Of a stretch of DNA of 64,000 nt, positions 1-64,000 are shown piece by piece. The notes under the pieces are model-generated. The model was given only the letters and a program-made list of their open reading frames with translations, ran no database searches and was not told the DNA's origin. The stretch is taken from contig NZ_JACWUN010000004.1 in NCBI RefSeq assembly GCF_014773365.1, positions 62,001-126,000 of the forward strand, given 5' to 3'. The number at the start of each line of letters is the position of its first letter. Within the stretch, counting starts at the first letter, position 1. This stretch comes from Pelovirga terrestris. Its GTDB lineage: Bacteria; Desulfobacterota; Desulfuromonadia; Desulfuromonadales; Geopsychrobacteraceae. The position numbers and the translations under genes were made by a program.

Positions 1-2
1 TC

Positions 3-137
3 AGCCAACGTGGAGCGCAGGAAAAAGATCAGGTTAAAGACCTTTTGCGTGAGCAGATCAAAGAGGTGATCAATGAACTCGGCCTGGTGACCAGGGTAGA
101 TCTGGAGGAGCTAAAAAAGGATCTTAAAACTAAGTGA
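3..137 (+). CDS. C-terminal end of a phasin-like protein (partial)
   Basis: An open frame enters from the left edge and stops at TGA 135-137. The visible 44 residues are charged and helical (the tail reads VTRVDLEELKKDLKTK). This resembles the C-terminal coiled-coil of phasin/polyhydroxyalkanoate granule-associated proteins, which often precede UbiB-like kinases. The stop codon overlaps the GTG start of the next gene by four bases (GTGA), which points to translational coupling. Most of the gene lies outside the window, so the family assignment is tentative. Confidence 0.5.
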   Translation, partial: SQRGAQEKDQVKDLLREQIKEVINELGLVTRVDLEELKKDLKTK

Positions 138-1702
138 ACAGGCTCGGTCTCATTCTACATCTTTGCCGACCGGGGCGCAGTTATGCCGTCTTCAGTTTTC
201 TGATGACGGTTTTTCTGCTGTTCCGGCGCCGTTCACGCTGGTGGTGGTGGCGACCGCTATCCCCTGATCAGCTGGTTGATACCGTCCGCATGCTGGGCGC
301 CAGTTTTGTCAAGCTGGCCCAGGTACTGGCAACCCGGGCGGATTTTTTTGATGAGGACTATCTCGTCGCTCTGCGGCAGTTGCATGACCGCATGCCGGCG
401 ATGACAACAACAGACCGAACCAGGGTCTTCCGGCGCGCCTTCGATGATCCGGACGTGTTTGACTATTTTGATCAGCAGCCCCTGGCCAGTGCTTCTATCG
501 GCCAGGTCCATCGGGCGCGCCTGCGAGCTAACGGTCAGGAGGTGGCAGTCAAGCTGTTGCGCTGGAACATCCGGGTCCAGGTCCAGGTGGATATTGTTCT
601 GTTAAATCTGTTTTTACGCCTGTTTCGTCCGCTGTTTACCGACCAGACCCGTCATTCCATCGAATCCGTCCTGGCGGCTTTTACCCGAGTGATCCGACAG
701 GAAGTCAGCATGACTCAGGAACTGGCCAATCTGGAGCTGTTCAGCCAGACCTACAGTGATGCCGGGGTGCGCTTTCCGGTTCCGGTAAAAGCGCTGTCCA
801 GCGATGATGCCCTGGTCATGAGTTTTGAAGAAGGGGCACGCATCGATAACATTCGCCAGATCGAGGCTTGGGGGGTGGATTTCTCCGCTCTGATGAAAAC
901 CCTGGTGCTGTTTTACACGGAACAGATGTTGGTCAAGGGGTTTTTTCATGCTGATCCGCACCCCGGCAATCTGCTGGTCACCGCAGAAGGACAGCTGATT
1001 CTTCTCGATTTCGGTATGGTCAGCCGGATCCCGCAGGATATGCGTCAGGCGATGATCTATGCGGTCAAGGCGGCCTACGAACGTGACTATCAGCTGCTGG
1101 TTGGCGCGACCCGGCGTATGGGGATGTTAACCGAAGAGGCTGACGTTAGTGATTTAAGCCGGATTGCTGAAAATCTGTTCGCTATTTTTGACAGCGACCA
1201 TCTTGATGCCGCGAGCATGCAGGGGCTGGCTTTTGGGGTGTTGGAATTGTTGCATGATCAGCCCTTCAAGTTACCCCAGGATGTCATCTATGTGATGCGG
1301 GTGAGCTCTCTGATTGAGGGGCTGGGCACTCAGTATGTCAATAACTTCAACGGGATAAAGGATATTTTGCCGATCCTGAAAGAAAATTTGCCGCGCGCAT
1401 TAGGTGAAGATCGTGGTGTCGCGGAGCGACTAAAGCGCGAGCTGGTGCAGTTGCCCCTGACCTTGACCCAGGCGCGCACGGTCATCGAACAGGCCCAACA
1501 GGGTGACCTGACGGTGCGCATGGCGCGACCCGACCGGGATTATCTGGTGGAAAAGGTAAGTAAGCAACTACGCCGCCTTGGTTTGATGATTTTTTTTCTG
1601 GCACTGGCGTTTTACTTTCAACAATGGCTCAATCAACCCGGTACGGTCTTGTCGGTTATCAGTCTGGCGCTGGCCGCCTGGCTGCTGCGTAATAAAAATT
1701 GA
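134..1702 (+). CDS. UbiB/ABC1 (AarF) family atypical protein kinase
   Basis: This is a 522-residue member of the UbiB/ADCK family of membrane-associated atypical kinases, which support isoprenoid quinone biosynthesis. Visible family marks are a KLAQ element near residue 60 (a KxGQ variant), an alanine-rich loop ASASIGQVHRA near 120, the ATP-binding lysine in VAVKLLR near 136, the catalytic HADPHPGNLL near 275 and LLDFG near 292. Two hydrophobic helices at residues ~478-520 are the usual C-terminal membrane anchor. The GTG start overlaps the upstream stop. The gene leads a run of tightly spaced genes (89-aa protein, FAD oxidoreductase, SRPBCC). Family identity is secure, but the quinone substrate (probably menaquinone in such organisms) is not known. 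Confidence 0.93.
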   Translation: MNRLGLILHLCRPGRSYAVFSFLMTVFLLFRRRSRWWWWRPLSPDQLVDTVRMLGASFVKLAQVLATRADFFDEDYLVALRQLHDRMPAMTTTDRTRVFRRAFDDPDVFDYFDQQPLASASIGQVHRARLRANGQEVAVKLLRWNIRVQVQVDIVLLNLFLRLFRPLFTDQTRHSIESVLAAFTRVIRQEVSMTQELANLELFSQTYSDAGVRFPVPVKALSSDDALVMSFEEGARIDNIRQIEAWGVDFSALMKTLVLFYTEQMLVKGFFHADPHPGNLLVTAEGQLILLDFGMVSRIPQDMRQAMIYAVKAAYERDYQLLVGATRRMGMLTEEADVSDLSRIAENLFAIFDSDHLDAASMQGLAFGVLELLHDQPFKLPQDVIYVMRVSSLIEGLGTQYVNNFNGIKDILPILKENLPRALGEDRGVAERLKRELVQLPLTLTQARTVIEQAQQGDLTVRMARPDRDYLVEKVSKQLRRLGLMIFFLALAFYFQQWLNQPGTVLSVISLALAAWLLRNKN

Positions 1703-1717
1703 CGAGGAAAAAAGAAG

Positions 1718-1987
1718 ATGAAGGTGACCTATGTAGATGCCCACAAAGAGATCATTCTGGAAAATTTACCCCATTTTTTTAGCGAGCAACTTATTGATGA
1801 CCCCGAGGCATTGCTTGAACAGCTGGAGCGCGAGTTGCGCAGTTTATACGTGCGTCAGGGCAACGACTGGACCGGGCGCGGTGAGATTGGCGATCCCCGG
1901 CTGGAAGCGACCATTGCCGTACTCGAGGCAGTAAGGGCCGAGTGTCTGCAGACGATCGAATCGTCCGTTCATAACAGGAGTCAATAA
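1718..1987 (+). CDS. Small conserved hypothetical protein (89 aa)
   Basis: ATG at 1718 follows a GAGGAAAAAAGAAG purine-rich ribosome site. The 89-residue product is acidic, with no signal peptide or membrane segment, and contains a helix rich in Glu/Leu (LLEQLERELRSLYVRQG). I do not recognise the family. It sits 15 bp after the UbiB-like kinase, and its TAA shares a base with the ATG of the FAD oxidoreductase (TAATG), so it is almost certainly translated as part of that operon. Confidence 0.75.
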   Translation: MKVTYVDAHKEIILENLPHFFSEQLIDDPEALLEQLERELRSLYVRQGNDWTGRGEIGDPRLEATIAVLEAVRAECLQTIESSVHNRSQ

Positions 1988-2934
1988 TGAGAGCAGCAGT
2001 GATCGGTGCCGGGATGGCAGGAGTAACCATGGCCCGGCAGCTAGTGGCGCAGGGGAATGCAGTGACCCTCTTTGATAAGAGCAAGGGTACCGGTGGGCGT
2101 ATGTCGAGCCGCTCCTGGCAGGGGGGCTGGATCGATCATGGTGCCCCCTATTTTGCCGCCCGGTCAGACGAATTTGCCGGTTACCTGCAACGACATCTGG
2201 CGCCCGAGGTCTGGCGATCCTGGCAGGCACAGATAAGTGGGACCCCGAACCAGGACGAATTGGCAGATTATATTGGAATTCCGCGTAACAGCAGCATCAC
2301 CCGTTCCCTGCTTGGAGCAATTAACTTTCAACCTTCTACCCGGATTGCCGGACTGGAGCGTGAAGGTAACAGTTGGTTGCTTTTCAATGATGGTGAATCC
2401 TTGTTGGGGCGTTGGGATCTGGTGGTCATCACTGCACCTGCTCCCCAGACCTATGTCCTGGTGCGGGACTTTCACGAGATCGCCGAACAGGTAAAAAAGG
2501 CGCAGATGGAGCCCTGCTGGGTTGCGGCAGTGCAGTTGTCTGAACCCTTGAACGAGACTGCCGAAGTCATGATTGATCCTGTTGCGGGATTGCGGCGGAT
2601 TGTCGCAAATAGTGCCAAGCCCGGGCGCAACAACAAGAATGTCTACTTGTTGCAGGCAACCGCCGACTGGTCCCAGGGTCATCTCGAAGAAACGCCGGAG
2701 ATGGTCGGTGCCAAGCTGTGTGAGTTATTGCTGCAGGGTCTTTGTCCAGCAACGCCACCGCAGCTGTTATTTGCCCACCGCTGGCGCTATGCCTTTACCA
2801 AAACCCCTTTAGGTAAGGGGTTTTTATGGAGCCAGGGTTTGCAATTAGGTATATGTGGTGACTGGTGCATCGGTCGCACCGTGGAGGATGCCTGGGCCAG
2901 TGCTATGGCTCTGGCCGAACAGATCAGCAACTGA
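1987..2934 (+). CDS. Renalase-like FAD/NAD(P)-dependent amine oxidoreductase
   Basis: This 315-residue flavoprotein opens with a Rossmann FAD-binding motif (VIGAGMAGVTMARQL), followed by the GTGGRMSSR segment typical of renalase-like and photolyase-associated oxidoreductases. The C-terminal stretch ICGDWCIGRTVEDAWASA matches the second FAD-contacting motif of this family. It is predicted soluble and cytoplasmic. Its start overlaps the previous stop, and an SRPBCC protein follows 18 bp later, a pairing often seen in bacteria. The true substrate cannot be told from sequence. Confidence 0.88.
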   Translation: MRAAVIGAGMAGVTMARQLVAQGNAVTLFDKSKGTGGRMSSRSWQGGWIDHGAPYFAARSDEFAGYLQRHLAPEVWRSWQAQISGTPNQDELADYIGIPRNSSITRSLLGAINFQPSTRIAGLEREGNSWLLFNDGESLLGRWDLVVITAPAPQTYVLVRDFHEIAEQVKKAQMEPCWVAAVQLSEPLNETAEVMIDPVAGLRRIVANSAKPGRNNKNVYLLQATADWSQGHLEETPEMVGAKLCELLLQGLCPATPPQLLFAHRWRYAFTKTPLGKGFLWSQGLQLGICGDWCIGRTVEDAWASAMALAEQISN

Positions 2935-2952
2935 CCTGAAGGGGTTGTTAAG

Positions 2953-3429
2953 ATGCATGAACTTCACCGTGAATTACTGCTTGATGCTCCCTGTGAAAGC
3001 CTTTGGGATTTCATCGCGACACCTGAGAACCTCAACCAGCTGACCCCGCCGGAACTGGATTTTCAGATTGTCAGTGAATTGCCGGAACGGATGTATAATG
3101 GACTGACTATTCTGTACCGGATCCGCATTCCCTGGTTCGGTACCCACCGTTGGCTTACGGAAATCAAACATATCCGCGAGGGGGTTTCCTTTGTTGATGA
3201 GCAGCGTCTTGGTCCCTATAGACTCTGGTATCACTATCATCAAATTGAAAGCCTGGGAACAAATAAAACTAGAATGATTGACCATGTAAGCTACGCACTC
3301 CCCTTTGGTCCGATGGGGGAGCTGGTCCATTCGCTGAAGGTACGGCAGATGTTAAAGGATATTTTCGACTACCGGCGGGTTAAATTGCTGGAACTGTTCC
3401 CGCCGGTTACTGACAACGCCGGTCCTTGA
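2953..3429 (+). CDS. SRPBCC (START-like) ligand-binding family protein
   Basis: A 158-residue protein with the layout of small SRPBCC/polyketide-cyclase-like domains. It has an N-terminal strand and helix (APCESLWDFIATPENL), a strand-rich centre, and a long C-terminal helix after ALPFGPMGELVHSLKVRQML. There is no signal peptide. GGGGTTGTTAAG precedes the ATG. It is the last gene of the run that starts with the UbiB-like kinase. These proteins bind hydrophobic ligands, and no ligand can be named here. Confidence 0.84.
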   Translation: MHELHRELLLDAPCESLWDFIATPENLNQLTPPELDFQIVSELPERMYNGLTILYRIRIPWFGTHRWLTEIKHIREGVSFVDEQRLGPYRLWYHYHQIESLGTNKTRMIDHVSYALPFGPMGELVHSLKVRQMLKDIFDYRRVKLLELFPPVTDNAGP

Positions 3430-3707
3430 ATCCGGCTGGCGCAAAACAACCAGACTATCCAACTGCTGGTATCTACCTCCTGAGCAACTATTCAGCTGCT
3501 GTCCTTCGCACAGGGTCAGGGATGACGAAAAGCGTCCTTTGACGAGGGATTCTAAGACCCGATGCTGAACAGATACCCTCCGGCAAGGTACATATTCCAC
3601 ATTCCCCTTTCGAATGTTTTGAGCTATGGTGTTCGGCGTCAATCAGCCATCGAGCCGAACCTATTGCGTACCCGGCTTATTTAAACCAGATCAGGTCGGA
3701 CTTCCAT

Positions 3708-4394
3708 ATGTTGCTGCAGGGAACCCTGGTAAACATGATCGCTATCGTCGTCGGATCCCTGATCGGTCGATGGGCGGGGCGATATTTATCTGCTACCATC
3801 AGAAACACCCTGATGGCAGGTCTGGGTCTGGCCGTCCTGTTAATCGGGCTGCAACTGGCGCTGCAAAGTCAGCAGATCATGATCGTGATCGGCAGCCTGA
3901 TTGCCGGCGGTCTGCTGGGCGAATTACTGGCCATCGAAAAGCGCCTGGAGTCCTTTGGCCTGCGACTGCAGCAGCGTTTTTCCGGGATGGGCAAGGTCGC
4001 CGAGGGGTTTGTTACTGCCAGTCTGCTGTACTGTGTCGGCGCCATGGCGATCATGGGAGCGTTGCAGGACGGCATGGGGGAAGAACCGACGATTCTTTAC
4101 GCCAAGGCCTTTCTAGATGGCGTTGCATCCATCGCCCTGGCATCGACCCTGGGAATCGGTGTCATTTTTTCCATCATCCCCCTGCTCCTTTACCAGGGTG
4201 CCATTACTCTGGCAGCAGAGATGAGTCGTACCCTCCTGACCCCGGCTGTTATCGTTGAAATGAATGCTGTCGGTGGCCTCCTGATTACTGCCATTGCCCT
4301 GGATCTGATCGGCGTAAAACGTCTGCCGGTCGGCAATCTCCTGCCGGCGGTCGCTGTCGCTGTTGGCTTGATGTGGCTATTTCAATTGGCTTGA
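3708..4394 (+). CDS. DUF554 family membrane protein (YqgA-like)
   Basis: A 228-residue, highly hydrophobic protein with about six or seven membrane segments. The glycine-rich opening (GTLVNMIAIVVGSLIGRWAG) and the segment VTASLLYCVGAMAIMGALQDG are characteristic of DUF554/YqgA, a family of unknown transport function. It stands alone, with 278 bp upstream and 164 bp downstream before a convergent gene. I see no strong ribosome site before ATG 3708. Family call is firm, function unknown. Confidence 0.92.
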   Translation: MLLQGTLVNMIAIVVGSLIGRWAGRYLSATIRNTLMAGLGLAVLLIGLQLALQSQQIMIVIGSLIAGGLLGELLAIEKRLESFGLRLQQRFSGMGKVAEGFVTASLLYCVGAMAIMGALQDGMGEEPTILYAKAFLDGVASIALASTLGIGVIFSIIPLLLYQGAITLAAEMSRTLLTPAVIVEMNAVGGLLITAIALDLIGVKRLPVGNLLPAVAVAVGLMWLFQLA

Positions 4395-4558
4395 GCGCTC
4401 TTCACTTCAGCTCTTCCTCTCACCTCACATCACCTTTCCTTAAACGTCCACCTCCAGCAGATGTTTAAGCGAATTATGGGTGGATTGGTTTGAATAATAA
4501 TACCTTGCTGGTGTTGTTTAAGTACCGGTGGCGGGATGAACATTCAATACCACAGTTT

Positions 4559-5293
4559 TTAATGCCAAACCTTATCTACCCAGGTTTGTGGAGTAAAGTG
4601 CCAGGCGACCTGGGCCTGAAAGAGTTCGGCGGTGGCCAGAGCATCGATCAGGGCATGATGGGGAGTATAATGCGGCAGATGATAACGGCTGCGACAAGCG
4701 GCCAGCCGGATTGATTCGGGGGTGCGTCCGAAAAACTGGACGATGCGCTGAAAAAAGCGCCGCCGGACATAGCGATTGTCGATCTCCATGGTATCGATGG
4801 CCGGAAAGACAATCCCCTCACCAATCCGCTCCTTGAGAGCAATATCAAGAAAACGGCGTTCAATCTGCCGGCAATGAACCACCACCACCCTGTGCGCCAA
4901 AGCCAGCAACAATTCGGGTAATATCTGCTTCAGATCGTGACCGACCAGTGCTTCCGCGTGGGTGATCCCGTGAATAACGACCGAGCTGGTGGTCAGCGGT
5001 TTTTCCGGATTCAGGACCCAGTAGCGGGCCTTGCTGCAGTAGATACGATGCAGGTCAAAAGGAATCAGACCGACACTGACGATAGCATCGCGAGCCGGAT
5101 CGAGCCCGGTGGTTTCAATATCCAGTGCCACCAGCGAGACGTCGCTCAGGGGGGTTTCAGGTGCTACCACCCCGGCCTGGTAATATTGTTTAAGACCGGG
5201 GTTTTTGGCTGATATTGCCAACTGGTCAAACAGTTGGGGCCATTGAGGGGGGCGATGGTCGGATGGTTTTTTTGCCGATTTAAGATAGAGCAT
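4559..5293 (-). CDS. DnaQ-like 3'-5' exonuclease (DEDDh family)
   Basis: A 244-residue protein carrying the exonuclease fold of the DNA polymerase III epsilon type. Motif I is ALDIETTGLDP near residue 57. Motif II is degenerate (VVVHCRQIERRFLDIAL), and motif III is HHALIDALATAELF with the DEDDh histidine and aspartate. It starts 3 bp after the stop of the DUF294 nucleotidyltransferase gene, so the two are one operon. That pairing is common next to acetate/solute transporters and suggests a signalling or housekeeping role rather than replication proofreading. Confidence 0.9.
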   Translation of the reverse strand: MLYLKSAKKPSDHRPPQWPQLFDQLAISAKNPGLKQYYQAGVVAPETPLSDVSLVALDIETTGLDPARDAIVSVGLIPFDLHRIYCSKARYWVLNPEKPLTTSSVVIHGITHAEALVGHDLKQILPELLLALAHRVVVVHCRQIERRFLDIALKERIGEGIVFPAIDTMEIDNRYVRRRFFQRIVQFFGRTPESIRLAACRSRYHLPHYTPHHALIDALATAELFQAQVAWHFTPQTWVDKVWH

Positions 5294-5296
5294 TGT

Positions 5297-7171
5297 CTAT
5301 CCCTGCTTCGCACTGCGTCTGGCCGGGTAGCGAAATTTAAGGAACTTCTGGGCATTGGACAGGGCCTGAAAGGCATCCTTGAGATTTCGCCGGTCAAATT
5401 GGCTGAGGGTTTCCGGATTAATATTGTTGTCAGCGTCCACGCCAAGGGTCAGGCTTTGCGCCTGGTGCCTTAGTCGTACCATCGACATAAACTCCAGGGC
5501 ATCACGCAGCGCTTCGGTACGACCCAAGGGGAGCACGTTCGCATCGCGAATATCGTCAAGACGATCAAACGAATTTTGCGCCGTCGAACCGGCCGCCAGG
5601 GCGTGAACCCGGATCAGGGCCGCCAGTGGCGCCGTACCACGGCGTTTGAGGTCAAGGGAGTTCTTGTGCTTGCCGTCGCGCTCGAGCAGGAAGTCTTTGA
5701 AAAAGCCCAGTGGTGGGGTGCGGCTTAAGGCGTTACGGGCGAGGGCAAAGAGAAAATACGGGCTTTTTTTCGCCTGACCGGCAATCTGTTCTTTGAGTTG
5801 TTCGACCCAGCCAACCTCCCCCCAGATCCCCTCCAGATCAAAGAATATGGAGCTGTTCAGCAGATCTTCCGGGGTCGGTTTGGCAATCCACTGGGCAAAA
5901 TAGCGGCTCCAGACTTTTCGCGGTTGACGCCACCGCTCTGTGGTTGCCATGATTCCCCCTTTACAGTAGGGATAACCGGTGGCTGCCAGGCCGTCACAGA
6001 TAAACGTCGCCAGCTGTTTAAAATAGTCACCATGGACGGTCGGGTCGTAGGAATCATCAAGAATCAGAGCGTTGTCCTGATCCCCACCCGGCAACAACTC
6101 GTCACGCGCCATCGAACCGAGGGCGACAAAGCAACAAGGGATCGGCGGTGCCCCAAGTCTCTCTGTCGCCAGTTCCAGCAGTCGTTGTTTGACACTGCGG
6201 CCGAACACCGACATGGCGCTGCCGACCATCTGGGAATTAGCCTCCTCATTGACCATCCGCACAAAACTGGCTTCAATCTCAGGCTTTAATCCGGATAGTT
6301 CCTCAACGTCCTGAGCCCGCAGGATCCGCGCCACCACCAGCAGGCTGTTCTGTGATTCGTAACGGATTAAATCGGACAGGGATATTACCCCGACGGGCCG
6401 CCGATCGCGCATCACCGGCAGGTGGTGAATGCGGTAGCGCAGCATGGCCAGCATGGCTTCAAAAACGTACTGCTGGGCCTCGATACTGATCAGGTTTTCC
6501 GACATGATGCCGGCAACCGCGGTCTTCAACGGCAGACCGGCAGCAATAAAGCGAGTGCGAAGATCGCGATCGGTGATAATCCCCACCACTTGTCCAGGAT
6601 CATCGGCAGCACAGATCAGCAGGGACGAGACCCCTTCTTCGGTCATCCGTTGTCCGGCCTCAAAAACACTGGCGGTTGCCGCTATACTGACCGGCTCTCG
6701 ATTTATCAGCTGCTGGATTCGTGTCCGCATCAACTCATTGGATTGGTTGGCACGCGAAACCGCCTGGCGTAAACGGGCCCGATCCCCCAACTCAACGTAG
6801 TCAGCAAAGGCATCGTGATCGTCACAGAGCTGGTTAAATTGTGCCTCGGGGATAATATACAGCAGGGAATCTTCGAGGGCGCGGGCCGGAAAACGCACGC
6901 GGTTGTGCATCAGCAGGCTCATCTGGCCGAACAACGACCCCTCTTCAAGGCGATTATAGAGGGTGCCGTTACGCCGGAACACTTCGACCGAGCCGCTGCG
7001 GACAAAATAGACTTCGTGGATCTCGTCGCCAAAGCTGAGGATGGTACTGCCAGCCTTGTAATAGGCAACTTCAACCTGAGCCGCAAGCTCTTGCACGACC
7101 TCAACCGGCAGCGCCTCAAAGGGTTCAAAGCGCCGCAGGTGATCAGAAATTTCCAGCAGTTCAACTTCCAT
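5297..7171 (-). CDS. cNMP-binding/CBS/DUF294 nucleotidyltransferase-like protein
   Basis: A 624-residue soluble regulator. The N-terminal ~120 residues form a cyclic-nucleotide-binding domain (LSFGDEIHEVYFVRSGSVEVFRR). A CBS pair follows at ~155-280. A DUF294 nucleotidyltransferase domain near residue 355 carries GSMARDELLPGGDQDNALIL, in which the GS, R-E and D-D residues match the GlnD/GlnE-type active site. A DUF294 C-terminal helical domain closes the protein. It lies 51 bp downstream of the BCCT transporter and 3 bp upstream of the DnaQ-like exonuclease. Homologues usually sit beside transporters, so it probably adjusts transport in response to adenine nucleotides; that is inference. Confidence 0.93.
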   Translation of the reverse strand: MEVELLEISDHLRRFEPFEALPVEVVQELAAQVEVAYYKAGSTILSFGDEIHEVYFVRSGSVEVFRRNGTLYNRLEEGSLFGQMSLLMHNRVRFPARALEDSLLYIIPEAQFNQLCDDHDAFADYVELGDRARLRQAVSRANQSNELMRTRIQQLINREPVSIAATASVFEAGQRMTEEGVSSLLICAADDPGQVVGIITDRDLRTRFIAAGLPLKTAVAGIMSENLISIEAQQYVFEAMLAMLRYRIHHLPVMRDRRPVGVISLSDLIRYESQNSLLVVARILRAQDVEELSGLKPEIEASFVRMVNEEANSQMVGSAMSVFGRSVKQRLLELATERLGAPPIPCCFVALGSMARDELLPGGDQDNALILDDSYDPTVHGDYFKQLATFICDGLAATGYPYCKGGIMATTERWRQPRKVWSRYFAQWIAKPTPEDLLNSSIFFDLEGIWGEVGWVEQLKEQIAGQAKKSPYFLFALARNALSRTPPLGFFKDFLLERDGKHKNSLDLKRRGTAPLAALIRVHALAAGSTAQNSFDRLDDIRDANVLPLGRTEALRDALEFMSMVRLRHQAQSLTLGVDADNNINPETLSQFDRRNLKDAFQALSNAQKFLKFRYPARRSAKQG

Positions 7172-7222
7172 TATGTGCCTGACGTATTTAAACGAGGGGT
7201 AACTATTCTTGGTAACTTGTTA

Positions 7223-8896
7223 CTAGCCACGCGGCTCAGATGCCAACCCTTTGATTAACGACCAGCAACTGATTAACAGAATAATGGTAAAAGGAAAACC
7301 GGTTGAAACCGCCATGGCTTGCAATGCCACCAGACCACCACCAAGGATCAGGACAATTGCCACCAGCCCTTCAAAGGTGCACCAGAAAACCCGCTGTGGT
7401 ACCGGCGCTTCGACCTTGCCCCCGGCAGAAATGGTGTCGATAACCAGTGAGCCGGAGTCGGACGAGGTCACGAAGAAGACAATGACCAAAACAATCGCGA
7501 TAAAAGAGGTGATCTGTGACAGGGGTAACGCGTCAAGCATTAAAAAGAGCTGTAGCGGAAGCACTGCTTCTGCCACCGCGGTGTAGCCATCCGTGACAAG
7601 CTGACTGATGGCGGTGCTGCCGAAAACGGTCATCCACAGAACACAAGCGGCTGACGGAATTAACAGGACCGAAATCAGAAACTCCCGCACCGTTCGGCCA
7701 CGTGAGACGCGGGCGATAAACATACCGACGAAGGGGGACCAGGAAATCCACCAGGCCCAGTAAAAGGAAGTCCATCCTTGGGCAAAATTACTGTCGGCGC
7801 GGCCGATGGGGTTGGCCAGGGCCGGTAGATGCTGAAAATAAGCACCGAGATTGCTGAAAAAGCCGGTGATAATCGCCAGGGTCGGGCCAACAATGATGAC
7901 AAAGAGCAATAGCAGCGCCGCGAGGGTCATGTTGATCTGCGACAAGCGCTGTACGCCGGCCTCCAACCCGGCGACCACGGAAAAGAGAGCCACCGCCGTG
8001 ATAGCAACAATTAGCAGGACCTGGGTGGTGGTTCCCGGGGGCAGGTCAAACAGATAACTTAAACCGGCAGCCGCCTGGGATGCTCCGATGCCAAGGGACG
8101 TAGCAAGACCGAACAGGGTCGCAAAGATTGCCAGAATATCGATGATATGCCCCGGCCAGCCCCAGATCCGCTCGCCCAGGAGGGGATAAAAGATCGAGCG
8201 AACCGTCAGGGGGAGCCCTTTGTTGAAGGAAAAGAGGGCCAGCCCCAGAGCAATCACCGAATAGATCGCCCAGGGATGGAGAGCCCAGTGATAAATGGTG
8301 GCCGCCATGCCCAGTCGCTCTGCGGCCAGGGCATCACCGACAGCTCCGGCCAACGGTGCCCAGTCGGTTCTGACGCCACCCTCAACCGTGGTTCCGGCAA
8401 AAGAACTACTGAAATGCGACAATGGCTCAGACACACCGTAAAACATCAGACCGATGCCCATACCGGCGGCAAAGAGCATGGAAAACCAGCCCAGATAGCT
8501 GAAGTCCGGCTTCGCTTCGGTGCCACCAATTCGCACCCTGCCCAAAGGGGAAACAACCAGACCGAGACAGACCAGCACGAAGATATTGCCGGCAGAAATG
8601 AAAAACCAGTCTAGATTGGATGTCAACCAACCCCGCAAGGAACCGAACAGCGGTTCGGCCTGAGTCTGAAACAGCAGGGTCAGGACGACAAACAGAATAA
8701 TTGTCCCTGCTGCAGTGCCGAACACCGGGTTGTGAATATCAAAACCGTAACGACCCAGTTTAAAACTGACATTATCCTGTCCGACTTTATAGTCCGTATC
8801 GATCGGGTTGACTTCACCCTCCGGTTCAATCTTGTCAAGGTGGGCGATGACCTCTTCGAGGTCATCGGGTTTATTCTTATCTTTCTTTTGTGTCAT
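7223..8896 (-). CDS. BCCT family (betaine/carnitine/choline) transporter
   Basis: A 557-residue, 12-helix sodium- or proton-coupled transporter. The signature GWTSFYWAWWISWSPFVGMF, with the tryptophan box for the quaternary ammonium headgroup, is intact, as is MGIGLMFYGVSEPL. I place the start at ATG 8896 because AGGAG sits six bases before it; an upstream in-frame start at 8950 would add 18 residues without a good ribosome site. It probably imports glycine betaine or a related osmolyte. The DUF294/DnaQ-like pair downstream may be cotranscribed. Confidence 0.95.
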   Translation of the reverse strand: MTQKKDKNKPDDLEEVIAHLDKIEPEGEVNPIDTDYKVGQDNVSFKLGRYGFDIHNPVFGTAAGTIILFVVLTLLFQTQAEPLFGSLRGWLTSNLDWFFISAGNIFVLVCLGLVVSPLGRVRIGGTEAKPDFSYLGWFSMLFAAGMGIGLMFYGVSEPLSHFSSSFAGTTVEGGVRTDWAPLAGAVGDALAAERLGMAATIYHWALHPWAIYSVIALGLALFSFNKGLPLTVRSIFYPLLGERIWGWPGHIIDILAIFATLFGLATSLGIGASQAAAGLSYLFDLPPGTTTQVLLIVAITAVALFSVVAGLEAGVQRLSQINMTLAALLLLFVIIVGPTLAIITGFFSNLGAYFQHLPALANPIGRADSNFAQGWTSFYWAWWISWSPFVGMFIARVSRGRTVREFLISVLLIPSAACVLWMTVFGSTAISQLVTDGYTAVAEAVLPLQLFLMLDALPLSQITSFIAIVLVIVFFVTSSDSGSLVIDTISAGGKVEAPVPQRVFWCTFEGLVAIVLILGGGLVALQAMAVSTGFPFTIILLISCWSLIKGLASEPRG

Positions 8897-9516
8897 AGAT
8901 ATCTCCTGAAGCCATTTAGCGAATAAATAGCCGAAAAAAGGGGGATGCATGACTAATCGGCAGAAAAAGATCCCGGACGTGACTCAAAAGTGAGGGAAAA
9001 GACGATTAAGCTCGATGGCTTGGTGATTGCAGACCACGCTGTCCACTGATGCTCAGGTATTGCGGCATATAGCTTCAACGCGCCTGTCGTCCTGGCCTGC
9101 CCCGTAAACAGCTATTCACGTTCAGACTGGCCGACCTGACATGCGACATCAATTAATAGGGTTTATCAATACAAACAACTGAAAACCCTATCATAGGTTT
9201 TGACGATTTGCAAAATGAGCCTCAACATATTCTTGCAAACAGGTGTTGAACAAAGGCCTCTGTTTGACAGCAAAAGAGGCTGTAGCGATGTGCCGTCAGG
9301 ATATTTATTGCTTTATCTCCCTCCAAAACTTACTGCTAACATACCGAAAACAGATAAATGTAACCCGACATCCAGAGTCATTCCAGTCGATGTCCAATGC
9401 GCAGAAGATTTTTGTCAGCTATAACTGGAATCAACACGCAGCAAGGGGGGCAAGGTCAAGGGAACAGTAATCGGTCCAAAGATCAGCTGCGCAACCTTCA
9501 GCCCAAGGAGGAAAAT
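8897..9516. other. Intergenic region with an inverted repeat
   Basis: These 620 bp hold no convincing gene. They separate the BCCT transporter (leftward) from the secreted protein at 9517 (rightward) and so must carry both promoters. A 9-bp inverted repeat (ATAGGGTTT, with its complement AAACCCTAT) spans 9156-9191, and a shorter GCCTCT/AGAGGC hairpin lies at about 9259-9280. Their role is unknown. Confidence 0.5.
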
Positions 9517-9876
9517 ATGAAAAGGACTCTGATGTTGTTATTGGCAGCAAGTTTATTTCTGGTAAGTCCGACGCTGGCAACAGCGGCACGTGGTGATGGT
9601 TATGGTGGTGGACCGCAGGTTGTTACCAGGGAAAAGGTGGTCATTTACCAAACCACCCAGCAACGTGACCATCGTTACGATCGATCGGACCGGCGGGATT
9701 ACCGGCAGACCAGAAACTATCGCCGCCCACCGCGTCATGCGCCGGCCCATGGTTACGATAAAAACCATCATTCATACCGTCACCAGCCAAAAAAAGTAGC
9801 AAGGCATCACGCACCGGCTCGTGGCAGTTCGGTCATTATTGGGGTACCCAATATTATCATTCACCTTGGGTTTTAA
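9517..9876 (+). CDS. Small secreted His/Arg/Tyr-rich protein
   Basis: ATG 9517 is chosen because AAGGAGG stands six bases upstream and the product then begins with a clean signal peptide (MKRTLMLLLAASLFLVSPTLATA). The mature ~95 residues are unusually rich in histidine, arginine and tyrosine, with low-complexity stretches such as DRRDYRQTRNYRRPPRH, and end in a hydrophobic VIIGVPNIIIHLGF. It is probably periplasmic or surface-exposed. Metal or polyanion binding is possible, but nothing in the sequence proves it. An intrinsic terminator follows. Confidence 0.75.
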   Translation: MKRTLMLLLAASLFLVSPTLATAARGDGYGGGPQVVTREKVVIYQTTQQRDHRYDRSDRRDYRQTRNYRRPPRHAPAHGYDKNHHSYRHQPKKVARHHAPARGSSVIIGVPNIIIHLGF

Positions 9877-9930
9877 TCAGCAGATGAACTGATAAAGATG
9901 AACGGACAAAGGTTATCAGCGGGGCAAAAC

Positions 9931-9967
9931 AAAAAAGGGTCGTCGGGTATTCGGCGTCCTTTTTTTG
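9931..9967 (+). terminator. Rho-independent terminator after the secreted protein
   Basis: A run of A, a GGTCGTCG/CGGCGTCC stem (one T-T mismatch, one wobble) with a GGTATT loop, and a run of seven T lie 55 bp after the stop at 9876. Confidence 0.65.
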
Positions 9968-10034
9968 TTGCCGGAGACAAAAAAACAATGAATGGTTTTT
10001 GCAGCGGTTTATCCTGTCCGGGCAGACGAAAAAC

Positions 10035-11363
10035 ATGGATGTGATCTTTGGATTTTTCCCGCCGACGGCGAATCCTCCCTCGAAGCAACCGATGCTGACT
10101 CTGCTCAAGCAGGCACGGGCGTATGGCTTGGGCGTGGTCCTGGCAACCCAGAACCCGGTCGATCTCGACTACAAGGGACTTGCCAATACCGGTACCTGGC
10201 TGATTGGGCGCCTGCAAACCGATCGCGACAAAGCGCGGGTGCTGGATGGTCTGGAGAGCGCTAGCCAGGGAGCCGGTGAAGGATTCGCGCGGGCCGCTGA
10301 CCATGAACCAGATCAAACTGCTGACCGGATCTGCGACCCCGTCCCCGCTTCCCGCTACTAAACCGGCGGTGTTCAGGGATACCGCAAATCGCAATACGAC
10401 TGACAGCATGACTTCCGCGCCGGCAGAGATGGAGACGTCCCTGTCGGCACCGCTCGTGTCACGCTCCAAGTTGCCACCCGGGGTAGAAGAAATTTTTCTG
10501 CGCCCACGTCATCCGGGAGCCTCGTCGATCCATTATCGACCGCTTATCTTTGCTGAAGCGCGCCTGCATTTTGTCAATGCCAGATCCCGGATCGATTGCT
10601 GGCAGACTGTGCAGCTCATGCATCCGGTTGTTGAACACAGTGAAAAATTCGCTTGGAACCAGGCCGATCAGTCGTTGACCGAGCTGGCGGCCTTTGATCG
10701 CCAACCCCTCGCCGGGGCAGAGTTTGCCGCAGTGCCCGACGCCAGCGTGCGACCGAATCAGATCAAGACCTGGGGGAAGATGCTGCCGGCGCATATTTAC
10801 CAGGAAATCACCCTTTAACTGCAAACCTGTCCAGAAGTGAAACTGTCATCAACCCTGGAGGAGACAGAAGGCGACTTCAAAGCCCGTATTGCCCTTGCCT
10901 TACGCGAGAAACGTGACCATGAGATAGAAAAAATGCGCAAAAAATATGCAACCCGCCTCACGGCCTGCAGGAGCAGGTACGTAAGGCCCAGGTCCGGATA
11001 GAAAAATCGAAGGATCAATACGGCCAGCAGAAGATGACCACCGCGATTTCTTTCGGTGCCACCTTGCTGGGAGCGCTTTTGGGGCGTAAAGCCGTATCTG
11101 CCGGCACCCTGGGCCGGGCAACCACCACCATGCGTGGCGGTGCCCGCACCGCCGCTAAAAAGCGCGACATCGATGAGGCGTCTGCGTCCCTGGCCGCAGT
11201 GGAAAGTCGCTATGATGCACTGGAAGCGGAACTGGAAACGAAACTGCAACGCATTCAGGATGAGTATAATATCGATCAGGTGCGGATTGAGACCATCCAC
11301 ATCCGTCCGCGCAAGACCGACATATCAGTCACTACGGTTGGGCTGGCATGGATGCCTGAATGA
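10035..11363 (+). pseudogene. Decayed HerA-like ATP-binding protein
   Basis: Three frames together give the C-terminal half of a HerA/DUF853-like ATPase. Frame one reads [32 protein letters not shown] and [11 protein letters not shown] (to ~10265). The next frame resumes at [14 protein letters not shown] (~10290), apparently after loss of about 30 codons. It hits a TAA at 10816-10818, reads on in frame to ~10957, then shifts again into GLQEQVRKAQVRIEKSKDQ and ends with the family tail (FGATLLGALLGRKAVS, IRPRKTDISVT) at 11363. The N-terminal half with the Walker A motif is absent. At least four lesions make it non-functional. Confidence 0.85.
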
Positions 11364-11446
11364 TGGGGTTTTGAGCTCCCCGTTGGTTCTGGGAACTGCT
11401 ATATCGTCTATTTTGGCGTGGCGTTATTCGTCGCGGGGAGGTCCCT

Positions 11447-11848
11447 TTGCCCTATCAAGCACTCGCAGACACCGTCCTGCTTCTCCATTTTGGCATCGTC
11501 ATCTTCGTGGTGTTGGGGCTTCCAGCCGTTCTTGTCGGCAACCGGAACGGCTGGCGCTGGGTCAACAGCCTGTGGTGGCGGCTGGCTCACTTGGGTACTA
11601 TTGTCATTGTTGTCTTGCAGGCCTGGTTGGGCCGCTACTGCTCACTTACGCGGCTTGAATCCTTCCTTCGGGAGCAAGCAGGTCAAGTCGGGTACCAACG
11701 GAGCTTCATCGAGCACTGGGTGCAGCATCTGCTCTACTTTGATGCGCCGATCTGGGGTTTTGCTGTGGTTTACACCGGTTTTGCGTTGTTGGTGGGCTGG
11801 GCCTGGTGGCGTTTTCCGCCGAGGTTGGGCAAGGACAAGGGCGTCTGA
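11447..11848 (+). CDS. DUF2784 family membrane protein
   Basis: A 133-residue protein with about four membrane helices. The pattern ADTVLLLHFGIVIFVVLGL, WWRLAHLGTIVIVVLQAWLGRYCSLT and FIEHWVQHLLYFDAPIW is typical of DUF2784, whose function is unknown. The start is TTG 11447, supported by GGGGAGG five bases upstream. It stands alone, between the decayed HerA-like gene and a toxin-antitoxin pair. Confidence 0.9.
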   Translation: MPYQALADTVLLLHFGIVIFVVLGLPAVLVGNRNGWRWVNSLWWRLAHLGTIVIVVLQAWLGRYCSLTRLESFLREQAGQVGYQRSFIEHWVQHLLYFDAPIWGFAVVYTGFALLVGWAWWRFPPRLGKDKGV

Positions 11849-11950
11849 CGCTGCGCAGGCGGGTTTTGAAGTGATTTTTGTAGGGTTAACGACAGCAATA
11901 ATAAAAGATCACACTTGACCAGACAGCTATTAGGACCTAAAGTATAACCA

Positions 11951-11968
11951 TAATATGGACCAATATTA
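11951..11968. promoter_or_regulatory. Palindromic operator of the RelB/RelE module
   Basis: TAATAT-GGACCA-ATATTA is a perfect inverted repeat ending 22 bp before the antitoxin start at 11991. Position and symmetry suggest the autoregulatory operator; no binding data. Confidence 0.5.
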
Positions 11969-11990
11969 AAACTAAATTATGGTGCCAATC

Positions 11991-12242
11991 ATGAAAACTT
12001 TATTAGCAAATTGCTCCGCAAGCATCTCCGAACTCAAGAAGAATCCCAGTGCCCTCATCGATCAGGCAGAAGGGGAGCCCATAGCTATTCTTAACCACAA
12101 CCGGCCCACCGCATATCTTATTCCGGCTGAAACATATGAACAACTGATGGAGAAACTCGAAGACTATCAGTTAGGTGTGATTGTAAGAGAAAGGCAAAAC
12201 GAAAAAATCTCTGCCATTGAAATGAATATTGATGAGTTATAA
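11991..12242 (+). CDS. RelB/StbD-Phd type antitoxin
   Basis: An 83-residue antitoxin. LLANCSASISELKKNPSALIDQAEGEPIAIL is the DNA-binding N-terminal half shared by YefM/Phd/StbD antitoxins, and the C-terminal tail (EKISAIEMNIDEL) would bind the toxin. I prefer ATG 11991 because family members begin close to that methionine; an in-frame ATG at 11979 would add four residues. The stop overlaps the toxin start by 11 bp, the usual translational coupling. Confidence 0.88.
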   Translation: MKTLLANCSASISELKKNPSALIDQAEGEPIAILNHNRPTAYLIPAETYEQLMEKLEDYQLGVIVRERQNEKISAIEMNIDEL

Positions 12243-12540
12243 ATACAACCTCAAATTCCTGCCAACAGCTCTTAAGGAGTGGAACAAACTCGATGGCTCC
12301 ATTCAGTCACAGCTCAAAAAGAAACTAAAAGAACGTCTCCAGGAACCCCATGTGCCGGCAAGTCAGCTTTCGGGTTTTGTCAATCATTACAAAATAAAAT
12401 TAAGGGCAAGTGGATACCGTCTCGTTTATGAAGTAAACGATCAAGAAATATGTGTTTTGGTGATAGCAGTTGGCAGAAGAGATAAAAAAGAAGTTTATAA
12501 GCAAGTTCAGCAACGGGTCATAAAACAACTAAAAGATTGA
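12232..12540 (+). CDS. RelE/StbE family toxin
   Basis: A 102-residue RelE-fold mRNA interferase. The core LKFLPTALKEWNKLDGSIQSQLKKKL and the C-terminal strands GYRLVYEVNDQEICVLVIAVGRR are diagnostic, with basic residues (R, K, R) where RelE contacts the ribosome. ATG 12232 lies inside the antitoxin stop region. A TTG one codon earlier is possible. It forms one operon with the antitoxin and is the only toxin-antitoxin module within the metabolic half of the window. Confidence 0.9.
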   Translation: MSYKYNLKFLPTALKEWNKLDGSIQSQLKKKLKERLQEPHVPASQLSGFVNHYKIKLRASGYRLVYEVNDQEICVLVIAVGRRDKKEVYKQVQQRVIKQLKD

Positions 12541-12629
12541 GTAAACCCTTCGCTGACAAACGATCTTAATAAGCGCAAATGGAAAAAGTACTCGTCAACA
12601 TTTGCCGGGGTGCAAGCCGTTTATCTCCC

Positions 12630-13217
12630 CTACCTCTTCTCCACCTTGTTCATCAGCGCCAGCAGCAGTCCCAGGGTGATAAAGGCGCCGGGCGGGAGGA
12701 TCATCAATATGACCGGTTGATAGCCGGCGCCGAAAACACTGAAGCCAAGAAACTCGCCGGCGCCGAATAGTTCACGAATGCCGCCCAGGATAAAGAGAAC
12801 CAGAGTAAATCCAGCCCCCATACCCAGGCCGTCGGCAACCGCATGGCTGACCGGATGTTTTGAGGCAAAAGCTTCAGCGCGCCCTAGAATCAGACAGTTG
12901 CAGACAATCAGGGGGATGAAGATCCCTAACGCCTGAAACAGCTCGTAGGCATAAGCCTCCATCACCAGTTGAACGACGGTGACAAAGGACGCAATGATCA
13001 GGATAAAACAGGGAATCCTGACCTTGGCGGGGATCAGATGGCGGAACAGGGCAACCACGGCATTGGAACACACCAGCACAAAGGCGGTGGCCAGCCCCAT
13101 GCCAAGGCCGTTTTCGGCACTGGTGGTAACCGCCAGCACCGGACATAACCCCAGCAGCAGTTTAAAAACCGCATTTTCCTTCCAGATGCCGCGCTTGAAA
13201 TCCGTTGCCAGGCTCAT
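12630..13217 (-). CDS. rnfE: Rnf complex subunit RnfE
   Basis: A 195-residue, six-helix membrane subunit of the ferredoxin:NAD+ oxidoreductase. FKRGIWKENAVFKLLLGLCPVLAV and GIFIPLIVCNCLILGRAEAFA are conserved in RnfE/NqrD; the cysteines in the symmetric helices help ligate the intramembrane iron centre shared with RnfA. The ATG overlaps the rnfG stop by four bases. It is the last gene of rnfABCDGE, and no terminator is obvious before 12541. Confidence 0.96.
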   Translation of the reverse strand: MSLATDFKRGIWKENAVFKLLLGLCPVLAVTTSAENGLGMGLATAFVLVCSNAVVALFRHLIPAKVRIPCFILIIASFVTVVQLVMEAYAYELFQALGIFIPLIVCNCLILGRAEAFASKHPVSHAVADGLGMGAGFTLVLFILGGIRELFGAGEFLGFSVFGAGYQPVILMILPPGAFITLGLLLALMNKVEKR

Positions 13218-13816
13218 GGGTTATCCCCCTGTGCGATGATTTTATCCTCATGCTCACGGTACAGTTCCAGGCCGGTTCGCACCGCCCCGACCACCGCCCG
13301 GGCGGAGATGGTGGCACCGGTCAGTTGGTCGAAATCACCCCCGTCCTTTTTGACTCGCCAATCATTGCGGTCAAGGGCCTTATCGACAAACAGCGCTTTG
13401 TACCAGGGTTCGTTGATTTTATCTCCCAGTCCCGGAGTTTCGGCGTGGGTGAGAATTTCTATCGCATGGACACGGTGGTCGGGGCGGATGCCGACCATCA
13501 CCGCGATGTTGCCACTGTAGCCATCAGGTGCCACCACCCGGAAGGCGGTGCCGACCAGTTGCTCCTCGTTACGTCCGCGGTAAAAAACCGTCTCGACTTC
13601 TCTTCCCTGGCGATCGCTGCCGGTGGTGATGGTCAGGGTGTCGCTATCGGGACTGTTGTCAAATGCCGGCAGGACGGCACTTAAGGCCCGCAGCATCTGC
13701 AGCCGGCGTTGCTCGGCTATCGGTTCGCGGGTGACGCTTTCAACTGCAGCCAGGATGCCGCCGGAAATCGCGGCGATCAGGGTCAGGGCAATGAGCAGGC
13801 GCGCAAATTCCTTCAT
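13214..13816 (-). CDS. rnfG: Rnf complex subunit RnfG (covalent FMN)
   Basis: A 200-residue subunit with one N-terminal membrane anchor (FARLLIALTLIAAISGGILAAV) and a periplasmic FMN-binding domain. The motif DQLTGATISARAVV contains the threonine to which FMN is attached by a phosphoester bond. Both ends overlap neighbouring genes by four bases. It passes electrons between the membrane flavin and iron subunits of the Rnf pump. Confidence 0.96.
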   Translation of the reverse strand: MKEFARLLIALTLIAAISGGILAAVESVTREPIAEQRRLQMLRALSAVLPAFDNSPDSDTLTITTGSDRQGREVETVFYRGRNEEQLVGTAFRVVAPDGYSGNIAVMVGIRPDHRVHAIEILTHAETPGLGDKINEPWYKALFVDKALDRNDWRVKKDGGDFDQLTGATISARAVVGAVRTGLELYREHEDKIIAQGDNP

Positions 13817-14814
13817 TGCACCCCTCCGGTTTCATGGTTGTGGCCCCCATAGATCTCCGCTTTGGTATAACGATCGATCAGTGGCGTGGTCGCGTTCATT
13901 AGCAGAATGGCGAAAGAAACCCCTTCCGGGTAGCCGCCGAACAGGCGGATCAGTACGGTCAGCAGACCGCAGCCACAGCCAAAAATCAGCATTCCTTTCG
14001 CCGTGATGGGGGAGGTGACCATATCGGTGGCCATAAAAAAGACGCCCAGCATCAGGCCCCCGGTCAGCAGGTGGAACAGCGGGCTGGGGTAGCGGGTCGG
14101 GTCAATCAGCCAGAAGATACCGGCCATGACAACGACACTGCCGATAAAGCTGACCGGAATGTGCCAGCTAATCACCCGCTTGAAAATAAGAAAGAGGCCT
14201 CCCAACAGCAGTACCAGTGCCGATACTTCCCCCAGGCTGCCTGCCATCAAGCCGTAAAAATAGCGGTCAAAGCCGCTGGTAGCCATCTCGGGCAACTGAC
14301 CGGTGAGCATCACCGCCGACTTCATTTCGCCCAGGGGGGTAGCGCTACTGACTGCATCAAACCCCATACTTAACGGGGCCGGTGCGGTCCAGCTGGTCAT
14401 CTGGACGGGGAAAGAAATAAGCAGGACAACGCGGGCCACCAGAGCCGGGTTAAAGGGGTTGTAGCCCAGACCACCAAAGATCATTTTACCGATGACAATA
14501 GCAATAGCAGCGCCCAGCAGGGCCAGCCACCAAGGGCTGGAGGGCGGCAGGTTGAGGGCCAGCAGGATGCCGGTCAGGACCGCCGAACCGTCATTGATGG
14601 AAAGCGGCTGCTTCATCAGTTTGCAGCACAGCGCCTCACAGGCAACGCACCCAAGGGTACAGATCAATAGCACCTTGAGGGCCGGTAGACCAAAAAATAC
14701 CACCGCAACGGCAATCGCCGGCAGGAGGGCATAGATCACCAGTCGCATGATTTTGTTGGTGGTGACCCCACTGTGGATGTGCGGTGATGAGGAAATATAC
14801 AGGGCTTTGTCCAC
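13813..14814 (-). CDS. rnfD: Rnf complex subunit RnfD
   Basis: A 333-residue membrane subunit with about nine or ten helices. SSPHIHSGVTTNKIMRLVIYALLPA is the family N-terminus, and VSSATPLGEMKSA carries the threonine for covalent FMN. I start it at GTG 14814, one base after the rnfC stop, with AAGGAA eight bases upstream. A longer reading frame reaches 14928 but would overlap rnfC by more than 110 bp and add an atypical N-terminus. Confidence 0.94.
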   Translation of the reverse strand: MDKALYISSSPHIHSGVTTNKIMRLVIYALLPAIAVAVVFFGLPALKVLLICTLGCVACEALCCKLMKQPLSINDGSAVLTGILLALNLPPSSPWWLALLGAAIAIVIGKMIFGGLGYNPFNPALVARVVLLISFPVQMTSWTAPAPLSMGFDAVSSATPLGEMKSAVMLTGQLPEMATSGFDRYFYGLMAGSLGEVSALVLLLGGLFLIFKRVISWHIPVSFIGSVVVMAGIFWLIDPTRYPSPLFHLLTGGLMLGVFFMATDMVTSPITAKGMLIFGCGCGLLTVLIRLFGGYPEGVSFAILLMNATTPLIDRYTKAEIYGGHNHETGGVQ

Positions 14815-14815
14815 G

Positions 14816-16132
14816 TCAATGTTTCCTTTTGTGTTCCATAATCGCGCCCTTAATTTCACGAATCGATTGAACCAGGGGCAGGGTCGCTGGACACTGGTAG
14901 GTACAACAGCCACATTCGATGCAGTCAAGGGCGTTGTGGGAGTCGGCCTTTTCTACCAGGCCGAGCCGCGCACAGAGGGCGATGACCGTCGGCTGCAGAT
15001 GGATTGGGCACACCTTGACGCATTGACCACAACGTATGCAGGGGCCAGGCTTTTTAACTGAGATATCCTGCTGACGTAGAACCAACAGCCCGGAGGTGCC
15101 ACGAATAACCGGTACCTCCAGGGATATCTGGGAATTACCCATCATCGGCCCGCCCAGAATAATTTTGCCCGGGTCATCGCTGAAGCCGCCGCACTGCTCA
15201 ATCAGATGGGTGAGGGGGGTGCCGATGGCGACCCTGAGGTTTTTGGGTGAGCGAACGCCGGTTCCGGTCACCGTTGTGATCCGTTCCACCAGGGGCCGAC
15301 CCAGATGCACAGCCGTGTTGACTGCTGCTGCGGTGCCGACATTCTGGACGACGGCGCCGCAATCCATCGGCAACTTGCCACTGGGCACCTGGCGGCCGGT
15401 GACCGCTTCGATCAGCTGTTTCTCCGCTCCTTGCGGATATTTCACCGGTAGCGGTTGCACCTGGATCGGGGTAGCGGTGCACAGCTGGCGCATGACGGCG
15501 ATGGCATCCGATTTATTGTTTTCGATGGCGAGAATGACCCGGTCAACGCCAAGAATTTTTCGCAGGATCAGAATCCCATCGACAATGGTTGAACCTTCTT
15601 CCAGCATCAGGCGATGGTCGCCGGTCAGGTAAGGCTCACATTCCACCCCGTTGATAATCAGGGTGTCGATCCGGCGATCCGGTGGCGGCGACAATTTAAT
15701 ATGGGTCGGAAAGGTGGCACCGCCGAGGCCAACAATGCCGGCTTGTCGTAATAACTGGCGTAACTCGTCGGGGTTCAGGCTGTCCGGGTCGCATGCCTGT
15801 AACCCTTCATGCCAGCGCTCATCACCATCGGGGCGGATAACGACAGCGGGTAACGGACGGCCAACCGGATGAAGTCGCGGTTCAATGGCGATCACCTCGC
15901 CCGAGGTCGGAGCATGGATCGGCACCGAAACCGGGCCGACGGCAGTTCCGATCTGCTCCCCTTTGGCAACCTGTTGGCCGACCGTGACACAACACTCTGC
16001 CGGCGCACCGATATGTTGCAGCATGGGAACAATCAGCTCGTTCGGCAGCGGACAGTTAACAATGGCCTTGCCGGCGGTGGTGGCTTTGTTGTCGGGGGGA
16101 TGAATCCCGCCCGGGAATGTTGGTAGCTTCAT
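14816..16132 (-). CDS. rnfC: Rnf complex subunit RnfC
   Basis: A 438-residue peripheral subunit that binds NADH and FMN. GGIHPPDNKATTAGKAI opens the protein; a glycine-rich loop (QAGIVGLGGATFPTHIKL) and GVECEPYLTGDHRLML form the flavin/nucleotide region, and two 4Fe-4S motifs (CIRCGQCVKVCP, CIECGCCTYQCP) lie near residues 365-410. It follows rnfB by 39 bp. The length is at the short end for RnfC, without the long repetitive tail seen in gammaproteobacteria. Confidence 0.96.
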   Translation of the reverse strand: MKLPTFPGGIHPPDNKATTAGKAIVNCPLPNELIVPMLQHIGAPAECCVTVGQQVAKGEQIGTAVGPVSVPIHAPTSGEVIAIEPRLHPVGRPLPAVVIRPDGDERWHEGLQACDPDSLNPDELRQLLRQAGIVGLGGATFPTHIKLSPPPDRRIDTLIINGVECEPYLTGDHRLMLEEGSTIVDGILILRKILGVDRVILAIENNKSDAIAVMRQLCTATPIQVQPLPVKYPQGAEKQLIEAVTGRQVPSGKLPMDCGAVVQNVGTAAAVNTAVHLGRPLVERITTVTGTGVRSPKNLRVAIGTPLTHLIEQCGGFSDDPGKIILGGPMMGNSQISLEVPVIRGTSGLLVLRQQDISVKKPGPCIRCGQCVKVCPIHLQPTVIALCARLGLVEKADSHNALDCIECGCCTYQCPATLPLVQSIREIKGAIMEHKRKH

Positions 16133-16171
16133 GGTGTGACACTTTTTTTGGTTGTTAAAGCCAGTCGAGTC

Positions 16172-17005
16172 CTAATCCGCAGGAGCGGTTGTTTTCGGGT
16201 CAGGGTCACCCACACTGCTGTTGTCAACCAGATCGCGGATACAGTTCATCGGACATTTGGCAATAGCCCGGGCCGCATGGTCTGCCTGAGTATAATTGAC
16301 TCGGGCGAGAAAGTTGTCGATGGTATAGGCCTCCGGGACGGTTTTTTTACAGATATTGCAGCCGATACAGCCGACCTGACAGTATTTCCGCACCTCGGCC
16401 CCTTTGTCGTGGCTGTTGCACAACACGTGGGTGGTCACCGCCTTGGGTGCCATGATCATCACCTGGCGGGGACAGGACTTGAGGCACTGCTCGCAGCCGG
16501 TACATTTGTCGCGATCAATAACAGCGAGATGCTCCGAGGTAATCGTGATCGCCCCAAAAAGACAGGCGCGTACACAGGAACCAAGACCCAGGCAGCCGCC
16601 GGGGCAGGATTTGGGGCCACCGGCCAGTTTTTGCGCGGCATTGCAGTCTTCCAGCCCCAGATAGTGATATTTTTGCCGGGCCAGATCATCCCCCCCCTGA
16701 CAGATCACCACCGCGACCGCTGGTTCTTTAGCCGTGATCTTGATCCCCAGAATAGCCGCCAGCGCTTCTGCTGTCTGCTGTCCGCCCGGTGGGCACAGAT
16801 TCGGAGCCAGCCGTCCTTCGGCCACAGCCCGGGCATAGCCGGAGCAGCCTGGTTCACCACAGGCCCCGCAGTTGACTCCCGGCAGTGCAGCCAGAATGGC
16901 CGCTTCTTTGGGATCCACCTCGACCGCAAATTTTTTGGCGGCTATCCCGAGAGCGGTAGCGGCGACCAGGCCGATGCCACCCAGGCAGGCTACGGCTGCA
17001 AGCAT
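16172..17005 (-). CDS. rnfB: Rnf complex subunit RnfB (polyferredoxin)
   Basis: A 277-residue iron-sulfur subunit. One N-terminal helix anchors it, then comes the 4Fe-4S domain GVNCGACGEPGCSGYARA, and then several CxxCxxCxxxC clusters (for example CTGCEQCLKSCP and CIGCNICKKTVP). It accepts electrons from ferredoxin. AAAAGGAAAAAGCTG precedes the ATG. It has more cluster motifs than the short enterobacterial RsxB and resembles the longer anaerobe type. Confidence 0.95.
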   Translation of the reverse strand: MLAAVACLGGIGLVAATALGIAAKKFAVEVDPKEAAILAALPGVNCGACGEPGCSGYARAVAEGRLAPNLCPPGGQQTAEALAAILGIKITAKEPAVAVVICQGGDDLARQKYHYLGLEDCNAAQKLAGGPKSCPGGCLGLGSCVRACLFGAITITSEHLAVIDRDKCTGCEQCLKSCPRQVMIMAPKAVTTHVLCNSHDKGAEVRKYCQVGCIGCNICKKTVPEAYTIDNFLARVNYTQADHAARAIAKCPMNCIRDLVDNSSVGDPDPKTTAPAD

Positions 17006-17024
17006 CAGCTTTTTCCTTTTCTCA

Positions 17025-17606
17025 TCACATTTTCACCAGTCCGGCAAAGCCCATAAACGCCAGTGACAATAACCCGGCGGTGATCAGGGCGATGGCGGTA
17101 CCGCGAAAGGCATCAGGAACCGGGCACAGGTCAATGCGTTCACGCAGTCCGGCAAACAGCACCATGGCCAGGGTAAAGCCGATCCCCGCACCAATGGCAA
17201 AGACCAGTGATTCAATAAACGAGTAAGAGTTCTGAATGTTAAGAACTGCGACCCCAAGAACGGCGCAATTGGTGGTAATCAGCGGTAGGAATATACCTAA
17301 CGATTGATAAAGGACCGGGCTGGTTTTCTGGACAATCATCTCTACCAGTTGCACCAGTGCCGCGATCACCAGAATAAACGCAATGGTTTGCAGATAATCG
17401 AGGTTAAAGGGGGCGAGAATGAAGTATTGAATGAACCAGGTGACGACGGATGCAACCGCCATAACAAAGATAACCGCCATCCCCATGCCGATGGAGGTCT
17501 CGACTTTTTTGGAGACGCCAAGAAACGGACAGATGCCTAAAAAGCGCGCCAGGACAAAATTGTTGACGAAAACGGCACTGACAAGAATCAGGATGAGGGA
17601 AACCAT
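17025..17606 (-). CDS. rnfA: Rnf complex subunit RnfA
   Basis: A 193-residue, six-helix membrane subunit homologous to Nqr[22 protein letters not shown] and [12 protein letters not shown] hold the conserved cysteines that ligate the intramembrane iron centre together with RnfE. It is the first gene of rnfABCDGE; gene order is the classical one. The complex couples ferredoxin oxidation and NAD+ reduction to sodium or proton transport. A plausible promoter lies 42-70 bp upstream. Confidence 0.96.
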
Positions 17607-17647
17607 AAGCGACTCTCCGGTAGATATAACAACCGAGACGGCAAACC

Positions 17648-17676
17648 ATCATGAATGGCGGCAGGGGTTTTGTCAA
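17648..17676 (-). promoter_or_regulatory. Putative sigma-70 promoter of the rnf operon
   Basis: On the minus strand TTGACA (17671-17676) and CATGAT (17648-17653) are separated by 17 bp, about 42 bp before the rnfA start. The -35 is perfect and the -10 matches four of six positions. Confidence 0.45.
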
Positions 17677-17712
17677 AGAGATTTAATCAAACGCTGTTCG
17701 GCAGGAGGTGGG

Positions 17713-18414
17713 TCAGGTTGACGGATGGACGTGCTGCTTGAAATAGCGGCGTTCCGGCCGGCCGACGGTTCCATAAACCAACTCGGTGATCAGTTCGTTA
17801 TGAGCCACCAGGTATTCAAGGTAACGTCTTGCCGTGGTGCGTCCGGCGCCGATCATCGCCGCCACCTCTTCAGCACTTAAACCCTGGGGGTGAGGTTGAA
17901 CAAAAACCGCCTGGATTTTTTTCAGGGTCAGGGCGTCAATCCCTTTCGGGTAAATCGGCTCGCCCGCGGTGGCGGTCTTATAGGGATGCAGCAGGCGATC
18001 GACAGTGTGCTGATCCAGGGTTGCTTCAGCCGTCATGCGTAGGCGGTAGTCGCGGAAGCGCTCAAGGGCTTCTTTGAAGCGTTGAAACATAACCGGCTTG
18101 AGGATGTAGTCGAAGACACCACCATGGATAGCTTCCTGCAGAGGTTCCAGTTCTTTGGCTGCGGTGATCAGAATAACATCGGTTGCCTGGTGACGGGCAC
18201 GCAGGTTCCAGAGAATTTGGGTGCCCTTCCCTTCAGGAAGATACAGATCCAGCAGAATCAGGTCCGGTTTCAGCAGGGTACTCATCTTTTCTGCGTCTTC
18301 GAGGTTCCCGGCAATACCGCAAACACCGAAGCCGTCAACTTTTTCAGTGAAATGGCGGTGGATTTCGGCGATCTGGGGATCATCATCAACAATAAGAATT
18401 TGTAGCGTCATCAA
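17713..18414 (-). CDS. CitB/DcuR-type response regulator
   Basis: A 233-residue response regulator. The receiver domain shows the acidic pocket (LIVDDDPQ), the phosphoacceptor aspartate in LILLDLYLPEG and the lysine in YILKPV. The C-terminus is the helix-turn-helix of the CitB/DpiA/DcuR group (GLSAEEVAAMIGAGRTTARRYLEYL). The gene overlaps the sensor kinase by four bases. Its likely target is the divergent tctCBA operon for carboxylate uptake. It also lies 106 bp upstream of rnfA on the same strand, so read-through into rnf is possible. Confidence 0.94.
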   Translation of the reverse strand: MMTLQILIVDDDPQIAEIHRHFTEKVDGFGVCGIAGNLEDAEKMSTLLKPDLILLDLYLPEGKGTQILWNLRARHQATDVILITAAKELEPLQEAIHGGVFDYILKPVMFQRFKEALERFRDYRLRMTAEATLDQHTVDRLLHPYKTATAGEPIYPKGIDALTLKKIQAVFVQPHPQGLSAEEVAAMIGAGRTTARRYLEYLVAHNELITELVYGTVGRPERRYFKQHVHPST

Positions 18415-20024
18415 TGAGTATCCTTTGGTTTCGGGATGAAAACACTGAACATCGCCCCGCCGAGATCACTATCCGAGATGGTCATCTGACCGGCCAGGTC
18501 AGCCAGGGCATTCTTTGCCAGATACAAGCCCTGACCTCTGTCGACGCTTTTTTTTGTGGTGAATCCTCGTACAAAAATATCATTCGTCAATGCCGCCGGG
18601 ACGCCGGGACCTGAGTCCTCTACTTCAAAAACCAGATCATTGCCGATATCGGTCATGGTCAGCCTCACCCGGGGCGGACGGGTATGGTTGAGGACGGCAT
18701 CGAAGGCATTGTCGATCAGGTTGCCAAGGATCGTGATGGTTTTTTCCCGGTTGAGGGAGGCAGGAACATCTATCAGCTGACTTTCCGGGTCGATAATGAA
18801 ATCGATGTGGAGCTCTTTGGCGTGGTTGTATTTGCCGATCAAAAAAGCGGCCAGAATCGGATGTGGAACCGCTCGCGCCAGAAAGGCAATCAGTCCCTGA
18901 TAGCCTGCCGATTCCCGGCTGATCAGCTCAAGGGCCTGTTTGGCATGGTCGGTCTGAATCAGCCCGGCGATGGTGTGAAGTTTATTGGAATATTCATGGG
19001 TTTGTGCTCGCAGCATTTGGGAGTATTCCTTGACCTGGGACAGTTGGCGCGCCAGGGTGTCGATCTCATCCTTGCTTCTGAAACTGGCAACGGCCCCACA
19101 GATAGCATTATGTTCAATCATGGGTACCGTGTTGATAATCAGGGCACGGTTGCCTACCATCAGTTCCTGGTCGACCCGTTGTTCGCCACCGTCAAGGATT
19201 TTGCTCAGTTTGGCTCCTGGTAAGACGTCACGAATGTGGCGTTGCAGGACCTCCTGCTTATCCTTTTTGCCGAGGATTTCCAACGCCTGCTGGTTGACAA
19301 CCGTTACCACAGCATCACGATCGATGGCGATAATCCCTTCGCGGATCGATTGGATGATGGTATCTCGCTCAGTAAAAAGATGGGCAATCTGTTCTGGTTC
19401 CAGGTCAAAAATGGCCTTTTTAAATCGTCGCGCAATGGTGATGGCGCCGAGGATTCCCAGGAACATCAGGAGACTGACCATGCCCACCGCTCGCAGGCGA
19501 TGCACCAGGACGATATCTTCAACATCGTCCAGAAGATAGCCTACCGACACAATCCCGATGATCTCGCCGGACTGGCTAAAAATCGGGGCCTTGCCCCGAA
19601 TGGAAGGGCCCAGGGTGCCAACTGCACGGGAGACATAAAACTCACCCTGTTCAAGAGCCCGGTCATTGTCGCCGCCGACCATTTCCTTGCCGAGACGATC
19701 AGGGAGCGGGTGCGAGTAGCGGATGCTGTCCCGGTCACCAATCACAATAAATTCCGCCCCTGTCTCATGCCGTAGGGCTTCTGCCAGTGCTTGTAAAACG
19801 CCGTCCGGATCAGAGGCCCCTACCAGATCTTTTACCTGAGGCAGCTGGGCAACCATTTGGGCGGCCTGGAGTGCCCGCTTGCCGATTTCCTCTTCCAGCA
19901 CGTTACCGATAATGACGGTGTGAAGACCCCCAACAATCAGGGTCAGCGGCAGGACCAGCAGACACACAAGCAAAATCATGCGGCTCTGCAGGCTGGAGAA
20001 TAGTTGGGTCAGGCGTGACAGCAT
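18411..20024 (-). CDS. CitA/DcuS-type sensor histidine kinase
   Basis: A 537-residue membrane kinase. Two membrane helices (~residues 16-40 and ~178-198) enclose a periplasmic Cache/PAS sensor domain of the citrate/C4-dicarboxylate type. A cytoplasmic PAS domain follows (~215-320). The phosphoacceptor histidine lies in QTHEYSNKLHTIAGLIQ, and the ATPase domain shows N (GNLIDNAFDAV), G1 (VEDSGPGV) and G2 (DRGQGLYLAKN) boxes. It faces tctC across 293 bp. Carboxylate sensing is inferred from family and neighbours. Confidence 0.94.
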   Translation of the reverse strand: MLSRLTQLFSSLQSRMILLVCLLVLPLTLIVGGLHTVIIGNVLEEEIGKRALQAAQMVAQLPQVKDLVGASDPDGVLQALAEALRHETGAEFIVIGDRDSIRYSHPLPDRLGKEMVGGDNDRALEQGEFYVSRAVGTLGPSIRGKAPIFSQSGEIIGIVSVGYLLDDVEDIVLVHRLRAVGMVSLLMFLGILGAITIARRFKKAIFDLEPEQIAHLFTERDTIIQSIREGIIAIDRDAVVTVVNQQALEILGKKDKQEVLQRHIRDVLPGAKLSKILDGGEQRVDQELMVGNRALIINTVPMIEHNAICGAVASFRSKDEIDTLARQLSQVKEYSQMLRAQTHEYSNKLHTIAGLIQTDHAKQALELISRESAGYQGLIAFLARAVPHPILAAFLIGKYNHAKELHIDFIIDPESQLIDVPASLNREKTITILGNLIDNAFDAVLNHTRPPRVRLTMTDIGNDLVFEVEDSGPGVPAALTNDIFVRGFTTKKSVDRGQGLYLAKNALADLAGQMTISDSDLGGAMFSVFIPKPKDTH

Positions 20025-20195
20025 AACGCGGGTTCTCGCTCCAGATTCTTGGTTCGGAAACGATATCGCTCTGGTATAGAGCGGTCACGCTGCCGGACTA
20101 TCGAACGCTAGCGTGTCCATTCAGCCCGACATTGTTGCATGAACAAAATGAACAGAATAGCCCTTATGAAACAAAAAACCATTATGGTGGAATTC

Positions 20196-20223
20196 TTTAC
20201 AAGTTAATTTCGCGGGCTACAAT
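20196..20223 (+). promoter_or_regulatory. Putative sigma-70 promoter of tctCBA
   Basis: TTTACA (20196-20201) and TACAAT (20218-20223) are separated by 16 bp, each matching five of six consensus positions. The predicted start leaves a leader of about 90 nt before the tctC ATG. Confidence 0.5.
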
Positions 20224-20317
20224 AAAGCAGAAGAAAATCAAACACTGTTTTTTGGCGGATTGCGGCTCTGCCCGCAATCCTGTATTCCTGTTGCCTCTAC
20301 ATGTCAAGGAGATGGTT

Positions 20318-21289
20318 ATGAAGTACTTCAAAATTCTGGCTATGGTCTGTGCGTTTTTGTTTATTCAGCAGTCGGCGATGGCGTTTGAGCCGCGTAATGT
20401 TCTGTGTATTGCCCCTTCCGATCCGGGCGGCGGCTGGGATTTTACCTGCCGTAATATGGCACCGATTCTTTCGGATTTGAATCTGGTCAAGGGGCGGATT
20501 CGTACCCAGAACATGCCCGGCGCCGGGGGCGGTGTTGCCTATGCCCATGTGGTGGGTCAGCAGAAGGGCAACGCTAATCTCCTCGTCGCTGCATCAACGG
20601 CAACGACCACCCGTCTGGCCCAGAAGATGTTCCAGGGCTTTGATGCTGACGATGTCCGCTGGCTCGCGGCTCTGGGTGCCGATTATGGGATCGTGGCCGT
20701 ATCCCCTAAAAGTCGTTTTAAGACCCTGGATGATCTGGTCACAGCCCTTAAAGAAAATCCTGCCGGGATGAGTTTCGTCGGAGGTTCGGCTGTTGGTGGT
20801 TGGGATCATCTGAAAATGCTGATGCTTGCCGACGCCGCCGGTGTTCAGGATTTAAAATCAGTCCGTTACACCAGTTTCAGCAGTGGTGGCCCGGCGATTA
20901 TCGAGATCATGGGTGGTCGTGCCGATGTATTCAGTGGTGACGTCAGTGAGACCCTGACCCAACTGGAAGCAGGCAGCCTCAAGGTGCTCGCGGTTCTTGG
21001 CGATGATCGTCTGCCCGGCGTGCTGGCCGATGTGCCGACGGCCAAGGAGCTTGGCTACGATGTTATCGGCGCTAACTGGCGAGGGTTTTATCTGCCTGAA
21101 GGCGTATCGGATGAGCAATATGCCTACTGGTCTGATGCCATGAAAAAGCTGGCGGCATCGGAGAAGTTCAAAGCCCTGCGTGAACAGAACGGACTCGCCG
21201 CGTTTGAGCGGACCGGAGCGGAAATGGATGAGTTTGTTCTGAATCAGGTCAAATCACTGGAAAAACTGTTCGCCCGCATGGGGCAATAA
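20318..21289 (+). CDS. tctC: Tripartite tricarboxylate transporter, substrate-binding protein TctC
   Basis: A 323-residue periplasmic binding protein. ATG 20318 has AAGGAG six bases upstream and starts a signal peptide (MKYFKILAMVCAFLFIQQ, then SAMA). The mature start NVLCIAPSDPGGGWDFTCRNMAPIL is the TctC ligand-pocket loop. It delivers a carboxylate to TctAB. The substrate cannot be fixed from sequence, but the neighbouring CitA-type kinase supports citrate or a related tricarboxylate. Confidence 0.94.
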   Translation: MKYFKILAMVCAFLFIQQSAMAFEPRNVLCIAPSDPGGGWDFTCRNMAPILSDLNLVKGRIRTQNMPGAGGGVAYAHVVGQQKGNANLLVAASTATTTRLAQKMFQGFDADDVRWLAALGADYGIVAVSPKSRFKTLDDLVTALKENPAGMSFVGGSAVGGWDHLKMLMLADAAGVQDLKSVRYTSFSSGGPAIIEIMGGRADVFSGDVSETLTQLEAGSLKVLAVLGDDRLPGVLADVPTAKELGYDVIGANWRGFYLPEGVSDEQYAYWSDAMKKLAASEKFKALREQNGLAAFERTGAEMDEFVLNQVKSLEKLFARMGQ

Positions 21290-21368
21290 GTCAGAATTGT
21301 TGATATATCGGGTCCGGTCCTGGCTGGGCGGACCCGATAACTGCTTGATACGAGAAGAGAGCGGAATC

Positions 21369-21809
21369 ATGAGCGATCGTATTGTTGCTGTCATGCTGCT
21401 GGTACTGGCATTGGTTTTTGGTCTGCAGGCCTGGGCCTATGTGCCGATTGGATTTACCGACCATTTGGGCGCCCGGGTTTTTCCCCTGGCCGTTGCCCTG
21501 TTTATGCTGCCCTTGACCCTGGTTCTGTTCTTCGGGCGGCATGTGGCGGGAGTCTGGCCCAGTGCGCGCGCCTGGCGGGTGGTGATTCTGGCCATGTCGG
21601 TGCTGGTGGTTTACGCGCTGGTGATCGAATATGTCGGTTTTATCATTGCGACCATAGGCGTTTTTATTGTCTACGGGAAGCTCTATGGTGCCCGCTGGTG
21701 GAAAACTGTCGTTACCGGAATGATCGCCGCGACGGTTCTGTATGCGCTTTTTGTTCTGGCCCTGGATATGTATCTGCCCCTCGGCTCGTTTTTTGAGGAG
21801 TTGTTCTGA
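21369..21809 (+). CDS. tctB: Tripartite tricarboxylate transporter, small membrane subunit TctB
   Basis: A 146-residue protein with four membrane helices, as usual for TctB. I use ATG 21369, since an upstream extension to 21297 runs through the intergenic space and adds a non-hydrophobic arginine-rich lead. Its TGA overlaps the tctA ATG by one base. TctB pairs with TctA to form the secondary transporter. Confidence 0.92.
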   Translation: MSDRIVAVMLLVLALVFGLQAWAYVPIGFTDHLGARVFPLAVALFMLPLTLVLFFGRHVAGVWPSARAWRVVILAMSVLVVYALVIEYVGFIIATIGVFIVYGKLYGARWWKTVVTGMIAATVLYALFVLALDMYLPLGSFFEELF

Positions 21810-23320
21810 TGGATGCCTTTCAATCATTAATGCAGGGATTTTCCGGCGCGCTGGTTCCCATTAACTTGCTGGTGGTATTTCTCGGGGTTACGGCAGGGAC
21901 AATGATCGGGATGCTTCCCGGTATCGGTCCGATCAACGGGATTGCCATTCTCATTCCCATTACCTTTGCCATGGGAATCGATCCGACCGCCATGCTGATT
22001 CTGTTTGCCGGAATCTATTATGGGGCCCAGTATGGCAACTCCATCAGCACCATTCTGCTCAATGTGCCGGGGACGCCTTCGTCCGTGGCCACGGCCCTCG
22101 ATGGTCACCCCATGGCCAAGAGTGGCAGGGCCGGGCCGGCTCTGGCTATATCCGCTATCGCATCTTTTATCGGTGGGACGGTTGCGGTGATCGGCCTGAT
22201 GTTTTTAGCTCCGGTATTGTCAAAATGGGCGATCCGCTTTGGCCCGGCGGAATATTTCGTGCTGATTCTGTTTACCTTTACCATGTTGTCAGCCCTATCC
22301 GGAAAGCAGTTTATTAAAGGCTTGCTGGCCACCGGTATCGGTCTGATGCTGGCAACTATCGGCATCGACGCAGGTACCGGGATTCCCCGTTATACCTTTG
22401 GTCATCTGGCCTTTTATGACGGACTCGACTTTGCCGTGGTCACCATCGGGTTGTTTGCCATTTCTGAGGTATTTCTATTGATCGAACAGACTCGAGGGAC
22501 CGGTGAAGTGAATACCAAACTGGGACGGGTGATGGTCACAGCTAAGGAGTTTCTTTCCAGTTGGTGGGGGATGATACGTTCTGCCGTGATCGGTTTTTTG
22601 ATCGGGGTCCTGCCGGGCGCTGGAGCTACCATCGCCAGTTTTATGGCTTATGCCACTGAGCAGAGGCTGGTGGATAAAAAAGGAACCTTTGGGACGGGGG
22701 ATATCCGGGCGGTGGCTGCGCCGGAATCGGCCAACAATGCGGCGGTATCGGGTGCGCTGATTCCGATGCTGACCCTTGGGGTGCCCGGTAGCGGCACCAC
22801 GGCAGTTATTCTCGGCGCCCTGCTGGCCCTCAACCTTAATCCCGGACCACTGTTTATTGTCCAGCATGGTGACATGTTCTGGACCCTGATCGCATCCATG
22901 TATATCGGTAACGTGATGTTGCTGGTCCTCAATCTGCCGCTGGTTGGTTTATTTGTCAAGGTGCTGCTGATCCCGCGCTATATCCTGGTGCCGGGCGTGG
23001 CGATGATCAGTTACGGCGCCATCTACGCGGCCAGCAGTTCGATGACCGACCTGATGCTGATGACCGGTTTCGGCCTGCTCGGTTATCTGATGCGTAAAAC
23101 CGATTTCCCCCTGGCTCCGGTCATTCTCGCCCTGGTGCTCGGGCCGATGATGGAGACCAGTCTGCGCCGGGCACTGTCCCTATCTAACGGCGACTGGGGT
23201 ATTTTATTTGCTTCACCATTGGTGCTGGTGCTTTGGGGGCTGGTGGCCTTGTCGGCACTGGTGCCGCTTATTCGCACCCTGCGTCGGGCGCGCGCATATA
23301 ATGACAGCGAACAGCATTAA
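21809..23320 (+). CDS. tctA: Tripartite tricarboxylate transporter, large membrane subunit TctA
   Basis: A 503-residue protein with about 12 membrane helices. The TctA repeats are visible: MIGMLPGIGPINGIAILIP near residue 30 and, in the second half, LIGVLPGAGATIASFMAYATEQRL, with ESANNAAVSGALIPMLTLGVPGSGTTA following. It translocates the carboxylate bound by TctC using the ion gradient. A hairpin follows 38 bp after the stop. Confidence 0.96.
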   Translation: MDAFQSLMQGFSGALVPINLLVVFLGVTAGTMIGMLPGIGPINGIAILIPITFAMGIDPTAMLILFAGIYYGAQYGNSISTILLNVPGTPSSVATALDGHPMAKSGRAGPALAISAIASFIGGTVAVIGLMFLAPVLSKWAIRFGPAEYFVLILFTFTMLSALSGKQFIKGLLATGIGLMLATIGIDAGTGIPRYTFGHLAFYDGLDFAVVTIGLFAISEVFLLIEQTRGTGEVNTKLGRVMVTAKEFLSSWWGMIRSAVIGFLIGVLPGAGATIASFMAYATEQRLVDKKGTFGTGDIRAVAAPESANNAAVSGALIPMLTLGVPGSGTTAVILGALLALNLNPGPLFIVQHGDMFWTLIASMYIGNVMLLVLNLPLVGLFVKVLLIPRYILVPGVAMISYGAIYAASSSMTDLMLMTGFGLLGYLMRKTDFPLAPVILALVLGPMMETSLRRALSLSNGDWGILFASPLVLVLWGLVALSALVPLIRTLRRARAYNDSEQH

Positions 23321-23357
23321 AGCCCGTGCGCAATAGAGCATTGGAGCATTAAATATC

Positions 23358-23392
23358 GAGGGGGCTGCTCGATGAAAAGTCGAACAGCCCTC
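23358..23392. terminator. Hairpin between convergent tctA and etfA
   Basis: A near-perfect hairpin (arms GAGGGGGCTGCTCGA and TCGAACAGCCCTC, loop TGAAAAG, two bulged G) sits between two convergent operons. It lacks a strong T-run, so it may stop transcription in both directions only weakly. Confidence 0.5.
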
Positions 23393-23419
23393 TACAGTGT
23401 TGGAGTCTCGTAGTATGGG

Positions 23420-24337
23420 TTACCCTGACGTTATCCTCTCGGTTAGCAGCGGCACCAGTTGTTTCAGATCAGCAACGGCGAGGACGTCGGCAACCTCACC
23501 AATGGGTGCGTCCTTGTCGGTGTTGATGGCGATGACAAACTCGGACTTTTTCATCCCTGCCAGGTGCTGGATCGCTCCGGAAATGCCGCAGGCAATGTAG
23601 AGCTTCGGTGCGACCGTCTGTCCGGTGGTGCCAACCTGGCGACTGTGCTCAGCCCAATCGGCATCAACAACCGGACGGCTGGCGGCATATTCACCGTTAA
23701 GGGCTTTAGCCAGAGCATCGATCATACTTAGGTTTTCCGGTTTGCCGATGCCCCTGCCGGCGCTGACGATCACCTTGGCTTTTGACAGATCGACACCCCC
23801 CGCGGCGGCCGCTTCATAGCCACTGAAATTGATTGTTCCCGGTTCCGCACCTGCTAGCTCAATGATGTGCGGCGTTGCGGATGCCTGGTCCTGAGGGGTG
23901 AATGCGCCGGCCTGCAGGGTGACTACGGTCAGGGCCGTTTTGACTTTTACCTGGCGCCGCAGCTTGCTGTTACAGCTAGGAACGATCAGAGTATCCTCTG
24001 TCAGATCAACCACTTCGGAAACCTGGGCGGCCTTGAGGACCAGGGCGATACGAGGGGCCAGGTCCCAGCCGTAGGACGAGTGGGGAAAAACGACCAGCTG
24101 CGGCTGTTCTTTGGCAATCACCTCAAGTAACAGTTTTTTGTGACCATCGGGGTTGAACTCACCGACACCGGCGCTGTCGGCCAGGTACAAGTTCCCGGAA
24201 AAGTTGGGTAGAGTGTTTTTTGAGCCCACCAGAAACATGGCCGCTTCGCCGCCCATACGGGAAGCGAATTCAATCAGCTCGGCACAGGTTCCCAGAGTTT
24301 TACCCTCTCGATATTCACCAACCAGAAGTATTTTCAT
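23420..24337 (-). CDS. etfA: Electron transfer flavoprotein, alpha subunit
   Basis: A 305-residue EtfA. The C-terminal FAD domain is intact: SAGRGIGKPENLSMIDALAK, SRPVVDADW, RQVGTTGQTVAPKLYIACGISGAIQH and INTDKDAPIGEVAD. ATG 24337 has AAGGAG upstream; a longer frame to 24421 adds an unrelated basic lead. It is the last gene of an operon with etfB and a membrane Fe-S oxidoreductase, and so takes electrons from acyl-CoA dehydrogenases for delivery to the quinone pool. Confidence 0.95.
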   Translation of the reverse strand: MKILLVGEYREGKTLGTCAELIEFASRMGGEAAMFLVGSKNTLPNFSGNLYLADSAGVGEFNPDGHKKLLLEVIAKEQPQLVVFPHSSYGWDLAPRIALVLKAAQVSEVVDLTEDTLIVPSCNSKLRRQVKVKTALTVVTLQAGAFTPQDQASATPHIIELAGAEPGTINFSGYEAAAAGGVDLSKAKVIVSAGRGIGKPENLSMIDALAKALNGEYAASRPVVDADWAEHSRQVGTTGQTVAPKLYIACGISGAIQHLAGMKKSEFVIAINTDKDAPIGEVADVLAVADLKQLVPLLTERITSG

Positions 24338-24347
24338 CGTGGTCTCC

Positions 24348-25124
24348 TTATGCCAGAACCGTGGTTTTATCTTTAATGATCTTGAGCAGTTGCTCCGCCA
24401 GTTCTGCCGGGTCTCCCTCAAGGATCAGGCCGCCGCCGCGTTTTTCCGGTAAAAAGACGGCGACGGTTTGCTGTTGCAATTCCGGCGGACTGAAGTCGGC
24501 AAGGGGAGCAGTCAGCAACTCTTTTTTCTTGGCTTTCATGATGTTCGGCAAGGTTGGGTAGCGTGGTTTGTTCAGACCCAATTGACAGGTCACCAGCGCT
24601 GGCGTGTTGCAACTGACCAGGGCCCTGGAACCACCCTCCAGCTCGCGTTTGGCGGAAATTGTTCCATCAGCATAGCTGAATTCTACCAGGGTGGTCAGGC
24701 TTGGTATGCCGAGCATTTCGGCAACCAGCACGCCAACCTGGGCGCTACCGCGATCCTGGGATTGCATCCCGGTAAAGATCAGGTCAAAGTTGTGTTGGCG
24801 GACATAGTCGGCAATCACAGCAGCGATGGTCATGGGGTCACGCTGATGACTGTCGGGGTCAAGGATATGCATCCCCTTATCCGCACCCATGGCGAGAGCT
24901 TTCTTCATGGTTTCCTTGACCCGTTCCGGACCGATACAGAGCACCGTCAGCTCAGCCGCGCCGACCTGTTCTTTGAGCTGTACCGCCTGTTCCACCGCGT
25001 ACTCATCGTATTCATTCATGCGCCAGGCAAGATCGGTATCCTCATACCAGTTCCCTGCAGCGTTGACCTTGAAGCGGGATTCCATGTCGGGAACCTGTTT
25101 GATGCAGACGAGAATATTCATCAT
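24348..25124 (-). CDS. etfB: Electron transfer flavoprotein, beta subunit
   Basis: A 258-residue EtfB starting MNILVCIKQVPDMES, with the conserved NEYDEYAVEQAVQLKE and the nucleotide-binding stretch FTGMQSQDRGSAQVGVLVAEMLG. It lies 10 bp upstream of etfA and 23 bp downstream of the membrane oxidoreductase gene. The motif set is that of ordinary ETF; I see no reason to call a bifurcating type. Confidence 0.95.
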   Translation of the reverse strand: MMNILVCIKQVPDMESRFKVNAAGNWYEDTDLAWRMNEYDEYAVEQAVQLKEQVGAAELTVLCIGPERVKETMKKALAMGADKGMHILDPDSHQRDPMTIAAVIADYVRQHNFDLIFTGMQSQDRGSAQVGVLVAEMLGIPSLTTLVEFSYADGTISAKRELEGGSRALVSCNTPALVTCQLGLNKPRYPTLPNIMKAKKKELLTAPLADFSPPELQQQTVAVFLPEKRGGGLILEGDPAELAEQLLKIIKDKTTVLA

Positions 25125-25147
25125 AGAAACTCCTTTGTCGATACTGC

Positions 25148-27133
25148 CTACGCAGCAGGCAGTCGTTTTACCAGTAATTCCGCCAGATCCAGCGGTGTGA
25201 GCTGATCGCTTAAATCTGCCCCCTTGATGCCGTCTTCAAACATGGTCAGGCAAAAGGGGCAGCTAGACACCAGCGTGCCGGTCCCGGTGGCAGCGGCCAT
25301 TTCAGCACGTACTTCGCTGATCCTGCTGCCAATGGTTTCATCGGCAAGGATCCGCCCCCCGCCGGCACCGCAACAGAAGGACTCCCGTCCATGCTTGTCC
25401 ATCTCGCTCAGCTGTGCTCCGGCCGCCGTTAATAGAGAGCGGGGCGCCTGGTAGCGATCATTATGTCGTCCCAGATAGCATGAATCATGATAGGTGCAAC
25501 GGGTCTCTTGCGGCTGCAGTTGCAGCTGCCCGCCTTTGATCAGATCAGCGAGGAAGTCGGTGTAATGCTGCACCGGCAGAGTCAGTCCGAATTCGCGATA
25601 ATCCTTATTCAGGGTGTTATAACAGTGGGGGCAGGTGGTGACGATCTGCTGGGCGGAAGTCGCGGCGATGTTCTCGATATTTTCCCGCGCCAAGGTTTGA
25701 TAGAGATATTCGTTGCCCATCTTGCGCATCGGTTCACCGCAGCATTTTTCTGTTTTGCCGAGGATGGCGACCTTGATTCCGGCGGCGGCACAGAGGGTGA
25801 CGAAAGCTTTGGCAACGGCCTGATTCCGCTTGTCAAAAGAAGCATAGCAGCCGACGAAATAGAGAATATCCGTGTTTTCGGTGTTTGCATCCACCAACGC
25901 TAATCCCTGTGCCCAGTCACCACGCCCGGCAAACGCCAGACCGAAGGGGTTGCCATTGACCTCGGTCTGTTCCATGGCCGCTGTCACTTCGTCGCCGGGA
26001 AATTCTCCTTCCATCAATACCAGATGGCGTCTGACATCAACAATTTTACCGACATGCTCGATGGCCGCGGGACAGCTTTCCTGGCAGGCCAGGCATGTCG
26101 TGCAGGACCAGATGACGTCCCGTTCGAGGGTCTCCGGCAGATTCGCCTGCGGCTGCTGGAAGGCAATCTCACCCACCTGCTTGACCAGCTTCATCGGCGA
26201 CAAAGGCTTGTCCGTTGCCCACGCCGGACAGCGATCCTGGCAGCGCTTGCAACTGGTGCAGGCATCGGCATCGAAGATATCCTTCCAGGTCAGGTCGGTT
26301 ATGGTTGCGGCACCGTAGCTTTCAGTCTCTTCATTTTCAAGGTCAATTGCTGCCAACATCCCCTTGGGGCCGAGATCAGCGAAAAAGTAATTGGTGCTGG
26401 TAGTAAACAGGTGGCGCAGCTTGGTCAGGGGAATAATGGCGATAAAAAGGATTGCCAGCAGTAAGTGTCCCCACCAGGTAACCTGATGCAGGCTGCGCAG
26501 GGTCGCTTCCTCAAAACCGGCAAGGCTGTTGGCCACGAGCAGGCCGACGGGTGACCACAGAGCCAGAGGGGTGCCCAGTTCGGTGACCGCCATGCGCGCG
26601 CCCTCGATGATAAAACCGCTGATGAGGATCGCCAGCAGCAAGCCGTGGATGATCCAGTCATCCTTGATGTTGTCGAGGCCCGGCGGTCGAATCAGGGTGC
26701 GCCGAATTAATAGCCCTGCGAGCATGACAATGGCCACCAGCCCGGCCAGATCAAGAATCAGGGAAAACCACAGATAGAAGGGACCGGTCAAAAAACGTAC
26801 GTCAAACAGGGGATCGGTCAGGTCGGCCTGGATGAAGATCAGCAGGGTGCCGATAAACAGCAGCAGAAAGCCCCAGAAAAACAGGGCATGGGCGGTGCCT
26901 GGAAGGCGCTGGTAAAGAACCCTGCTTTGTAACAGTGTGCCACGGATCGCTTGTTTCAGGCGCGTTGGCCACTGATCGCAGCGGTCCAGGGGTTGTCCTT
27001 GGCGATAGACCTTGATGCGTCGAGAAAACTGATAGGTGAGGAAGGCGACAGCAGCTATCGCCAGCAGGTACATGGGGAGCAGGACGCCCAGGCTTTGGCC
27101 GATATTCCAGTAGATTTCACGTGTATATTCCAT
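25148..27133 (-). CDS. Membrane Fe-S (CCG-domain) oxidoreductase, EtfAB:quinone type
   Basis: A 661-residue protein. The first ~250 residues form five or six membrane helices of the NarI/HdrE cytochrome b-like type. Then come two 4Fe-4S motifs (CTSCKRCQDRCP, CTTCLACQESCP) and two CCG (DUF224) domains (KTEKCCGEPMRKMG, FCCGAGGG). This matches the membrane oxidoreductases that pass electrons from EtfAB to menaquinone in fatty-acid or aromatic-degrading anaerobes. ATG 27133 has GGGGAG upstream; a TTG at 27178 is less likely. First gene of an operon with etfB and etfA. Confidence 0.93.
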   Translation of the reverse strand: MEYTREIYWNIGQSLGVLLPMYLLAIAAVAFLTYQFSRRIKVYRQGQPLDRCDQWPTRLKQAIRGTLLQSRVLYQRLPGTAHALFFWGFLLLFIGTLLIFIQADLTDPLFDVRFLTGPFYLWFSLILDLAGLVAIVMLAGLLIRRTLIRPPGLDNIKDDWIIHGLLLAILISGFIIEGARMAVTELGTPLALWSPVGLLVANSLAGFEEATLRSLHQVTWWGHLLLAILFIAIIPLTKLRHLFTTSTNYFFADLGPKGMLAAIDLENEETESYGAATITDLTWKDIFDADACTSCKRCQDRCPAWATDKPLSPMKLVKQVGEIAFQQPQANLPETLERDVIWSCTTCLACQESCPAAIEHVGKIVDVRRHLVLMEGEFPGDEVTAAMEQTEVNGNPFGLAFAGRGDWAQGLALVDANTENTDILYFVGCYASFDKRNQAVAKAFVTLCAAAGIKVAILGKTEKCCGEPMRKMGNEYLYQTLARENIENIAATSAQQIVTTCPHCYNTLNKDYREFGLTLPVQHYTDFLADLIKGGQLQLQPQETRCTYHDSCYLGRHNDRYQAPRSLLTAAGAQLSEMDKHGRESFCCGAGGGRILADETIGSRISEVRAEMAAATGTGTLVSSCPFCLTMFEDGIKGADLSDQLTPLDLAELLVKRLPAA

Positions 27134-27236
27134 GGTGCTCCCCAAGAAAGACGGCGTGTTGATATTGCTCAATGCCAATAAAACAGAGTATATATAAGAG
27201 CCGTTGTCAATGCTCTGTGATTTTCAATATATAACC

Positions 27237-27257
27237 TTAACGTAAAAGTCACGTTAA
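27237..27257. promoter_or_regulatory. Inverted-repeat operator upstream of the ETF operon
   Basis: TTAACGT and ACGTTAA form a perfect 7-bp inverted repeat around AAAAGTC, 104 bp before the oxidoreductase start. The string TAACGTAAA recurs at 27367 in front of merR. Several MerR-type regulators of acyl-CoA metabolism use ACGT-containing sites, so the adjacent MerR protein is the likely ligand. Confidence 0.55.
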
Positions 27258-27326
27258 AAAATAACAGCATTCTATTATCATTGCAATAACTAAAAAAGCC
27301 TTATGAATCAATTGTAAAGCCTTGGA

Positions 27327-27355
27327 TTGACAGCCTGATTCGAGAGTGTTATTAC
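27327..27355 (+). promoter_or_regulatory. Putative sigma-70 promoter of the merR operon
   Basis: TTGACA (27327-27332) is followed after 17 bp by TATTAC (27350-27355), 31 bp before the GTG start of the MerR gene. Confidence 0.5.
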
Positions 27356-27366
27356 AGATTAAAAAC

Positions 27367-27380
27367 TAACGTAAAGGTTA
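27367..27380. promoter_or_regulatory. Second MerR-type operator, overlapping the merR start region
   Basis: TAACGTAAAGGTTA lies between the predicted -10 and the GTG start. It shares TAACGTAAA with the site at 27237 and has TAAC/GTTA ends, as expected for autoregulation. Confidence 0.45.
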
Positions 27381-27385
27381 TTTCA

Positions 27386-27796
27386 GTGAAAAATAATGAC
27401 AACCAATTAGTACAGATTGGCGAGTTGGCCGCAATGTTGGGAATTACCACCCGAACGATCCGTTACTATGAGGAGATCGGCTTGATGGGTCCACCGGAAA
27501 GGCTGGTTGGGGGTACCCGGACCTACTGCCGGGAAGATGTTTTACGGCTGAAATTTATTCTCAAACTAAAAGAACTGGGGATTACCCTGAAAGAGATGCA
27601 GCAGCTGGCGCAGAACTTTGACATCAATCAGCAGGATTTTCATACCATTACGCCAAAACTTCTCGAAATCCTCGATACTCATATTAGCAAAGTAGATAAG
27701 AAAATCGCCAGCCTGGCCTCTTTGAGGACAGAAGTTGTGGCATATCGATCTCGCATTTTCGATATTCTCAACGAAAGAGTTCCGGTCGTAAAATGA
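27386..27796 (+). CDS. MerR family transcriptional regulator
   Basis: A 136-residue regulator. QIGELAAMLGITTRTIRYYEEIGLMGPPER is the MerR winged helix, followed by a coiled-coil dimer helix. There is no cysteine-rich effector site in the C-terminus, so it is not a metal-type MerR; it is closer in layout to regulators of branched-chain amino acid or fatty acid breakdown. It is divergent from the ETF operon, with shared operator-like sequences between, and overlaps the downstream thioesterase by four bases (ATGA). Confidence 0.92.
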   Translation: MKNNDNQLVQIGELAAMLGITTRTIRYYEEIGLMGPPERLVGGTRTYCREDVLRLKFILKLKELGITLKEMQQLAQNFDINQQDFHTITPKLLEILDTHISKVDKKIASLASLRTEVVAYRSRIFDILNERVPVVK

Positions 27797-28224
27797 CATC
27801 TTTCCCTTTTGACTATACGACCGCAATTGACATCCGTTTTGCTGATCTCGATGCGTATGGCCATGTCAATAACGCCATCTATTTTACCTATCTGGAACAT
27901 GCCCGGGTCAAGATGTTTCAGGAATATTTCGGCGCTTTCCTCGACAGTTCCCTGTTGTTTCTGGTGGTGCGTGCCGAATGTGACTATCGATTGCCCATCA
28001 CCTTGAATGACAGCCTGCAGATCACTCTTAAGGTTGAACAACTCAGACATTCAAGTTTCACCTTCGCTTACCTGCTTCATGACGGTGGCGACCGCGAATT
28101 TGCCACGGCCAAAACCGTTATGGTTGGCTATGATCCAAAGGCAAAAAAACCCGTTGCATTACCCGCAGAAATCCGGCGAACTTTTGCTCGGCTTGACCAA
28201 TCCGGAGTACTGTCGCCGGCGTGA
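27793..28224 (+). CDS. 4HBT/YbgC-type acyl-CoA thioesterase
   Basis: A 143-residue hotdog-fold protein. RFADLDAYGHVNNAIYFTYLEHARVKMF carries the catalytic aspartate and the HVNN motif of the 4-hydroxybenzoyl-CoA thioesterase family. It is translationally coupled to the MerR gene and precedes a second hotdog thioesterase, which fits control of acyl-CoA pools alongside the divergent EtfAB system. The acyl chain preference is unknown. Confidence 0.92.
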   Translation: MTSFPFDYTTAIDIRFADLDAYGHVNNAIYFTYLEHARVKMFQEYFGAFLDSSLLFLVVRAECDYRLPITLNDSLQITLKVEQLRHSSFTFAYLLHDGGDREFATAKTVMVGYDPKAKKPVALPAEIRRTFARLDQSGVLSPA

Positions 28225-28234
28225 GGAGACTCTT

Positions 28235-28756
28235 GTGACAGAAGTGCAGATAAAAACCTATGAGATTGCCGGCATGCAGCCGATTTCCCGCGAATGTCTG
28301 GTTTGTGGGACGGAAAACGCCCTGGGAATCAAGGCCCGGTTTTTTGAAACCACAACGAAGGAGTTGATCGCTCTTTTTACTTTGCACCATCAGCACCAGA
28401 GTTATCCCGGCATCGCCCATGGCGGTATTTCTGCCACCGTGCTTGATGAAGTGATCGGGCGGGCGATCATGATCGATCACGATCATCAGACCTTCGGTAT
28501 GACTCTTGACCTGCAGGTGCGTTACCGTAAACCGGTCCCTTTAGACGTTGAGCTTAAGGTGGTAGGGCGTATTGACAGCGCCAAGGGACGCTTGTTTGAA
28601 GGCAGTGGCGAGCTCTATCTGCCGGATGGTTCCGTTGCCGTTGAAGCCCATGGTAAATACATGAAGCGCCGCATTGACCAGATTACCGTCGCTGATTTTA
28701 CTGACACCTCGTGGGTGCTGCCGGAGGGGGAAGTGCCGGCAACCATTGTCATTTAG
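28235..28756 (+). CDS. PaaI-type hotdog thioesterase
   Basis: A 173-residue protein. SYPGIAHGGISATVLDEVIGRA is the PaaI/hotdog helix with the HGG and catalytic D/E positions. An N-terminal CxxC (ECLVCGTENALGIKARF) is typical of a subgroup of this family. GTG 28235 is chosen because GAGGAG sits six bases upstream; a longer frame would overlap the previous gene by over 200 bp. Third gene of the merR operon. Confidence 0.9.
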   Translation: MTEVQIKTYEIAGMQPISRECLVCGTENALGIKARFFETTTKELIALFTLHHQHQSYPGIAHGGISATVLDEVIGRAIMIDHDHQTFGMTLDLQVRYRKPVPLDVELKVVGRIDSAKGRLFEGSGELYLPDGSVAVEAHGKYMKRRIDQITVADFTDTSWVLPEGEVPATIVI

Positions 28757-28773
28757 AAAAGGACAGCGGGGCG

Positions 28774-29049
28774 TTAAGGCAGTACCTTGTTCCAGCGATC
28801 TATCGTCACCTGCTCAAACAGCCCGGCCTTGGCGTAGGGATCGCCGGCGGCAAAGTTTTGCGCTGCCGCACGGTCGGGCAGATCGAGAATGACCACCGAG
28901 CCGCACATCTGCTCATCCTTATCAAGTAATGGCCCGGCGGCAACGAGCTGGTCGCCGAAACTTTTCAGGTAGTCAACATGGGCCGGGCGGTTTTCCTGGC
29001 GCACGGCAAGGTGATTTTTTTTGTCGATACAGCGGATGACAAAGAGCAT
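28774..29049 (-). CDS. YciI family protein
   Basis: A 91-residue YciI-like dimeric alpha-beta barrel protein. FVIRCIDKKNHLAVRQENRPAHVDYL, GPLLDKDEQMCGSVVILDLPDRAAAQNFAAGDPYAKAGLF and the ending are standard for the family. It is convergent with the thioesterase operon. The methionine at 29049 is the family start; the upstream in-frame GTG adds a non-homologous lead. Biochemical role is unknown for most members. Confidence 0.9.
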   Translation of the reverse strand: MLFVIRCIDKKNHLAVRQENRPAHVDYLKSFGDQLVAAGPLLDKDEQMCGSVVILDLPDRAAAQNFAAGDPYAKAGLFEQVTIDRWNKVLP

Positions 29050-29123
29050 AGCCGGTCTCCATTTTTTGGATGTTAATGGTTTTACAAGGGTCGAGATTAG
29101 CACAAACACAGAGGAAAGGTGAG

Positions 29124-29564
29124 ATGATTTATCCAGGAATAATAATCATTTTGGTCCTGACACTAGGGTTGGTGGCCTGCTCCGGCGATAGCCATCTGGA
29201 GATAGCGGCGGAAAACACCCGGACAATTACCCACTACGCCCAGTTTCGTGATCCGCAGCAGAATCGGGTGGTTATTTTTGTCTTTGATGAAGAAACCAGC
29301 GCCATTGAAATAAAACAGCATGCCCAAGGTCTGGCACCTGCAGATGGCCGCTTGCTGGCTGCTTACTACTTTCCAGCAGGAGGAGTCAGTGTGCCGCCAA
29401 CGCGTCTTTCGCGTGCGGGCGGCATTATCAGAGCACATGATCTGATGTATGACGACCCGGAAATCGGCCCCTGGCATTATGTCTTTCTGCACCCCTTTGC
29501 CGGTGAGCCACGTTTCACTGATTGTCTCAAAGCCCCTGAGGATGTTCTTTGCCGGCAGCAATAA
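29124..29564 (+). CDS. Small lipoprotein of unknown function
   Basis: A 146-residue protein with a lipoprotein signal (IIIILVLTLGLVAC, cysteine near residue 18). The mature part is soluble, with YAQFRDPQQNRVVIFVFDEETSAIEIKQHAQGL and a C-terminal pair of cysteines (DCLKAPEDVLC) that could form a disulfide. I use ATG 29124, behind AGGAAAGGTGAG. I do not recognise the family. It is the last gene before the toxin-antitoxin island. Confidence 0.78.
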   Translation: MIYPGIIIILVLTLGLVACSGDSHLEIAAENTRTITHYAQFRDPQQNRVVIFVFDEETSAIEIKQHAQGLAPADGRLLAAYYFPAGGVSVPPTRLSRAGGIIRAHDLMYDDPEIGPWHYVFLHPFAGEPRFTDCLKAPEDVLCRQQ

Positions 29565-29742
29565 GAATGGATTATCTGGTTATGTGCTTATTGCCACCCC
29601 TATTTGCCCGGAAACCTCTGACGCTGGTGGGTGAAAAGTTCTAGGTGATCAAAGATCTTTTTGTCGAACGAAATGTCAGACAGCCCAGCCTGGGGATTTC
29701 AGGTTGGGCTGGTTAATTTTCTGGATGGCGTGTATTTTCCGA

Positions 29743-29829
29743 CTACGGAAGACGCATCAACCGCCCACTTCGCCAGACACGGACAATGCTGAGACTTTGA
29801 GAATCACGGCGATAAACGATTCGGAGCGG
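29743..29829 (-). pseudogene. C-terminal fragment of a RelE/ParE toxin
   Basis: On the minus strand the frame reads PLRIVYRRDSQSLSIVRVW, then RSGRLMRLP and a TAG stop. This is the last two strands of a ParE/RelE fold. Upstream sequence in this frame has no toxin similarity and there is no antitoxin, so it is a leftover of an older module. Confidence 0.65.
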
Positions 29830-29902
29830 GGTGAACAAAGTAGAAACCATCAATTTTTACCGTCAGTCTTTTCCGATTGACAGTCGGCGGAGAACCTTTT
29901 AT

Positions 29903-29926
29903 CTTTACTTTATCCCTAAAGTAAAG
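29903..29926. promoter_or_regulatory. Operator of the AbrB/VapC module
   Basis: A perfect 10-bp inverted repeat (arm CTTTACTTTA, spacer TCCC) whose right arm runs into the AAAGGAGG ribosome site of the antitoxin. Bound protein or an mRNA hairpin could both block expression. Confidence 0.65.
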
Positions 29927-29934
29927 GAGGTGCT

Positions 29935-30150
29935 ATGCCGAAAGTCAGCGCAAAGAGGCAAATTACCTTACCTGTCAGTCAGTGTGAAGCCTTGGGTATT
30001 GAACCTGGGGATGATGTGGAAAGTTTTGTGGCCCATGGTCAATTGACTATTGTAAAGAAGCAAAAAGGGGCAGCTAGAGGCGTCTTAAGGCATGTTCAGG
30101 GGAACCCCTCTATGACCGATGAGGAGTCATTGGCGAGCTCTCTGTTATGA
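29935..30150 (+). CDS. vapB: AbrB/MazE-like (VapB) antitoxin
   Basis: A 71-residue swapped-hairpin AbrB protein (KVSAKRQITLPVSQCEALGIEPGDDVESFV) with a C-terminal toxin-binding tail. AAAGGAGG precedes the ATG. The stop overlaps the toxin start by four bases. It should neutralise the PIN toxin and repress its own promoter through the palindrome at 29903-29926. Confidence 0.9.
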   Translation: MPKVSAKRQITLPVSQCEALGIEPGDDVESFVAHGQLTIVKKQKGAARGVLRHVQGNPSMTDEESLASSLL

Positions 30151-30572
30151 TCGCAATAGATACCAATGTGCTGTTGCGATATCTGCTTGAAGATGATGCC
30201 CGTCAGTTTCAAAAAGCGGCTAAATTGATTTTATCAGGGCAGAAGAAAGTTTTGGTCACTGATGTCGTACTTGTTGAAACGATCTGGACACTGCGAGGGA
30301 AAAAGTACCAGCTGAATAAGGACGAATTGGTGGCTGTTCTTCAGTCGCTGTTTCAGGAGCCGAACATCAGGTTTGAAGATGGTCAGGCCGTATGGGTGGC
30401 ACTTACCGATTACCGAAACGCAAAACCGGTGAAGGGAAAAGAAGCTGATTTTGCTGATGCTCTGATCATCAACAAGTCTAAACAAATTGCCGGCAAGGAA
30501 AAGAAGGTTTTTGAGGGATCGTATACATTCGATCTTGCCGCACAGTCTTTGCCGGGATCCAAGGCTCCTTAA
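30147..30572 (+). CDS. vapC: PIN-domain toxin (VapC family)
   Basis: A 141-residue PIN-domain ribonuclease. IAIDTNVLLRYLLEDD supplies the first acidic residue, VLVETIWTLRG the glutamate, and GKEADFADALIINKSK the distal aspartates that bind magnesium. Length and motifs suggest an active enzyme. Translationally coupled to the AbrB antitoxin. Confidence 0.93.
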   Translation: MIAIDTNVLLRYLLEDDARQFQKAAKLILSGQKKVLVTDVVLVETIWTLRGKKYQLNKDELVAVLQSLFQEPNIRFEDGQAVWVALTDYRNAKPVKGKEADFADALIINKSKQIAGKEKKVFEGSYTFDLAAQSLPGSKAP

Positions 30573-30677
30573 TAAAGAGGGAATATCAACACTTCTTGGG
30601 CAAATCACTTCGCTCCGATAAGTGACCCAGTTTACATCAGAACGACTGGCCCAGTTTCACCGGAATACTCAGACGAT

Positions 30678-30800
30678 TACTGAATAAGCCGGTCATCTGT
30701 CTATCGCTCTGGGAACTGCCAACTTGGTTCCTGAAATAGACGCAATATAGGAACAACCGGTCTGAATCCTCAAGCGGGGTGTTCGTGTTCAAAAAGTGGT
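30678..30800 (+). repeat. Decayed copy of recombinase 3' end and hairpin (repeat A)
   Basis: This segment matches 36128-36256: shared strings include ATAAGCCGGTCAT, AACTGCCAAC, TCCTGAAATAG, CGCAATAT and GGGGTGTTCGTGTTCAA. Translated, it gives the end of the recombinase (ISRSSV) with an in-frame stop before it. It is a partial duplicate left from another recombinase-bearing element. Confidence 0.8.
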
Positions 30801-30921
30801 GAGATGCGAGAATGTTTTGTCCAGCTGAAAATGGAAAATCGCCCCTGCAAGAACACGTTTCAGCCGAGCAAACCGAGAAAGCAATGAAAGAGACGCGGTA
30901 AATCGTATTCACTTGTACAAG

Positions 30922-31011
30922 ACTGTTACTTTTCCCTGCCTGATGGACCAGCGCAGAAATGGCTGTGGTTGAGACAAAGACTTCGGGAAGATCATCTAAA
31001 AAAGTGGGCAT
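30922..31011 (-). pseudogene. N-terminal fragment of an AbiEi-like antitoxin/regulator
   Basis: The minus strand starts at ATG 31011 and reads FLDDLPEVFVSTTAISALV, then HQAGK, after which similarity to AbiEi-type winged-helix N-termini is lost. About 30 residues remain. The assignment is from motif memory only. Confidence 0.4.
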
Positions 31012-31268
31012 AGTGGAATCCTCTCAAGTCGTTCTATTGAATTAATGGTCTATATAAAAGGATAATTTTGAATTTTTGGTAAATAAGAAGAATGTATATG
31101 CTTCAGGGCACGCTGTTTTGCTGACCCTATCGCGAATCCTTCCATGGAGAACTTTTTTGCTCATGAAAGGAGATTTGTGTGATTCGCACAGCACTGTCTA
31201 ACCGTTTCCGCTAGCCGTGATTTATGCCACCCATCCAAAAATGAATTGCAAATGGAGACCAAAGTAAG

Positions 31269-31284
31269 TTATACTTTTGTATAA
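31269..31284. promoter_or_regulatory. Operator of the MazEF module
   Basis: TTATAC-TTTT-GTATAA is a perfect inverted repeat ending 15 bp before the mazE start and next to the AAAAGGAGG ribosome site. Confidence 0.6.
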
Positions 31285-31299
31285 TTAAAAGGAGGCCAC

Positions 31300-31557
31300 A
31301 TGCACACAACGAGTTTGCGAAAAGTTGGCGGATCAGTCATGTTGGCGGTTCCACCAGCGATCCTTGACCTGCTGAATCTTCACCCAGGGGAAACCGTTGG
31401 CCTGTCCGTCGATCACGGTCGCTTGGTAATTGAACCAGCGATAAAACCACAATTTACCCTCGATGAACTGTTGGCACAATGCGATACCACCACCGAGATC
31501 AGTCCGGAGGATCGGGTTTGGCTCGATGAAAAACCATTCGGTCGTGAGTTGATCTGA
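31300..31557 (+). CDS. mazE: MazE/PemI-like antitoxin
   Basis: An 85-residue AbrB-fold antitoxin of the ChpS/PemI type (LRKVGGSVMLAVPPAILDLLNLHPGETVGL), with an acidic toxin-binding tail (EISPEDRVWLDEKPFGREL). The stop shares one base with the toxin start. Ribosome site AAAAGGAGG. Confidence 0.92.
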   Translation: MHTTSLRKVGGSVMLAVPPAILDLLNLHPGETVGLSVDHGRLVIEPAIKPQFTLDELLAQCDTTTEISPEDRVWLDEKPFGRELI

Positions 31558-31883
31558 TGGAGCGGGGGGATATCTATCTTGTCTCGCTGGACCCTACAGA
31601 GGGGCATGAACAGAAGGGGCGCCGGCCAGTCTTAATCGTATCGCCTGGTGCTTTCAATCGATTAACCAAGACTCCGATCGTTCTTCCGATAACTACGGGG
31701 GGAAGGTTTGCTCGGACGGCGGGTTTTGCAGTATCCCTCTGCGAAACAACAACAAAGGGCGTTGTTCGCTGCGATCAACCCCGTGCCCTTGATCTGGCTT
31801 ATCGGCAAGCCAAAAAACTGGAAACTGTACCCCAGTCGGTCATTAACGAGGTGTTGGCGAAATTGGCAACAATCTTAAGCTAA
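31557..31883 (+). CDS. mazF: MazF/ChpB-like mRNA interferase toxin
   Basis: A 108-residue MazF-fold endoribonuclease. RGDIYLVSLDPTEGHEQKGRRPVLIVSP is the conserved first half with the catalytic arginine region, and VRCDQPRALDLAYRQ holds the second active-site segment. It is intact and coupled to mazE. An intrinsic terminator follows at 31958. Confidence 0.94.
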   Translation: MERGDIYLVSLDPTEGHEQKGRRPVLIVSPGAFNRLTKTPIVLPITTGGRFARTAGFAVSLCETTTKGVVRCDQPRALDLAYRQAKKLETVPQSVINEVLAKLATILS

Positions 31884-31957
31884 GTTTATTTTTGCGCTTT
31901 ATGGAGCATGAAAAAATGGTGCCCGCAGAAACTGTCGGAAATATAGAGCATTATCAG

Positions 31958-31989
31958 AAAAGCCCTCGATTGCGCGATTGAGGGCTTTT
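31958..31989. terminator. Terminator after mazEF
   Basis: AAAAGCCCTC pairs perfectly with GAGGGCTTTT around a 12-base loop, giving a strong hairpin with A/T flanks that can work in both directions. Confidence 0.8.
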
Positions 31990-32168
31990 CGTGTGTTATA
32001 GGTGGTGAGTTATTGGACAGGTTGGTTCAGTGCGACGAATAAGCAGAGCTAATGACCTAGCAGTGTATTGCCTCTGCGCTTTTCCTTGCGTCGGCCTTGA
32101 TGCGATCATTAAGCACTTCCTCATTTCATTTTTTAATATCTATAAATTAAGAAACACTTACAAGGTGT

Positions 32169-32648
32169 CTAGAAAACAAGGGGCGATTCAGTATTCTTCG
32201 ATAGAGGATGGTCTGGATTTTGCCTAAAAAATGACTCTTTGGCTTTCTCGCTGAGTTGAGATACGAAGACTCCAAAGGCTTTATCAACCTGGGCAATATG
32301 TTCCAGCAACCAGTCTTTTAAAAACTCGCTTAACTCATAACCTGCGATTTTTTCCCCAGTCCGATGTGTATGGTGCAGTCGGGTAACTTTTACCCTGAAG
32401 GCGTCATGTGCTGCGAGGTGCGCATCCTGATGTGGATAATTATTCTCCCGCATTGCTGCTTCCTCGGAGGCAAAATGGTCTTCAACATAGCACAGCAGTT
32501 TCTCAAGAATTTTTGAGGTTGTGTCTTCCTCCTCCCTTGTTTCGAGGGACATGTAGAGTTCGTTTATCATGTTGACGATCATCGTGTGTTGCAGGTCAAT
32601 ATGCGGTATACCCAACTCATATTGTTCTTTCCACTCAAAAAACACCAT
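32169..32648 (-). CDS. Bacteriohemerythrin
   Basis: A 159-residue four-helix di-iron oxygen-binding protein. Iron ligands are visible in HIDLQHTMIVNMINELY, HFASEEAAM, HQDAHLAAHDAF and LLEHIAQVDKAF. I use ATG 32648, where the canonical hemerythrin opening FFEWKEQYELGIPHID begins; AAGGAG lies 12 bases upstream. Single-domain, no sensor partner. Typical of microaerotolerant anaerobes, with roles in oxygen binding or sensing. Confidence 0.93.
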   Translation of the reverse strand: MVFFEWKEQYELGIPHIDLQHTMIVNMINELYMSLETREEEDTTSKILEKLLCYVEDHFASEEAAMRENNYPHQDAHLAAHDAFRVKVTRLHHTHRTGEKIAGYELSEFLKDWLLEHIAQVDKAFGVFVSQLSEKAKESFFRQNPDHPLSKNTESPLVF

Positions 32649-32888
32649 AAAGGCACCATCTCCTTGTGGATGAATATGAAGGCTAAATATTAGCAATATT
32701 TAACATGATGGGCGCTGGAAGTCAACAGGCGTTAAATTTAAATGTGAATTGCAACTGGGTAGATAAACATTTTCCTTTCTCAAAATTCGCAAGTTTAGAA
32801 CGCTGGGAAAACGTCTTGAATTTTGTACTGCATTGTTTTCCGAGCCATAGATCTAAGTGGATCTAAACTTCCTGCAGCCCCTGGTACC

Positions 32889-33899
32889 TCAGACACCAAA
32901 TTTGGCAGTAGCCCCAAGCAGTGGGAGTTTCCTGACCCTGAATTGTCGTGGATAGCGCTGCTCTGTTGATATCGGTTCACTTTTGGCTAACCCAAAAAAA
33001 CCACAAAAATGTTCCAAGCTGCGAAGGCTGTAGCAGGAACGGACTGTCTGCTCCGGAGTGGTATAAGGCCCGGCCGGCACTTCCTCAAGAATCATGGGGA
33101 AAGCTTGCAAAAAATGGTCTTCATAGAAAGTCTGGGGCTGCCAATCGCCACCGTGCCGATGCAACAGGTAGAGAGAGAAGAGAAAGGACTGCTGGATAAA
33201 ACCAAGCTCTGGGTAACCGTCCCAATACCCCCAGTTGAACTTCTCAACATAAGTGCGAAACAACCTTGGGTAGATACAGGTCATTCCTGTTGCGCCTATC
33301 AGCATGCGGCATTCACGACTGAGGATGAATTTCCCACGGTATTTTCGGATCAGCCCAGCGAGTTCAGCAACAATACGTGTCACGTGCAGATCAAAAAAAT
33401 CTTCCTCTTTGTTGATATTGCCATAGCGAGTTTTCTCACCATGGACCAAATCTCCCCAGTAGCTAAGAGCCGCCTCGCGGCAGAAGCTTCTGGGAAGATT
33501 TCCCGTTGCGGTCGGTTTTAGACCCTTTTCACCAATCGCCTCCACCAGCATGCTAAAAAAGGTCAGAATAGGCGCGGAGGGTTGGGTCGCAAGCTGTTTT
33601 GGAAAGACGATGAGCGTGTCCGATTCAAATGGAAAATGGAGAAAGCGATGGATTTGCTCTGACGATAATCCGGCAAAATCCTTTTTGGGGAGCTGGTTGC
33701 GTTGAGTCATGTGCGTGGCAAGAAAGGCATTCACTTCGTCAAGAGAAGCAAAATCTTTACCCGCCAACAACTGACGGACTTCGGTGAAGGTTTCGACAAC
33801 GTCCTCAGGCTGGGCAGATGATTGGTGCTTTTCGAGGCAACACTTTTTGTATTTCTTGCCACTGCCACAGGGACATGGGTCATTTCTGTTTATTTTCAT
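32889..33899 (-). CDS. SEC-C zinc-motif protein of unknown function
   Basis: A 336-residue protein beginning with a SEC-C metal-binding motif (NDPCPCGSGKKYKKCC, C-x-C-x8-CC). The rest is soluble with no motif I know; it includes LTFFSMLVEAIGEKGLKPTATGNLPRSFCREAAL. Similar SEC-C proteins occur scattered in accessory regions. It lies between a hemerythrin and a toxin-antitoxin pair. Function not assignable. Confidence 0.85.
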   Translation of the reverse strand: MKINRNDPCPCGSGKKYKKCCLEKHQSSAQPEDVVETFTEVRQLLAGKDFASLDEVNAFLATHMTQRNQLPKKDFAGLSSEQIHRFLHFPFESDTLIVFPKQLATQPSAPILTFFSMLVEAIGEKGLKPTATGNLPRSFCREAALSYWGDLVHGEKTRYGNINKEEDFFDLHVTRIVAELAGLIRKYRGKFILSRECRMLIGATGMTCIYPRLFRTYVEKFNWGYWDGYPELGFIQQSFLFSLYLLHRHGGDWQPQTFYEDHFLQAFPMILEEVPAGPYTTPEQTVRSCYSLRSLEHFCGFFGLAKSEPISTEQRYPRQFRVRKLPLLGATAKFGV

Positions 33900-33930
33900 C
33901 TAAATTGCCACCAATCCATTGATTCCGCAC

Positions 33931-34212
33931 CTACCTCTTCAGGAACCGATAAACATCTTTACGATGCCCAACATGAACCACAAGGATGACCAGCACATCA
34001 TCTTCAATCTGATAGAGAATCCGATAATCTCCAACGCGAACCCTGTATAGCGGAGGATCTGCGCCGACAAGTTGTTTGCTGCCCGCAGGGACCGGATTTA
34101 CCGCCAGCGACAGCAAGGCCTGATCTAGTTTTTTCAGCAGGCGGCGATTGCTTTTAGCGGCCTTGGCTAGAGATTTTTCCGCCGCCGGGGTCAGTTCAAT
34201 TCGATAGCCTAC
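33931..34212 (-). pseudogene. RelE/ParE toxin without a canonical start codon
   Basis: The frame after the antitoxin stop reads GYRIELTPAAEKSLAKAAK, NRRLLKKLDQALLSLAVNP and then YRVRVGDYRILYQIEDDVLVILVVHVGHR, a full RelE fold of about 93 residues. Its first codons are TCT GTA GGC TAT. No ATG, GTG or TTG precedes the fold; the first canonical start in frame is TTG at 34116, which would remove a third of the protein. Either the start (a former GTG, now GTA) has decayed, or a rare ATT/CTG codon is used. The toxin may be silenced while the antitoxin remains. Confidence 0.65.
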
Positions 34213-34215
34213 AGA

Positions 34216-34467
34216 TTACAATCCCAGTTTTTTACGAACCTCATCGTAGGAGACTCGTTCCCCTTGAGATTCTTCGAGAGCGAGACGCGCCTCTTTAATA
34301 TCGAGTTGATCTTCCAGCATTTCCAGAAGTTTCAAATCGTCAATGGAGATAATGGCTCCGACCTCACGGCCACGCTTGGTCAGGACAATGCGCTCCTGAG
34401 TATACCGAGCACGGTCAATAACATCACCCAGATGTTCCCTTGCGTCAGAGACTCCCATTCGTGTCAT
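34216..34467 (-). CDS. Phd/YefM family antitoxin
   Basis: An 83-residue antitoxin. MGVSDAREHLGDVIDRARYTQERIVLTKRGREVGAIISIDDL is the Phd/YefM DNA-binding half, and LALEESQGERVSYDEVRKKLGL the toxin-binding tail. AAGGAAGGTG precedes the ATG and a palindrome lies 28 bp upstream. Its partner toxin is the frame at 33931-34212. Confidence 0.92.
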   Translation of the reverse strand: MTRMGVSDAREHLGDVIDRARYTQERIVLTKRGREVGAIISIDDLKLLEMLEDQLDIKEARLALEESQGERVSYDEVRKKLGL

Positions 34468-34494
34468 AAGACACCTTCCTTTCTAGTGACCAAT

Positions 34495-34511
34495 TTGTAC
34501 AGTTCGTACAA
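34495..34511. promoter_or_regulatory. Operator of the Phd/RelE module
   Basis: TTGTAC-AGTTC-GTACAA, a perfect inverted repeat 28 bp upstream of the antitoxin start on the minus strand. Confidence 0.55.
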
Positions 34512-34666
34512 GCATCATCATTCACTTCTTGTCTCCGGTCAAGAGAATTTAAGCATTTCAGCAGCATCAAGGTTGCGGTTTCGTCTGTCCGAGAATTCAT
34601 CCAGCATCAATATTCGATCAAGGAAAATCCAGCACGTATCGATCTTGTAAACCCTGGGTTAAAAGA

Positions 34667-34699
34667 AAGGGCCATCTGACTTTTTGTCGAATGGCCCTT
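34667..34699. terminator. Terminator downstream of the TumE/TumA module
   Basis: AAGGGCCAT pairs with ATGGCCCTT around a 15-base loop. It lies 37 bp beyond the stop of the minus-strand antitoxin gene. Confidence 0.65.
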
Positions 34700-34735
34700 G
34701 GTTGCTTTGATATCTCACACCTTAAAAAAGAATCG

Positions 34736-35110
34736 TCAATGAGCGTGTCTCTTGAGCCCAAACTCCACCTGGAAATCCGAGGCTTTGACTCTTGGAACAA
34801 CTTGCCGTTTATTCTTTTCAAGCTCGATGATCCCATAGTTCGCCATGGTCTTCAGCGTCCTGGAGAGATTGCTGGTGGATCTCCCCGACAACTCTTCAAG
34901 TTCCCTCAACGATTGGGGATGCTTGTCTATAATCAGCTGCAATAATCGCTGGTTTTCACTGTTTAGCACTTGGGCCATGGATTGGAGTGATTCAAACCAG
35001 ATTTTCGGCTCATTGCTTTGGGGAACATATTCGCCCTTGGCAATGGCAATACTTCTCTGCTTGTAATCTTCTCTCGTCATGATGCCGATTTTAAAGACAT
35101 TTTTAGGCAT
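34736..35110 (-). CDS. tumA: TumA-like HTH antitoxin
   Basis: A 124-residue winged-helix regulator. LNSENQRLLQLIIDKHPQSLRELEELSGRSTSNLSRTLKTMANYGII is a MarR-like helix-turn-helix. The start ATG 35110 lies within the end of the TumE gene (8-bp overlap). The pair DUF6516/TumE plus an HTH protein is a known toxin-antitoxin arrangement with the toxin gene first. A longer frame to 35176 lies wholly inside the toxin gene. Confidence 0.85.
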   Translation of the reverse strand: MPKNVFKIGIMTREDYKQRSIAIAKGEYVPQSNEPKIWFESLQSMAQVLNSENQRLLQLIIDKHPQSLRELEELSGRSTSNLSRTLKTMANYGIIELEKNKRQVVPRVKASDFQVEFGLKRHAH

Positions 35111-35453
35111 GACCTGCTCCCAGATACGCTTCGACAGCTTCCCAGAAATCCACGAGAAGTTGTCCGGCTGATTCAAATTCGTAAGAAAAAACGTTCTCCT
35201 GCTGATGATTATGGTCCCAGGTCATCTTTCGGGCCCCATATTTTTTCCGTTTCGGTTTGACTGCGTGTGCGTTGTCGAAACCGATAACCCGCCTGTTGTT
35301 TTTATCGTGAAGAGTCAGGCTATAACTGATCCCATGAGGAATTTGCTCGCTCGGTTCGACCCGGTAAGCCTCGAATTTTGTCCAACACCCATTTTCCATC
35401 GGGAAGACTTCACCGTTCAGGTTCAGCAAGGTTTCGAGATCAAAATTACTCAA
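35103..35453 (-). CDS. tumE: TumE family toxin (DUF6516)
   Basis: A 116-residue protein of the TumE/DUF6516 type (GCWTKFEAYRVEPSEQIPHGISYSLTLHDKNNRRVIGFDNAHAVKP, then YGARKMTWDHNH). The start appears to be TTG 35453, with AAAGAG upstream. A palindrome lies 22 bp before it. The family is thought to poison translation; the mechanism is not evident from sequence. Confidence 0.86.
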   Translation of the reverse strand: MSNFDLETLLNLNGEVFPMENGCWTKFEAYRVEPSEQIPHGISYSLTLHDKNNRRVIGFDNAHAVKPKRKKYGARKMTWDHNHQQENVFSYEFESAGQLLVDFWEAVEAYLGAGHA

Positions 35454-35474
35454 GGGATCACTCTTTCTTGATTG

Positions 35475-35491
35475 TTATCATGTGATGATAA
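35475..35491. promoter_or_regulatory. Operator of the TumE/TumA module
   Basis: TTATCAT-GTG-ATGATAA is a perfect 7-bp inverted repeat upstream of the toxin start (minus strand). Confidence 0.6.
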
Positions 35492-35614
35492 GGATAGCGT
35501 TTCATTGTGTTCACTGCAAGGGTTCTTTTCTCCTGTATCCCGAGCCAAGCCCTTCATTCAAGATAAAATTATGACTTCCTCAGAGTTGCCATTGTGGCAA
35601 GAAAGGAGACGGTC

Positions 35615-36190
35615 ATGAACAAAGGGATGCGCGTTGGTTATGCAAGGGTCAGCACAGCTGGGCAGAAACTGGATCTTCAACGTGAACGTCTTGCGGATTG
35701 TGATCGGGTATTTCATGAAAAGGTTTCAGGAAAATCCACAAGGAATCGCCCTGAATTGCAGAACGCTCTGGACTTTGTTCGGGATGGTGATATCTTCGTG
35801 GTCACCAAGCTGGATCGGCTCACCCGATCCGTCGTGGACCTCGCCAATATCGTGCAAAAGTTTGAGGCCAAAAACGTCGATCTGGTGGTGCTGGACCAAG
35901 GAATTGACACGACGTCGATCTATGGCCGACTCCAATTCAATATTCTTGCCGCCATCGGAGAGTTTGAAAGGGGAATTATTCGAGAGCGTTCTTACGAGGG
36001 CAGAATGCGCGCCCTCGCCAGGGGTTTCAAATTTGGAGCTAAGCCAAAGCTTGCCAGGAATGAAATATCTCAATTGATCAATGACTATGAAGCCCCTGGT
36101 TGCAGCAAGACGGAGATCGCTGACCACTACGGGATAAGCCGGTCATCCGTCTGTCGCATCTATTCTGAAAACTGCCAACACATGTCCTGA
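35615..36190 (+). CDS. Serine recombinase (resolvase/invertase family)
   Basis: A 191-residue small serine recombinase. The catalytic serine is in GYARVSTAGQKLDLQRE; VTKLDRLTRSVVDLANIV and GEFERGIIRERSYEG are the conserved core, and a C-terminal helix-turn-helix (CSKTEIADHYGISRSSVCRIY) binds DNA. ATG 35615 has AAAGGAG upstream. No transposase accompanies it. It may act on local sites; a decayed copy of its 3' end lies 5.4 kb to the left. Confidence 0.95.
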   Translation: MNKGMRVGYARVSTAGQKLDLQRERLADCDRVFHEKVSGKSTRNRPELQNALDFVRDGDIFVVTKLDRLTRSVVDLANIVQKFEAKNVDLVVLDQGIDTTSIYGRLQFNILAAIGEFERGIIRERSYEGRMRALARGFKFGAKPKLARNEISQLINDYEAPGCSKTEIADHYGISRSSVCRIYSENCQHMS

Positions 36191-36256
36191 AATAGTCGCA
36201 ATATTGGAACACCCCGCCTGGATCGAAAGTCGGGGTGTTCGTGTTCAATAAGTGGT
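36128..36256 (+). repeat. Recombinase 3' end plus hairpin (repeat B)
   Basis: The intact partner of the repeat at 30678-30800, covering the last 20 codons of the recombinase and the following hairpin. Both copies end in a GTTCGTGTTCAA-containing string that also recurs, more weakly, at 43451-43463. Confidence 0.75.
36207..36240 (+). terminator. Hairpin downstream of the serine recombinase
   Basis: GAACACCCCG pairs perfectly with CGGGGTGTTC around a 14-base loop, 17 bp after the recombinase stop. No T-run follows, so it may be a recombination or regulatory structure instead of a simple terminator. Confidence 0.55.
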
Positions 36257-36334
36257 TATATTTGAAACTCCTGCGAGGATGCTGTTTTGCAATTCGGGAG
36301 ATGTCCAGATCCTTAATTCATTTCGTTAGAGCGG

Positions 36335-36673
36335 TCACTGTGACTCATCTTTCCAGTAAAAACGATTTTGCCCACCGATCCTGATATTTAAAAGAAGTAT
36401 TGGTTCAGCCGGATCAGGTGGAACCCAGTAGAGAACAAGGAAATTTCGTGCTCCGGCATCCAGGACATATTCCCTCACAGTTATTTTTTTGCCTTGGACC
36501 GACCTTCTTCTTGCGGGGGCAATCTCGTCAAACGCGGAAATATTCTCCACCATTGCCTGGTAGCTTTGCTGCAAGCGTTCGACAAAACGAACCGCGCCCA
36601 ATTCAGCATACTCGTCAAGAAATCCTTTCAATCGACGAGTAAACAATGGTGTGGCGACTACCTCCCGGGTCAT
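36335..36673 (-). CDS. RelE/ParE family toxin
   Basis: A 112-residue toxin of the RelE/ParE superfamily (VVATPLFTRRLKGFLDEYAELGAVRFVERLQQSYQAMVENI, then YVLDAGARNFLVLYWVPPDPAEPILLLNIRIGGQ). Its ATG overlaps the antitoxin stop by four bases, so the pair is one operon. Motifs are complete. Confidence 0.88.
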   Translation of the reverse strand: MTREVVATPLFTRRLKGFLDEYAELGAVRFVERLQQSYQAMVENISAFDEIAPARRRSVQGKKITVREYVLDAGARNFLVLYWVPPDPAEPILLLNIRIGGQNRFYWKDESQ

Positions 36674-36948
36674 CCTCTTTTCTTCTCCGAAACAGCTTTA
36701 GCCCGAGCGAGAGCATGATCGAATAGAGCATCAATCTTTTCGGCTGGCTCACAGATACCTGTTAGCTCAAATTCTTCCCATGCCGCAAGTGCTTCTGCTT
36801 CAAATTTAATATCCGCCTCGGCCGCCTCAATTGCCGGAGTGCCAATTGCCTCAAGTACAGCCCCCATCGGCCTTCCTATTTGCTTTGATAAAGTCTCCAG
36901 TCTTTCGGCAAATTCATCATCTACTCTTAAATTAAGCTGTCTAGTCAT
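36670..36948 (-). CDS. Ribbon-helix-helix antitoxin
   Basis: A 92-residue protein with an N-terminal ribbon-helix-helix (RQLNLRVDDEFAERLETLSKQIGRPMGAVLEAI) and an Ala/Glu-rich C-terminal helix that would bind the RelE-like toxin. AAGGGGTG precedes the ATG. A near-perfect 28-bp palindrome lies 23 bp upstream and is the obvious operator. Confidence 0.87.
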   Translation of the reverse strand: MTRQLNLRVDDEFAERLETLSKQIGRPMGAVLEAIGTPAIEAAEADIKFEAEALAAWEEFELTGICEPAEKIDALFDHALARAKAVSEKKRG

Positions 36949-36971
36949 AACTGCACCCCTTTCAACTTTTT

Positions 36972-36999
36972 CACCATGCTAGCACCTGCTAGCATGGTG
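36972..36999. promoter_or_regulatory. Long palindromic operator of the RHH/RelE module
   Basis: Two perfect 13-bp arms (left arm CACCATGCTAGCA) flank a CC spacer, just upstream of the antitoxin gene. Within it GCTAGC occurs twice, suggesting two adjacent RHH dimer sites. Confidence 0.75.
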
Positions 37000-37125
37000 G
37001 TCAAGCCTGATCATAGTCTGCTGATAACTCAGTCTTCAGTATCTGACTTTAGTTGGCAGGTTTCCAACAGGGAGGACGGTACCTGGAGTTCAGCCGGACG
37101 CACAACATGCAAGCCCTCTGTCTTT

Positions 37126-39081
37126 TTAGCTGGAGAGTTTATCTACAAAAGGCGGAATTGGACAGCCCAAGGTTTCGGCGACGGCGCGCAGCAATTCAGC
37201 TTCACGTTCCCGAATCACCTGATCTGCACAAACCACCTCGACACAGGCCGTGAGTAGAGCTTTTTTGACTTGTGGTGCGGCAAGGGCAAGATGATCGAGA
37301 GCGCTATCAAGATGTTCCAGCTTACAGGCTGCGCTTGACAGAAGCTGTGGCTCGGCTGTTTTTGTCCGCAGGCGGTGTTCTCCTGCGCTGAAGGCCTTTT
37401 CAATATCAGCGGTATTGTTGCTACTCACCCGTGCCAGCGCCGAGAGTACGACGCTGCAATCTGGCATCAACCGGTCGATGGTGCGATACTGAGAGGTGGT
37501 CGACCGAGCATCCCCGAGCTGGAAAGCAAGATGGCGGCGGACGATTTTCTGCAGGGCGAATTCAAAGACACCGAGATGCCCATCGCTCTCAATGAGCCAT
37601 TGGAGTGTGGTTTGAAACTGCTGAATTTCATCGAGTCGGAGCTGACGTAATGCAGGCAAAGAGAGATTTACCAACGGCAGACGCATCCGCCCGGCAATCG
37701 ATGCAACATCCGGCCAGAGCTTTGCGGTTGTTTCACTGATTCCTAAAGGAATGCGGCGGGACAATTCCTTGAGTTGATGTGTGCGCAGATCCTCGTTGAA
37801 ACTGAGCAGCAACGCATAAATGAGTGCGGTGGCGTCATGGGATTCGTGTGCAGCGAAACGGAGTCTTTCCGGGATGGAGTTCTGCAGTTTCTCGGCATAG
37901 TGCATATGCTGCAGCGTCGGATTACCCAGACTTGAAAGGACAGCTTCTGCCTGAATGACATCGAACCCCATGCCGACGTTACTGCCCGGCCCTTCCGCCA
38001 AGGCGGAAACGGGTGAAACAGAAAATCCCGAAGGCGGAGAGGTGACTGTCGAACGGGCTTGACTCGGTGCCGCCGGAGGGGCGTTGCTGACGGAAAATCT
38101 CCCATCCCAGCCCGGATCGATGGCTCTGATGCGCTTATCAAGGGGAGGGTGAGTGGCGAACAGCCCGTGAAACGACTTCCCCATTCCGTTTTCAAAAAAC
38201 ATGTGGCTGGCTTCCTCTGCATGGGCGGATTCGATTTTTGATCCCGCACCGCCGATTTTTTGCAGCGCCCTGGAAAGCCCCGCAGGATTGCGCGTAAACT
38301 GAACGGCGGAAGCGTCGCTGAGAAACTCCCGTTGCCGACTCAAAGCCGCCTGAATGAGCCGACCAAAAAACACCCCGATGGAACCAATGATGATCAGGGC
38401 AAATCCCATCAGTGGCAGCAGGTTTCTGTCCCTTCCCCCACGGGCATAGATCAGTACCCGGCCGATCACAGCCAGAAAAAGGATACCGAAAAGAACCCCC
38501 ATAAGGCGCAGGTTCAGCCGCATGTCGCCATTAAGAATGTGACTGAACTCATGACCAATGACACCCTGCAACTCATCGCGATCAAGTAGGGTCATGCCCC
38601 CACGGGTAACGCCGATTGCGGCGTCGTCCGCCGTATGACCGGCGGCAAACGCATTGATGCTTTTTTCATTATCCAGCACATAAACCTTGGGAACGGGGAC
38701 TCCGGAGGCGATGGCCATTTCCTCGACCACATTCATCAGTTTGCGTTCATCGGGATGATTTGTGTTGGGACTGACAAGGCGTCCGCCGAGGGTTTCGGCG
38801 ACGACGCTGCCACCTTTGGCCAGGGTTGCGGTTTTATAGAGACTGCTGATTGCGATGACGCTGAGGGTGCCAAGGGTGACAAAAAGAAACAGCTCGGGCT
38901 GCCACAGCGTGAATACGGGCAGGGCTCCTCCCCCTGCCGATTGTTGCGATTGAGCCCCGTAGAATATCAACAGGCTGGCAACATATACCGAAGCAACGAT
39001 ACCGATCACCGCGATCACGAAATAAATAATCAGCAGCCTGGTGTTCCCCCTGGCCTGATCCTGACGGTCAAAAAAATCCAT
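37126..39081 (-). CDS. M48 family (HtpX-like) membrane metalloprotease
   Basis: A 651-residue protein. Two membrane helices at the N-terminus (LIIYFVIAVIGIVASVYVASLLIF, FLFVTLGTLSVIAISSLY) and two more after the zinc motif GVIGHEFSHILNGDMRLNLR mark an HtpX-like M48 peptidase; the third ligand falls in REFLSDASAVQFTRNP. A ~300-residue C-terminal extension of unknown function makes it about twice the length of HtpX. ATG 39081 has GGGAG upstream. It follows lemA by 15 bp, a common M48-LemA pair involved in envelope quality control. Confidence 0.93.
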   Translation of the reverse strand: MDFFDRQDQARGNTRLLIIYFVIAVIGIVASVYVASLLIFYGAQSQQSAGGGALPVFTLWQPELFLFVTLGTLSVIAISSLYKTATLAKGGSVVAETLGGRLVSPNTNHPDERKLMNVVEEMAIASGVPVPKVYVLDNEKSINAFAAGHTADDAAIGVTRGGMTLLDRDELQGVIGHEFSHILNGDMRLNLRLMGVLFGILFLAVIGRVLIYARGGRDRNLLPLMGFALIIIGSIGVFFGRLIQAALSRQREFLSDASAVQFTRNPAGLSRALQKIGGAGSKIESAHAEEASHMFFENGMGKSFHGLFATHPPLDKRIRAIDPGWDGRFSVSNAPPAAPSQARSTVTSPPSGFSVSPVSALAEGPGSNVGMGFDVIQAEAVLSSLGNPTLQHMHYAEKLQNSIPERLRFAAHESHDATALIYALLLSFNEDLRTHQLKELSRRIPLGISETTAKLWPDVASIAGRMRLPLVNLSLPALRQLRLDEIQQFQTTLQWLIESDGHLGVFEFALQKIVRRHLAFQLGDARSTTSQYRTIDRLMPDCSVVLSALARVSSNNTADIEKAFSAGEHRLRTKTAEPQLLSSAACKLEHLDSALDHLALAAPQVKKALLTACVEVVCADQVIREREAELLRAVAETLGCPIPPFVDKLSS

Positions 39082-39096
39082 CAACAGCACTCCCTA

Positions 39097-39699
39097 TCAA
39101 TCAAAAGACACCTTTGGTGCTTCACGTTGCTCTGGCTTTTCGATAGCCAGCAGTTCGGCCACAACAAAATTGAACCAGGCGGCGATGATGCTACTTGGAA
39201 AAACCTCGCGCTGCGTGTTGTAGGCCATTACCGCGTCGTTGTAAGCCTGCCGGGCAAAGGCGACTTTGTTCTCCGCCGAGGTCAGTTCTTCCATAAGGGT
39301 CAGCATGGTCGTATTCGCTTTAAGATCAGGATACGACTCGGACAGCGCAAACAGACGGCCAAGAGTGCCTGTGAGTGTGCCTTCAGCGCGGGCGAGCTGT
39401 TGCATGGCAGCAGGATCGCCGGGATTGGCTGCAGCACCGGTGTTGGCACTGGCTGCGGCGTTGCGCGCTGCAATGACCGCTTCAAGGGTTTCACGTTCGT
39501 GTTTGATATAGCCTTTAGCCGTCTCGACCAGATTCGGAATCAGGTCGTATCGTCGCCTGAGCTGGACATCGATCTGCGCGTAGGCGTTCTTAAAACGATT
39601 GCGCAATGTGACGAGCTTATTGAAGGCGCCGACACCGAATAGCACGGCACCTATCAGCAGCGCCCCCAACACGATTAGAATGGTCTGCATTAACGTCAT
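39097..39699 (-). CDS. lemA: LemA family protein
   Basis: A 200-residue LemA protein: one N-terminal membrane helix, then the conserved YAQIDVQLRRRYDLIPNLVETAKGYIKHERETLEAV and YPDLKANTTMLTLMEELTSAENKVAFARQAYNDAV. It forms a coiled-coil ectodomain. It is the first gene of the lemA-M48 operon. Confidence 0.95.
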   Translation of the reverse strand: MTLMQTILIVLGALLIGAVLFGVGAFNKLVTLRNRFKNAYAQIDVQLRRRYDLIPNLVETAKGYIKHERETLEAVIAARNAAASANTGAAANPGDPAAMQQLARAEGTLTGTLGRLFALSESYPDLKANTTMLTLMEELTSAENKVAFARQAYNDAVMAYNTQREVFPSSIIAAWFNFVVAELLAIEKPEQREAPKVSFD

Positions 39700-40587
39700 A
39701 TCCGTCTCACTTTCTGGTTATTTCTCTATCATTGTTAATTGCCGTAGCAGTCTGATTCATGCTGCGGTTGTGCTGACAACTTGATCCTAAACCCTGAACT
39801 GTAGACTAAGGTCAAGAGTCAACGATTGGATTTGCAAAACAGCGGTGCAGGTAAAAAAACAATTATACAGGAGAAAGAACATGGTGCATTCCTTCTCTAT
39901 CGGCAAATCGGCAAAATAACAGACGCCGGCATTGCTATTCAGGGCAACATTCTGTCTATCAAACGCGTGTTGAAGGCCTTGGAACAACTGGGTATCACGG
40001 AAATCAAAAACGGGCGAGTCAATCGTAGTATTATCGGCGCTAACCAGCCGAATCGCGATTGAAAATTGGCAAACTTGAACCGTTAAAGCAGCCTGTCCGA
40101 AAACCCACGACCATAAGAACGTTGATGAATCTTCGGAACCTCTCACCAACCTTTGACTCATTAGGGAACATCTTTTTGGCTGTGCCATCAACGGCGATAC
40201 AAGCAGAAAGAAGCGCTTGGTCTAGCTCGCCTCGATCAGCAGCATCTAAGGAATGTTTGATGTGATCTGCAATTTTCATGGCATGCCTAACGATATAAGG
40301 GTTTTTACGACGCGCAGCCGTCGTAAAGACGCCTGTTGAACGAAACCCCTCCGTTTAGGTGACCTATGGAATTTTAAAGAGATGTCGGTGGAGGATGTTG
40401 TGCAAGTCTAGCTTGAATAATGTTACTTGGCAATAATGAAAGCGGAGCAACCATCTGCATTGACAATAAAGCGCATTCTTTCTCATCTTTTATCTTGCTT
40501 TGAATTAGTGACGTATCCGGCAGTCAACGACACTTTCTTACAAACCCTGCATTGCCAGAAATCCCGCCAGGGCTTCAGCGTGGCCAA
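39700..40587. other. Intergenic region with a truncated hypothetical gene
   Basis: These 888 bp lie between the lemA operon and the AbiE module. The only likely coding trace is a truncated minus-strand frame at 40040-40279 (listed separately). Overlapping frames at 39787-40191 (-) and 39826-40062 (+) have no recognisable content. The stretch 40280-40587 shows nothing I can assign. Confidence 0.45.
40040..40279 (-). pseudogene. Truncated hypothetical protein
   Basis: The first ~55 residues (KIADHIKHSLDAADRGELDQALLSACIAVDGTAKKMFPN) have the look of a conserved hypothetical family found near mobile genes. The frame then drifts (GCFNGSSLPIFNRDSAG) and stops after 79 residues, and no other frame continues it convincingly. 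Probably a frameshifted remnant. Confidence 0.45.
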
Positions 40588-41520
40588 CTATTTTCTGGCT
40601 AACATCAAGCCTAGCTCTAGTGCTCCCAGCATCTCATCGAATTTTGTTGGGTTCTTGGCTTTCAGGATTTCAAGATTCATCAGCTTCCATCGGATGGCAG
40701 GCAAAGACTCGACATTCGGTATCCCGAGCAGATCCCAGTCTGGCTCAACCTGATGGACAGAATGGAGGAATCTGCGTTCGGCATCGTCAAGTGAAGAGGG
40801 CAGCTCTGCAAATAGACGCTCGCGTGTCTCTTCGAGCTCTTTAATGCTGACATCCCGAGTTGTCATCCCGATGAATTCTTTCTCGTACGCGCCCTTTATG
40901 TCATGGATTTGTGGCGGCAGCAATTCATGCATTGGTCGATTGTGTCCTGCCAGATAAATCACGAATGCCCGCCTCATGCGAGGAGTGATTCCACCGTTTT
41001 CATTGAGCAGCATCACGTCAAAGAGATCTCGCGGATGCTGGCGGTCGAGAGCTGCGACTAACTTGCTGGCGTAGAGTTCGTCAACATCGAGCATTGGTAC
41101 GCTCACCTCCCGCTCGAACATGTCCTCAGCACCCTGGGTCAAACGGCCTTCAACGATTGGATAAACCGATCCACGGAAAACATGATTCACCTCAATCTTG
41201 ACTCGCCATGTGCCACGGCTGACAAAGAGCTTAGTTTCCTGGTCGGAGCCTGAAGATGTCCTTTGAACTTTTACCCTCAAACGCTTTTCTAGCTCTTGGG
41301 CAACTTGTCGCAAGCTGCCCTCGATCGTGGCGAGCACGTCGTCTCTATTTGGTGCCGCAGGATCGATGAATACCAAATCGATATCAACTGATAGCCTCGG
41401 CATGTCACGGCAGAACAGATTGATCGCTGTGCCACCTTTCATGGCAAAACATTTCTGCGTGAACACGAATGGAATAGCGTCAAGCAATAGTGCAACGGTA
41501 TCTTTGTAGCGACTATCCAT
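40588..41520 (-). CDS. abiEii: AbiEii/AbiGii nucleotidyltransferase toxin (type IV TA)
   Basis: A 310-residue nucleotidyltransferase-fold toxin. FAMKGGTAINLFCRDMPRLSVDIDLVFIDP carries the GG/GT and D-x-D catalytic motifs, and LDVDELYASKLVAALDRQHPRDLFDVMLL the conserved second half (K, D and R in the active site). The start overlaps the AbiEi stop by 8 bp. Members transfer nucleotides to tRNA and abort phage infection. Confidence 0.93.
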   Translation of the reverse strand: MDSRYKDTVALLLDAIPFVFTQKCFAMKGGTAINLFCRDMPRLSVDIDLVFIDPAAPNRDDVLATIEGSLRQVAQELEKRLRVKVQRTSSGSDQETKLFVSRGTWRVKIEVNHVFRGSVYPIVEGRLTQGAEDMFEREVSVPMLDVDELYASKLVAALDRQHPRDLFDVMLLNENGGITPRMRRAFVIYLAGHNRPMHELLPPQIHDIKGAYEKEFIGMTTRDVSIKELEETRERLFAELPSSLDDAERRFLHSVHQVEPDWDLLGIPNVESLPAIRWKLMNLEILKAKNPTKFDEMLGALELGLMLARK

Positions 41521-42277
41521 GTGGATTTCTCAGCACCAAGGTTTTTTCTCCCTGGAGGGTATAATCTGACATTGAGCCGAAATCGATATCGGCAAGGTCT
41601 ATTTTTTTCAGCACCGGCAATTTCAGTTCTTCGGCGACGTTCCAAAAGAGCCTTTTGACCTTGATTTTCTTGCAAGCCTTCAAGAGTTCTTGCATCTTTT
41701 TAGACCGTAAAGAATAAAGTCCTTCCATGATCTGCTTGGCTTCTTCCAGGGTCTGCTGTTTCGGTACAAAATCCAGCAATTCAAGCACGGCACGTTCCGG
41801 TTCCGACACAAAAGGAGCGTTTGGATCATTATCCAAACGAGAAACACACGGCCGCTCCGCCAAACTATCCTGCTCATCGAACAGAACACTATTCGACAGG
41901 CTGGCCCTGAATTGCTCTTGAAACCACTCTGGGAGTTTTCTTGTTCCGTGCCCGTAAAGCGTTAGCGTTTCCCCTCCTATACCCAGGTAGTGATTAAATC
42001 CTTTAAAAGCTAAAGCGCTTTTCCCACCGATATGGACTTTGACACCGTTGGCCTGAAGTGATGACACCGCACCTGTTTTGGTGAGCTTATCTCCCGCCCG
42101 AAGGTAATAGCCACTTCCTAATTGCGTTAACCAGCCCTTCTGAACATAGTGGTGTGCGAGCTGACGGGATACGCCAAACCCTTTCAGATGACTCGATGAA
42201 ACAGCCATTCCCTGAGGCAGGCTAAAAAGGGCTTTTTTTAATATTTCACTGGAATGTAAAGCATCATTTGACATCAT
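41513..42277 (-). CDS. abiEi: AbiEi antitoxin/repressor (type IV TA)
   Basis: A 254-residue antitoxin with an N-terminal winged helix (GMAVSSSHLKGFGVSRQLAHHYVQKGWLTQLGSGYYLRAG) and the AbiEi C-terminal domain (GGKSALAFKGFNHYLGIGGETLTLYGHG). ATG 42277 or 42274 fits the AAGG at the ribosome site; a longer frame to 42322 has no such site. It lies next to a perfect inverted repeat at 42340, the expected autoregulatory operator. Confidence 0.92.
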   Translation of the reverse strand: MMSNDALHSSEILKKALFSLPQGMAVSSSHLKGFGVSRQLAHHYVQKGWLTQLGSGYYLRAGDKLTKTGAVSSLQANGVKVHIGGKSALAFKGFNHYLGIGGETLTLYGHGTRKLPEWFQEQFRASLSNSVLFDEQDSLAERPCVSRLDNDPNAPFVSEPERAVLELLDFVPKQQTLEEAKQIMEGLYSLRSKKMQELLKACKKIKVKRLFWNVAEELKLPVLKKIDLADIDFGSMSDYTLQGEKTLVLRNPHG

Positions 42278-42339
42278 TTGCCTTATGCTAATGTTATAAA
42301 GTGCGTTTCCAGCACACAACATATTAAAATATTGACTAT

Positions 42340-42360
42340 ATGTAAAGCGATACTTTACAT
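42340..42360. promoter_or_regulatory. Operator of the AbiE module
   Basis: ATGTAAAG-CGATA-CTTTACAT is a perfect 8-bp inverted repeat 63 bp upstream of the abiEi start (minus strand). AbiEi proteins are known to repress their own promoters at inverted repeats. Confidence 0.65.
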
Positions 42361-42732
42361 TTTAGCATTGTTTATATCAACTTATGCAATGCCTTCTCCG
42401 CCAGTAAGCAATTTTCCCCGCAATCACGATAAATTTAAAATTTAATCTGATGGTCACTGGTTCGATAGAGCACGTTCCACCAAGTTGAACGCTAACCCAC
42501 GCCAGTCGAAATAGCAGGCAGGTGATCTCGTTTTATAAATCATCTTGCATTAATTTTGAGGGTTGAAATTGGTCTAGGTGAGAAGTTACTGCAAACCCTG
42601 ACTTGTTGGACTTTTCTGTTGCACCTGCTGCGCAATTATCACTTATGTGCATTAACAGCTGCTTGACTATGACAAATCAATGTATTAACTTTGTACCTAC
42701 ATGGTAGTCACTAGACAGGGAGGTCCGGACTC
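42361..42732. other. Intergenic region between AbiE and AbrB/Doc modules
   Basis: A non-coding 372 bp between divergent operons. From 42589 it is part of the long direct repeat shared with 63599 onward. A TTGACT (42663-42668) followed after 17 bp by TAACTT is a weak promoter candidate conserved in both copies. CTAC-ATG-GTAG at 42699-42709 is an operator-like palindrome not conserved in the second copy. Confidence 0.45.
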
Positions 42733-42990
42733 ATGATCAAAACGTTGACCAAACATGGAAACAGTTTGGCACTGGTGATTGAAAAGCCTGTTTTGGAATT
42801 GTTAGGGGTCAATGCGGAAACACCCTTCGATATTTCCACCGATGGACAGGTTCTCATTCTTGCGCCAGTCAGGGATATCAACCGTCAAGATTCATTCAGG
42901 GCGGCTTTAGATAAAGTCAATGCCCGGTATCCAAAAGCGTTGAAGAAATTGTCGGAGTAAGGCATTGGAACCAAATTTTCTTACATTGCT
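42589..42990 (+). repeat. Long direct repeat, left copy (AbrB/doc module)
   Basis: From CTGCAAACCCTGACTTGTTG to at least 42990 this matches 63599-64000 with a constant offset of 21,010 and no gaps. By eye about 20 substitutions occur in 402 bp, mostly in the promoter region. It covers the promoter, the whole AbrB antitoxin gene and the first codons of doc. The match runs to the window edge, so its true right end is unknown. Confidence 0.92.
42733..42960 (+). CDS. AbrB/MazE-like antitoxin partnered with Doc
   Basis: A 75-residue AbrB-fold protein (IKTLTKHGNSLALVIEKPVLELLGV, ETPFDISTDGQVLILAPV) with GGGAGG upstream of the ATG. It sits 4 bp before a Doc toxin, so it takes the place usually held by Phd. 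A second copy at 63743 differs by one residue (Leu12 to Met). Confidence 0.9.
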   Translation: MIKTLTKHGNSLALVIEKPVLELLGVNAETPFDISTDGQVLILAPVRDINRQDSFRAALDKVNARYPKALKKLSE

Positions 42991-43354
42991 GGAAGTTTTG
43001 GAGATTCACCAAAACCAGACAAGTCTATATGGAGGTGATCCGGGGATCAGAGATATGGGTCTGCTAAAATCCGCTATCGGGATGTCTTCCGCTACGTATG
43101 GGGGAGAATTTCTTCATACCGATATCTTTGAAATGGCGGCAGCTGATCTGTTTCATCTCGTAAAAAATCACCCTTTTGTGGATGGCAACAAACGTGCTGG
43201 AGCTGTATCCGCTCTTGTTTTTCTTCTTCTGAACGGTTTTGAACTTGATGTACCTGAAGACGACTTTGCAGATCTTGTTTTGGCTGTTGTACAAGGAAAA
43301 ATCGACAAGGCTCAGGTGGCTGTCTTTTTGAAACAATACTCAAAGGAAATTTGA
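42965..43354 (+). CDS. doc: Doc family (Fic-fold) toxin
   Basis: A 129-residue death-on-curing kinase. The active-site loop HPFVDGNKRAGAVSALVFLLLNG matches H-x-F-x-[DN]-[AG]-N-K-R, with the N-terminal GGDPGIRDMGLLKSAI also typical. The start is TTG 42965. Doc phosphorylates EF-Tu in the studied case. The motif is intact. Confidence 0.93.
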   Translation: MEPNFLTLLEVLEIHQNQTSLYGGDPGIRDMGLLKSAIGMSSATYGGEFLHTDIFEMAAADLFHLVKNHPFVDGNKRAGAVSALVFLLLNGFELDVPEDDFADLVLAVVQGKIDKAQVAVFLKQYSKEI

Positions 43355-43501
43355 ATCACAACTAAGGGTTCTGTTTGCTCGATGCATAAGTGTTCCATAA
43401 TTGCAGCATTACCAGCAAATCCAGCTCGGATGCCCTTAGGCGGGATTTTCGTGTTCAAAAAAGCAGTGTTTTATCGGACACAGCGAATGTTTGATGCGCT
43501 A

Positions 43502-44497
43502 TCAAAGATAAATCTGCCTCAGTGACTCAACAATACCAACAAACTCACCGCGCAACCCCTCTGGCGCCAACACCTCAACCTTGTCACCAAAACCGAGCAG
43601 CCACCAGCGCAATTGCTGGGTATTTTTTACTGTCGCCGTAATCTGCACCCATCCTTCTTGATCGGGCTTGATTTTTTGATCTTTACTCAGCGGGCTCTCG
43701 AAAAGGTGGCGAGCCACATCTTCCTTCATACGAAATACCAAGTTCGATGGTCCTGCGGCATCAGTTGCGGGAAACTCCACCGCTCCCTTGTTCAGGTACT
43801 CGTCAAAGCGAAATCCGCTTGGGCGGCTAATGCCATCTGCGAGCATTCTGGCACTGCTGAAACGATGCAGCGCATAGAGGCGAACGTCGTCATAATCCCA
43901 CAGGGTTGCCGCCAGATAGACAACCGGGTCACTGAATATCAAGCCTAACGGGTTAACAACAAACTCACGCTCTTTTTTCTCGTTTCTGCTGCGGTAGGTA
44001 CCCAAAAATCGCCGGTCATGAAATAAAGCCTCATAAACCGTGGTCATTACCTCCGGCGCTATTGTTGGTGGCTTGAGAACCTGGGTGCGCTGGACAATCC
44101 GAACTTTATTTGGCCAGTTTTTTAATGCCGTTCCCTCCAATTGACCAAGGATGGCGTCCGCACGCTGAAAATGGGGCGAGATAGCGGACAAGCAACCCTT
44201 CGGCAGCAGGCGCGACAGGTACTCTTCCACCATATGAAAGGTGAGTGCCGCTGACGTATCCATTCCCGGCACATCAAACAACTCAGCATCTGCTGCCCAC
44301 GACCAGCCGGACGGCTTATTGCCGTCGGTAATCAAAGGAAATTCGGCTGATAATTTATCCAGATCACGCTGGATGGTGCGGCGACTGGTTGGATAGCCGG
44401 CATGGTCGAGGTGTTCTTCGAGGGCAGCGGTGCTGACTTTGCGCGGGTGGCGCGGAATTCGCCGCAACATGTGCCAGTGTCGTAATAATGTGTCCAC
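43502..44497 (-). CDS. WYL-domain transcriptional regulator
   Basis: A 331-residue regulator: N-terminal winged helix (VSTAALEEHLDHAGYPTSRRTIQRDLDKLSAEFPL), WYL domain (YRSRNEKKEREFVVNPLGLIFSDPVVYLAATLWDYDDVRLYALHRFSSA), and a WCX C-terminal domain (VQITATVKNTQQLRWWLLGFGDKVEVLAP). I start it at GTG 44497, with AAGGAG nine bases upstream and the family opening VDTLLRHWHMLR; ATG 44536 would add 13 residues without a ribosome site. WYL regulators control many defence loci (BREX, CBASS). A 19-bp palindrome 46 bp upstream recurs before most genes of the next 19 kb. Confidence 0.93.
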   Translation of the reverse strand: MDTLLRHWHMLRRIPRHPRKVSTAALEEHLDHAGYPTSRRTIQRDLDKLSAEFPLITDGNKPSGWSWAADAELFDVPGMDTSAALTFHMVEEYLSRLLPKGCLSAISPHFQRADAILGQLEGTALKNWPNKVRIVQRTQVLKPPTIAPEVMTTVYEALFHDRRFLGTYRSRNEKKEREFVVNPLGLIFSDPVVYLAATLWDYDDVRLYALHRFSSARMLADGISRPSGFRFDEYLNKGAVEFPATDAAGPSNLVFRMKEDVARHLFESPLSKDQKIKPDQEGWVQITATVKNTQQLRWWLLGFGDKVEVLAPEGLRGEFVGIVESLRQIYL

Positions 44498-44542
44498 GGT
44501 GGAATTCTCCTTCTCAGGGTCGCGCTGATGATCCATAAGCCA

Positions 44543-44561
44543 GGCGACAATTCAGGTCGCT
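44543..44561. promoter_or_regulatory. WYL-regulon palindrome 1 (before the WYL gene)
   Basis: GGCGACA-attca-GGTCGCT, 46 bp upstream of the WYL regulator start. It fits autoregulation. Confidence 0.75.
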
Positions 44562-44623
44562 TGCCGCCAGCAGTGAGAAAAAACAGACATTCCTTGATAC
44601 CTCAATCAACAAAAATGCATTCA

Positions 44624-44642
44624 TGCGTCATGGATTGTCGCA
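44624..44642. promoter_or_regulatory. WYL-regulon palindrome 2 (before 44783-47322 operon)
   Basis: TGCGTCA-tggat-TGTCGCA, 141 bp upstream of the first gene of the four-gene rightward operon. Confidence 0.75.
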
Positions 44643-44782
44643 CTATCCGTCCAAGATAACAACCAGAAGGCTAATACCAGAAAGAGTTGTAGCCACAAGA
44701 ATGCGTTACCTCAAACAGAGTTCCGATCCAAGGTAAAAACCAACACATTATCGACGACAGTCAACAAAGAACGAAGGAAAAC

Positions 44783-45229
44783 ATGACGCCATCTGCGATA
44801 AAAAATACCGCTGCCTTCTGGATTTCACCTGAGGGGATGATCCTGCCGGTTAAAACAAACCACATCGATTTTGTCATTCAGCATCCGGCTTTGTTCGCTG
44901 CCGACCTGGATGTCATGCGGCAACGCTATCAGATTCACAATGAGCCTTGGGGTAGCGAAGGCAAGGCGCGACACGAGATCATTTGCGATCTGGTGCTACA
45001 AGGGTGGATTCGCATTCGCCGTTATCGTCATTCGTACTCCATCAATGTCCGACAGCTTGACAATATCGCACTCAAGCGCCTTTCACATTTTGCCCGGCTT
45101 ATAGCTGATACTGGCGTTGAAGGGAGCTTTGAAGCTGACTTGTATATGCCATGCAATATCATCGAGCTTCACCACCATCATCAGCATCACCAACTGACAT
45201 TTTCTCAATTACAGGAGAAAGTCCAATGA
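44783..45229 (+). CDS. Conserved hypothetical protein (148 aa), WYL regulon
   Basis: AAGGAAAAC precedes the ATG. The 148-residue protein has a recognisable conserved-looking core (FWISPEGMILPV, NEPWGSEGKARHEIICDLVLQGWIRIRRYRHSYSINV) and a His-rich C-terminal segment (ELHHHHQHHQLTF). There is no membrane segment or catalytic motif I know. Its end overlaps the next gene by four bases (ATGA). First gene of the operon ending in the phosphatase. Confidence 0.8.
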   Translation: MTPSAIKNTAAFWISPEGMILPVKTNHIDFVIQHPALFAADLDVMRQRYQIHNEPWGSEGKARHEIICDLVLQGWIRIRRYRHSYSINVRQLDNIALKRLSHFARLIADTGVEGSFEADLYMPCNIIELHHHHQHHQLTFSQLQEKVQ

Positions 45230-45651
45230 ACCAAACAGATTTGATATGTATAACACCGGATGAGAAGCAACGGATTAATCAATGGATTGAAGACAACAAC
45301 TGTGATCCGTTCAAAGGAATCATTACCCTTGAATTCAGTTTCTGGATATTCGGAGCTGCAGTCGACCTGGAATATCAATACGACAAGACCTGTCACCGCG
45401 TGAACATACGAGAAGATGAGACAAACTTGCCGGAAAAGACGGTTTCTTGTTTGAACATTCGTGGTCTCCATCTCCCCCTGGAAGTGCCGGAATCTTTCTA
45501 TACATTCTTCATTTCCCGGTCGCAGGCGAACACAACCGCTCATATAGACGAAGCCTGCGAACCCCCCGGCAGCACGATCCTGCTGGAAATTGATCATCAT
45601 GGTGGCCGGATAAAGGCCTTTGCCCAGGAAGCGCTTATTGCTTCGTGGTAA
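45226..45651 (+). CDS. Hypothetical protein (141 aa), WYL regulon
   Basis: A 141-residue acidic soluble protein translated from an ATG overlapping the previous stop. ITPDEKQRINQWIEDNNCDPFKGI opens it; the rest is strand-rich (ITLEFSFWIFGAAVDLEYQYDKTCHRVNI). I do not recognise the family. The longer frame from 45151 lies mostly within the upstream gene and is not used. Confidence 0.75.
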   Translation: MNQTDLICITPDEKQRINQWIEDNNCDPFKGIITLEFSFWIFGAAVDLEYQYDKTCHRVNIREDETNLPEKTVSCLNIRGLHLPLEVPESFYTFFISRSQANTTAHIDEACEPPGSTILLEIDHHGGRIKAFAQEALIASW

Positions 45652-45681
45652 TATTTACCACTCAAAGAAAAGGTGATATCC

Positions 45682-46341
45682 ATGTGGCATGCACAAATCA
45701 AAGAACTTCCTTCAACGCAAACAAGAAGGGAACTGATTGAGCAGGCGCTTAGCGCCCAGTCGATGACGGCTGATGGCCTGATCCGCAAGCTTGGTCACAT
45801 CAATATGACCCTGGGGCGATTGCACCTTGACGCCCTGTTGCAGGGAGAAGAAAATCGACCGCTGTTGCGGCGCGTCGCCGCCCTCTTGCATATCAGCACA
45901 GAAGAGCTCATTGGCGAGCGGGTCTTTACTGATCACGAAGAATACCAGCGCTTTGTTTTTGTTCCGACGCTGTTGCGCATTCCAGAAAAAACAACACCAA
46001 ACCAGATCATGCCGGTTGCTCTGGCGGGCATCGATCGGTTTTTATGTGTCGGCCGCTATCCGGAGATGCTCAACATTCAGCCTCAATATCAGGATGAGAT
46101 TCTTGGGGCGATGATTCGTGAAGATGTTGCTGCGAATGAGATGGGCATCTTCGGCAGGGTCGTCGGCTACGCATTTTTACCTTCCTATGACGACATTCGT
46201 GCCTATGATACGAATGGGCAATTAATTCCGAACGCTTTGGTCAATAAAATCTATGTCGCTGCTCACAGCGGAATAGGGAGTAATGCTAACATTGAAAATA
46301 ATGCTTTTATCTGCCAGTTGGTAAAATCAAACAGCGAGTAG
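45682..46341 (+). CDS. Hypothetical protein (219 aa), WYL regulon
   Basis: A 219-residue protein. The N-terminal ~75 residues are helical and resemble a DNA- or protein-binding helical bundle (RRELIEQALSAQSMTADGLIRKLGHINMTLGRLHLDALLQG, LLHISTEELIGERVF). The rest is unrecognised. AAAGGTG lies 7 bases before ATG 45682; an in-frame GTG three codons earlier overlaps that site. Third gene of the operon. Confidence 0.75.
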   Translation: MWHAQIKELPSTQTRRELIEQALSAQSMTADGLIRKLGHINMTLGRLHLDALLQGEENRPLLRRVAALLHISTEELIGERVFTDHEEYQRFVFVPTLLRIPEKTTPNQIMPVALAGIDRFLCVGRYPEMLNIQPQYQDEILGAMIREDVAANEMGIFGRVVGYAFLPSYDDIRAYDTNGQLIPNALVNKIYVAAHSGIGSNANIENNAFICQLVKSNSE

Positions 46342-46383
46342 TTTTCGCCATTTGGAAACTTATTTGACGTTCAGGAGCAACAC

Positions 46384-47322
46384 ATGTCTCTATCCGTTGA
46401 TATCATCGGCGATGTTCATGGCAGAGCTGATGAATTGGAAGCGTTACTGAAAAAACTCGGCTACCGTGAGCATTCCGGCAGTTATCGCCACTCACAACGC
46501 ACGGCCCTGTTTCTCGGTGATCTGATTGATCGTGGCAAAGATAATGCCCGCGTTGTCGGGATGGTGCGCGCCATGATCGATCATGGTCAGGCTACTGCCA
46601 TTATGGGGAACCATGAGTACAACGCCATCTGCTACCATACCGAGCATCCGGAAACCGGCAAGCCGCTGCGTGAGCATAGCGCTAAAAATCGTAACCAGCA
46701 CATTGAATTTCTCAGGGAATACGAGGGCAAACCAGGGGAGCTGCGCACCACCATTGATTGGTTCAAAGCGCTGCCCCTGTTTGTCGAAACGTCCAGCTTC
46801 AGAGCCGTCCATGCCACCTGGCACCCTGATCACATCCTGGCGATTCAGCAGCAGCTTAATAGATCAACCATTAATGATGAGTTCCTGCTTCGCGCCAGCG
46901 TTAAGCATTCACCGGAACACCGGCTGATTGAGGACACCCTCAAAGGGATGGAAATCAGGCTGCCGCAGGGCGAATGCTTTCATGATAAGGACGATCATCA
47001 ACGAACCGAGATTCGTACCCGCTGGTGGCTGACCGAAGCAAATACCTATCAGGATGCGGCCATGGTTGCGGAAGATACCCTTGAAAAGATACCTACCGTT
47101 CCATTTACCTCCACCGACGGACTGATCGGTTATGGCTTGACTGAGCCACCCTTATTTATCGGGCATTATTGGCTGACCGGAAAGCCGCAACCTTTGACAG
47201 CGAACATCGGTTGTCTCGATTACAGTGTCGCCAAGGAAGGTGGCGCGTTATGCGCCTATCGGTTTGAAGGAGAGCCGGAACTTTCAGTAGCAAATTTTGT
47301 CAGTGTGGAAAGAATTAAGTGA
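46384..47322 (+). CDS. PPP-type metallophosphoesterase
   Basis: A 312-residue calcineurin-like phosphatase. The metal-binding blocks are IIGDVHGRADELEALL, FLGDLIDRGKD, IMGNHEYNAICYH and AVHATWHP, the order of the PPP/ApaH-like family. The C-terminal part (LFIGHYWLTGKPQPLTANIGCLDYSVAKEGGALCAYRF) completes the fold. It could act on phosphoproteins or nucleotides. AGGAGCAACAC precedes the ATG. Last gene of the operon under palindrome 2. Confidence 0.92.
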   Translation: MSLSVDIIGDVHGRADELEALLKKLGYREHSGSYRHSQRTALFLGDLIDRGKDNARVVGMVRAMIDHGQATAIMGNHEYNAICYHTEHPETGKPLREHSAKNRNQHIEFLREYEGKPGELRTTIDWFKALPLFVETSSFRAVHATWHPDHILAIQQQLNRSTINDEFLLRASVKHSPEHRLIEDTLKGMEIRLPQGECFHDKDDHQRTEIRTRWWLTEANTYQDAAMVAEDTLEKIPTVPFTSTDGLIGYGLTEPPLFIGHYWLTGKPQPLTANIGCLDYSVAKEGGALCAYRFEGEPELSVANFVSVERIK

Positions 47323-47581
47323 GTCTTCCTCTGTTTGCCGCCAGTCAACTTGCCTTTAATCCGAGTTCTGCCTGCTTAGCCGATCTGTCGGCTGTTTTCT
47401 CGCAACATGTAACGCTTAAAAGGGGAAGGATTAAACAGCATAAATTGTCGCATGACTGGTGTAAAAAGAGATCCATCAGCCGTTAGTTGTCACATCTGAA
47501 GCCAAGTCATTTATCTGCAAATGTATATTTCAGAAACGATTATGTACTGATCTGCTAATCGCTGATCTGCTAATGAATTCA

Positions 47582-47899
47582 TTAGCTTACCACCAGGCCA
47601 TCTTTAATGTGGATTGAAAAGTTTTCCCCATAGCTTCCAGATGCTGGTCGGATGGTTGCACTGACCCAATCAGCAAAAACGAGCCCCATCTCGCAGATGA
47701 TGTAACATCCCTTCGTTTCGACCAAAAAGAGCTTCCCCCCGACCAATGACCAGTACGCCACATACCCTCGTGCTGCCGCAGTTGATTGAAGTGCTTCTTC
47801 TGGACTATAGGCTACAGAATCGTTCTCGCAGATCGGCAAAGGATCAATAGCAATCCTTCGATCATTTAGAATTATTTCGTCTGGAATTTGATCACACAT
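47582..47899 (-). CDS. Small protein, GY[VI]AxW family (paralogue of 62605-63099)
   Basis: A 105-residue protein. The central RGYVAYWSLVGGKLFLVETKGCYIICEMG matches RGYIASWEIVEGRLYLMDI in the larger protein at 62605-63099. Proteins with a GYxATWEIxDGxLYL core form a widespread family of unknown function. It has its own copy of the 19-bp palindrome 62 bp upstream, so it is a stand-alone member of the regulon. Confidence 0.78.
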   Translation of the reverse strand: MCDQIPDEIILNDRRIAIDPLPICENDSVAYSPEEALQSTAAARGYVAYWSLVGGKLFLVETKGCYIICEMGLVFADWVSATIRPASGSYGENFSIHIKDGLVVS

Positions 47900-48201
47900 A
47901 GCTAACCTCGTTGAAAAATTTTATTGTCAAGTTCTTTGTACCAACAACAAACCAAATTATTGCGACAATACACGTCGTATTGATCGTCTTCTCACCCACA
48001 ACCATAACATTCGTGACGGCTTGTTTATCGCGACACACTCTGACGTATTGGACTTGTAAGCAGAGGCGTTACCAGTAACATTAACACCTAAAACGGTACT
48101 TGCGTGCCGGCCCAAGACACTGTTTTTCAATAGTAGTCAACACCCATCGGGATAACGATACCGACCCTTAAAGTCGTCATTGCGTACAGGGGCAGGTTGT
48201 T
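47900..48201. other. Intergenic region with WYL-regulon sites
   Basis: This 302-bp gap lies between two minus-strand genes. It holds palindrome 3 (47961-47979) and a weaker copy at 48029-48047 (CGCGACA-cactc-TGACGTA). I see no further gene. Confidence 0.55.
47961..47979. promoter_or_regulatory. WYL-regulon palindrome 3 (before 47582-47899)
   Basis: TGCGACA-ataca-CGTCGTA, 62 bp upstream of the small GY[VI]AxW protein start. Confidence 0.72.
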
Positions 48202-50259
48202 TCAAGCAAAAGAAAAACCAATCTCTGCACGTTTGGTGGATCTGCCGGCTGATTCTTCCCGTAACAGGTAGGCTAACCTTTGCGGATCAGCCATCAAATC
48301 CAGAATTTCGGCTTTGCTTTTGACTGTGGTGAAATCACCAGGGGTCAACTTATCTGGCAAAAAACATGTTGCCGGACAGGGATAGCCAAAAAACAGCTCA
48401 AAGGCAGCACCGGCAGAAATCTTGGTCAATGGCTGCATCTCCACCTTGAAGGTAAATCGACGCAGGGATGCTGGGTCCAGCTCCTGCATCAGGTTTGTCG
48501 TGCAGGCAAATGGCAACGGGTGGGATTCCATCCAGGTCAGCATTTCGTTGACCAGAGAGACCTCCCACTGTTGACGCGAATGACGACGATCACGGAGCAA
48601 GGAATCGGCTTCATCAAAGATCAGAAAACTCTCTTCGGTTATGGCTTGCTCAAAAGCGTCAGCAATGGCGCGTTCGGTCTGTCCCACATAAGAGCCCAAC
48701 AAATCCGACGTTTTCTTCACCAGCACCTCCATCCCCAATTGCTGGGCCAGGTGCCGGACCCAGGCGGTCTTACCGGTACCGGGGAGTCCGTGGAGGCACA
48801 GGGAGATATTGCGCTTACCTGATCGCTGTAAGCGTGCACTCAGATCATTGAGATCGAGATCCGCTTGTACCAGCTCCGGGTAAAATCGGTGGTCCTGGCG
48901 AACGGGTAGATGAACGCCCTGTCCGTGAATCGCTTTAACCATGTTCCGGGTGGCAAAAAGAACGTCATCAACCCCCGATCCGTTTAAGCGGGCAAAACGT
49001 ACGGCATGATCAAGTACCGCTGGAGCAGCATCAATCTTAGCCAGTTCATCAATAGCGTTATCCGGCAGGTCCACCTGGTGGCGTTGGGAAACGCGCTTCC
49101 ACACCTCCTGTCGCGCTGACACGGTCGGTCGTTTCATTTCAATGACCAACGACATACGACGGATCACCGATTCATCAAGAGACCTGACATTATTGATGAC
49201 CCACAGGGTGGGAACCGGATTCTGCTCGAACAGTCGATTGGTAAAGACCTTCGATGTGAAACCCATTTTTGCACTGGATAAGGAAAACATCCCCGGACGC
49301 TCGAACAGGTCGTCCATCTCATCGAACATCAGGAGGCTGTTATTTTGATATTGCAGTAATTTTTGCGAGATATTGAGTGAACCCAAACGCTCCCTGCGCG
49401 ATGGCTCATCACCTTCATCGCACGTTTCTCCAACGGCATAAAGGTCCGCGCCCAACCGCTGGGCCAAAACTTTACAAAATTCCGTCTTTCCGGTGCCGGG
49501 AGCACCCCACAACAGAATATTGATACCGGACTCTCGTTGACTCAACGCTTCGCGCATAAAACCATACAGACGATCCAGACTGGAACCCATATAGGCAAAG
49601 TCGCTCCAGTTCAAATCAGTGCAAACCGGCTGACCGATAATATGGTGGCGAATATCATCAGCATTATCCTTTGCTTTGGACAGCGCATCGATGACCTTTT
49701 TGTTCGGACTAAAGCGATCCAGTAAAAAATTCCCCTGTCTATTGCTGAGGGCAATCAATCCGCTAGAGGTCAAAGGACTATTCAAGCTCAGATACTCGGC
49801 AACGGTGCGCTGTGGCAAACCGGTCATCATGGCCACCGCTAAATGGGGGGAAATACCGTTCCGCGAAAGCGCATCGGCAAGGGATTCGAGGGAATCAAGT
49901 AACTGATAAAAGGCTAAAAGCGTGAATATGGTTTTTGCTTTGGCGTCGAGGTTCAGGACCTCTGATATCAGATCAATGTTTTTTTCAGGCAACAACGTAG
50001 CTACCGGCTGATCCATCAGATCACAGACCAGGTCCCTGAGTTCTTCCTTTTGACTTTTAATACTGCCACGCTCTCTGGCAACTTCAAGAAAGCCACCGAC
50101 CTTATCCCAAAACCCATCAGGGACGTCCCTGTCTGTTATCTGCTCGAAATGGCCTTCCAGCCACTCCAGAAGATCGATCCACCCTTTTCTGTTGATACGG
50201 GGATCGTTGAGAATATTGGCAAGAAACAGCTGCAGTAATTGTTTTTCAAAATGATCCAT
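48202..50259 (-). CDS. Tandem AAA+ ATPase, WYL regulon
   Basis: A 685-residue protein with an N-terminal helical region (1-220) and two AAA+ modules. The first has Walker A GAPGTGKT (252-259) and Walker B LLMFDEMDDLF (~309); the second has GLPGTGKT (491-498), Walker B FLIFDEADSLL (~545) and a YVGQTERAI segment as in remodelling ATPases. Arginine-finger candidates sit in SVIRRMS and ASLRRFTF. AAGGAG precedes the ATG. It is likely a protein-remodelling or clamp-loading machine; no known partner domain is fused. Confidence 0.9.
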   Translation of the reverse strand: MDHFEKQLLQLFLANILNDPRINRKGWIDLLEWLEGHFEQITDRDVPDGFWDKVGGFLEVARERGSIKSQKEELRDLVCDLMDQPVATLLPEKNIDLISEVLNLDAKAKTIFTLLAFYQLLDSLESLADALSRNGISPHLAVAMMTGLPQRTVAEYLSLNSPLTSSGLIALSNRQGNFLLDRFSPNKKVIDALSKAKDNADDIRHHIIGQPVCTDLNWSDFAYMGSSLDRLYGFMREALSQRESGINILLWGAPGTGKTEFCKVLAQRLGADLYAVGETCDEGDEPSRRERLGSLNISQKLLQYQNNSLLMFDEMDDLFERPGMFSLSSAKMGFTSKVFTNRLFEQNPVPTLWVINNVRSLDESVIRRMSLVIEMKRPTVSARQEVWKRVSQRHQVDLPDNAIDELAKIDAAPAVLDHAVRFARLNGSGVDDVLFATRNMVKAIHGQGVHLPVRQDHRFYPELVQADLDLNDLSARLQRSGKRNISLCLHGLPGTGKTAWVRHLAQQLGMEVLVKKTSDLLGSYVGQTERAIADAFEQAITEESFLIFDEADSLLRDRRHSRQQWEVSLVNEMLTWMESHPLPFACTTNLMQELDPASLRRFTFKVEMQPLTKISAGAAFELFFGYPCPATCFLPDKLTPGDFTTVKSKAEILDLMADPQRLAYLLREESAGRSTKRAEIGFSFA

Positions 50260-50317
50260 GGAGACTCCTTGTCGCTGTTCAGTATTTATTGAACTGGAGT
50301 CTATCTAACCCCATGGA

Positions 50318-50336
50318 TGCGTCAGAAGGTGTCGCT
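50318..50336. promoter_or_regulatory. WYL-regulon palindrome 4 (before the AAA ATPase)
   Basis: TGCGTCA-gaagg-TGTCGCT, 59 bp upstream of the ATPase start on the minus strand. Confidence 0.77.
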
Positions 50337-50374
50337 TTTGTAACGTGAGAGACAGAAAAAAAAGAGCCTACCCA

Positions 50375-50393
50375 TGCGACACTATTTGTCGCA
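50375..50393. promoter_or_regulatory. WYL-regulon palindrome 5 (before 50454-50963)
   Basis: TGCGACA-ctatt-TGTCGCA, the only perfect copy, 61 bp upstream of the rightward gene. Together with palindrome 4 it gives each divergent promoter its own site. Confidence 0.8.
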
Positions 50394-50453
50394 AAATAGT
50401 TGTAAACATTAATCATCACCCAACACAAATAACCTGCATAAAAAGGAGGAGTC

Positions 50454-50963
50454 ATGGAGCCAAAAAGAATATCAGGATTCGAAACATGGATGCCGATTCA
50501 GGAACATACCAAGCGATCGGGCGTCCATCTGTCATTAGCATCATACGAATACCGCAAACCTCTGTTTCGGTTGGTCAATCTCAGTGGGCAGGATTCGGGG
50601 AGCGACCTCTATTTTGTCAATGACAGCGATCAGACACTGATTAGCGTCACCACAGCAACGGGCGGATTTACCACCGCTGATGACGATGTTTTTACCCTGC
50701 AACAGGGTCGTGATCCGGTGTATCGGGAGGTGCCGCCGGGGGAAGGCGTCAAGGTCAAAGAGTTTGACGGCTATTATGACCTTGATTATCTCTTCCAGGC
50801 GCGGATTCATATTCACTGCCCGAAACTCGGGAAACTGGAGGTAGTCAGTTCTATCGAAAAAGGCAGTATTCCAGATCAGGAGCTGCTATGGGATACCCTG
50901 GAGCCGGGAAAACATGGGCAGGTGATTTGGTGTGATGATGAGGGGAATGAGCGACAGGGTTAA
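50454..50963 (+). CDS. Hypothetical protein (169 aa), WYL regulon
   Basis: A 169-residue acidic, strand-rich protein (FRLVNLSGQDSGSDLYFVNDSDQTLISVTTATGGF, then EVPPGEGVKVKEFDGYYDLDYLFQARIHIHCPKLGKLEVVSSI). AAAAGGAGGAGTC precedes the ATG. No family recognised; the pattern resembles a beta-sandwich. Divergent from the AAA ATPase and under its own palindrome. Confidence 0.78.
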   Translation: MEPKRISGFETWMPIQEHTKRSGVHLSLASYEYRKPLFRLVNLSGQDSGSDLYFVNDSDQTLISVTTATGGFTTADDDVFTLQQGRDPVYREVPPGEGVKVKEFDGYYDLDYLFQARIHIHCPKLGKLEVVSSIEKGSIPDQELLWDTLEPGKHGQVIWCDDEGNERQG

Positions 50964-51071
50964 GGTTTCATTCGTGCCGGTGCCGCTCTCGCCAGCTGCA
51001 CGATTTTGCGCTATATTGCACGGATAGTATGGTTTTTGATTCGTCGTGATGCCAACAGAGGAGGCTACAGC

Positions 51072-51317
51072 ATGAAAACTGTGCGCAAAACCATCACCCT
51101 GACTGATCAGCAAGACAACTGGGTCAAAGCTCAGATCAACGCTGGACACTACACCAACGATAGCGAGTACATCCGCGACCTGATCCGACGCGAACAGGAA
51201 CGCAGCGCTGAGATCGAAGCGATTCGCGCCGCTCTGATCGAGGGTGAGGCCAGTGGCGAACCCCGCCGTTTCAACCCTGCTGAGTTTAAACAAAGGATGC
51301 TGGCCGCCCATGGCTGA
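51072..51317 (+). CDS. parD: ParD-type antitoxin
   Basis: An 81-residue ribbon-helix-helix antitoxin (RKTITLTDQQDNWVKAQINAGHYTNDSEYIRDLIRREQE). AGAGGAGG precedes ATG 51072. The stop overlaps the toxin start by 8 bp. It carries no WYL-regulon palindrome upstream, so it is probably an insertion in that locus. Confidence 0.93.
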   Translation: MKTVRKTITLTDQQDNWVKAQINAGHYTNDSEYIRDLIRREQERSAEIEAIRAALIEGEASGEPRRFNPAEFKQRMLAAHG

Positions 51318-51609
51318 ATATCGCCTGGCTCCGGCGGCAGAGCGTGATCTGGAATCGATCTGGACCTATACGGTTAGACAATGGGGTATCGAGCAGGCAG
51401 ATCGTTACATCGATTTCCTGACGGCGGCGTTTGCCGAATTGGCTGAATCACCCGAAACAGCGCCAAGCTGCAAGCACATCCGGACAGGCTATCGCCGGTG
51501 GGGCGTTGAGAGACATATGATCTACTTCCGAATAACCGACTACGGAATCGCCATTGTTCGGGTATTGCACGGCCGCATGGAGGCTTTGCGAGCATTAAAA
51601 GGGGTCTGA
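51310..51609 (+). CDS. parE: ParE family toxin
   Basis: A 99-residue ParE/RelE-fold toxin (EYRLAPAAERDLESIWTYTVRQWGIEQADRYIDFL, ending GIAIVRVLHGRMEALRALKG). Start ATG 51310 within the parD stop region. Its stop codon lies within the hairpin of a T-rich terminator. ParE proteins poison DNA gyrase. Confidence 0.93.
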   Translation: MAEYRLAPAAERDLESIWTYTVRQWGIEQADRYIDFLTAAFAELAESPETAPSCKHIRTGYRRWGVERHMIYFRITDYGIAIVRVLHGRMEALRALKGV

Positions 51610-52002
51610 CCCTTTTTTATTCAAGAAAACTGGCGCCGCCCATTTTCTAAAATGTGTTTCTTTTTCAGAATTGACCCGAAAACCAGCGGCAATAATTCCT
51701 TGCAAATTATAATGTTCTACTTCCCGGCTAACTTCCCGATTCCCCTCGGTTTGAACTATTGGGAATTTCCCAATAGTTGCCGATTCTTCCAGTTCCCCGG
51801 TTTTATAGATGTTTTTGAGGTGTTCATTGATGGTGGAAACATCGACCCCAAAGAGTTCCGCCATTCTTTTCTGGGTAAGCCAGACGGTTTCGTTATGAAA
51901 GATGATTTCTACTTTTACATCCCCATTACGCGCGGCATACAACAGGAATTCGGTTAATTCGTCCCGTGTGGAAAGCTGTTTTTCATTTTTTTCCTTACTC
52001 AT
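51595..52002 (-). pseudogene. Truncated RhuM family protein
   Basis: The first ~120 of about 330 residues expected for a RhuM-like protein: EFLLYAARNGDVKVEIIFHNETVWLTQKRMAELFGVDVSTINEHLKNIY, then EHYNLQGIIAAGFRVNS and HFRKWA. After HFRKWA it runs into unrelated sequence (KKGSDPF) shared with the parE terminator. RhuM genes often ride with restriction-modification loci, in line with the methyltransferase remnant just upstream. Confidence 0.8.
51597..51618 (+). terminator. Terminator of parDE
   Basis: AAAAGGGGTC pairs with GACCCTTTTT around one T and leads into six T, directly at the parE stop. The GGGTCTGACCC core is a common element in bacterial intergenic repeats. Confidence 0.7.
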
Positions 52003-52275
52003 ATCACCGTCACTTTAGTTTTTGGTGAAAGCCGTTTGAAGCGTTCTTCCACATTGATACGATCTTTGTCGTCATTAAAACTGGCATCTTTGAAGACTAC
52101 TTTTAAGGGTTGGAGTTCGGGGGGAGATGGTGCCCACGATTTTGAAGTCGATGTCTTTGTCAAAGCAAGCGACAAGGGCGTTGGGGGTTTGGACGACAAA
52201 AACGGTATTACCGAGTGTCTTTTTGAGAAAGAGTGGATGTTCAGTGTCAAATCCCTTCCTACAGTGCCCGGACAA
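51999..52275 (-). pseudogene. C-terminal remnant of a type III-like DNA methyltransferase
   Basis: In two frames the minus strand reads TEHPLFLKKTLGNTVFVVQTPNALVACFDKDIDFKIVG and then PLKVVFKDASFNDDKDRINVEERFKRLSPKTKVTVI before its stop. This is the C-terminal end of a Mod-type adenine methyltransferase, with a frameshift at about 52140. The catalytic part is missing. Its stop overlaps the RhuM start, so the two were once a unit. Confidence 0.75.
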
Positions 52276-52311
52276 TTAAATGTCCTGCTCAATCGCAACA
52301 TGCTGATACAT

Positions 52312-53691
52312 CTAGGGTTGTCGTTCTGAAGAGTTGTGACCCTCTGCCTCTTGACGAAATTTCTCTGCCACAGATTTTTCAATAGCTTCAACAGTTTGTA
52401 TCAGTCGTGTTGACTCTTGATTTTGCTCTTCATGAAACAGGCTGACATATTCATCAAAGCCGAATGCAGTGACGACCGATTCATTATCAAAGTCCTGTTG
52501 GGTTTTCATTTGCTTGAAAAACAGCAACCCGCAAGGTTTTACTTTCGCATCGAAGCACCCCTTCTGCTTATCCGATACGGTAAAACCAATTTTGTGTCCG
52601 AAAGCCACCAGGTCAGTCAGTATGGAGAAAAGTGCCATACGACGATATTGTGCGCCATCATTTTTCTGATTACGTTTGGCGTCAGCGATCAGATAAATCG
52701 GATCAAGTTTTTGTAGATCGCATCGAAAACAAAGGACAATGTCCGGCTGTTTGCCAGATGCATTGTTGTATTCAACGGCTTTCAATAACTCAATTGATCG
52801 ATCAGTTGCTTTGACTTCCTCGGGAAAACCTTTGCGGATATGGAGTGTCAGACCATTCTTCTTTAAGGTCAAACCCTCACTCAACTTCAAACCCACCTTG
52901 AATATATTTTTTTCTGGACGCCAACCTTGGTCAACGAATGCTTTTGCCAAAGCAAGAGTTGCTATCATTTCTAGCATGTTGTCGGCATTAGTCCTATCGA
53001 TATAGCATCTCTCTGAGTTTGGCTGGTCACTTGATGCAGCGGATTCTTTTTCAAAAAGCTGAACCAGTAATTTACCATCTTTTTCAGGATCAAACTGTTG
53101 CCATAATATTGTCTGCACCTTATCTAGCAAATCAGCAAGTTCTTTCCCCCCATCACATCGACGAAGCAATGACGACATATTGGCATCGTAGGTAATTGCC
53201 AATGGTGAAAAGCGAATGGTTGAGCAGGCGTGATCCATCGCCTTCGATCGTGCAATATAGCGTTCGTGTTTATGGCTCAGACCGGCAAGCTGCTGGCACC
53301 AAAGTAAAGCAATACCAAAAAGTCCCGACAACAGTGGGATGTCCGGCACATGTTCTACCCTGCGGTTTACATAGCATTGGGCCGGGCCGACTAGCTTGGA
53401 AATCTGCGTTCGACCCCAGTCTGTATTGCGGTGCATTCGCGACTCAGTTGTGCGACGAGTCAACGGGCGCGTCAGGTCACGATCAAGAAATTTTTGAATC
53501 AGCTCTTCGGCTTTGATCCGATCCGGATGGTCCAGCAACATCTGCTGGCGAAGAATGTCTACAGCATTGTCATTCAGGTAATCTGCAACCCACGCCAGCA
53601 GAAGCTGGCGATGACCTTCGAAGAATTTCACTGCAAGCCATTTTATGGATAAGAGAATTATTTTTTCTTCAGTTTGATCCAGATTACTCAT
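52312..53691 (-). CDS. PD-(D/E)xK nuclease-like partner of the McrB-like ATPase
   Basis: A 459-residue protein with a helical N-terminal two-thirds and a C-terminal nuclease core: KQPDIVLCFRCDLQKLDPIYLIADAKRN gives the PD and D-x-K pattern of PD-(D/E)xK enzymes. ATG 53691 overlaps the ATPase stop by 8 bp. The arrangement matches McrBC-type systems, with this protein in the McrC position, but I see no clear McrC N-terminal domain. Confidence 0.72.
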   Translation of the reverse strand: MSNLDQTEEKIILLSIKWLAVKFFEGHRQLLLAWVADYLNDNAVDILRQQMLLDHPDRIKAEELIQKFLDRDLTRPLTRRTTESRMHRNTDWGRTQISKLVGPAQCYVNRRVEHVPDIPLLSGLFGIALLWCQQLAGLSHKHERYIARSKAMDHACSTIRFSPLAITYDANMSSLLRRCDGGKELADLLDKVQTILWQQFDPEKDGKLLVQLFEKESAASSDQPNSERCYIDRTNADNMLEMIATLALAKAFVDQGWRPEKNIFKVGLKLSEGLTLKKNGLTLHIRKGFPEEVKATDRSIELLKAVEYNNASGKQPDIVLCFRCDLQKLDPIYLIADAKRNQKNDGAQYRRMALFSILTDLVAFGHKIGFTVSDKQKGCFDAKVKPCGLLFFKQMKTQQDFDNESVVTAFGFDEYVSLFHEEQNQESTRLIQTVEAIEKSVAEKFRQEAEGHNSSERQP

Positions 53692-55687
53692 GACTAGCCT
53701 GGTCAATAATTAATTTTTTAACTTCTTCGTCAAGTTGAGTGTTTCGAAAAAGACGTTCTAGTTCGATTTGCAGAAACTTGCTGATTTTACGACCATCGCA
53801 AATTGCGCGGTAAGGAGCCTCCTGCTTTTCCGGACCCTCTATACGGTAGAATTTGTAATCCTTAAAAGATTCAAGTATGAGCTCAATTGCGTCTTTTAAT
53901 TTTTTCTTATCCTGAAAGCCGGTTAATGCAATTAACTGAGGAAAAACAGATATAGTAAGACCCAATGCCATATAGGAATAAACAACGCAACTTTGTTTTA
54001 CTGAATTCCATGAGTCTTCTTCCATAAGGCTTAAATTTGCATCATTTGGCCCTGTTAGACCTTCTATAATAAAATCTATTACATCAAGAACTTGAGCAAT
54101 TCCTATAACTCTTTCTTTTACTAAATCAAAACCATCAAGCCTATCATTATAGAAAAGACTTTTTATCAAATTGTCTTTATTAAAAATATTATGTCTGATT
54201 ATTTTTTCATTTTTATTTTTTGTTATTTGATAAACTGATCTATTTCCAGATTCTTCTACTGATTTAATCTTATTTTTAGTGTGACCGATGACAATTTCTT
54301 TTGTTTCTTCATGTGATGGTGCCTCTACTCTGATAATGTTGAATCTTCTTTGGAAGGCGTATGATAGCTGATTAAGCCTGGATGCGTCAGCATCGTTCAT
54401 GGTGCCGATAATTCTGAATTTTGACTGAATCGAATATTTGGGGTGATCCTTGTATGCATTATTGGTTTTTCCATAGGATTCAGGAAGAACAACGATAGGT
54501 AATAATTTTTTTTCAGAGCTTTCCTCTTCATTCTCTACTGGTTTTTCGAATGGCAAAATAGCAGGTTGCCCAGCCAGAACGGTGAACAGTTCACCAAAGC
54601 AGCTATCAATATCTGCTCGATTGAGTTCATCAATAATCAACCATTTGTCATCACTGATAGCCCTTAAGAAAAAGCCCTCAGAAAACCTGATGGCAGAACC
54701 TTCTATTGCCGGCATGTACCTGCCGATGAGTTCATCCGTACTCCAGGTAGGTGAAGCTGTTGCAATAATAGGCTCCTGAATGCCGGCAGCCCTTGCCAAC
54801 TCCTTCGCCAAGGTTGTCTTCCCACACCCCGGCGGACCGGTAAAAATCACGTGCTTTCCAGCGTTAAGCGAAGCGCAGGCTGTTTCCAGTATTTGCCAGG
54901 GGAGCAGAATGTTGCGCTCCTTTAGTCTTCTCTGGACATCACTGGTTTCCAAATTAACAGGTCGTTTTGGAATGAAATCTTTGTAGGAGGGGAAGCCGTT
55001 GTTATCTTCTTCATATGCTTCGCTGATAATCATCTCGCGTGCAGCTAAAGCAGCACAGAATAAACCCCACTCGTTATCGTCATTCAGTTTATCATTGACA
55101 ATCAAATCTGGTACGGTGATAGACCACTCGATATCTGTGCTTGAAAACACAGGCCAATATTTACCATAAACATCGATCTCTTCACTGCCTTGGACCTTCT
55201 CAGGGAACAGCCTTGAGGCGATAAATGCTATGTCAGGGAAGTTGTTTAGTCTTGGCAAGCGACACCTAGTTGACAATAGCGATTTATCTTCATTTAAATA
55301 ATCTTCATCGTCTTCTATCTTGTCTATTCTTATTGTTGTATATTTTTCATTTATTTTCATTCTCAATACTATAGTATTTTTATCATCAGAATCTGGAGAT
55401 ACAAAACTTATTTTGCAATCATAGAATTTTTCATGGCAATTGTTAAAATAAATTTTGAATTTACTCCAATTGTTGCCCCTTGACGGCTTTATTGTCTTAA
55501 GATTTATCTTATAATCTTTTTTTTTATCTTTATCTTTATATTTAACTAAGGCTATTTCCTTTTCTATTTCATTTAAGCTTTCAAATGAATTTGAAATTCT
55601 ACTTTTGACTATGCTGGCAATCCTGTCAATCGAATCATCTACTTCCGGTTTTGTCGTTGCAGGTTGGTTGTCCTTATTATGGTTCAC
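53684..55687 (-). CDS. McrB-like AAA+ GTPase/ATPase
   Basis: A 667-residue protein. The N-terminal ~270 residues are AT-rich in coding and Lys/Asp-rich, with no known DNA-reading fold visible. The AAA+ core has Walker A GPPGCGKTT (284-292), the McrB-type Walker B/signature WLIIDELNRADIDSCFGELF (~349) and sensor RIIGTMNDADASRLNQLSYAFQRRF (~425). It likely forms the ring of an McrBC-like restriction system with the nuclease at 52312. Base composition is clearly more AT-rich than the flanks, a sign of transfer. Confidence 0.88.
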   Translation of the reverse strand: MNHNKDNQPATTKPEVDDSIDRIASIVKSRISNSFESLNEIEKEIALVKYKDKDKKKDYKINLKTIKPSRGNNWSKFKIYFNNCHEKFYDCKISFVSPDSDDKNTIVLRMKINEKYTTIRIDKIEDDEDYLNEDKSLLSTRCRLPRLNNFPDIAFIASRLFPEKVQGSEEIDVYGKYWPVFSSTDIEWSITVPDLIVNDKLNDDNEWGLFCAALAAREMIISEAYEEDNNGFPSYKDFIPKRPVNLETSDVQRRLKERNILLPWQILETACASLNAGKHVIFTGPPGCGKTTLAKELARAAGIQEPIIATASPTWSTDELIGRYMPAIEGSAIRFSEGFFLRAISDDKWLIIDELNRADIDSCFGELFTVLAGQPAILPFEKPVENEEESSEKKLLPIVVLPESYGKTNNAYKDHPKYSIQSKFRIIGTMNDADASRLNQLSYAFQRRFNIIRVEAPSHEETKEIVIGHTKNKIKSVEESGNRSVYQITKNKNEKIIRHNIFNKDNLIKSLFYNDRLDGFDLVKERVIGIAQVLDVIDFIIEGLTGPNDANLSLMEEDSWNSVKQSCVVYSYMALGLTISVFPQLIALTGFQDKKKLKDAIELILESFKDYKFYRIEGPEKQEAPYRAICDGRKISKFLQIELERLFRNTQLDEEVKKLIIDQASHE

Positions 55688-55733
55688 AATGTTCCTCCCT
55701 TAGGTCTATATAGGTAACGATCTGTATACATCG

Positions 55734-56117
55734 CTATTCATCAGTTTCAGATTCACTTGGCCAGAAACTTTCTCTAAAGAACTGAAACAGCTCCTTGACC
55801 GGCGCAGGAACTTGCATTGCGTCGGTGCTGTCATCACTGCTGATCATCTCCAAGAGGTTCAGCAGGAATGCGTCACGCCCTTCAGGGGGCACATGTGGAT
55901 CATCGTCATCTTCTGCATCCAGAATTTTTTTCAGATCAAAAGGCGGGGCCTGCATTCCTTCATCGATGGCATAATCAAAAAGAGCGTTCATAACCTCCAT
56001 TTCGATAATTTCCACGAGCCAAAAATCCTCATCTGGGCAGACCCGGTGCTTTTCTGCCTGGGTGAGGATCCAAAGTTTTAGTTGCTCATAATCCATAGAG
56101 CTGTGTTGCTCCGGCAT
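55734..56117 (-). CDS. Small acidic protein of the McrBC-like trio
   Basis: A 127-residue, strongly acidic protein (for example LDAEDDDDPHVPPEGRDAFLLNLLEMISSDD and the tail SESETDE). It lies 46 bp upstream of the McrB-like gene and is probably its first operon member. DNA mimicry or an assembly factor are possible roles, but nothing proves either. ATG 56117 is preceded by GGGAC; ATG 56096 is an alternative. Confidence 0.72.
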   Translation of the reverse strand: MPEQHSSMDYEQLKLWILTQAEKHRVCPDEDFWLVEIIEMEVMNALFDYAIDEGMQAPPFDLKKILDAEDDDDPHVPPEGRDAFLLNLLEMISSDDSTDAMQVPAPVKELFQFFRESFWPSESETDE

Positions 56118-56143
56118 AGAATTGTCCCGTTAAAAAAATATCC

Positions 56144-56159
56144 AACCGTTATGACGGTT
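56144..56159. promoter_or_regulatory. Inverted repeat upstream of the McrBC-like operon
   Basis: AACCGT-TATG-ACGGTT, 26 bp before the acidic protein start and 17 bp after the lipoprotein stop. It differs from the WYL palindrome; operator or weak terminator. Confidence 0.4.
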
Positions 56160-56175
56160 CCCATGATAGTTCAGA

Positions 56176-56538
56176 TCAATAAAACGGTCGATACTGAGTG
56201 CCCTCACATACCTCTTCGACCACCTGAGACTCGACACCATTTGTCACCGTTGTTCGGGTAACTTTCCTGCAATTGGTGTAACCATTGCGTTTGGTTTGAT
56301 ACGCTACCAGATTCCGTTCTTTTTGCTGATCTTCTGCGTAACCGCTGGCAATACCGATCATCGTACCAATGCCGGCGCCAAGCAGGGTTCCCCTGGTCGT
56401 ATTTTGAACCGCATTGCCGATCAGTGCGCCTGTTGCAGCGCCAAATATTGCCTGTTGTTGCGTGGTTGGCAGATGGCCATGTCCAGCACAGCCAGTAAGC
56501 AAAACCCCAGTAAACAGCAGAATGAATGTATGTCTCAT
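56176..56538 (-). CDS. Glycine-zipper lipoprotein, WYL regulon
   Basis: A 120-residue outer-membrane-type lipoprotein: signal ending in LLTGC, then a glycine-zipper 2TM domain (IFGAATGALIGNAVQNTTRGTLLGAGIGTMIGIASG) and a C-terminal pair of cysteines (CRKVTRTTVTNGVESQVVEEVC). AAGAGGAGG precedes the ATG. It resembles RcsF/SlyB-associated 17-kDa antigens. A full 19-bp palindrome lies 71 bp upstream, which makes this envelope protein a member of the regulon. Confidence 0.9.
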   Translation of the reverse strand: MRHTFILLFTGVLLTGCAGHGHLPTTQQQAIFGAATGALIGNAVQNTTRGTLLGAGIGTMIGIASGYAEDQQKERNLVAYQTKRNGYTNCRKVTRTTVTNGVESQVVEEVCEGTQYRPFY

Positions 56539-56608
56539 CGTTGACCTCCTCTTTTAATGAACTTGGAATACTGGATGCGCCCCTCAGGCTGCCAACATCC
56601 CATGACCT

Positions 56609-56627
56609 AGCGACAGTAGACGTCGCT
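56609..56627. promoter_or_regulatory. WYL-regulon palindrome 6 (before the lipoprotein)
   Basis: AGCGACA-gtaga-CGTCGCT, 71 bp upstream of the glycine-zipper lipoprotein start. Confidence 0.75.
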
Positions 56628-56645
56628 TAGTCTCTGGCTTATTGA

Positions 56646-59600
56646 TCAAAAGATGTCGTCAACAAGCATCACCTCCCCATAGCGAATCCAGTTAATCGCG
56701 ACACCGGCAACGGGCTTATCCGGTCGGAGCTTTGCCAACACCTGCTGATAAAGCCGCAGTTGCGGCAGGTGGTGATAAAGCCGGGTCTGGCGATCATCGG
56801 TGGTATCGGACTTGTGATCGATAATCCACAACCCATCGGGTGTTTCCACCAGCAGATCGATTAAGCCGTTAATGACGCTGCCGTTGATATCGGTTGATAA
56901 CACGGCAACTTCATGACGCAGGGCGTCCGGCGTAAAGGTGGTCATCAGGTATTTATGGAATTGCTCCACCTGGGAACAGATTGCCAGGAATTGATCGTCC
57001 GTCCAGGCATATCCGGTCACCTGCCGGAGTTGGTCGGCATCAGTTATATGCCCCTGAAGCTCAAAACAGCGGTGCAGCAGGGTACCGGCAGTGTTGGCGG
57101 GCAGATCGAGATTGAATTGCAGTGGTGGCGCGTAGGTCTGTACCGATACCGGAACATCAGCGACTTTCTCTTCAGCCTCGATGAGCGATGGGCGAATAGT
57201 CTCCGGGGTCAGATGGCTTGGCAAGTCGGACTTTATCAGTGCCCGGCGACCAATGACCGGCAGCGTATCGCGACTAGGGGCTAGTTCCGATTCAAAGAGC
57301 TCGTGGCGATCCTTACCGGCGCGGATGGCTCGGCAGGGGTAGCTCTGCCCCTGCAGGCTCAGTTGATTCGCTGCCTGGACCATGCCGGTTTTTTCGACCA
57401 GCAGTTCCCAGTAGGTCAGAGAGGTTCTGTCCTTGCCGTTATCGAGATAGCTTGGCCACTCAAGGATTATTTTCTCGCGGGATCGGGTCAGAGCCACATA
57501 CAACAGGCGGGTGGCGGAATCCTTGGCGACGGGCCAAAGGGTCTCCAGCAGGGGTTCGTTCTTTTCCGGTGCCACATACTGGGGGGAGATATCGATCCGT
57601 GCCTTTTGCAGGATCTGATCAAGATCACTGAAATCTTCGTAATTGATATCAAGGCTGGGCAAAGGGTTGAGGATTTCGCTGTCAGTAGCAGCAACAACCA
57701 CAATGGGCCATTCTCTGCCTTTGGAGCGATGCCAGGTGACAAGCTCAATGGCGTCCTCATCCTGAACGCGGTAGGGGGGCTGGGTATTGTCGCGTTCGGC
57801 GCGGGTGCGCAGCCAGGACAAAAAGCTTTTCAGCTCCGTGCCATAGTAGCCGCCGCTGGCCAGGGCATCACGGTTGCCGTTTTCAAATTCCAGAGCTTCA
57901 GCCTGCAAGCGCAGCAGGTTGGCGCGTGCCTGGGGTGCTTCAGGCCAGATAGAAACGGTCGTCAACAGATCAAGGGCAGCCAGGGTTTCTGCCATCACGG
58001 TGGAGACCGACCGACCCGTTGCACCATCACGGACCTGCAGCAATGCTGTGATGGCGGGACTGGCGGGCCATTCCCCCTTGATCATGGTGGTCAGGGCGCT
58101 TTCCAGCGTATCTGTACCCAGCTCCGTTACGGCCAGATACAGGGCGGCATGCCGGTCCGTCGGGTCGGCCACCAGGGACAAGGCGTGGTACGCCAACTGA
58201 ATAATGCGTGATTCAAACCAGCCTTCTTCCCGGGTTCGGGTGCGCAAGCCCACGGATCTTAAGATCTCAGCGTAGGTTGTCAGGCGGCTGTTGCGAGGGC
58301 AGATTACCGCAATATCGCCACCGCGCACGGGGCGCATCTTCTTTGTTATCCGGTCAAAGACCTCACCGCCTTCATCGAGCAGAGCCTTGATGCGGGCAAC
58401 CGTGTGTTCTGCTCTGGTCTGTTGGGTCGCACGGGCAGTGAAATCGATCACCTCCAGGGATGACAGTGAACTTGGAAAATCCGCCTTAGGTTCAAGAGCG
58501 GTATAGTCGCTGCCGAACAGTCCCCTGCCGATAGCGTTGACCCAGGGCATGAGGTTTGGATGGGTGCGCCAGTTTCCGGTTAGGGGGCGACAGGCAGACG
58601 GATTGTTCTTTTGCAGTTCCTCCAGCAGGCGGGCGTCGGCATTCTGAAAGCCCATGATCGCCTGTTTGAGATCCCCGACAATCAGAGTGGGGATCCCGGC
58701 ACGATGAAACATCCACAACAGGGCAAACTGCAACGGGTTGGTATCCTGAAATTCATCAATCACCAGACAATCAATCCGCTCTTTGAGTAAACTCAACACC
58801 GCCGGTTTATCCATGAGCATCTTCAGCGCCTGAGCCAGCATGTCGGTGTAGTCGAGCAGGCCGCGTTCCATTTTGCGCTGGGCATACAGATCAAGGGAAT
58901 CCTGGGCGGTTTGAAGCATGGCGCCGGCATGGTCGCTGGCATCGGTGAGAGGGCCGGGATGATCGAGCAAGCTATCAGCGGCTGAAATCACCTCCTGGAT
59001 CAACCGATCGTAGCCTTCAGGTAAAGGATTCCGCGGAGTAGAGGTCTGCAGCCCACGCAACTGCTGCCAGAGTTTCCAGTCGTTATTGAGATTGAATACA
59101 TTGGCAGCTTGACGCAGCAGGTTGAAGTCGTCCTTGAGCTTTTTCGCGACCCCTTTGGTTTTGCAATAGGCTGACACATCTTCGGGGAATTGCTTGAGCA
59201 CACACTGAACCGCGTGGTGCAGTCTCTGCTGTAACAGGGTGGCGTCACCGGTGGGGCCGTATACGTTCTGGATTCGTGCAATAGCTTGTGCTGCCAAGTG
59301 GTCGTCTTTTTCCAAGCGCCCGATGGAACGCAGCTTGTTCATCAACTCAAGTACCGCACCGCGAAACGCATCCTCCGGGCTGCTGTTGCTATTGAAGTCA
59401 TAGCGATATCCGAAACGCTGCAGATCCTTCATGATCGGGACGGAGTGATTGGTCCCGGAGAGGGCAAGGCGGATCAGAACATTTTCTTCGTCTTCCGTGA
59501 GCAGGCGCGGTGATGGGTTGAGTCCGGCATCAAAGGCAAATTCGCTGAGCAGGCGCAAACCAAAGCCGTGGATCGTGGAGATGTAGGACTGCTGCAGTTG

Positions 59601-59810
59601 CAGGGCATCAAGGGGACGTTTTTTGCCGATCAGCTCCGTCCGGATGCGACCACGCAGTTCGGCGGCGGCCGCTTCGGTAAAGGTCACGGCAATGATGCTG
59701 TCGGGGCGAACCTGCCCATCCACCACCCATTGCGCCAGGGTGGTCTGGATACTGTAGGTTTTTCCGGAACCGGCACCGGCGGGAATGATGGTTAACAGGG
59801 GTAAGGTCAT
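56646..59810 (-). CDS. AddA/RecB-like helicase-nuclease, WYL regulon
   Basis: A 1054-residue UvrD-family helicase with a C-terminal nuclease. Walker A is IPAGAGSGKT (residues 9-18), AVTFTEAAAAELRGRI follows, the helicase DExx box is CLVIDEFQDTNPLQFALL, then VTWHRSKGREWPIVVVAA and YVALTRSREKI. The nuclease motif is GLIDLLVETPDGLWIIDHKSD near the C-terminus, as in AddA. The gene begins one base after the AddB-like stop. It probably forms a dimer with it that resects double-strand ends. Confidence 0.93.
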   Translation of the reverse strand: MTLPLLTIIPAGAGSGKTYSIQTTLAQWVVDGQVRPDSIIAVTFTEAAAAELRGRIRTELIGKKRPLDALQLQQSYISTIHGFGLRLLSEFAFDAGLNPSPRLLTEDEENVLIRLALSGTNHSVPIMKDLQRFGYRYDFNSNSSPEDAFRGAVLELMNKLRSIGRLEKDDHLAAQAIARIQNVYGPTGDATLLQQRLHHAVQCVLKQFPEDVSAYCKTKGVAKKLKDDFNLLRQAANVFNLNNDWKLWQQLRGLQTSTPRNPLPEGYDRLIQEVISAADSLLDHPGPLTDASDHAGAMLQTAQDSLDLYAQRKMERGLLDYTDMLAQALKMLMDKPAVLSLLKERIDCLVIDEFQDTNPLQFALLWMFHRAGIPTLIVGDLKQAIMGFQNADARLLEELQKNNPSACRPLTGNWRTHPNLMPWVNAIGRGLFGSDYTALEPKADFPSSLSSLEVIDFTARATQQTRAEHTVARIKALLDEGGEVFDRITKKMRPVRGGDIAVICPRNSRLTTYAEILRSVGLRTRTREEGWFESRIIQLAYHALSLVADPTDRHAALYLAVTELGTDTLESALTTMIKGEWPASPAITALLQVRDGATGRSVSTVMAETLAALDLLTTVSIWPEAPQARANLLRLQAEALEFENGNRDALASGGYYGTELKSFLSWLRTRAERDNTQPPYRVQDEDAIELVTWHRSKGREWPIVVVAATDSEILNPLPSLDINYEDFSDLDQILQKARIDISPQYVAPEKNEPLLETLWPVAKDSATRLLYVALTRSREKIILEWPSYLDNGKDRTSLTYWELLVEKTGMVQAANQLSLQGQSYPCRAIRAGKDRHELFESELAPSRDTLPVIGRRALIKSDLPSHLTPETIRPSLIEAEEKVADVPVSVQTYAPPLQFNLDLPANTAGTLLHRCFELQGHITDADQLRQVTGYAWTDDQFLAICSQVEQFHKYLMTTFTPDALRHEVAVLSTDINGSVINGLIDLLVETPDGLWIIDHKSDTTDDRQTRLYHHLPQLRLYQQVLAKLRPDKPVAGVAINWIRYGEVMLVDDIF

Positions 59811-59811
59811 G

Positions 59812-62544
59812 TTAATCCTCCTGCCGCGCCGGGTGCATGAACAGGCGAATCAAGGGGCTTCTGTCGAGGGCGTACAAAGGAATGCCGGCGTTTTTGTCGA
59901 ACCATTTTTCATCAGAGGCGCTATTAAGCAGCACCTGGCCTCTTTTTACTTGAGCCAGACGTTCTTTAAGCAACGGCAGAGCGTTAACCGACACATCCGC
60001 ACCCAGTTCTTCGATGTTCCGGATACGACCTGCGGTCCAGCCATCGGTGTCGGCCAAAGCCACCTGGTCATTCATCAGGTAGTACATGGCGCCGATGGGG
60101 CGATCCTGCGCAACCGTGACTTTGGTGCCGTCGGATGAGCGGAAGGTGCCGCTACCAGACTGCAGCATGATCCGATAGAGGGAAGCCTGACTGTCGTAAC
60201 CTTTGTGCATCCGCTCCTTACGCTTTTTACTGGAACTTTTTTTGTAATCAACAACGTAGATCTTGCCGTCGGGCAGCTGCAGCAGCAGATCGGCGCTGCC
60301 ATGGATTGCCTGCGTGTCAAACGTCCCTTTCAGCCATACCTCAACCCCCAGGATGGTCGCCCCCAGGGTGTCAAGAATCTCCCGGAAGCGCATTGCGGCG
60401 GTTGTGATTTCCTTTTCCAGATGGAAGCGCTCAACCTGCCATTCCGGTCGGTTTAAGAAAGGCTTGATGTTAATGATGGTTTGTTTGAGCAATTGCGGCA
60501 CCAGCTGTTCGATATCGACAAGAGAGGACACCGGGATGCCCGGGGCAAACAGCCGTTCAAACACCGCGTGGGCCAGGGTTCCCTTGGCCATGACATCCAG
60601 GGACTCGGGTTCCCAGTCCGGCGGAATCAGGCGCGCCCGATCCAGCAGCCAGGCCAGAGGTGAGGTCATCAGGGTTTCCAGACTACTGGGGGACTGAGCG
60701 CGAATACTACCGTCGCGATTCTTCAGGATGGCAAGCAGATCGATTTGCAACGCGGGATCGGAAATTTCAAGCCCACGTGGTGCTGTGGAACACTCCGTAT
60801 CCGCTATGGCCAGGCCAAAGGCTCGGCTGCGGCCAGCCTCCGTATCAAGGTCGAGGATCAGGTCTTCGGGTTCCTGCACCTGCGGAAACAGTTGTGCCAT
60901 AAAGGCCAGGCTGGAGGAGGGGTAGAGGGCGTTGCCGGCGAGATCAAGGCGGCTTGACAGAAAATGAACACGGGATGTTGTTGCCTGCAACTGCCTGACG
61001 AACAAGCTGCGCAACCGCTCATCACCAGCAACAACAGTATCCAGGTTAAAACCCTGCTGCTTTAGCACTTCCCGGTCAGCGGCAGAAAAAACCGCTGATG
61101 CAGGTGGAGATTGAGGGTAATGGCCATCATTGAACCCAAGGACAAAAAGCTCTGTTACCTCACGCCAGGGTTCCTGATGTTCGTAAAAAACAGCAATCCC
61201 TTCGCGGGTCGGTTCGGCAGCTACCTCTCGTGTCAGTGATTCAGGTGCTGCCTGGCGTAGCATCTCTTCCCACGGTATCTGCTCAGATTCCCGCAACAGA
61301 TCAAGCAGGTCGGCACAGAGCCCCGTTGCTCGCTGGCGGTGAAGTTCATATTCCGGATCAGCGTTTAATTGGGCTGGCAATGCCGTCAGCACTGCGCGTA
61401 AATCGGCAGAGGTAGCGATACCATCACGGATCAGGGTCAACAGTGATCGGCCCAGAGGAGTTGGAGGTTCAACGTCTTTGAGGGTGTAGTCCCCTGCCAT
61501 CAGGGTGTTGGCGACCTCAAAGCCGAAGGATCGCGACCAGGGAAGCAACGCTGATGTCGCAAAGGCGGCCATCGCCATCGTTGGAGCGGGCTTTTTCGCG
61601 GACTGCAGCAGATAAAACACCACCTCTTTGCCCAGATCGCGTTCTGTTTGCTGCTGAACCAAACCGGACAGCGGCAAGCCGGCAGCGCGAAATACTTCGT
61701 TTACCGCACTGGAATAATAGGCATTGTTCGGCAACAACAGCCCGATGGTGTTTGTACCTGAATCCCGCCCGGTACGCAGTGCGGTCTGAATCATGCCGGC
61801 GGCAATTTCAACTTCTTCCAGGGGATCGCGAACCGCCAGCCACTGCAAGGAATCATCCAATTGACCTGTGACAGTCGTTGTTGTGTACAGATGATGATGC
61901 AGCAGACCAAGGGAGGTAGCAGAAACGGGGGGAACGGGTCGCTGAAGGAAGTCCGCGCCGTTGACGGGTTCATTGCCGTCGGCACTGTCATTGTTAAGTC
62001 GGTGGATCAAAGCTCTGATCCAGGGGTCGAGGGATTCCCGTGGCTCAACAGCATACACCTTGATCCGGCGCAAGCTGCGATTCTTATCGGCTTGCAATAC
62101 CCGCTGGACGATAGCCAAATCATCCGGGAGACAGTAATCCATTGCTTGCTGCAACAGGGTCAAATCATCCAGATGCTGCTGCGCTCGTTGCGACAAGGAG
62201 GAGATCGATCGCTGTGAGAATAAACTTTCGGGAGCAGAGCTGCGAATCAGAATATCGAGTTCACGGGAGATGATCGCTCTGGTCTGTTCAGGAGCAACGG
62301 CATAGCTGCCGGACCAGAAGACATCAGTAAGCCGGGGAAGAGTTTCAGTCAGAACCGGTTGCCACTGTGGCTCAGCAGGAGGTATCAGATACGCATCAGC
62401 CGCTGCCTGCAACAGTTCAAGCCAGGTCCCCACCTGCAGATTGAAACCAATCCCCGCCTCAGCGATGCGCCGGCGATAAGCGCGTGCTTCGGCACGATCC
62501 CGGCACAGGATAAAAATTCTGCAATCTGGAAGTAAAGTACCCAT
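59812..62544 (-). CDS. AddB-like PD-(D/E)xK nuclease subunit, WYL regulon
   Basis: A 910-residue protein with the AddB layout: inactivated helicase-like N-terminal domain, central region with ITEL-like WREVTELFVLGFNDGHYPQ, and a C-terminal nuclease (KGTLAHAVFERLFAP, then GSADLLLQLPDGKIYVVDYKKS). Unlike classical AddB, there is no Walker A at the N-terminus (FILCRDRAEARAYRRR instead) and no set of four cysteines for the iron-sulfur staple around the nuclease. It lies one base upstream of the AddA-like gene. Confidence 0.9.
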   Translation of the reverse strand: MGTLLPDCRIFILCRDRAEARAYRRRIAEAGIGFNLQVGTWLELLQAAADAYLIPPAEPQWQPVLTETLPRLTDVFWSGSYAVAPEQTRAIISRELDILIRSSAPESLFSQRSISSLSQRAQQHLDDLTLLQQAMDYCLPDDLAIVQRVLQADKNRSLRRIKVYAVEPRESLDPWIRALIHRLNNDSADGNEPVNGADFLQRPVPPVSATSLGLLHHHLYTTTTVTGQLDDSLQWLAVRDPLEEVEIAAGMIQTALRTGRDSGTNTIGLLLPNNAYYSSAVNEVFRAAGLPLSGLVQQQTERDLGKEVVFYLLQSAKKPAPTMAMAAFATSALLPWSRSFGFEVANTLMAGDYTLKDVEPPTPLGRSLLTLIRDGIATSADLRAVLTALPAQLNADPEYELHRQRATGLCADLLDLLRESEQIPWEEMLRQAAPESLTREVAAEPTREGIAVFYEHQEPWREVTELFVLGFNDGHYPQSPPASAVFSAADREVLKQQGFNLDTVVAGDERLRSLFVRQLQATTSRVHFLSSRLDLAGNALYPSSSLAFMAQLFPQVQEPEDLILDLDTEAGRSRAFGLAIADTECSTAPRGLEISDPALQIDLLAILKNRDGSIRAQSPSSLETLMTSPLAWLLDRARLIPPDWEPESLDVMAKGTLAHAVFERLFAPGIPVSSLVDIEQLVPQLLKQTIINIKPFLNRPEWQVERFHLEKEITTAAMRFREILDTLGATILGVEVWLKGTFDTQAIHGSADLLLQLPDGKIYVVDYKKSSSKKRKERMHKGYDSQASLYRIMLQSGSGTFRSSDGTKVTVAQDRPIGAMYYLMNDQVALADTDGWTAGRIRNIEELGADVSVNALPLLKERLAQVKRGQVLLNSASDEKWFDKNAGIPLYALDRSPLIRLFMHPARQED

Positions 62545-62604
62545 ACCAAGCCTTGTTAATAGAAGTCAGCCACATGGAGCAGGATGCACCAGACGCTTCA
62601 AGCG

Positions 62605-63099
62605 CTATATCTCTGAAATGCCTCTTTCCTTCATTTCATCGATTGTCAGCAACTCTTCCGATTCCACAGATCCTGCGTTGACGAAAAGATGGAGATAGTG
62701 AGTGAAATAATTTCTGTGCAGTCCCGAAGGGTAGCCAATGACTTTTCCAGCAGGACACACCAGTGAACCTGTGTACCAACCTGCAAACACCGGGCTTTGG
62801 TCATCAGGAAATAAAATATTTAACAGGCAATCTGGTCTTGATATCTTTCTGTCGGGATACTTTTGCGCCACATATTCTCTGGCTATCTCCAGGTTTATTT
62901 CTTTGGTGACAATGTCCATCAAATAAAGGCGCCCCTCAACAATTTCCCACGATGCTATGTAGCCTCGATAACAACCAGTATGCATATGGCGCAGGCGCAA
63001 TTTCCGGTAGTTTTTATTCAAAAAACTAGAGAGGGGCTCATTATGGAGTTGATGTTCTGTTCCTTGATACAAGAGTTTTTCACTGAGCTGCCTGGTCAT
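62605..63099 (-). CDS. GY[VI]AxW family protein (164 aa), head of the nuclease operon
   Basis: A 164-residue protein. RGYIASWEIVEGRLYLMDIVTKE and FAGWYTGSLVCPAGKVIGYPSG define the same small-protein family as 47582-47899, here in a longer form with a C-terminal segment ending KERGISEI. It is 60 bp upstream of the AddB-like gene and has the palindrome 71 bp before its start, so it probably leads the nuclease operon. Function unknown. Confidence 0.82.
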   Translation of the reverse strand: MTRQLSEKLLYQGTEHQLHNEPLSSFLNKNYRKLRLRHMHTGCYRGYIASWEIVEGRLYLMDIVTKEINLEIAREYVAQKYPDRKISRPDCLLNILFPDDQSPVFAGWYTGSLVCPAGKVIGYPSGLHRNYFTHYLHLFVNAGSVESEELLTIDEMKERGISEI

Positions 63100-63169
63100 A
63101 AGAACTCCGAAACCACATTAGGGTGATTGTTGTTGCCAACGAATGATTGGAGTAAGACTAGCTCTTGCA

Positions 63170-63188
63170 CACGACAAATGGTGTCGCT
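63170..63188. promoter_or_regulatory. WYL-regulon palindrome 7 (before the nuclease operon)
   Basis: CACGACA-aatgg-TGTCGCT, 71 bp upstream of the operon's first start codon. Confidence 0.72.
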
Positions 63189-63260
63189 TACAAAGTCCTT
63201 GCCGATACAGGAAAAAATTGCCCGTAAAATCTCAGTAAAGAGCCTGGCGTCCCTAGCAAC

Positions 63261-63300
63261 AAAAACCCGCCATTTCGGAGAGACCGAACAACATGGCGGG
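63261..63300 (-). terminator. Intrinsic terminator downstream of the GEMM riboswitch
   Basis: On the minus strand CCCGCCAT pairs with ATGGCGGG around an inner TTCGG/CCGAA stem, followed by five T. It starts 26 nt after the riboswitch. The opposite strand also has an A/T-rich run, so it may work both ways. Confidence 0.8.
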
Positions 63301-63325
63301 ATATATTTTTTTTCTCAATTTTTAT

Positions 63326-63404
63326 AATCATAACAACCCCACTGACCCTTTAGGTCTGGTAGCTTTGCGTCGCCAGATTACTCTGGTTTTGCCTTTTTAT
63401 GATT
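63326..63404 (-). ncRNA. GEMM-I cyclic-dinucleotide riboswitch
   Basis: Minus strand, 5' to 3': P1 arm AATCATAA, then GGCAAAACC, P2 hairpin CCAGA-GTAA-TCTGG with a GNRA tetraloop, the invariant GACGCAAAGC, P3 (CTACCAGACC-TAAA-GGGTCAGTGG) with the CCTAA tetraloop receptor, GGTTG, and the closing P1 arm TTATGATT, which pairs perfectly over 8 bp. This is the complete core of the c-di-GMP-I/GEMM-I class. Variants of this class in Geobacter-type bacteria bind 3',3'-cGAMP; specificity cannot be settled here. An intrinsic terminator follows, as expected for transcriptional control. Confidence 0.87.
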
Positions 63405-63742
63405 TTTGCTGAACTGCTGCGCTGCGTGCTTGACGCTATTCTACATACGATTTCTGACAAATATCTGAATGGGAAAACATGATGACCATTTTTTTAACTT
63501 TTTTTTCGGAAGAGGGTGACGGAAGTTAGTCAGGTCGATTGTCCGATAAGTTATCTTACAGCATTTTTGCTGATCAAGGTTCTCAATTTTGAAATGTCCT
63601 GCAAACCCTGACTTGTTGGACATTCATGTTGCCCCTGCTGCGCAATTATCACTTATGTGCAATAACAGCTGCTTGACTATGACAAATCAATGTATTAACA
63701 TTGTGGCTACATAGTCATTACTAGACAGGGAGGTGCGGACTC

Positions 63743-63970
63743 ATGATCAAAACGTTGACCAAGCATGGAAACAGTATGGCACTGGTGATTGAAAAGCCTG
63801 TTTTGGAATTGTTAGGGGTCAATGCGGAAACACCCTTCGATATTTCCACCGATGGACAGGTTCTCATTCTTGCGCCAGTCAGGGATATCAACCGTCAAGA
63901 TTCATTCAGGGCAGCTTTAGATAAAGTCAATGCCCGGTATCCAAAAGCGCTGAAGAAATTGTCGGAGTAG
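63743..63970 (+). CDS. AbrB/MazE-like antitoxin partnered with Doc (second copy)
   Basis: A 75-residue AbrB-fold antitoxin differing from the copy at 42733 only at residue 12 (Met for Leu). Same GGGAGG ribosome site. The two antitoxins should cross-neutralise both Doc toxins. It marks the right boundary of the 21-kb segment. Confidence 0.9.
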   Translation: MIKTLTKHGNSMALVIEKPVLELLGVNAETPFDISTDGQVLILAPVRDINRQDSFRAALDKVNARYPKALKKLSE

Positions 63971-63974
63971 GGCA

Positions 63975-64000
63975 TTGGACCCAAATTTTCTTACATTGCC
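63975..64000 (+). CDS. doc: Doc toxin, second copy (start only, cut by window end)
   Basis: TTG at 63975 and the next codons (GAC CCA AAT TTT CTT ACA TTG) match the start of the doc gene at 42965, with Asp for Glu at codon 2. Only about eight codons are visible, so integrity cannot be judged. Confidence 0.65.

Follow-up and report, generated by a model that had tools for sequence, protein, structure and literature searches.

A GEMM-I aptamer with U92 and an apparently uncoupled terminator upstream of a divergent AddAB-like operon in Pelovirga terrestris

Does a cyclic dinucleotide riboswitch control a nuclease operon in Pelovirga terrestris? The question is raised by a stretch of 64,000 nucleotides of contig NZ_JACWUN010000004.1, referred to here as the window, for which an initial annotation described a GEMM-I riboswitch followed by a terminator at the head of an AddAB-like operon. 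The elements on which the answer depends, all of them on the minus strand, are the following:

63329-63403, minus strand: GEMM-I (c-di-GMP-I class) aptamer, RF01051 full-model match
63397-63404, minus strand: P1 5' strand AAUCAUAA, perfect complement of 63326-63333
63393, minus strand: G20 (Vc2 numbering), the c-di-GMP type and not the cGAMP-type A20, from the covariance match and the alignment of relatives
63373-63386, minus strand: P2 hairpin CCAGA-GUAA-UCUGG, from the covariance match and the fold
63366, minus strand: conserved A47, from the covariance match and the alignment of relatives
63335-63363, minus strand: P3 region with a short ACCUAAAGGGU arm and the 3' strand GUGGGGUU, from the covariance match and the fold
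63333, minus strand: U92, replacing the ligand-pairing C92 in the RF01051 alignment
63326-63333, minus strand: P1 3' strand UUAUGAUU, beginning with U92 and U93; relatives have CCGAA... at the same place
63261-63300, minus strand: intrinsic terminator CCCGCCAU...AUGGCGGG-UUUUU, holding inside it GUUCGGU, an antiterminator half of the C92 type that lacks its partner
62605-63099, minus strand: putative ORF of 164 aa, with distant plasmid homologues beside ZorD and PDC-M16 genes
59812-62544, minus strand: AddB-like PD-(D/E)XK nuclease of 910 aa, from a domain match
56646-59810, minus strand: AddA-like UvrD helicase-nuclease of 1054 aa, from a domain match

The aptamer is a genuine GEMM-I RNA with an intrinsic terminator behind it. 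The Rfam covariance search that had been proposed as a check assigns 63403-63329 on the minus strand to c-di-GMP-I (RF01051) over the full model, with 55.6 bits (E 3.6e-8) against a gathering score of 35 bits, and this is the sole Rfam match within the window. P1, the GUAA-capped P2, GACGCAAAGC and P3 lie where the annotation had placed them, and the core GCAAA, GACGCAAAG with A47, the GNRA loop of P2 and P3 are all present. P1 consists of 8 perfect pairs (63404-63397 with 63333-63326, AAUCAUAA/UUAUGAUU), and the aptamer fold is equalled or beaten by just 2 of 200 dinucleotide shuffles (z -2.6). Across 44 genomes of the family no orthologous leader was found, the matches being the aptamer core (about 35-65 bp) of other GEMM-I copies and a duplicated toxin-antitoxin leader.

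The ligand of GEMM-I RNAs is gripped by residues 20, 47 and 92 (Vc2 numbering), A47 being stacked between the ligand bases and C92 pairing the second of them. In the window U replaces each of the family-consensus residues C92 and C93 (63333 and 63332), which leaves a G20/A47/U92 pocket ("GAU"), and among the strongly conserved positions of RF01051 these two alone are broken. Aligned with 30 relatives, the window aptamer keeps every invariant column, while U93 is unique to its row. The changes outside residue 92, U93 among them, are rescued by the re-made P1; when the 3' strand is shuffled, an 8-bp helix arises in no more than 0.34% of cases, and in the predicted fold U92 is paired with A16 inside P1. 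The combination of G20 and C92 that pairs both guanines is reduced to G20, the A20 of cGAMP riboswitches is a G at 63393, and of the U20/A47/U92 set of c-di-GMP-I-UAU (RF03168) A47 and U92 are present with G20 replacing U20. In the Geobacter cGAMP switch the C92 equivalent, C75, forms a Watson-Crick pair with the ligand (PMC6274999, PMC9262584). Vc2 mutants engineered at G20 and at C92 show weaker c-di-GMP binding (PMC9049102), C92U Vc2 has been crystallised (PMC10671752), and an engineered G20A/C92U variant binds c-di-AMP (PMC7288161).

The terminator is, as had been claimed, strong and on the same strand: its stem (63300-63293 with 63273-63266), followed by TTTTT (63265-63261), lies 25 nt past P1 and folds better than 200 of 200 dinucleotide shuffles (z -4.8). 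Its relation to the aptamer was analysed against 80 GEMM-I loci of the host's class, obtained from 277 genomes searched, by comparing the strand starting at residue 90 with the 5' arm of the terminator. In canonical elements UGCCGAAGA, on strand 90-98, is complementary to UCUUCGGCA of the terminator arm over up to 9 bp. Among the motif-bearing elements, the terminator base opposite C92 is G in 29 cases and A in 0, and that opposite U92 is A in 7 and G in 1 (Fisher p 8e-7, uncorrected for common ancestry and with the motif absent in about half of the elements); one of the 7 U92-A cases, L189, was read by hand, as the hairpin finder had picked another stem. Given this covariation, the most likely role of the pairing is that of an antiterminator, and in other genomes U92 is a genuine state with co-adapted platforms.

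The window departs from this arrangement. Its strand from residue 90 forms 4 bp with its own terminator, as compared with up to 9 bp in relatives, and the aptamer fold does not compete with the terminator; were the strand a canonical GCCGAAC, it would form 7 bp with the retained GUUCGGU, a reading of the old platform that depends on the short motif UUCGG, to which many relatives have no detectable match. We prefer this strand-specific comparison to a duplex test in which the aptamer is set against the 5' arm of the terminator, a weak test that counts P2 too and in which 39% of shuffles do as well as the real pairing. An alternative pairing between that arm and the aptamer was rejected, since shuffles do as well. 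In folds of the growing transcript, from 84 nt on, the aptamer is at each tested length either the minimum-energy structure or no more than 0.6 kcal/mol above it, and in the longer transcripts it stands side by side with the terminator. The expression platform is apparently uncoupled from the aptamer, its antiterminator pairing lost.

The account that we favour, with moderate confidence, is that of a GEMM-I switch diverged from a G20/C92 ancestor, uncoupled and probably orphaned, that terminates its own transcript. The ancestor would have been an ordinary riboswitch with a P1 3' strand of about GCCGAAC that became GUUAUGA. This would have swapped C92 for U and broken the antiterminator pairing with the terminator, while a new 8-bp helix preserved P1. 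The aptamer would now fold independently of the terminator, so that transcripts started upstream would most likely stop at 63261 at any ligand level, and the nuclease operon would have a separate start of its own, farther downstream. The orphan switch offered in the initial annotation as an alternative fits better than operon control. It should be noted that the conserved core and the intact, re-made P1 argue against dead sequence, and that U92 alone is not proof of lost function, since there are natural elements that combine it with a matched platform. Coupling of a non-canonical kind, e.g. through Rho, translation or pausing, may also operate.

Concerning the operon itself, the start of the 164-aa ORF, at 63099, lies 161 bp past the terminator, and its protein has no homologue in the 44 family genomes. 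Distant relatives on plasmids have ZorD as a neighbour in Nitrosospira and the candidate defence genes PDC-M16A/B in Frigidibacter, hence the protein is probably defence-associated; an orphan, it may represent a small defence-associated family. The two large proteins carry the expected domains in divergent form, falling far below the curated NCBIfam cut-offs for both AddA (182 vs 708 bits) and AddB (26 vs 904 bits). AddB-like genes are found in 13 of the 277 genomes of the class, and a GEMM-I element within 1.5 kb accompanies 0 of the 12 other loci; a conserved riboswitch-nuclease linkage was rejected on this count. The three other GEMM-I copies of the host genome all keep C92, two of them with G20 (C1 and C5) and one with A20 (C33), and are followed by genes for an exported repeat protein, a GGDEF protein and a sensor kinase. 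Exported proteins, GGDEF proteins and sensor kinases are the usual GEMM targets. Since the other AddB-like loci lack GEMM-I within 1.5 kb and the genome's other riboswitches precede such targets, the nuclease operon looks like an acquired module that lies downstream of the aptamer by chance.

No sigma-70-like site for operon or aptamer was found on the minus strand, promoters of other types being possible. The palindrome described at 63170 and ascribed to a second promoter could not be reproduced either, there being no inverted repeat with arms of at least 6 nt at that place.

A working c-di-GMP riboswitch whose conditional termination controls the operon would account for the good covariance score, the terminator at its usual distance and the common direction of the genes, but seems quite unlikely in view of the U at position 92, where engineered Vc2 mutants, like those at G20, bind c-di-GMP less well, of the absent antiterminator pairing and of the lack of a conserved link with AddB-like genes. 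Ligand control of the operon in general is not supported, because the pocket is altered, the platform is uncoupled, none of the 12 AddB-like relatives has a GEMM-I element within 1.5 kb and no homologue of the next gene was found in the family. From the original idea of a riboswitch heading the operon, the identity of aptamer and terminator is retained and the switching is not.

Further genes were noted in the surroundings. A Doc-type toxin with its antidote occurs twice, about 20 kb apart and nearly identical (window 63599-63970 and 42589-42960; Doc partners at L014:11976-12365 and window 42965-43354). Both modules share a 144-bp leader (91%), a related one is present in genome G002 (86%), and the module, which seemingly moved recently, ends about 195 bp from the aptamer. 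At 53684-55687 lies a McrB-like AAA protein gene with a weak match to the candidate defence family PDC-M26A, and at 51595-52002 a short RhuM-family (PDC-S05) gene containing the N-terminal part of the family alone; the region looks like a defence island.

The GAU pocket occurs elsewhere in nature. Scanning 84,980 species genomes for the U92 pattern gave 96 stretches, many of which were Bacillaceae C92 elements with the pattern misplaced and were removed by alignment to the covariance model, leaving 43 sequences with G20/A47/U92, made up of the window element, about 41 others that are genuine and 1 low-scoring, doubtful one (L094). Their hosts include Geobacterales, other Desulfuromonadia, Nitrospirota, Gemmatimonadota, Alicyclobacillus and Alteromonas, among others, and among the genes behind them are those for HD-GYP-like (HD_5), MCP, hybrid kinase, RHS and subtilase proteins, a set that fits either messenger. 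For A20/U92, one convincing element was seen (L075). In the host's class, U92 is present in about 21 of ~150 listed G20 elements and in 0 of ~62 A20 elements (p 6e-4, from hand counts uncorrected for ancestry), and one Geobacteraceae genome (E14_bin-1988) holds A20/C92 and G20/U92 paralogs together. The natural GAU elements, L178-L198 among them, come from several phyla, and residue 92 covaries with the terminator loop base. Another unusual pocket, A20 with A92 (CUGACGAA), is found in a GEMM-I element of genome G003 (L012:1501-1575).

By pairing logic, we infer that G20/U92 would prefer a ligand with one G and one A, i.e. 3',3'-cGAMP, which makes the GAU elements candidate sensors of an altered ligand, possibly that one. 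The host genome encodes a GGDEF protein with a receiver domain and the sequence GHLAGS...GGDEF (L148, G000:C5:84005-84469), and a Ser at the selectivity position together with GGDEF is the Hypr signature of cGAMP synthases (PMC6456294). The A20 GEMM-I element at C33 precedes the sensor kinase. As a Hypr-type GGDEF and an A20 element are both present, cGAMP signalling is likely in this host, which probably makes cGAMP.

These data bear on a further explanation, that the window copy is a working switch of changed specificity in which G20 reads the guanine, U92 pairs the adenine and 3',3'-cGAMP is sensed. The roughly 41 other natural GAU elements, the absence of U92 from the A20 elements of the class, the likely cGAMP signalling of the host and the crystallised C92U Vc2 are consistent with it; we regard it as rather unlikely here, since the window copy also lacks C93 and platform coupling and its U92 is paired to A16 in the predicted fold. 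A broader proposal, which we hold as tentative and doubtful, is that GAU elements form a separate natural specificity group, reading guanine via G20 and adenine via U92 as a second route to 3',3'-cGAMP sensing, of which the window element would be a diverged member before a defence-associated nuclease operon. The strong terminator and the folded aptamer with its kept core would also suit a decoy or trans-acting short RNA, in which the terminated transcript of ~140 nt would bind a ligand or itself be the product; having no relative at the window locus, this is very improbable. The diverged, uncoupled switch is the reading that we retain.

Hence, a good covariance score can conceal an altered ligand pocket and a broken switch, and the presence of a riboswitch ahead of a defence operon is no ground for assuming regulation. 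GAU GEMM-I elements, found in several phyla and with residue 92 covarying with the terminator, are a set of RNAs open to direct testing, and their ligand may be a cyclic dinucleotide different from c-di-GMP.

Compared with known systems, the window RNA resembles c-di-GMP-I (GEMM-I, RF01051) in its fold, conserved core, G20 and A47 and downstream terminator, but differs in U92/U93 for C92/C93, in lacking the antiterminator pairing and in the nuclease operon downstream. With c-di-GMP-I-UAU (RF03168) it shares U92 and A47, but that class has a U20/A47/U92 consensus with C93, while the window RNA carries G20 and U93 and finds its best-scoring model in RF01051. The cGAMP-sensing GEMM-I RNAs of the A20 type (e.g. 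Gs1761, pilM), of which the host genome has one A20/C92 copy, have the same fold, but owe their specificity to A20 with C92 kept, and not to G20 with U92 as found here. The natural GAU elements of Geobacterales, Nitrospirota, Gemmatimonadota and others have the same three pocket residues; unlike the window copy, nearly all of them keep C93 and several have a U92-matched terminator, the associated genes including HD-GYP, MCP and kinases.
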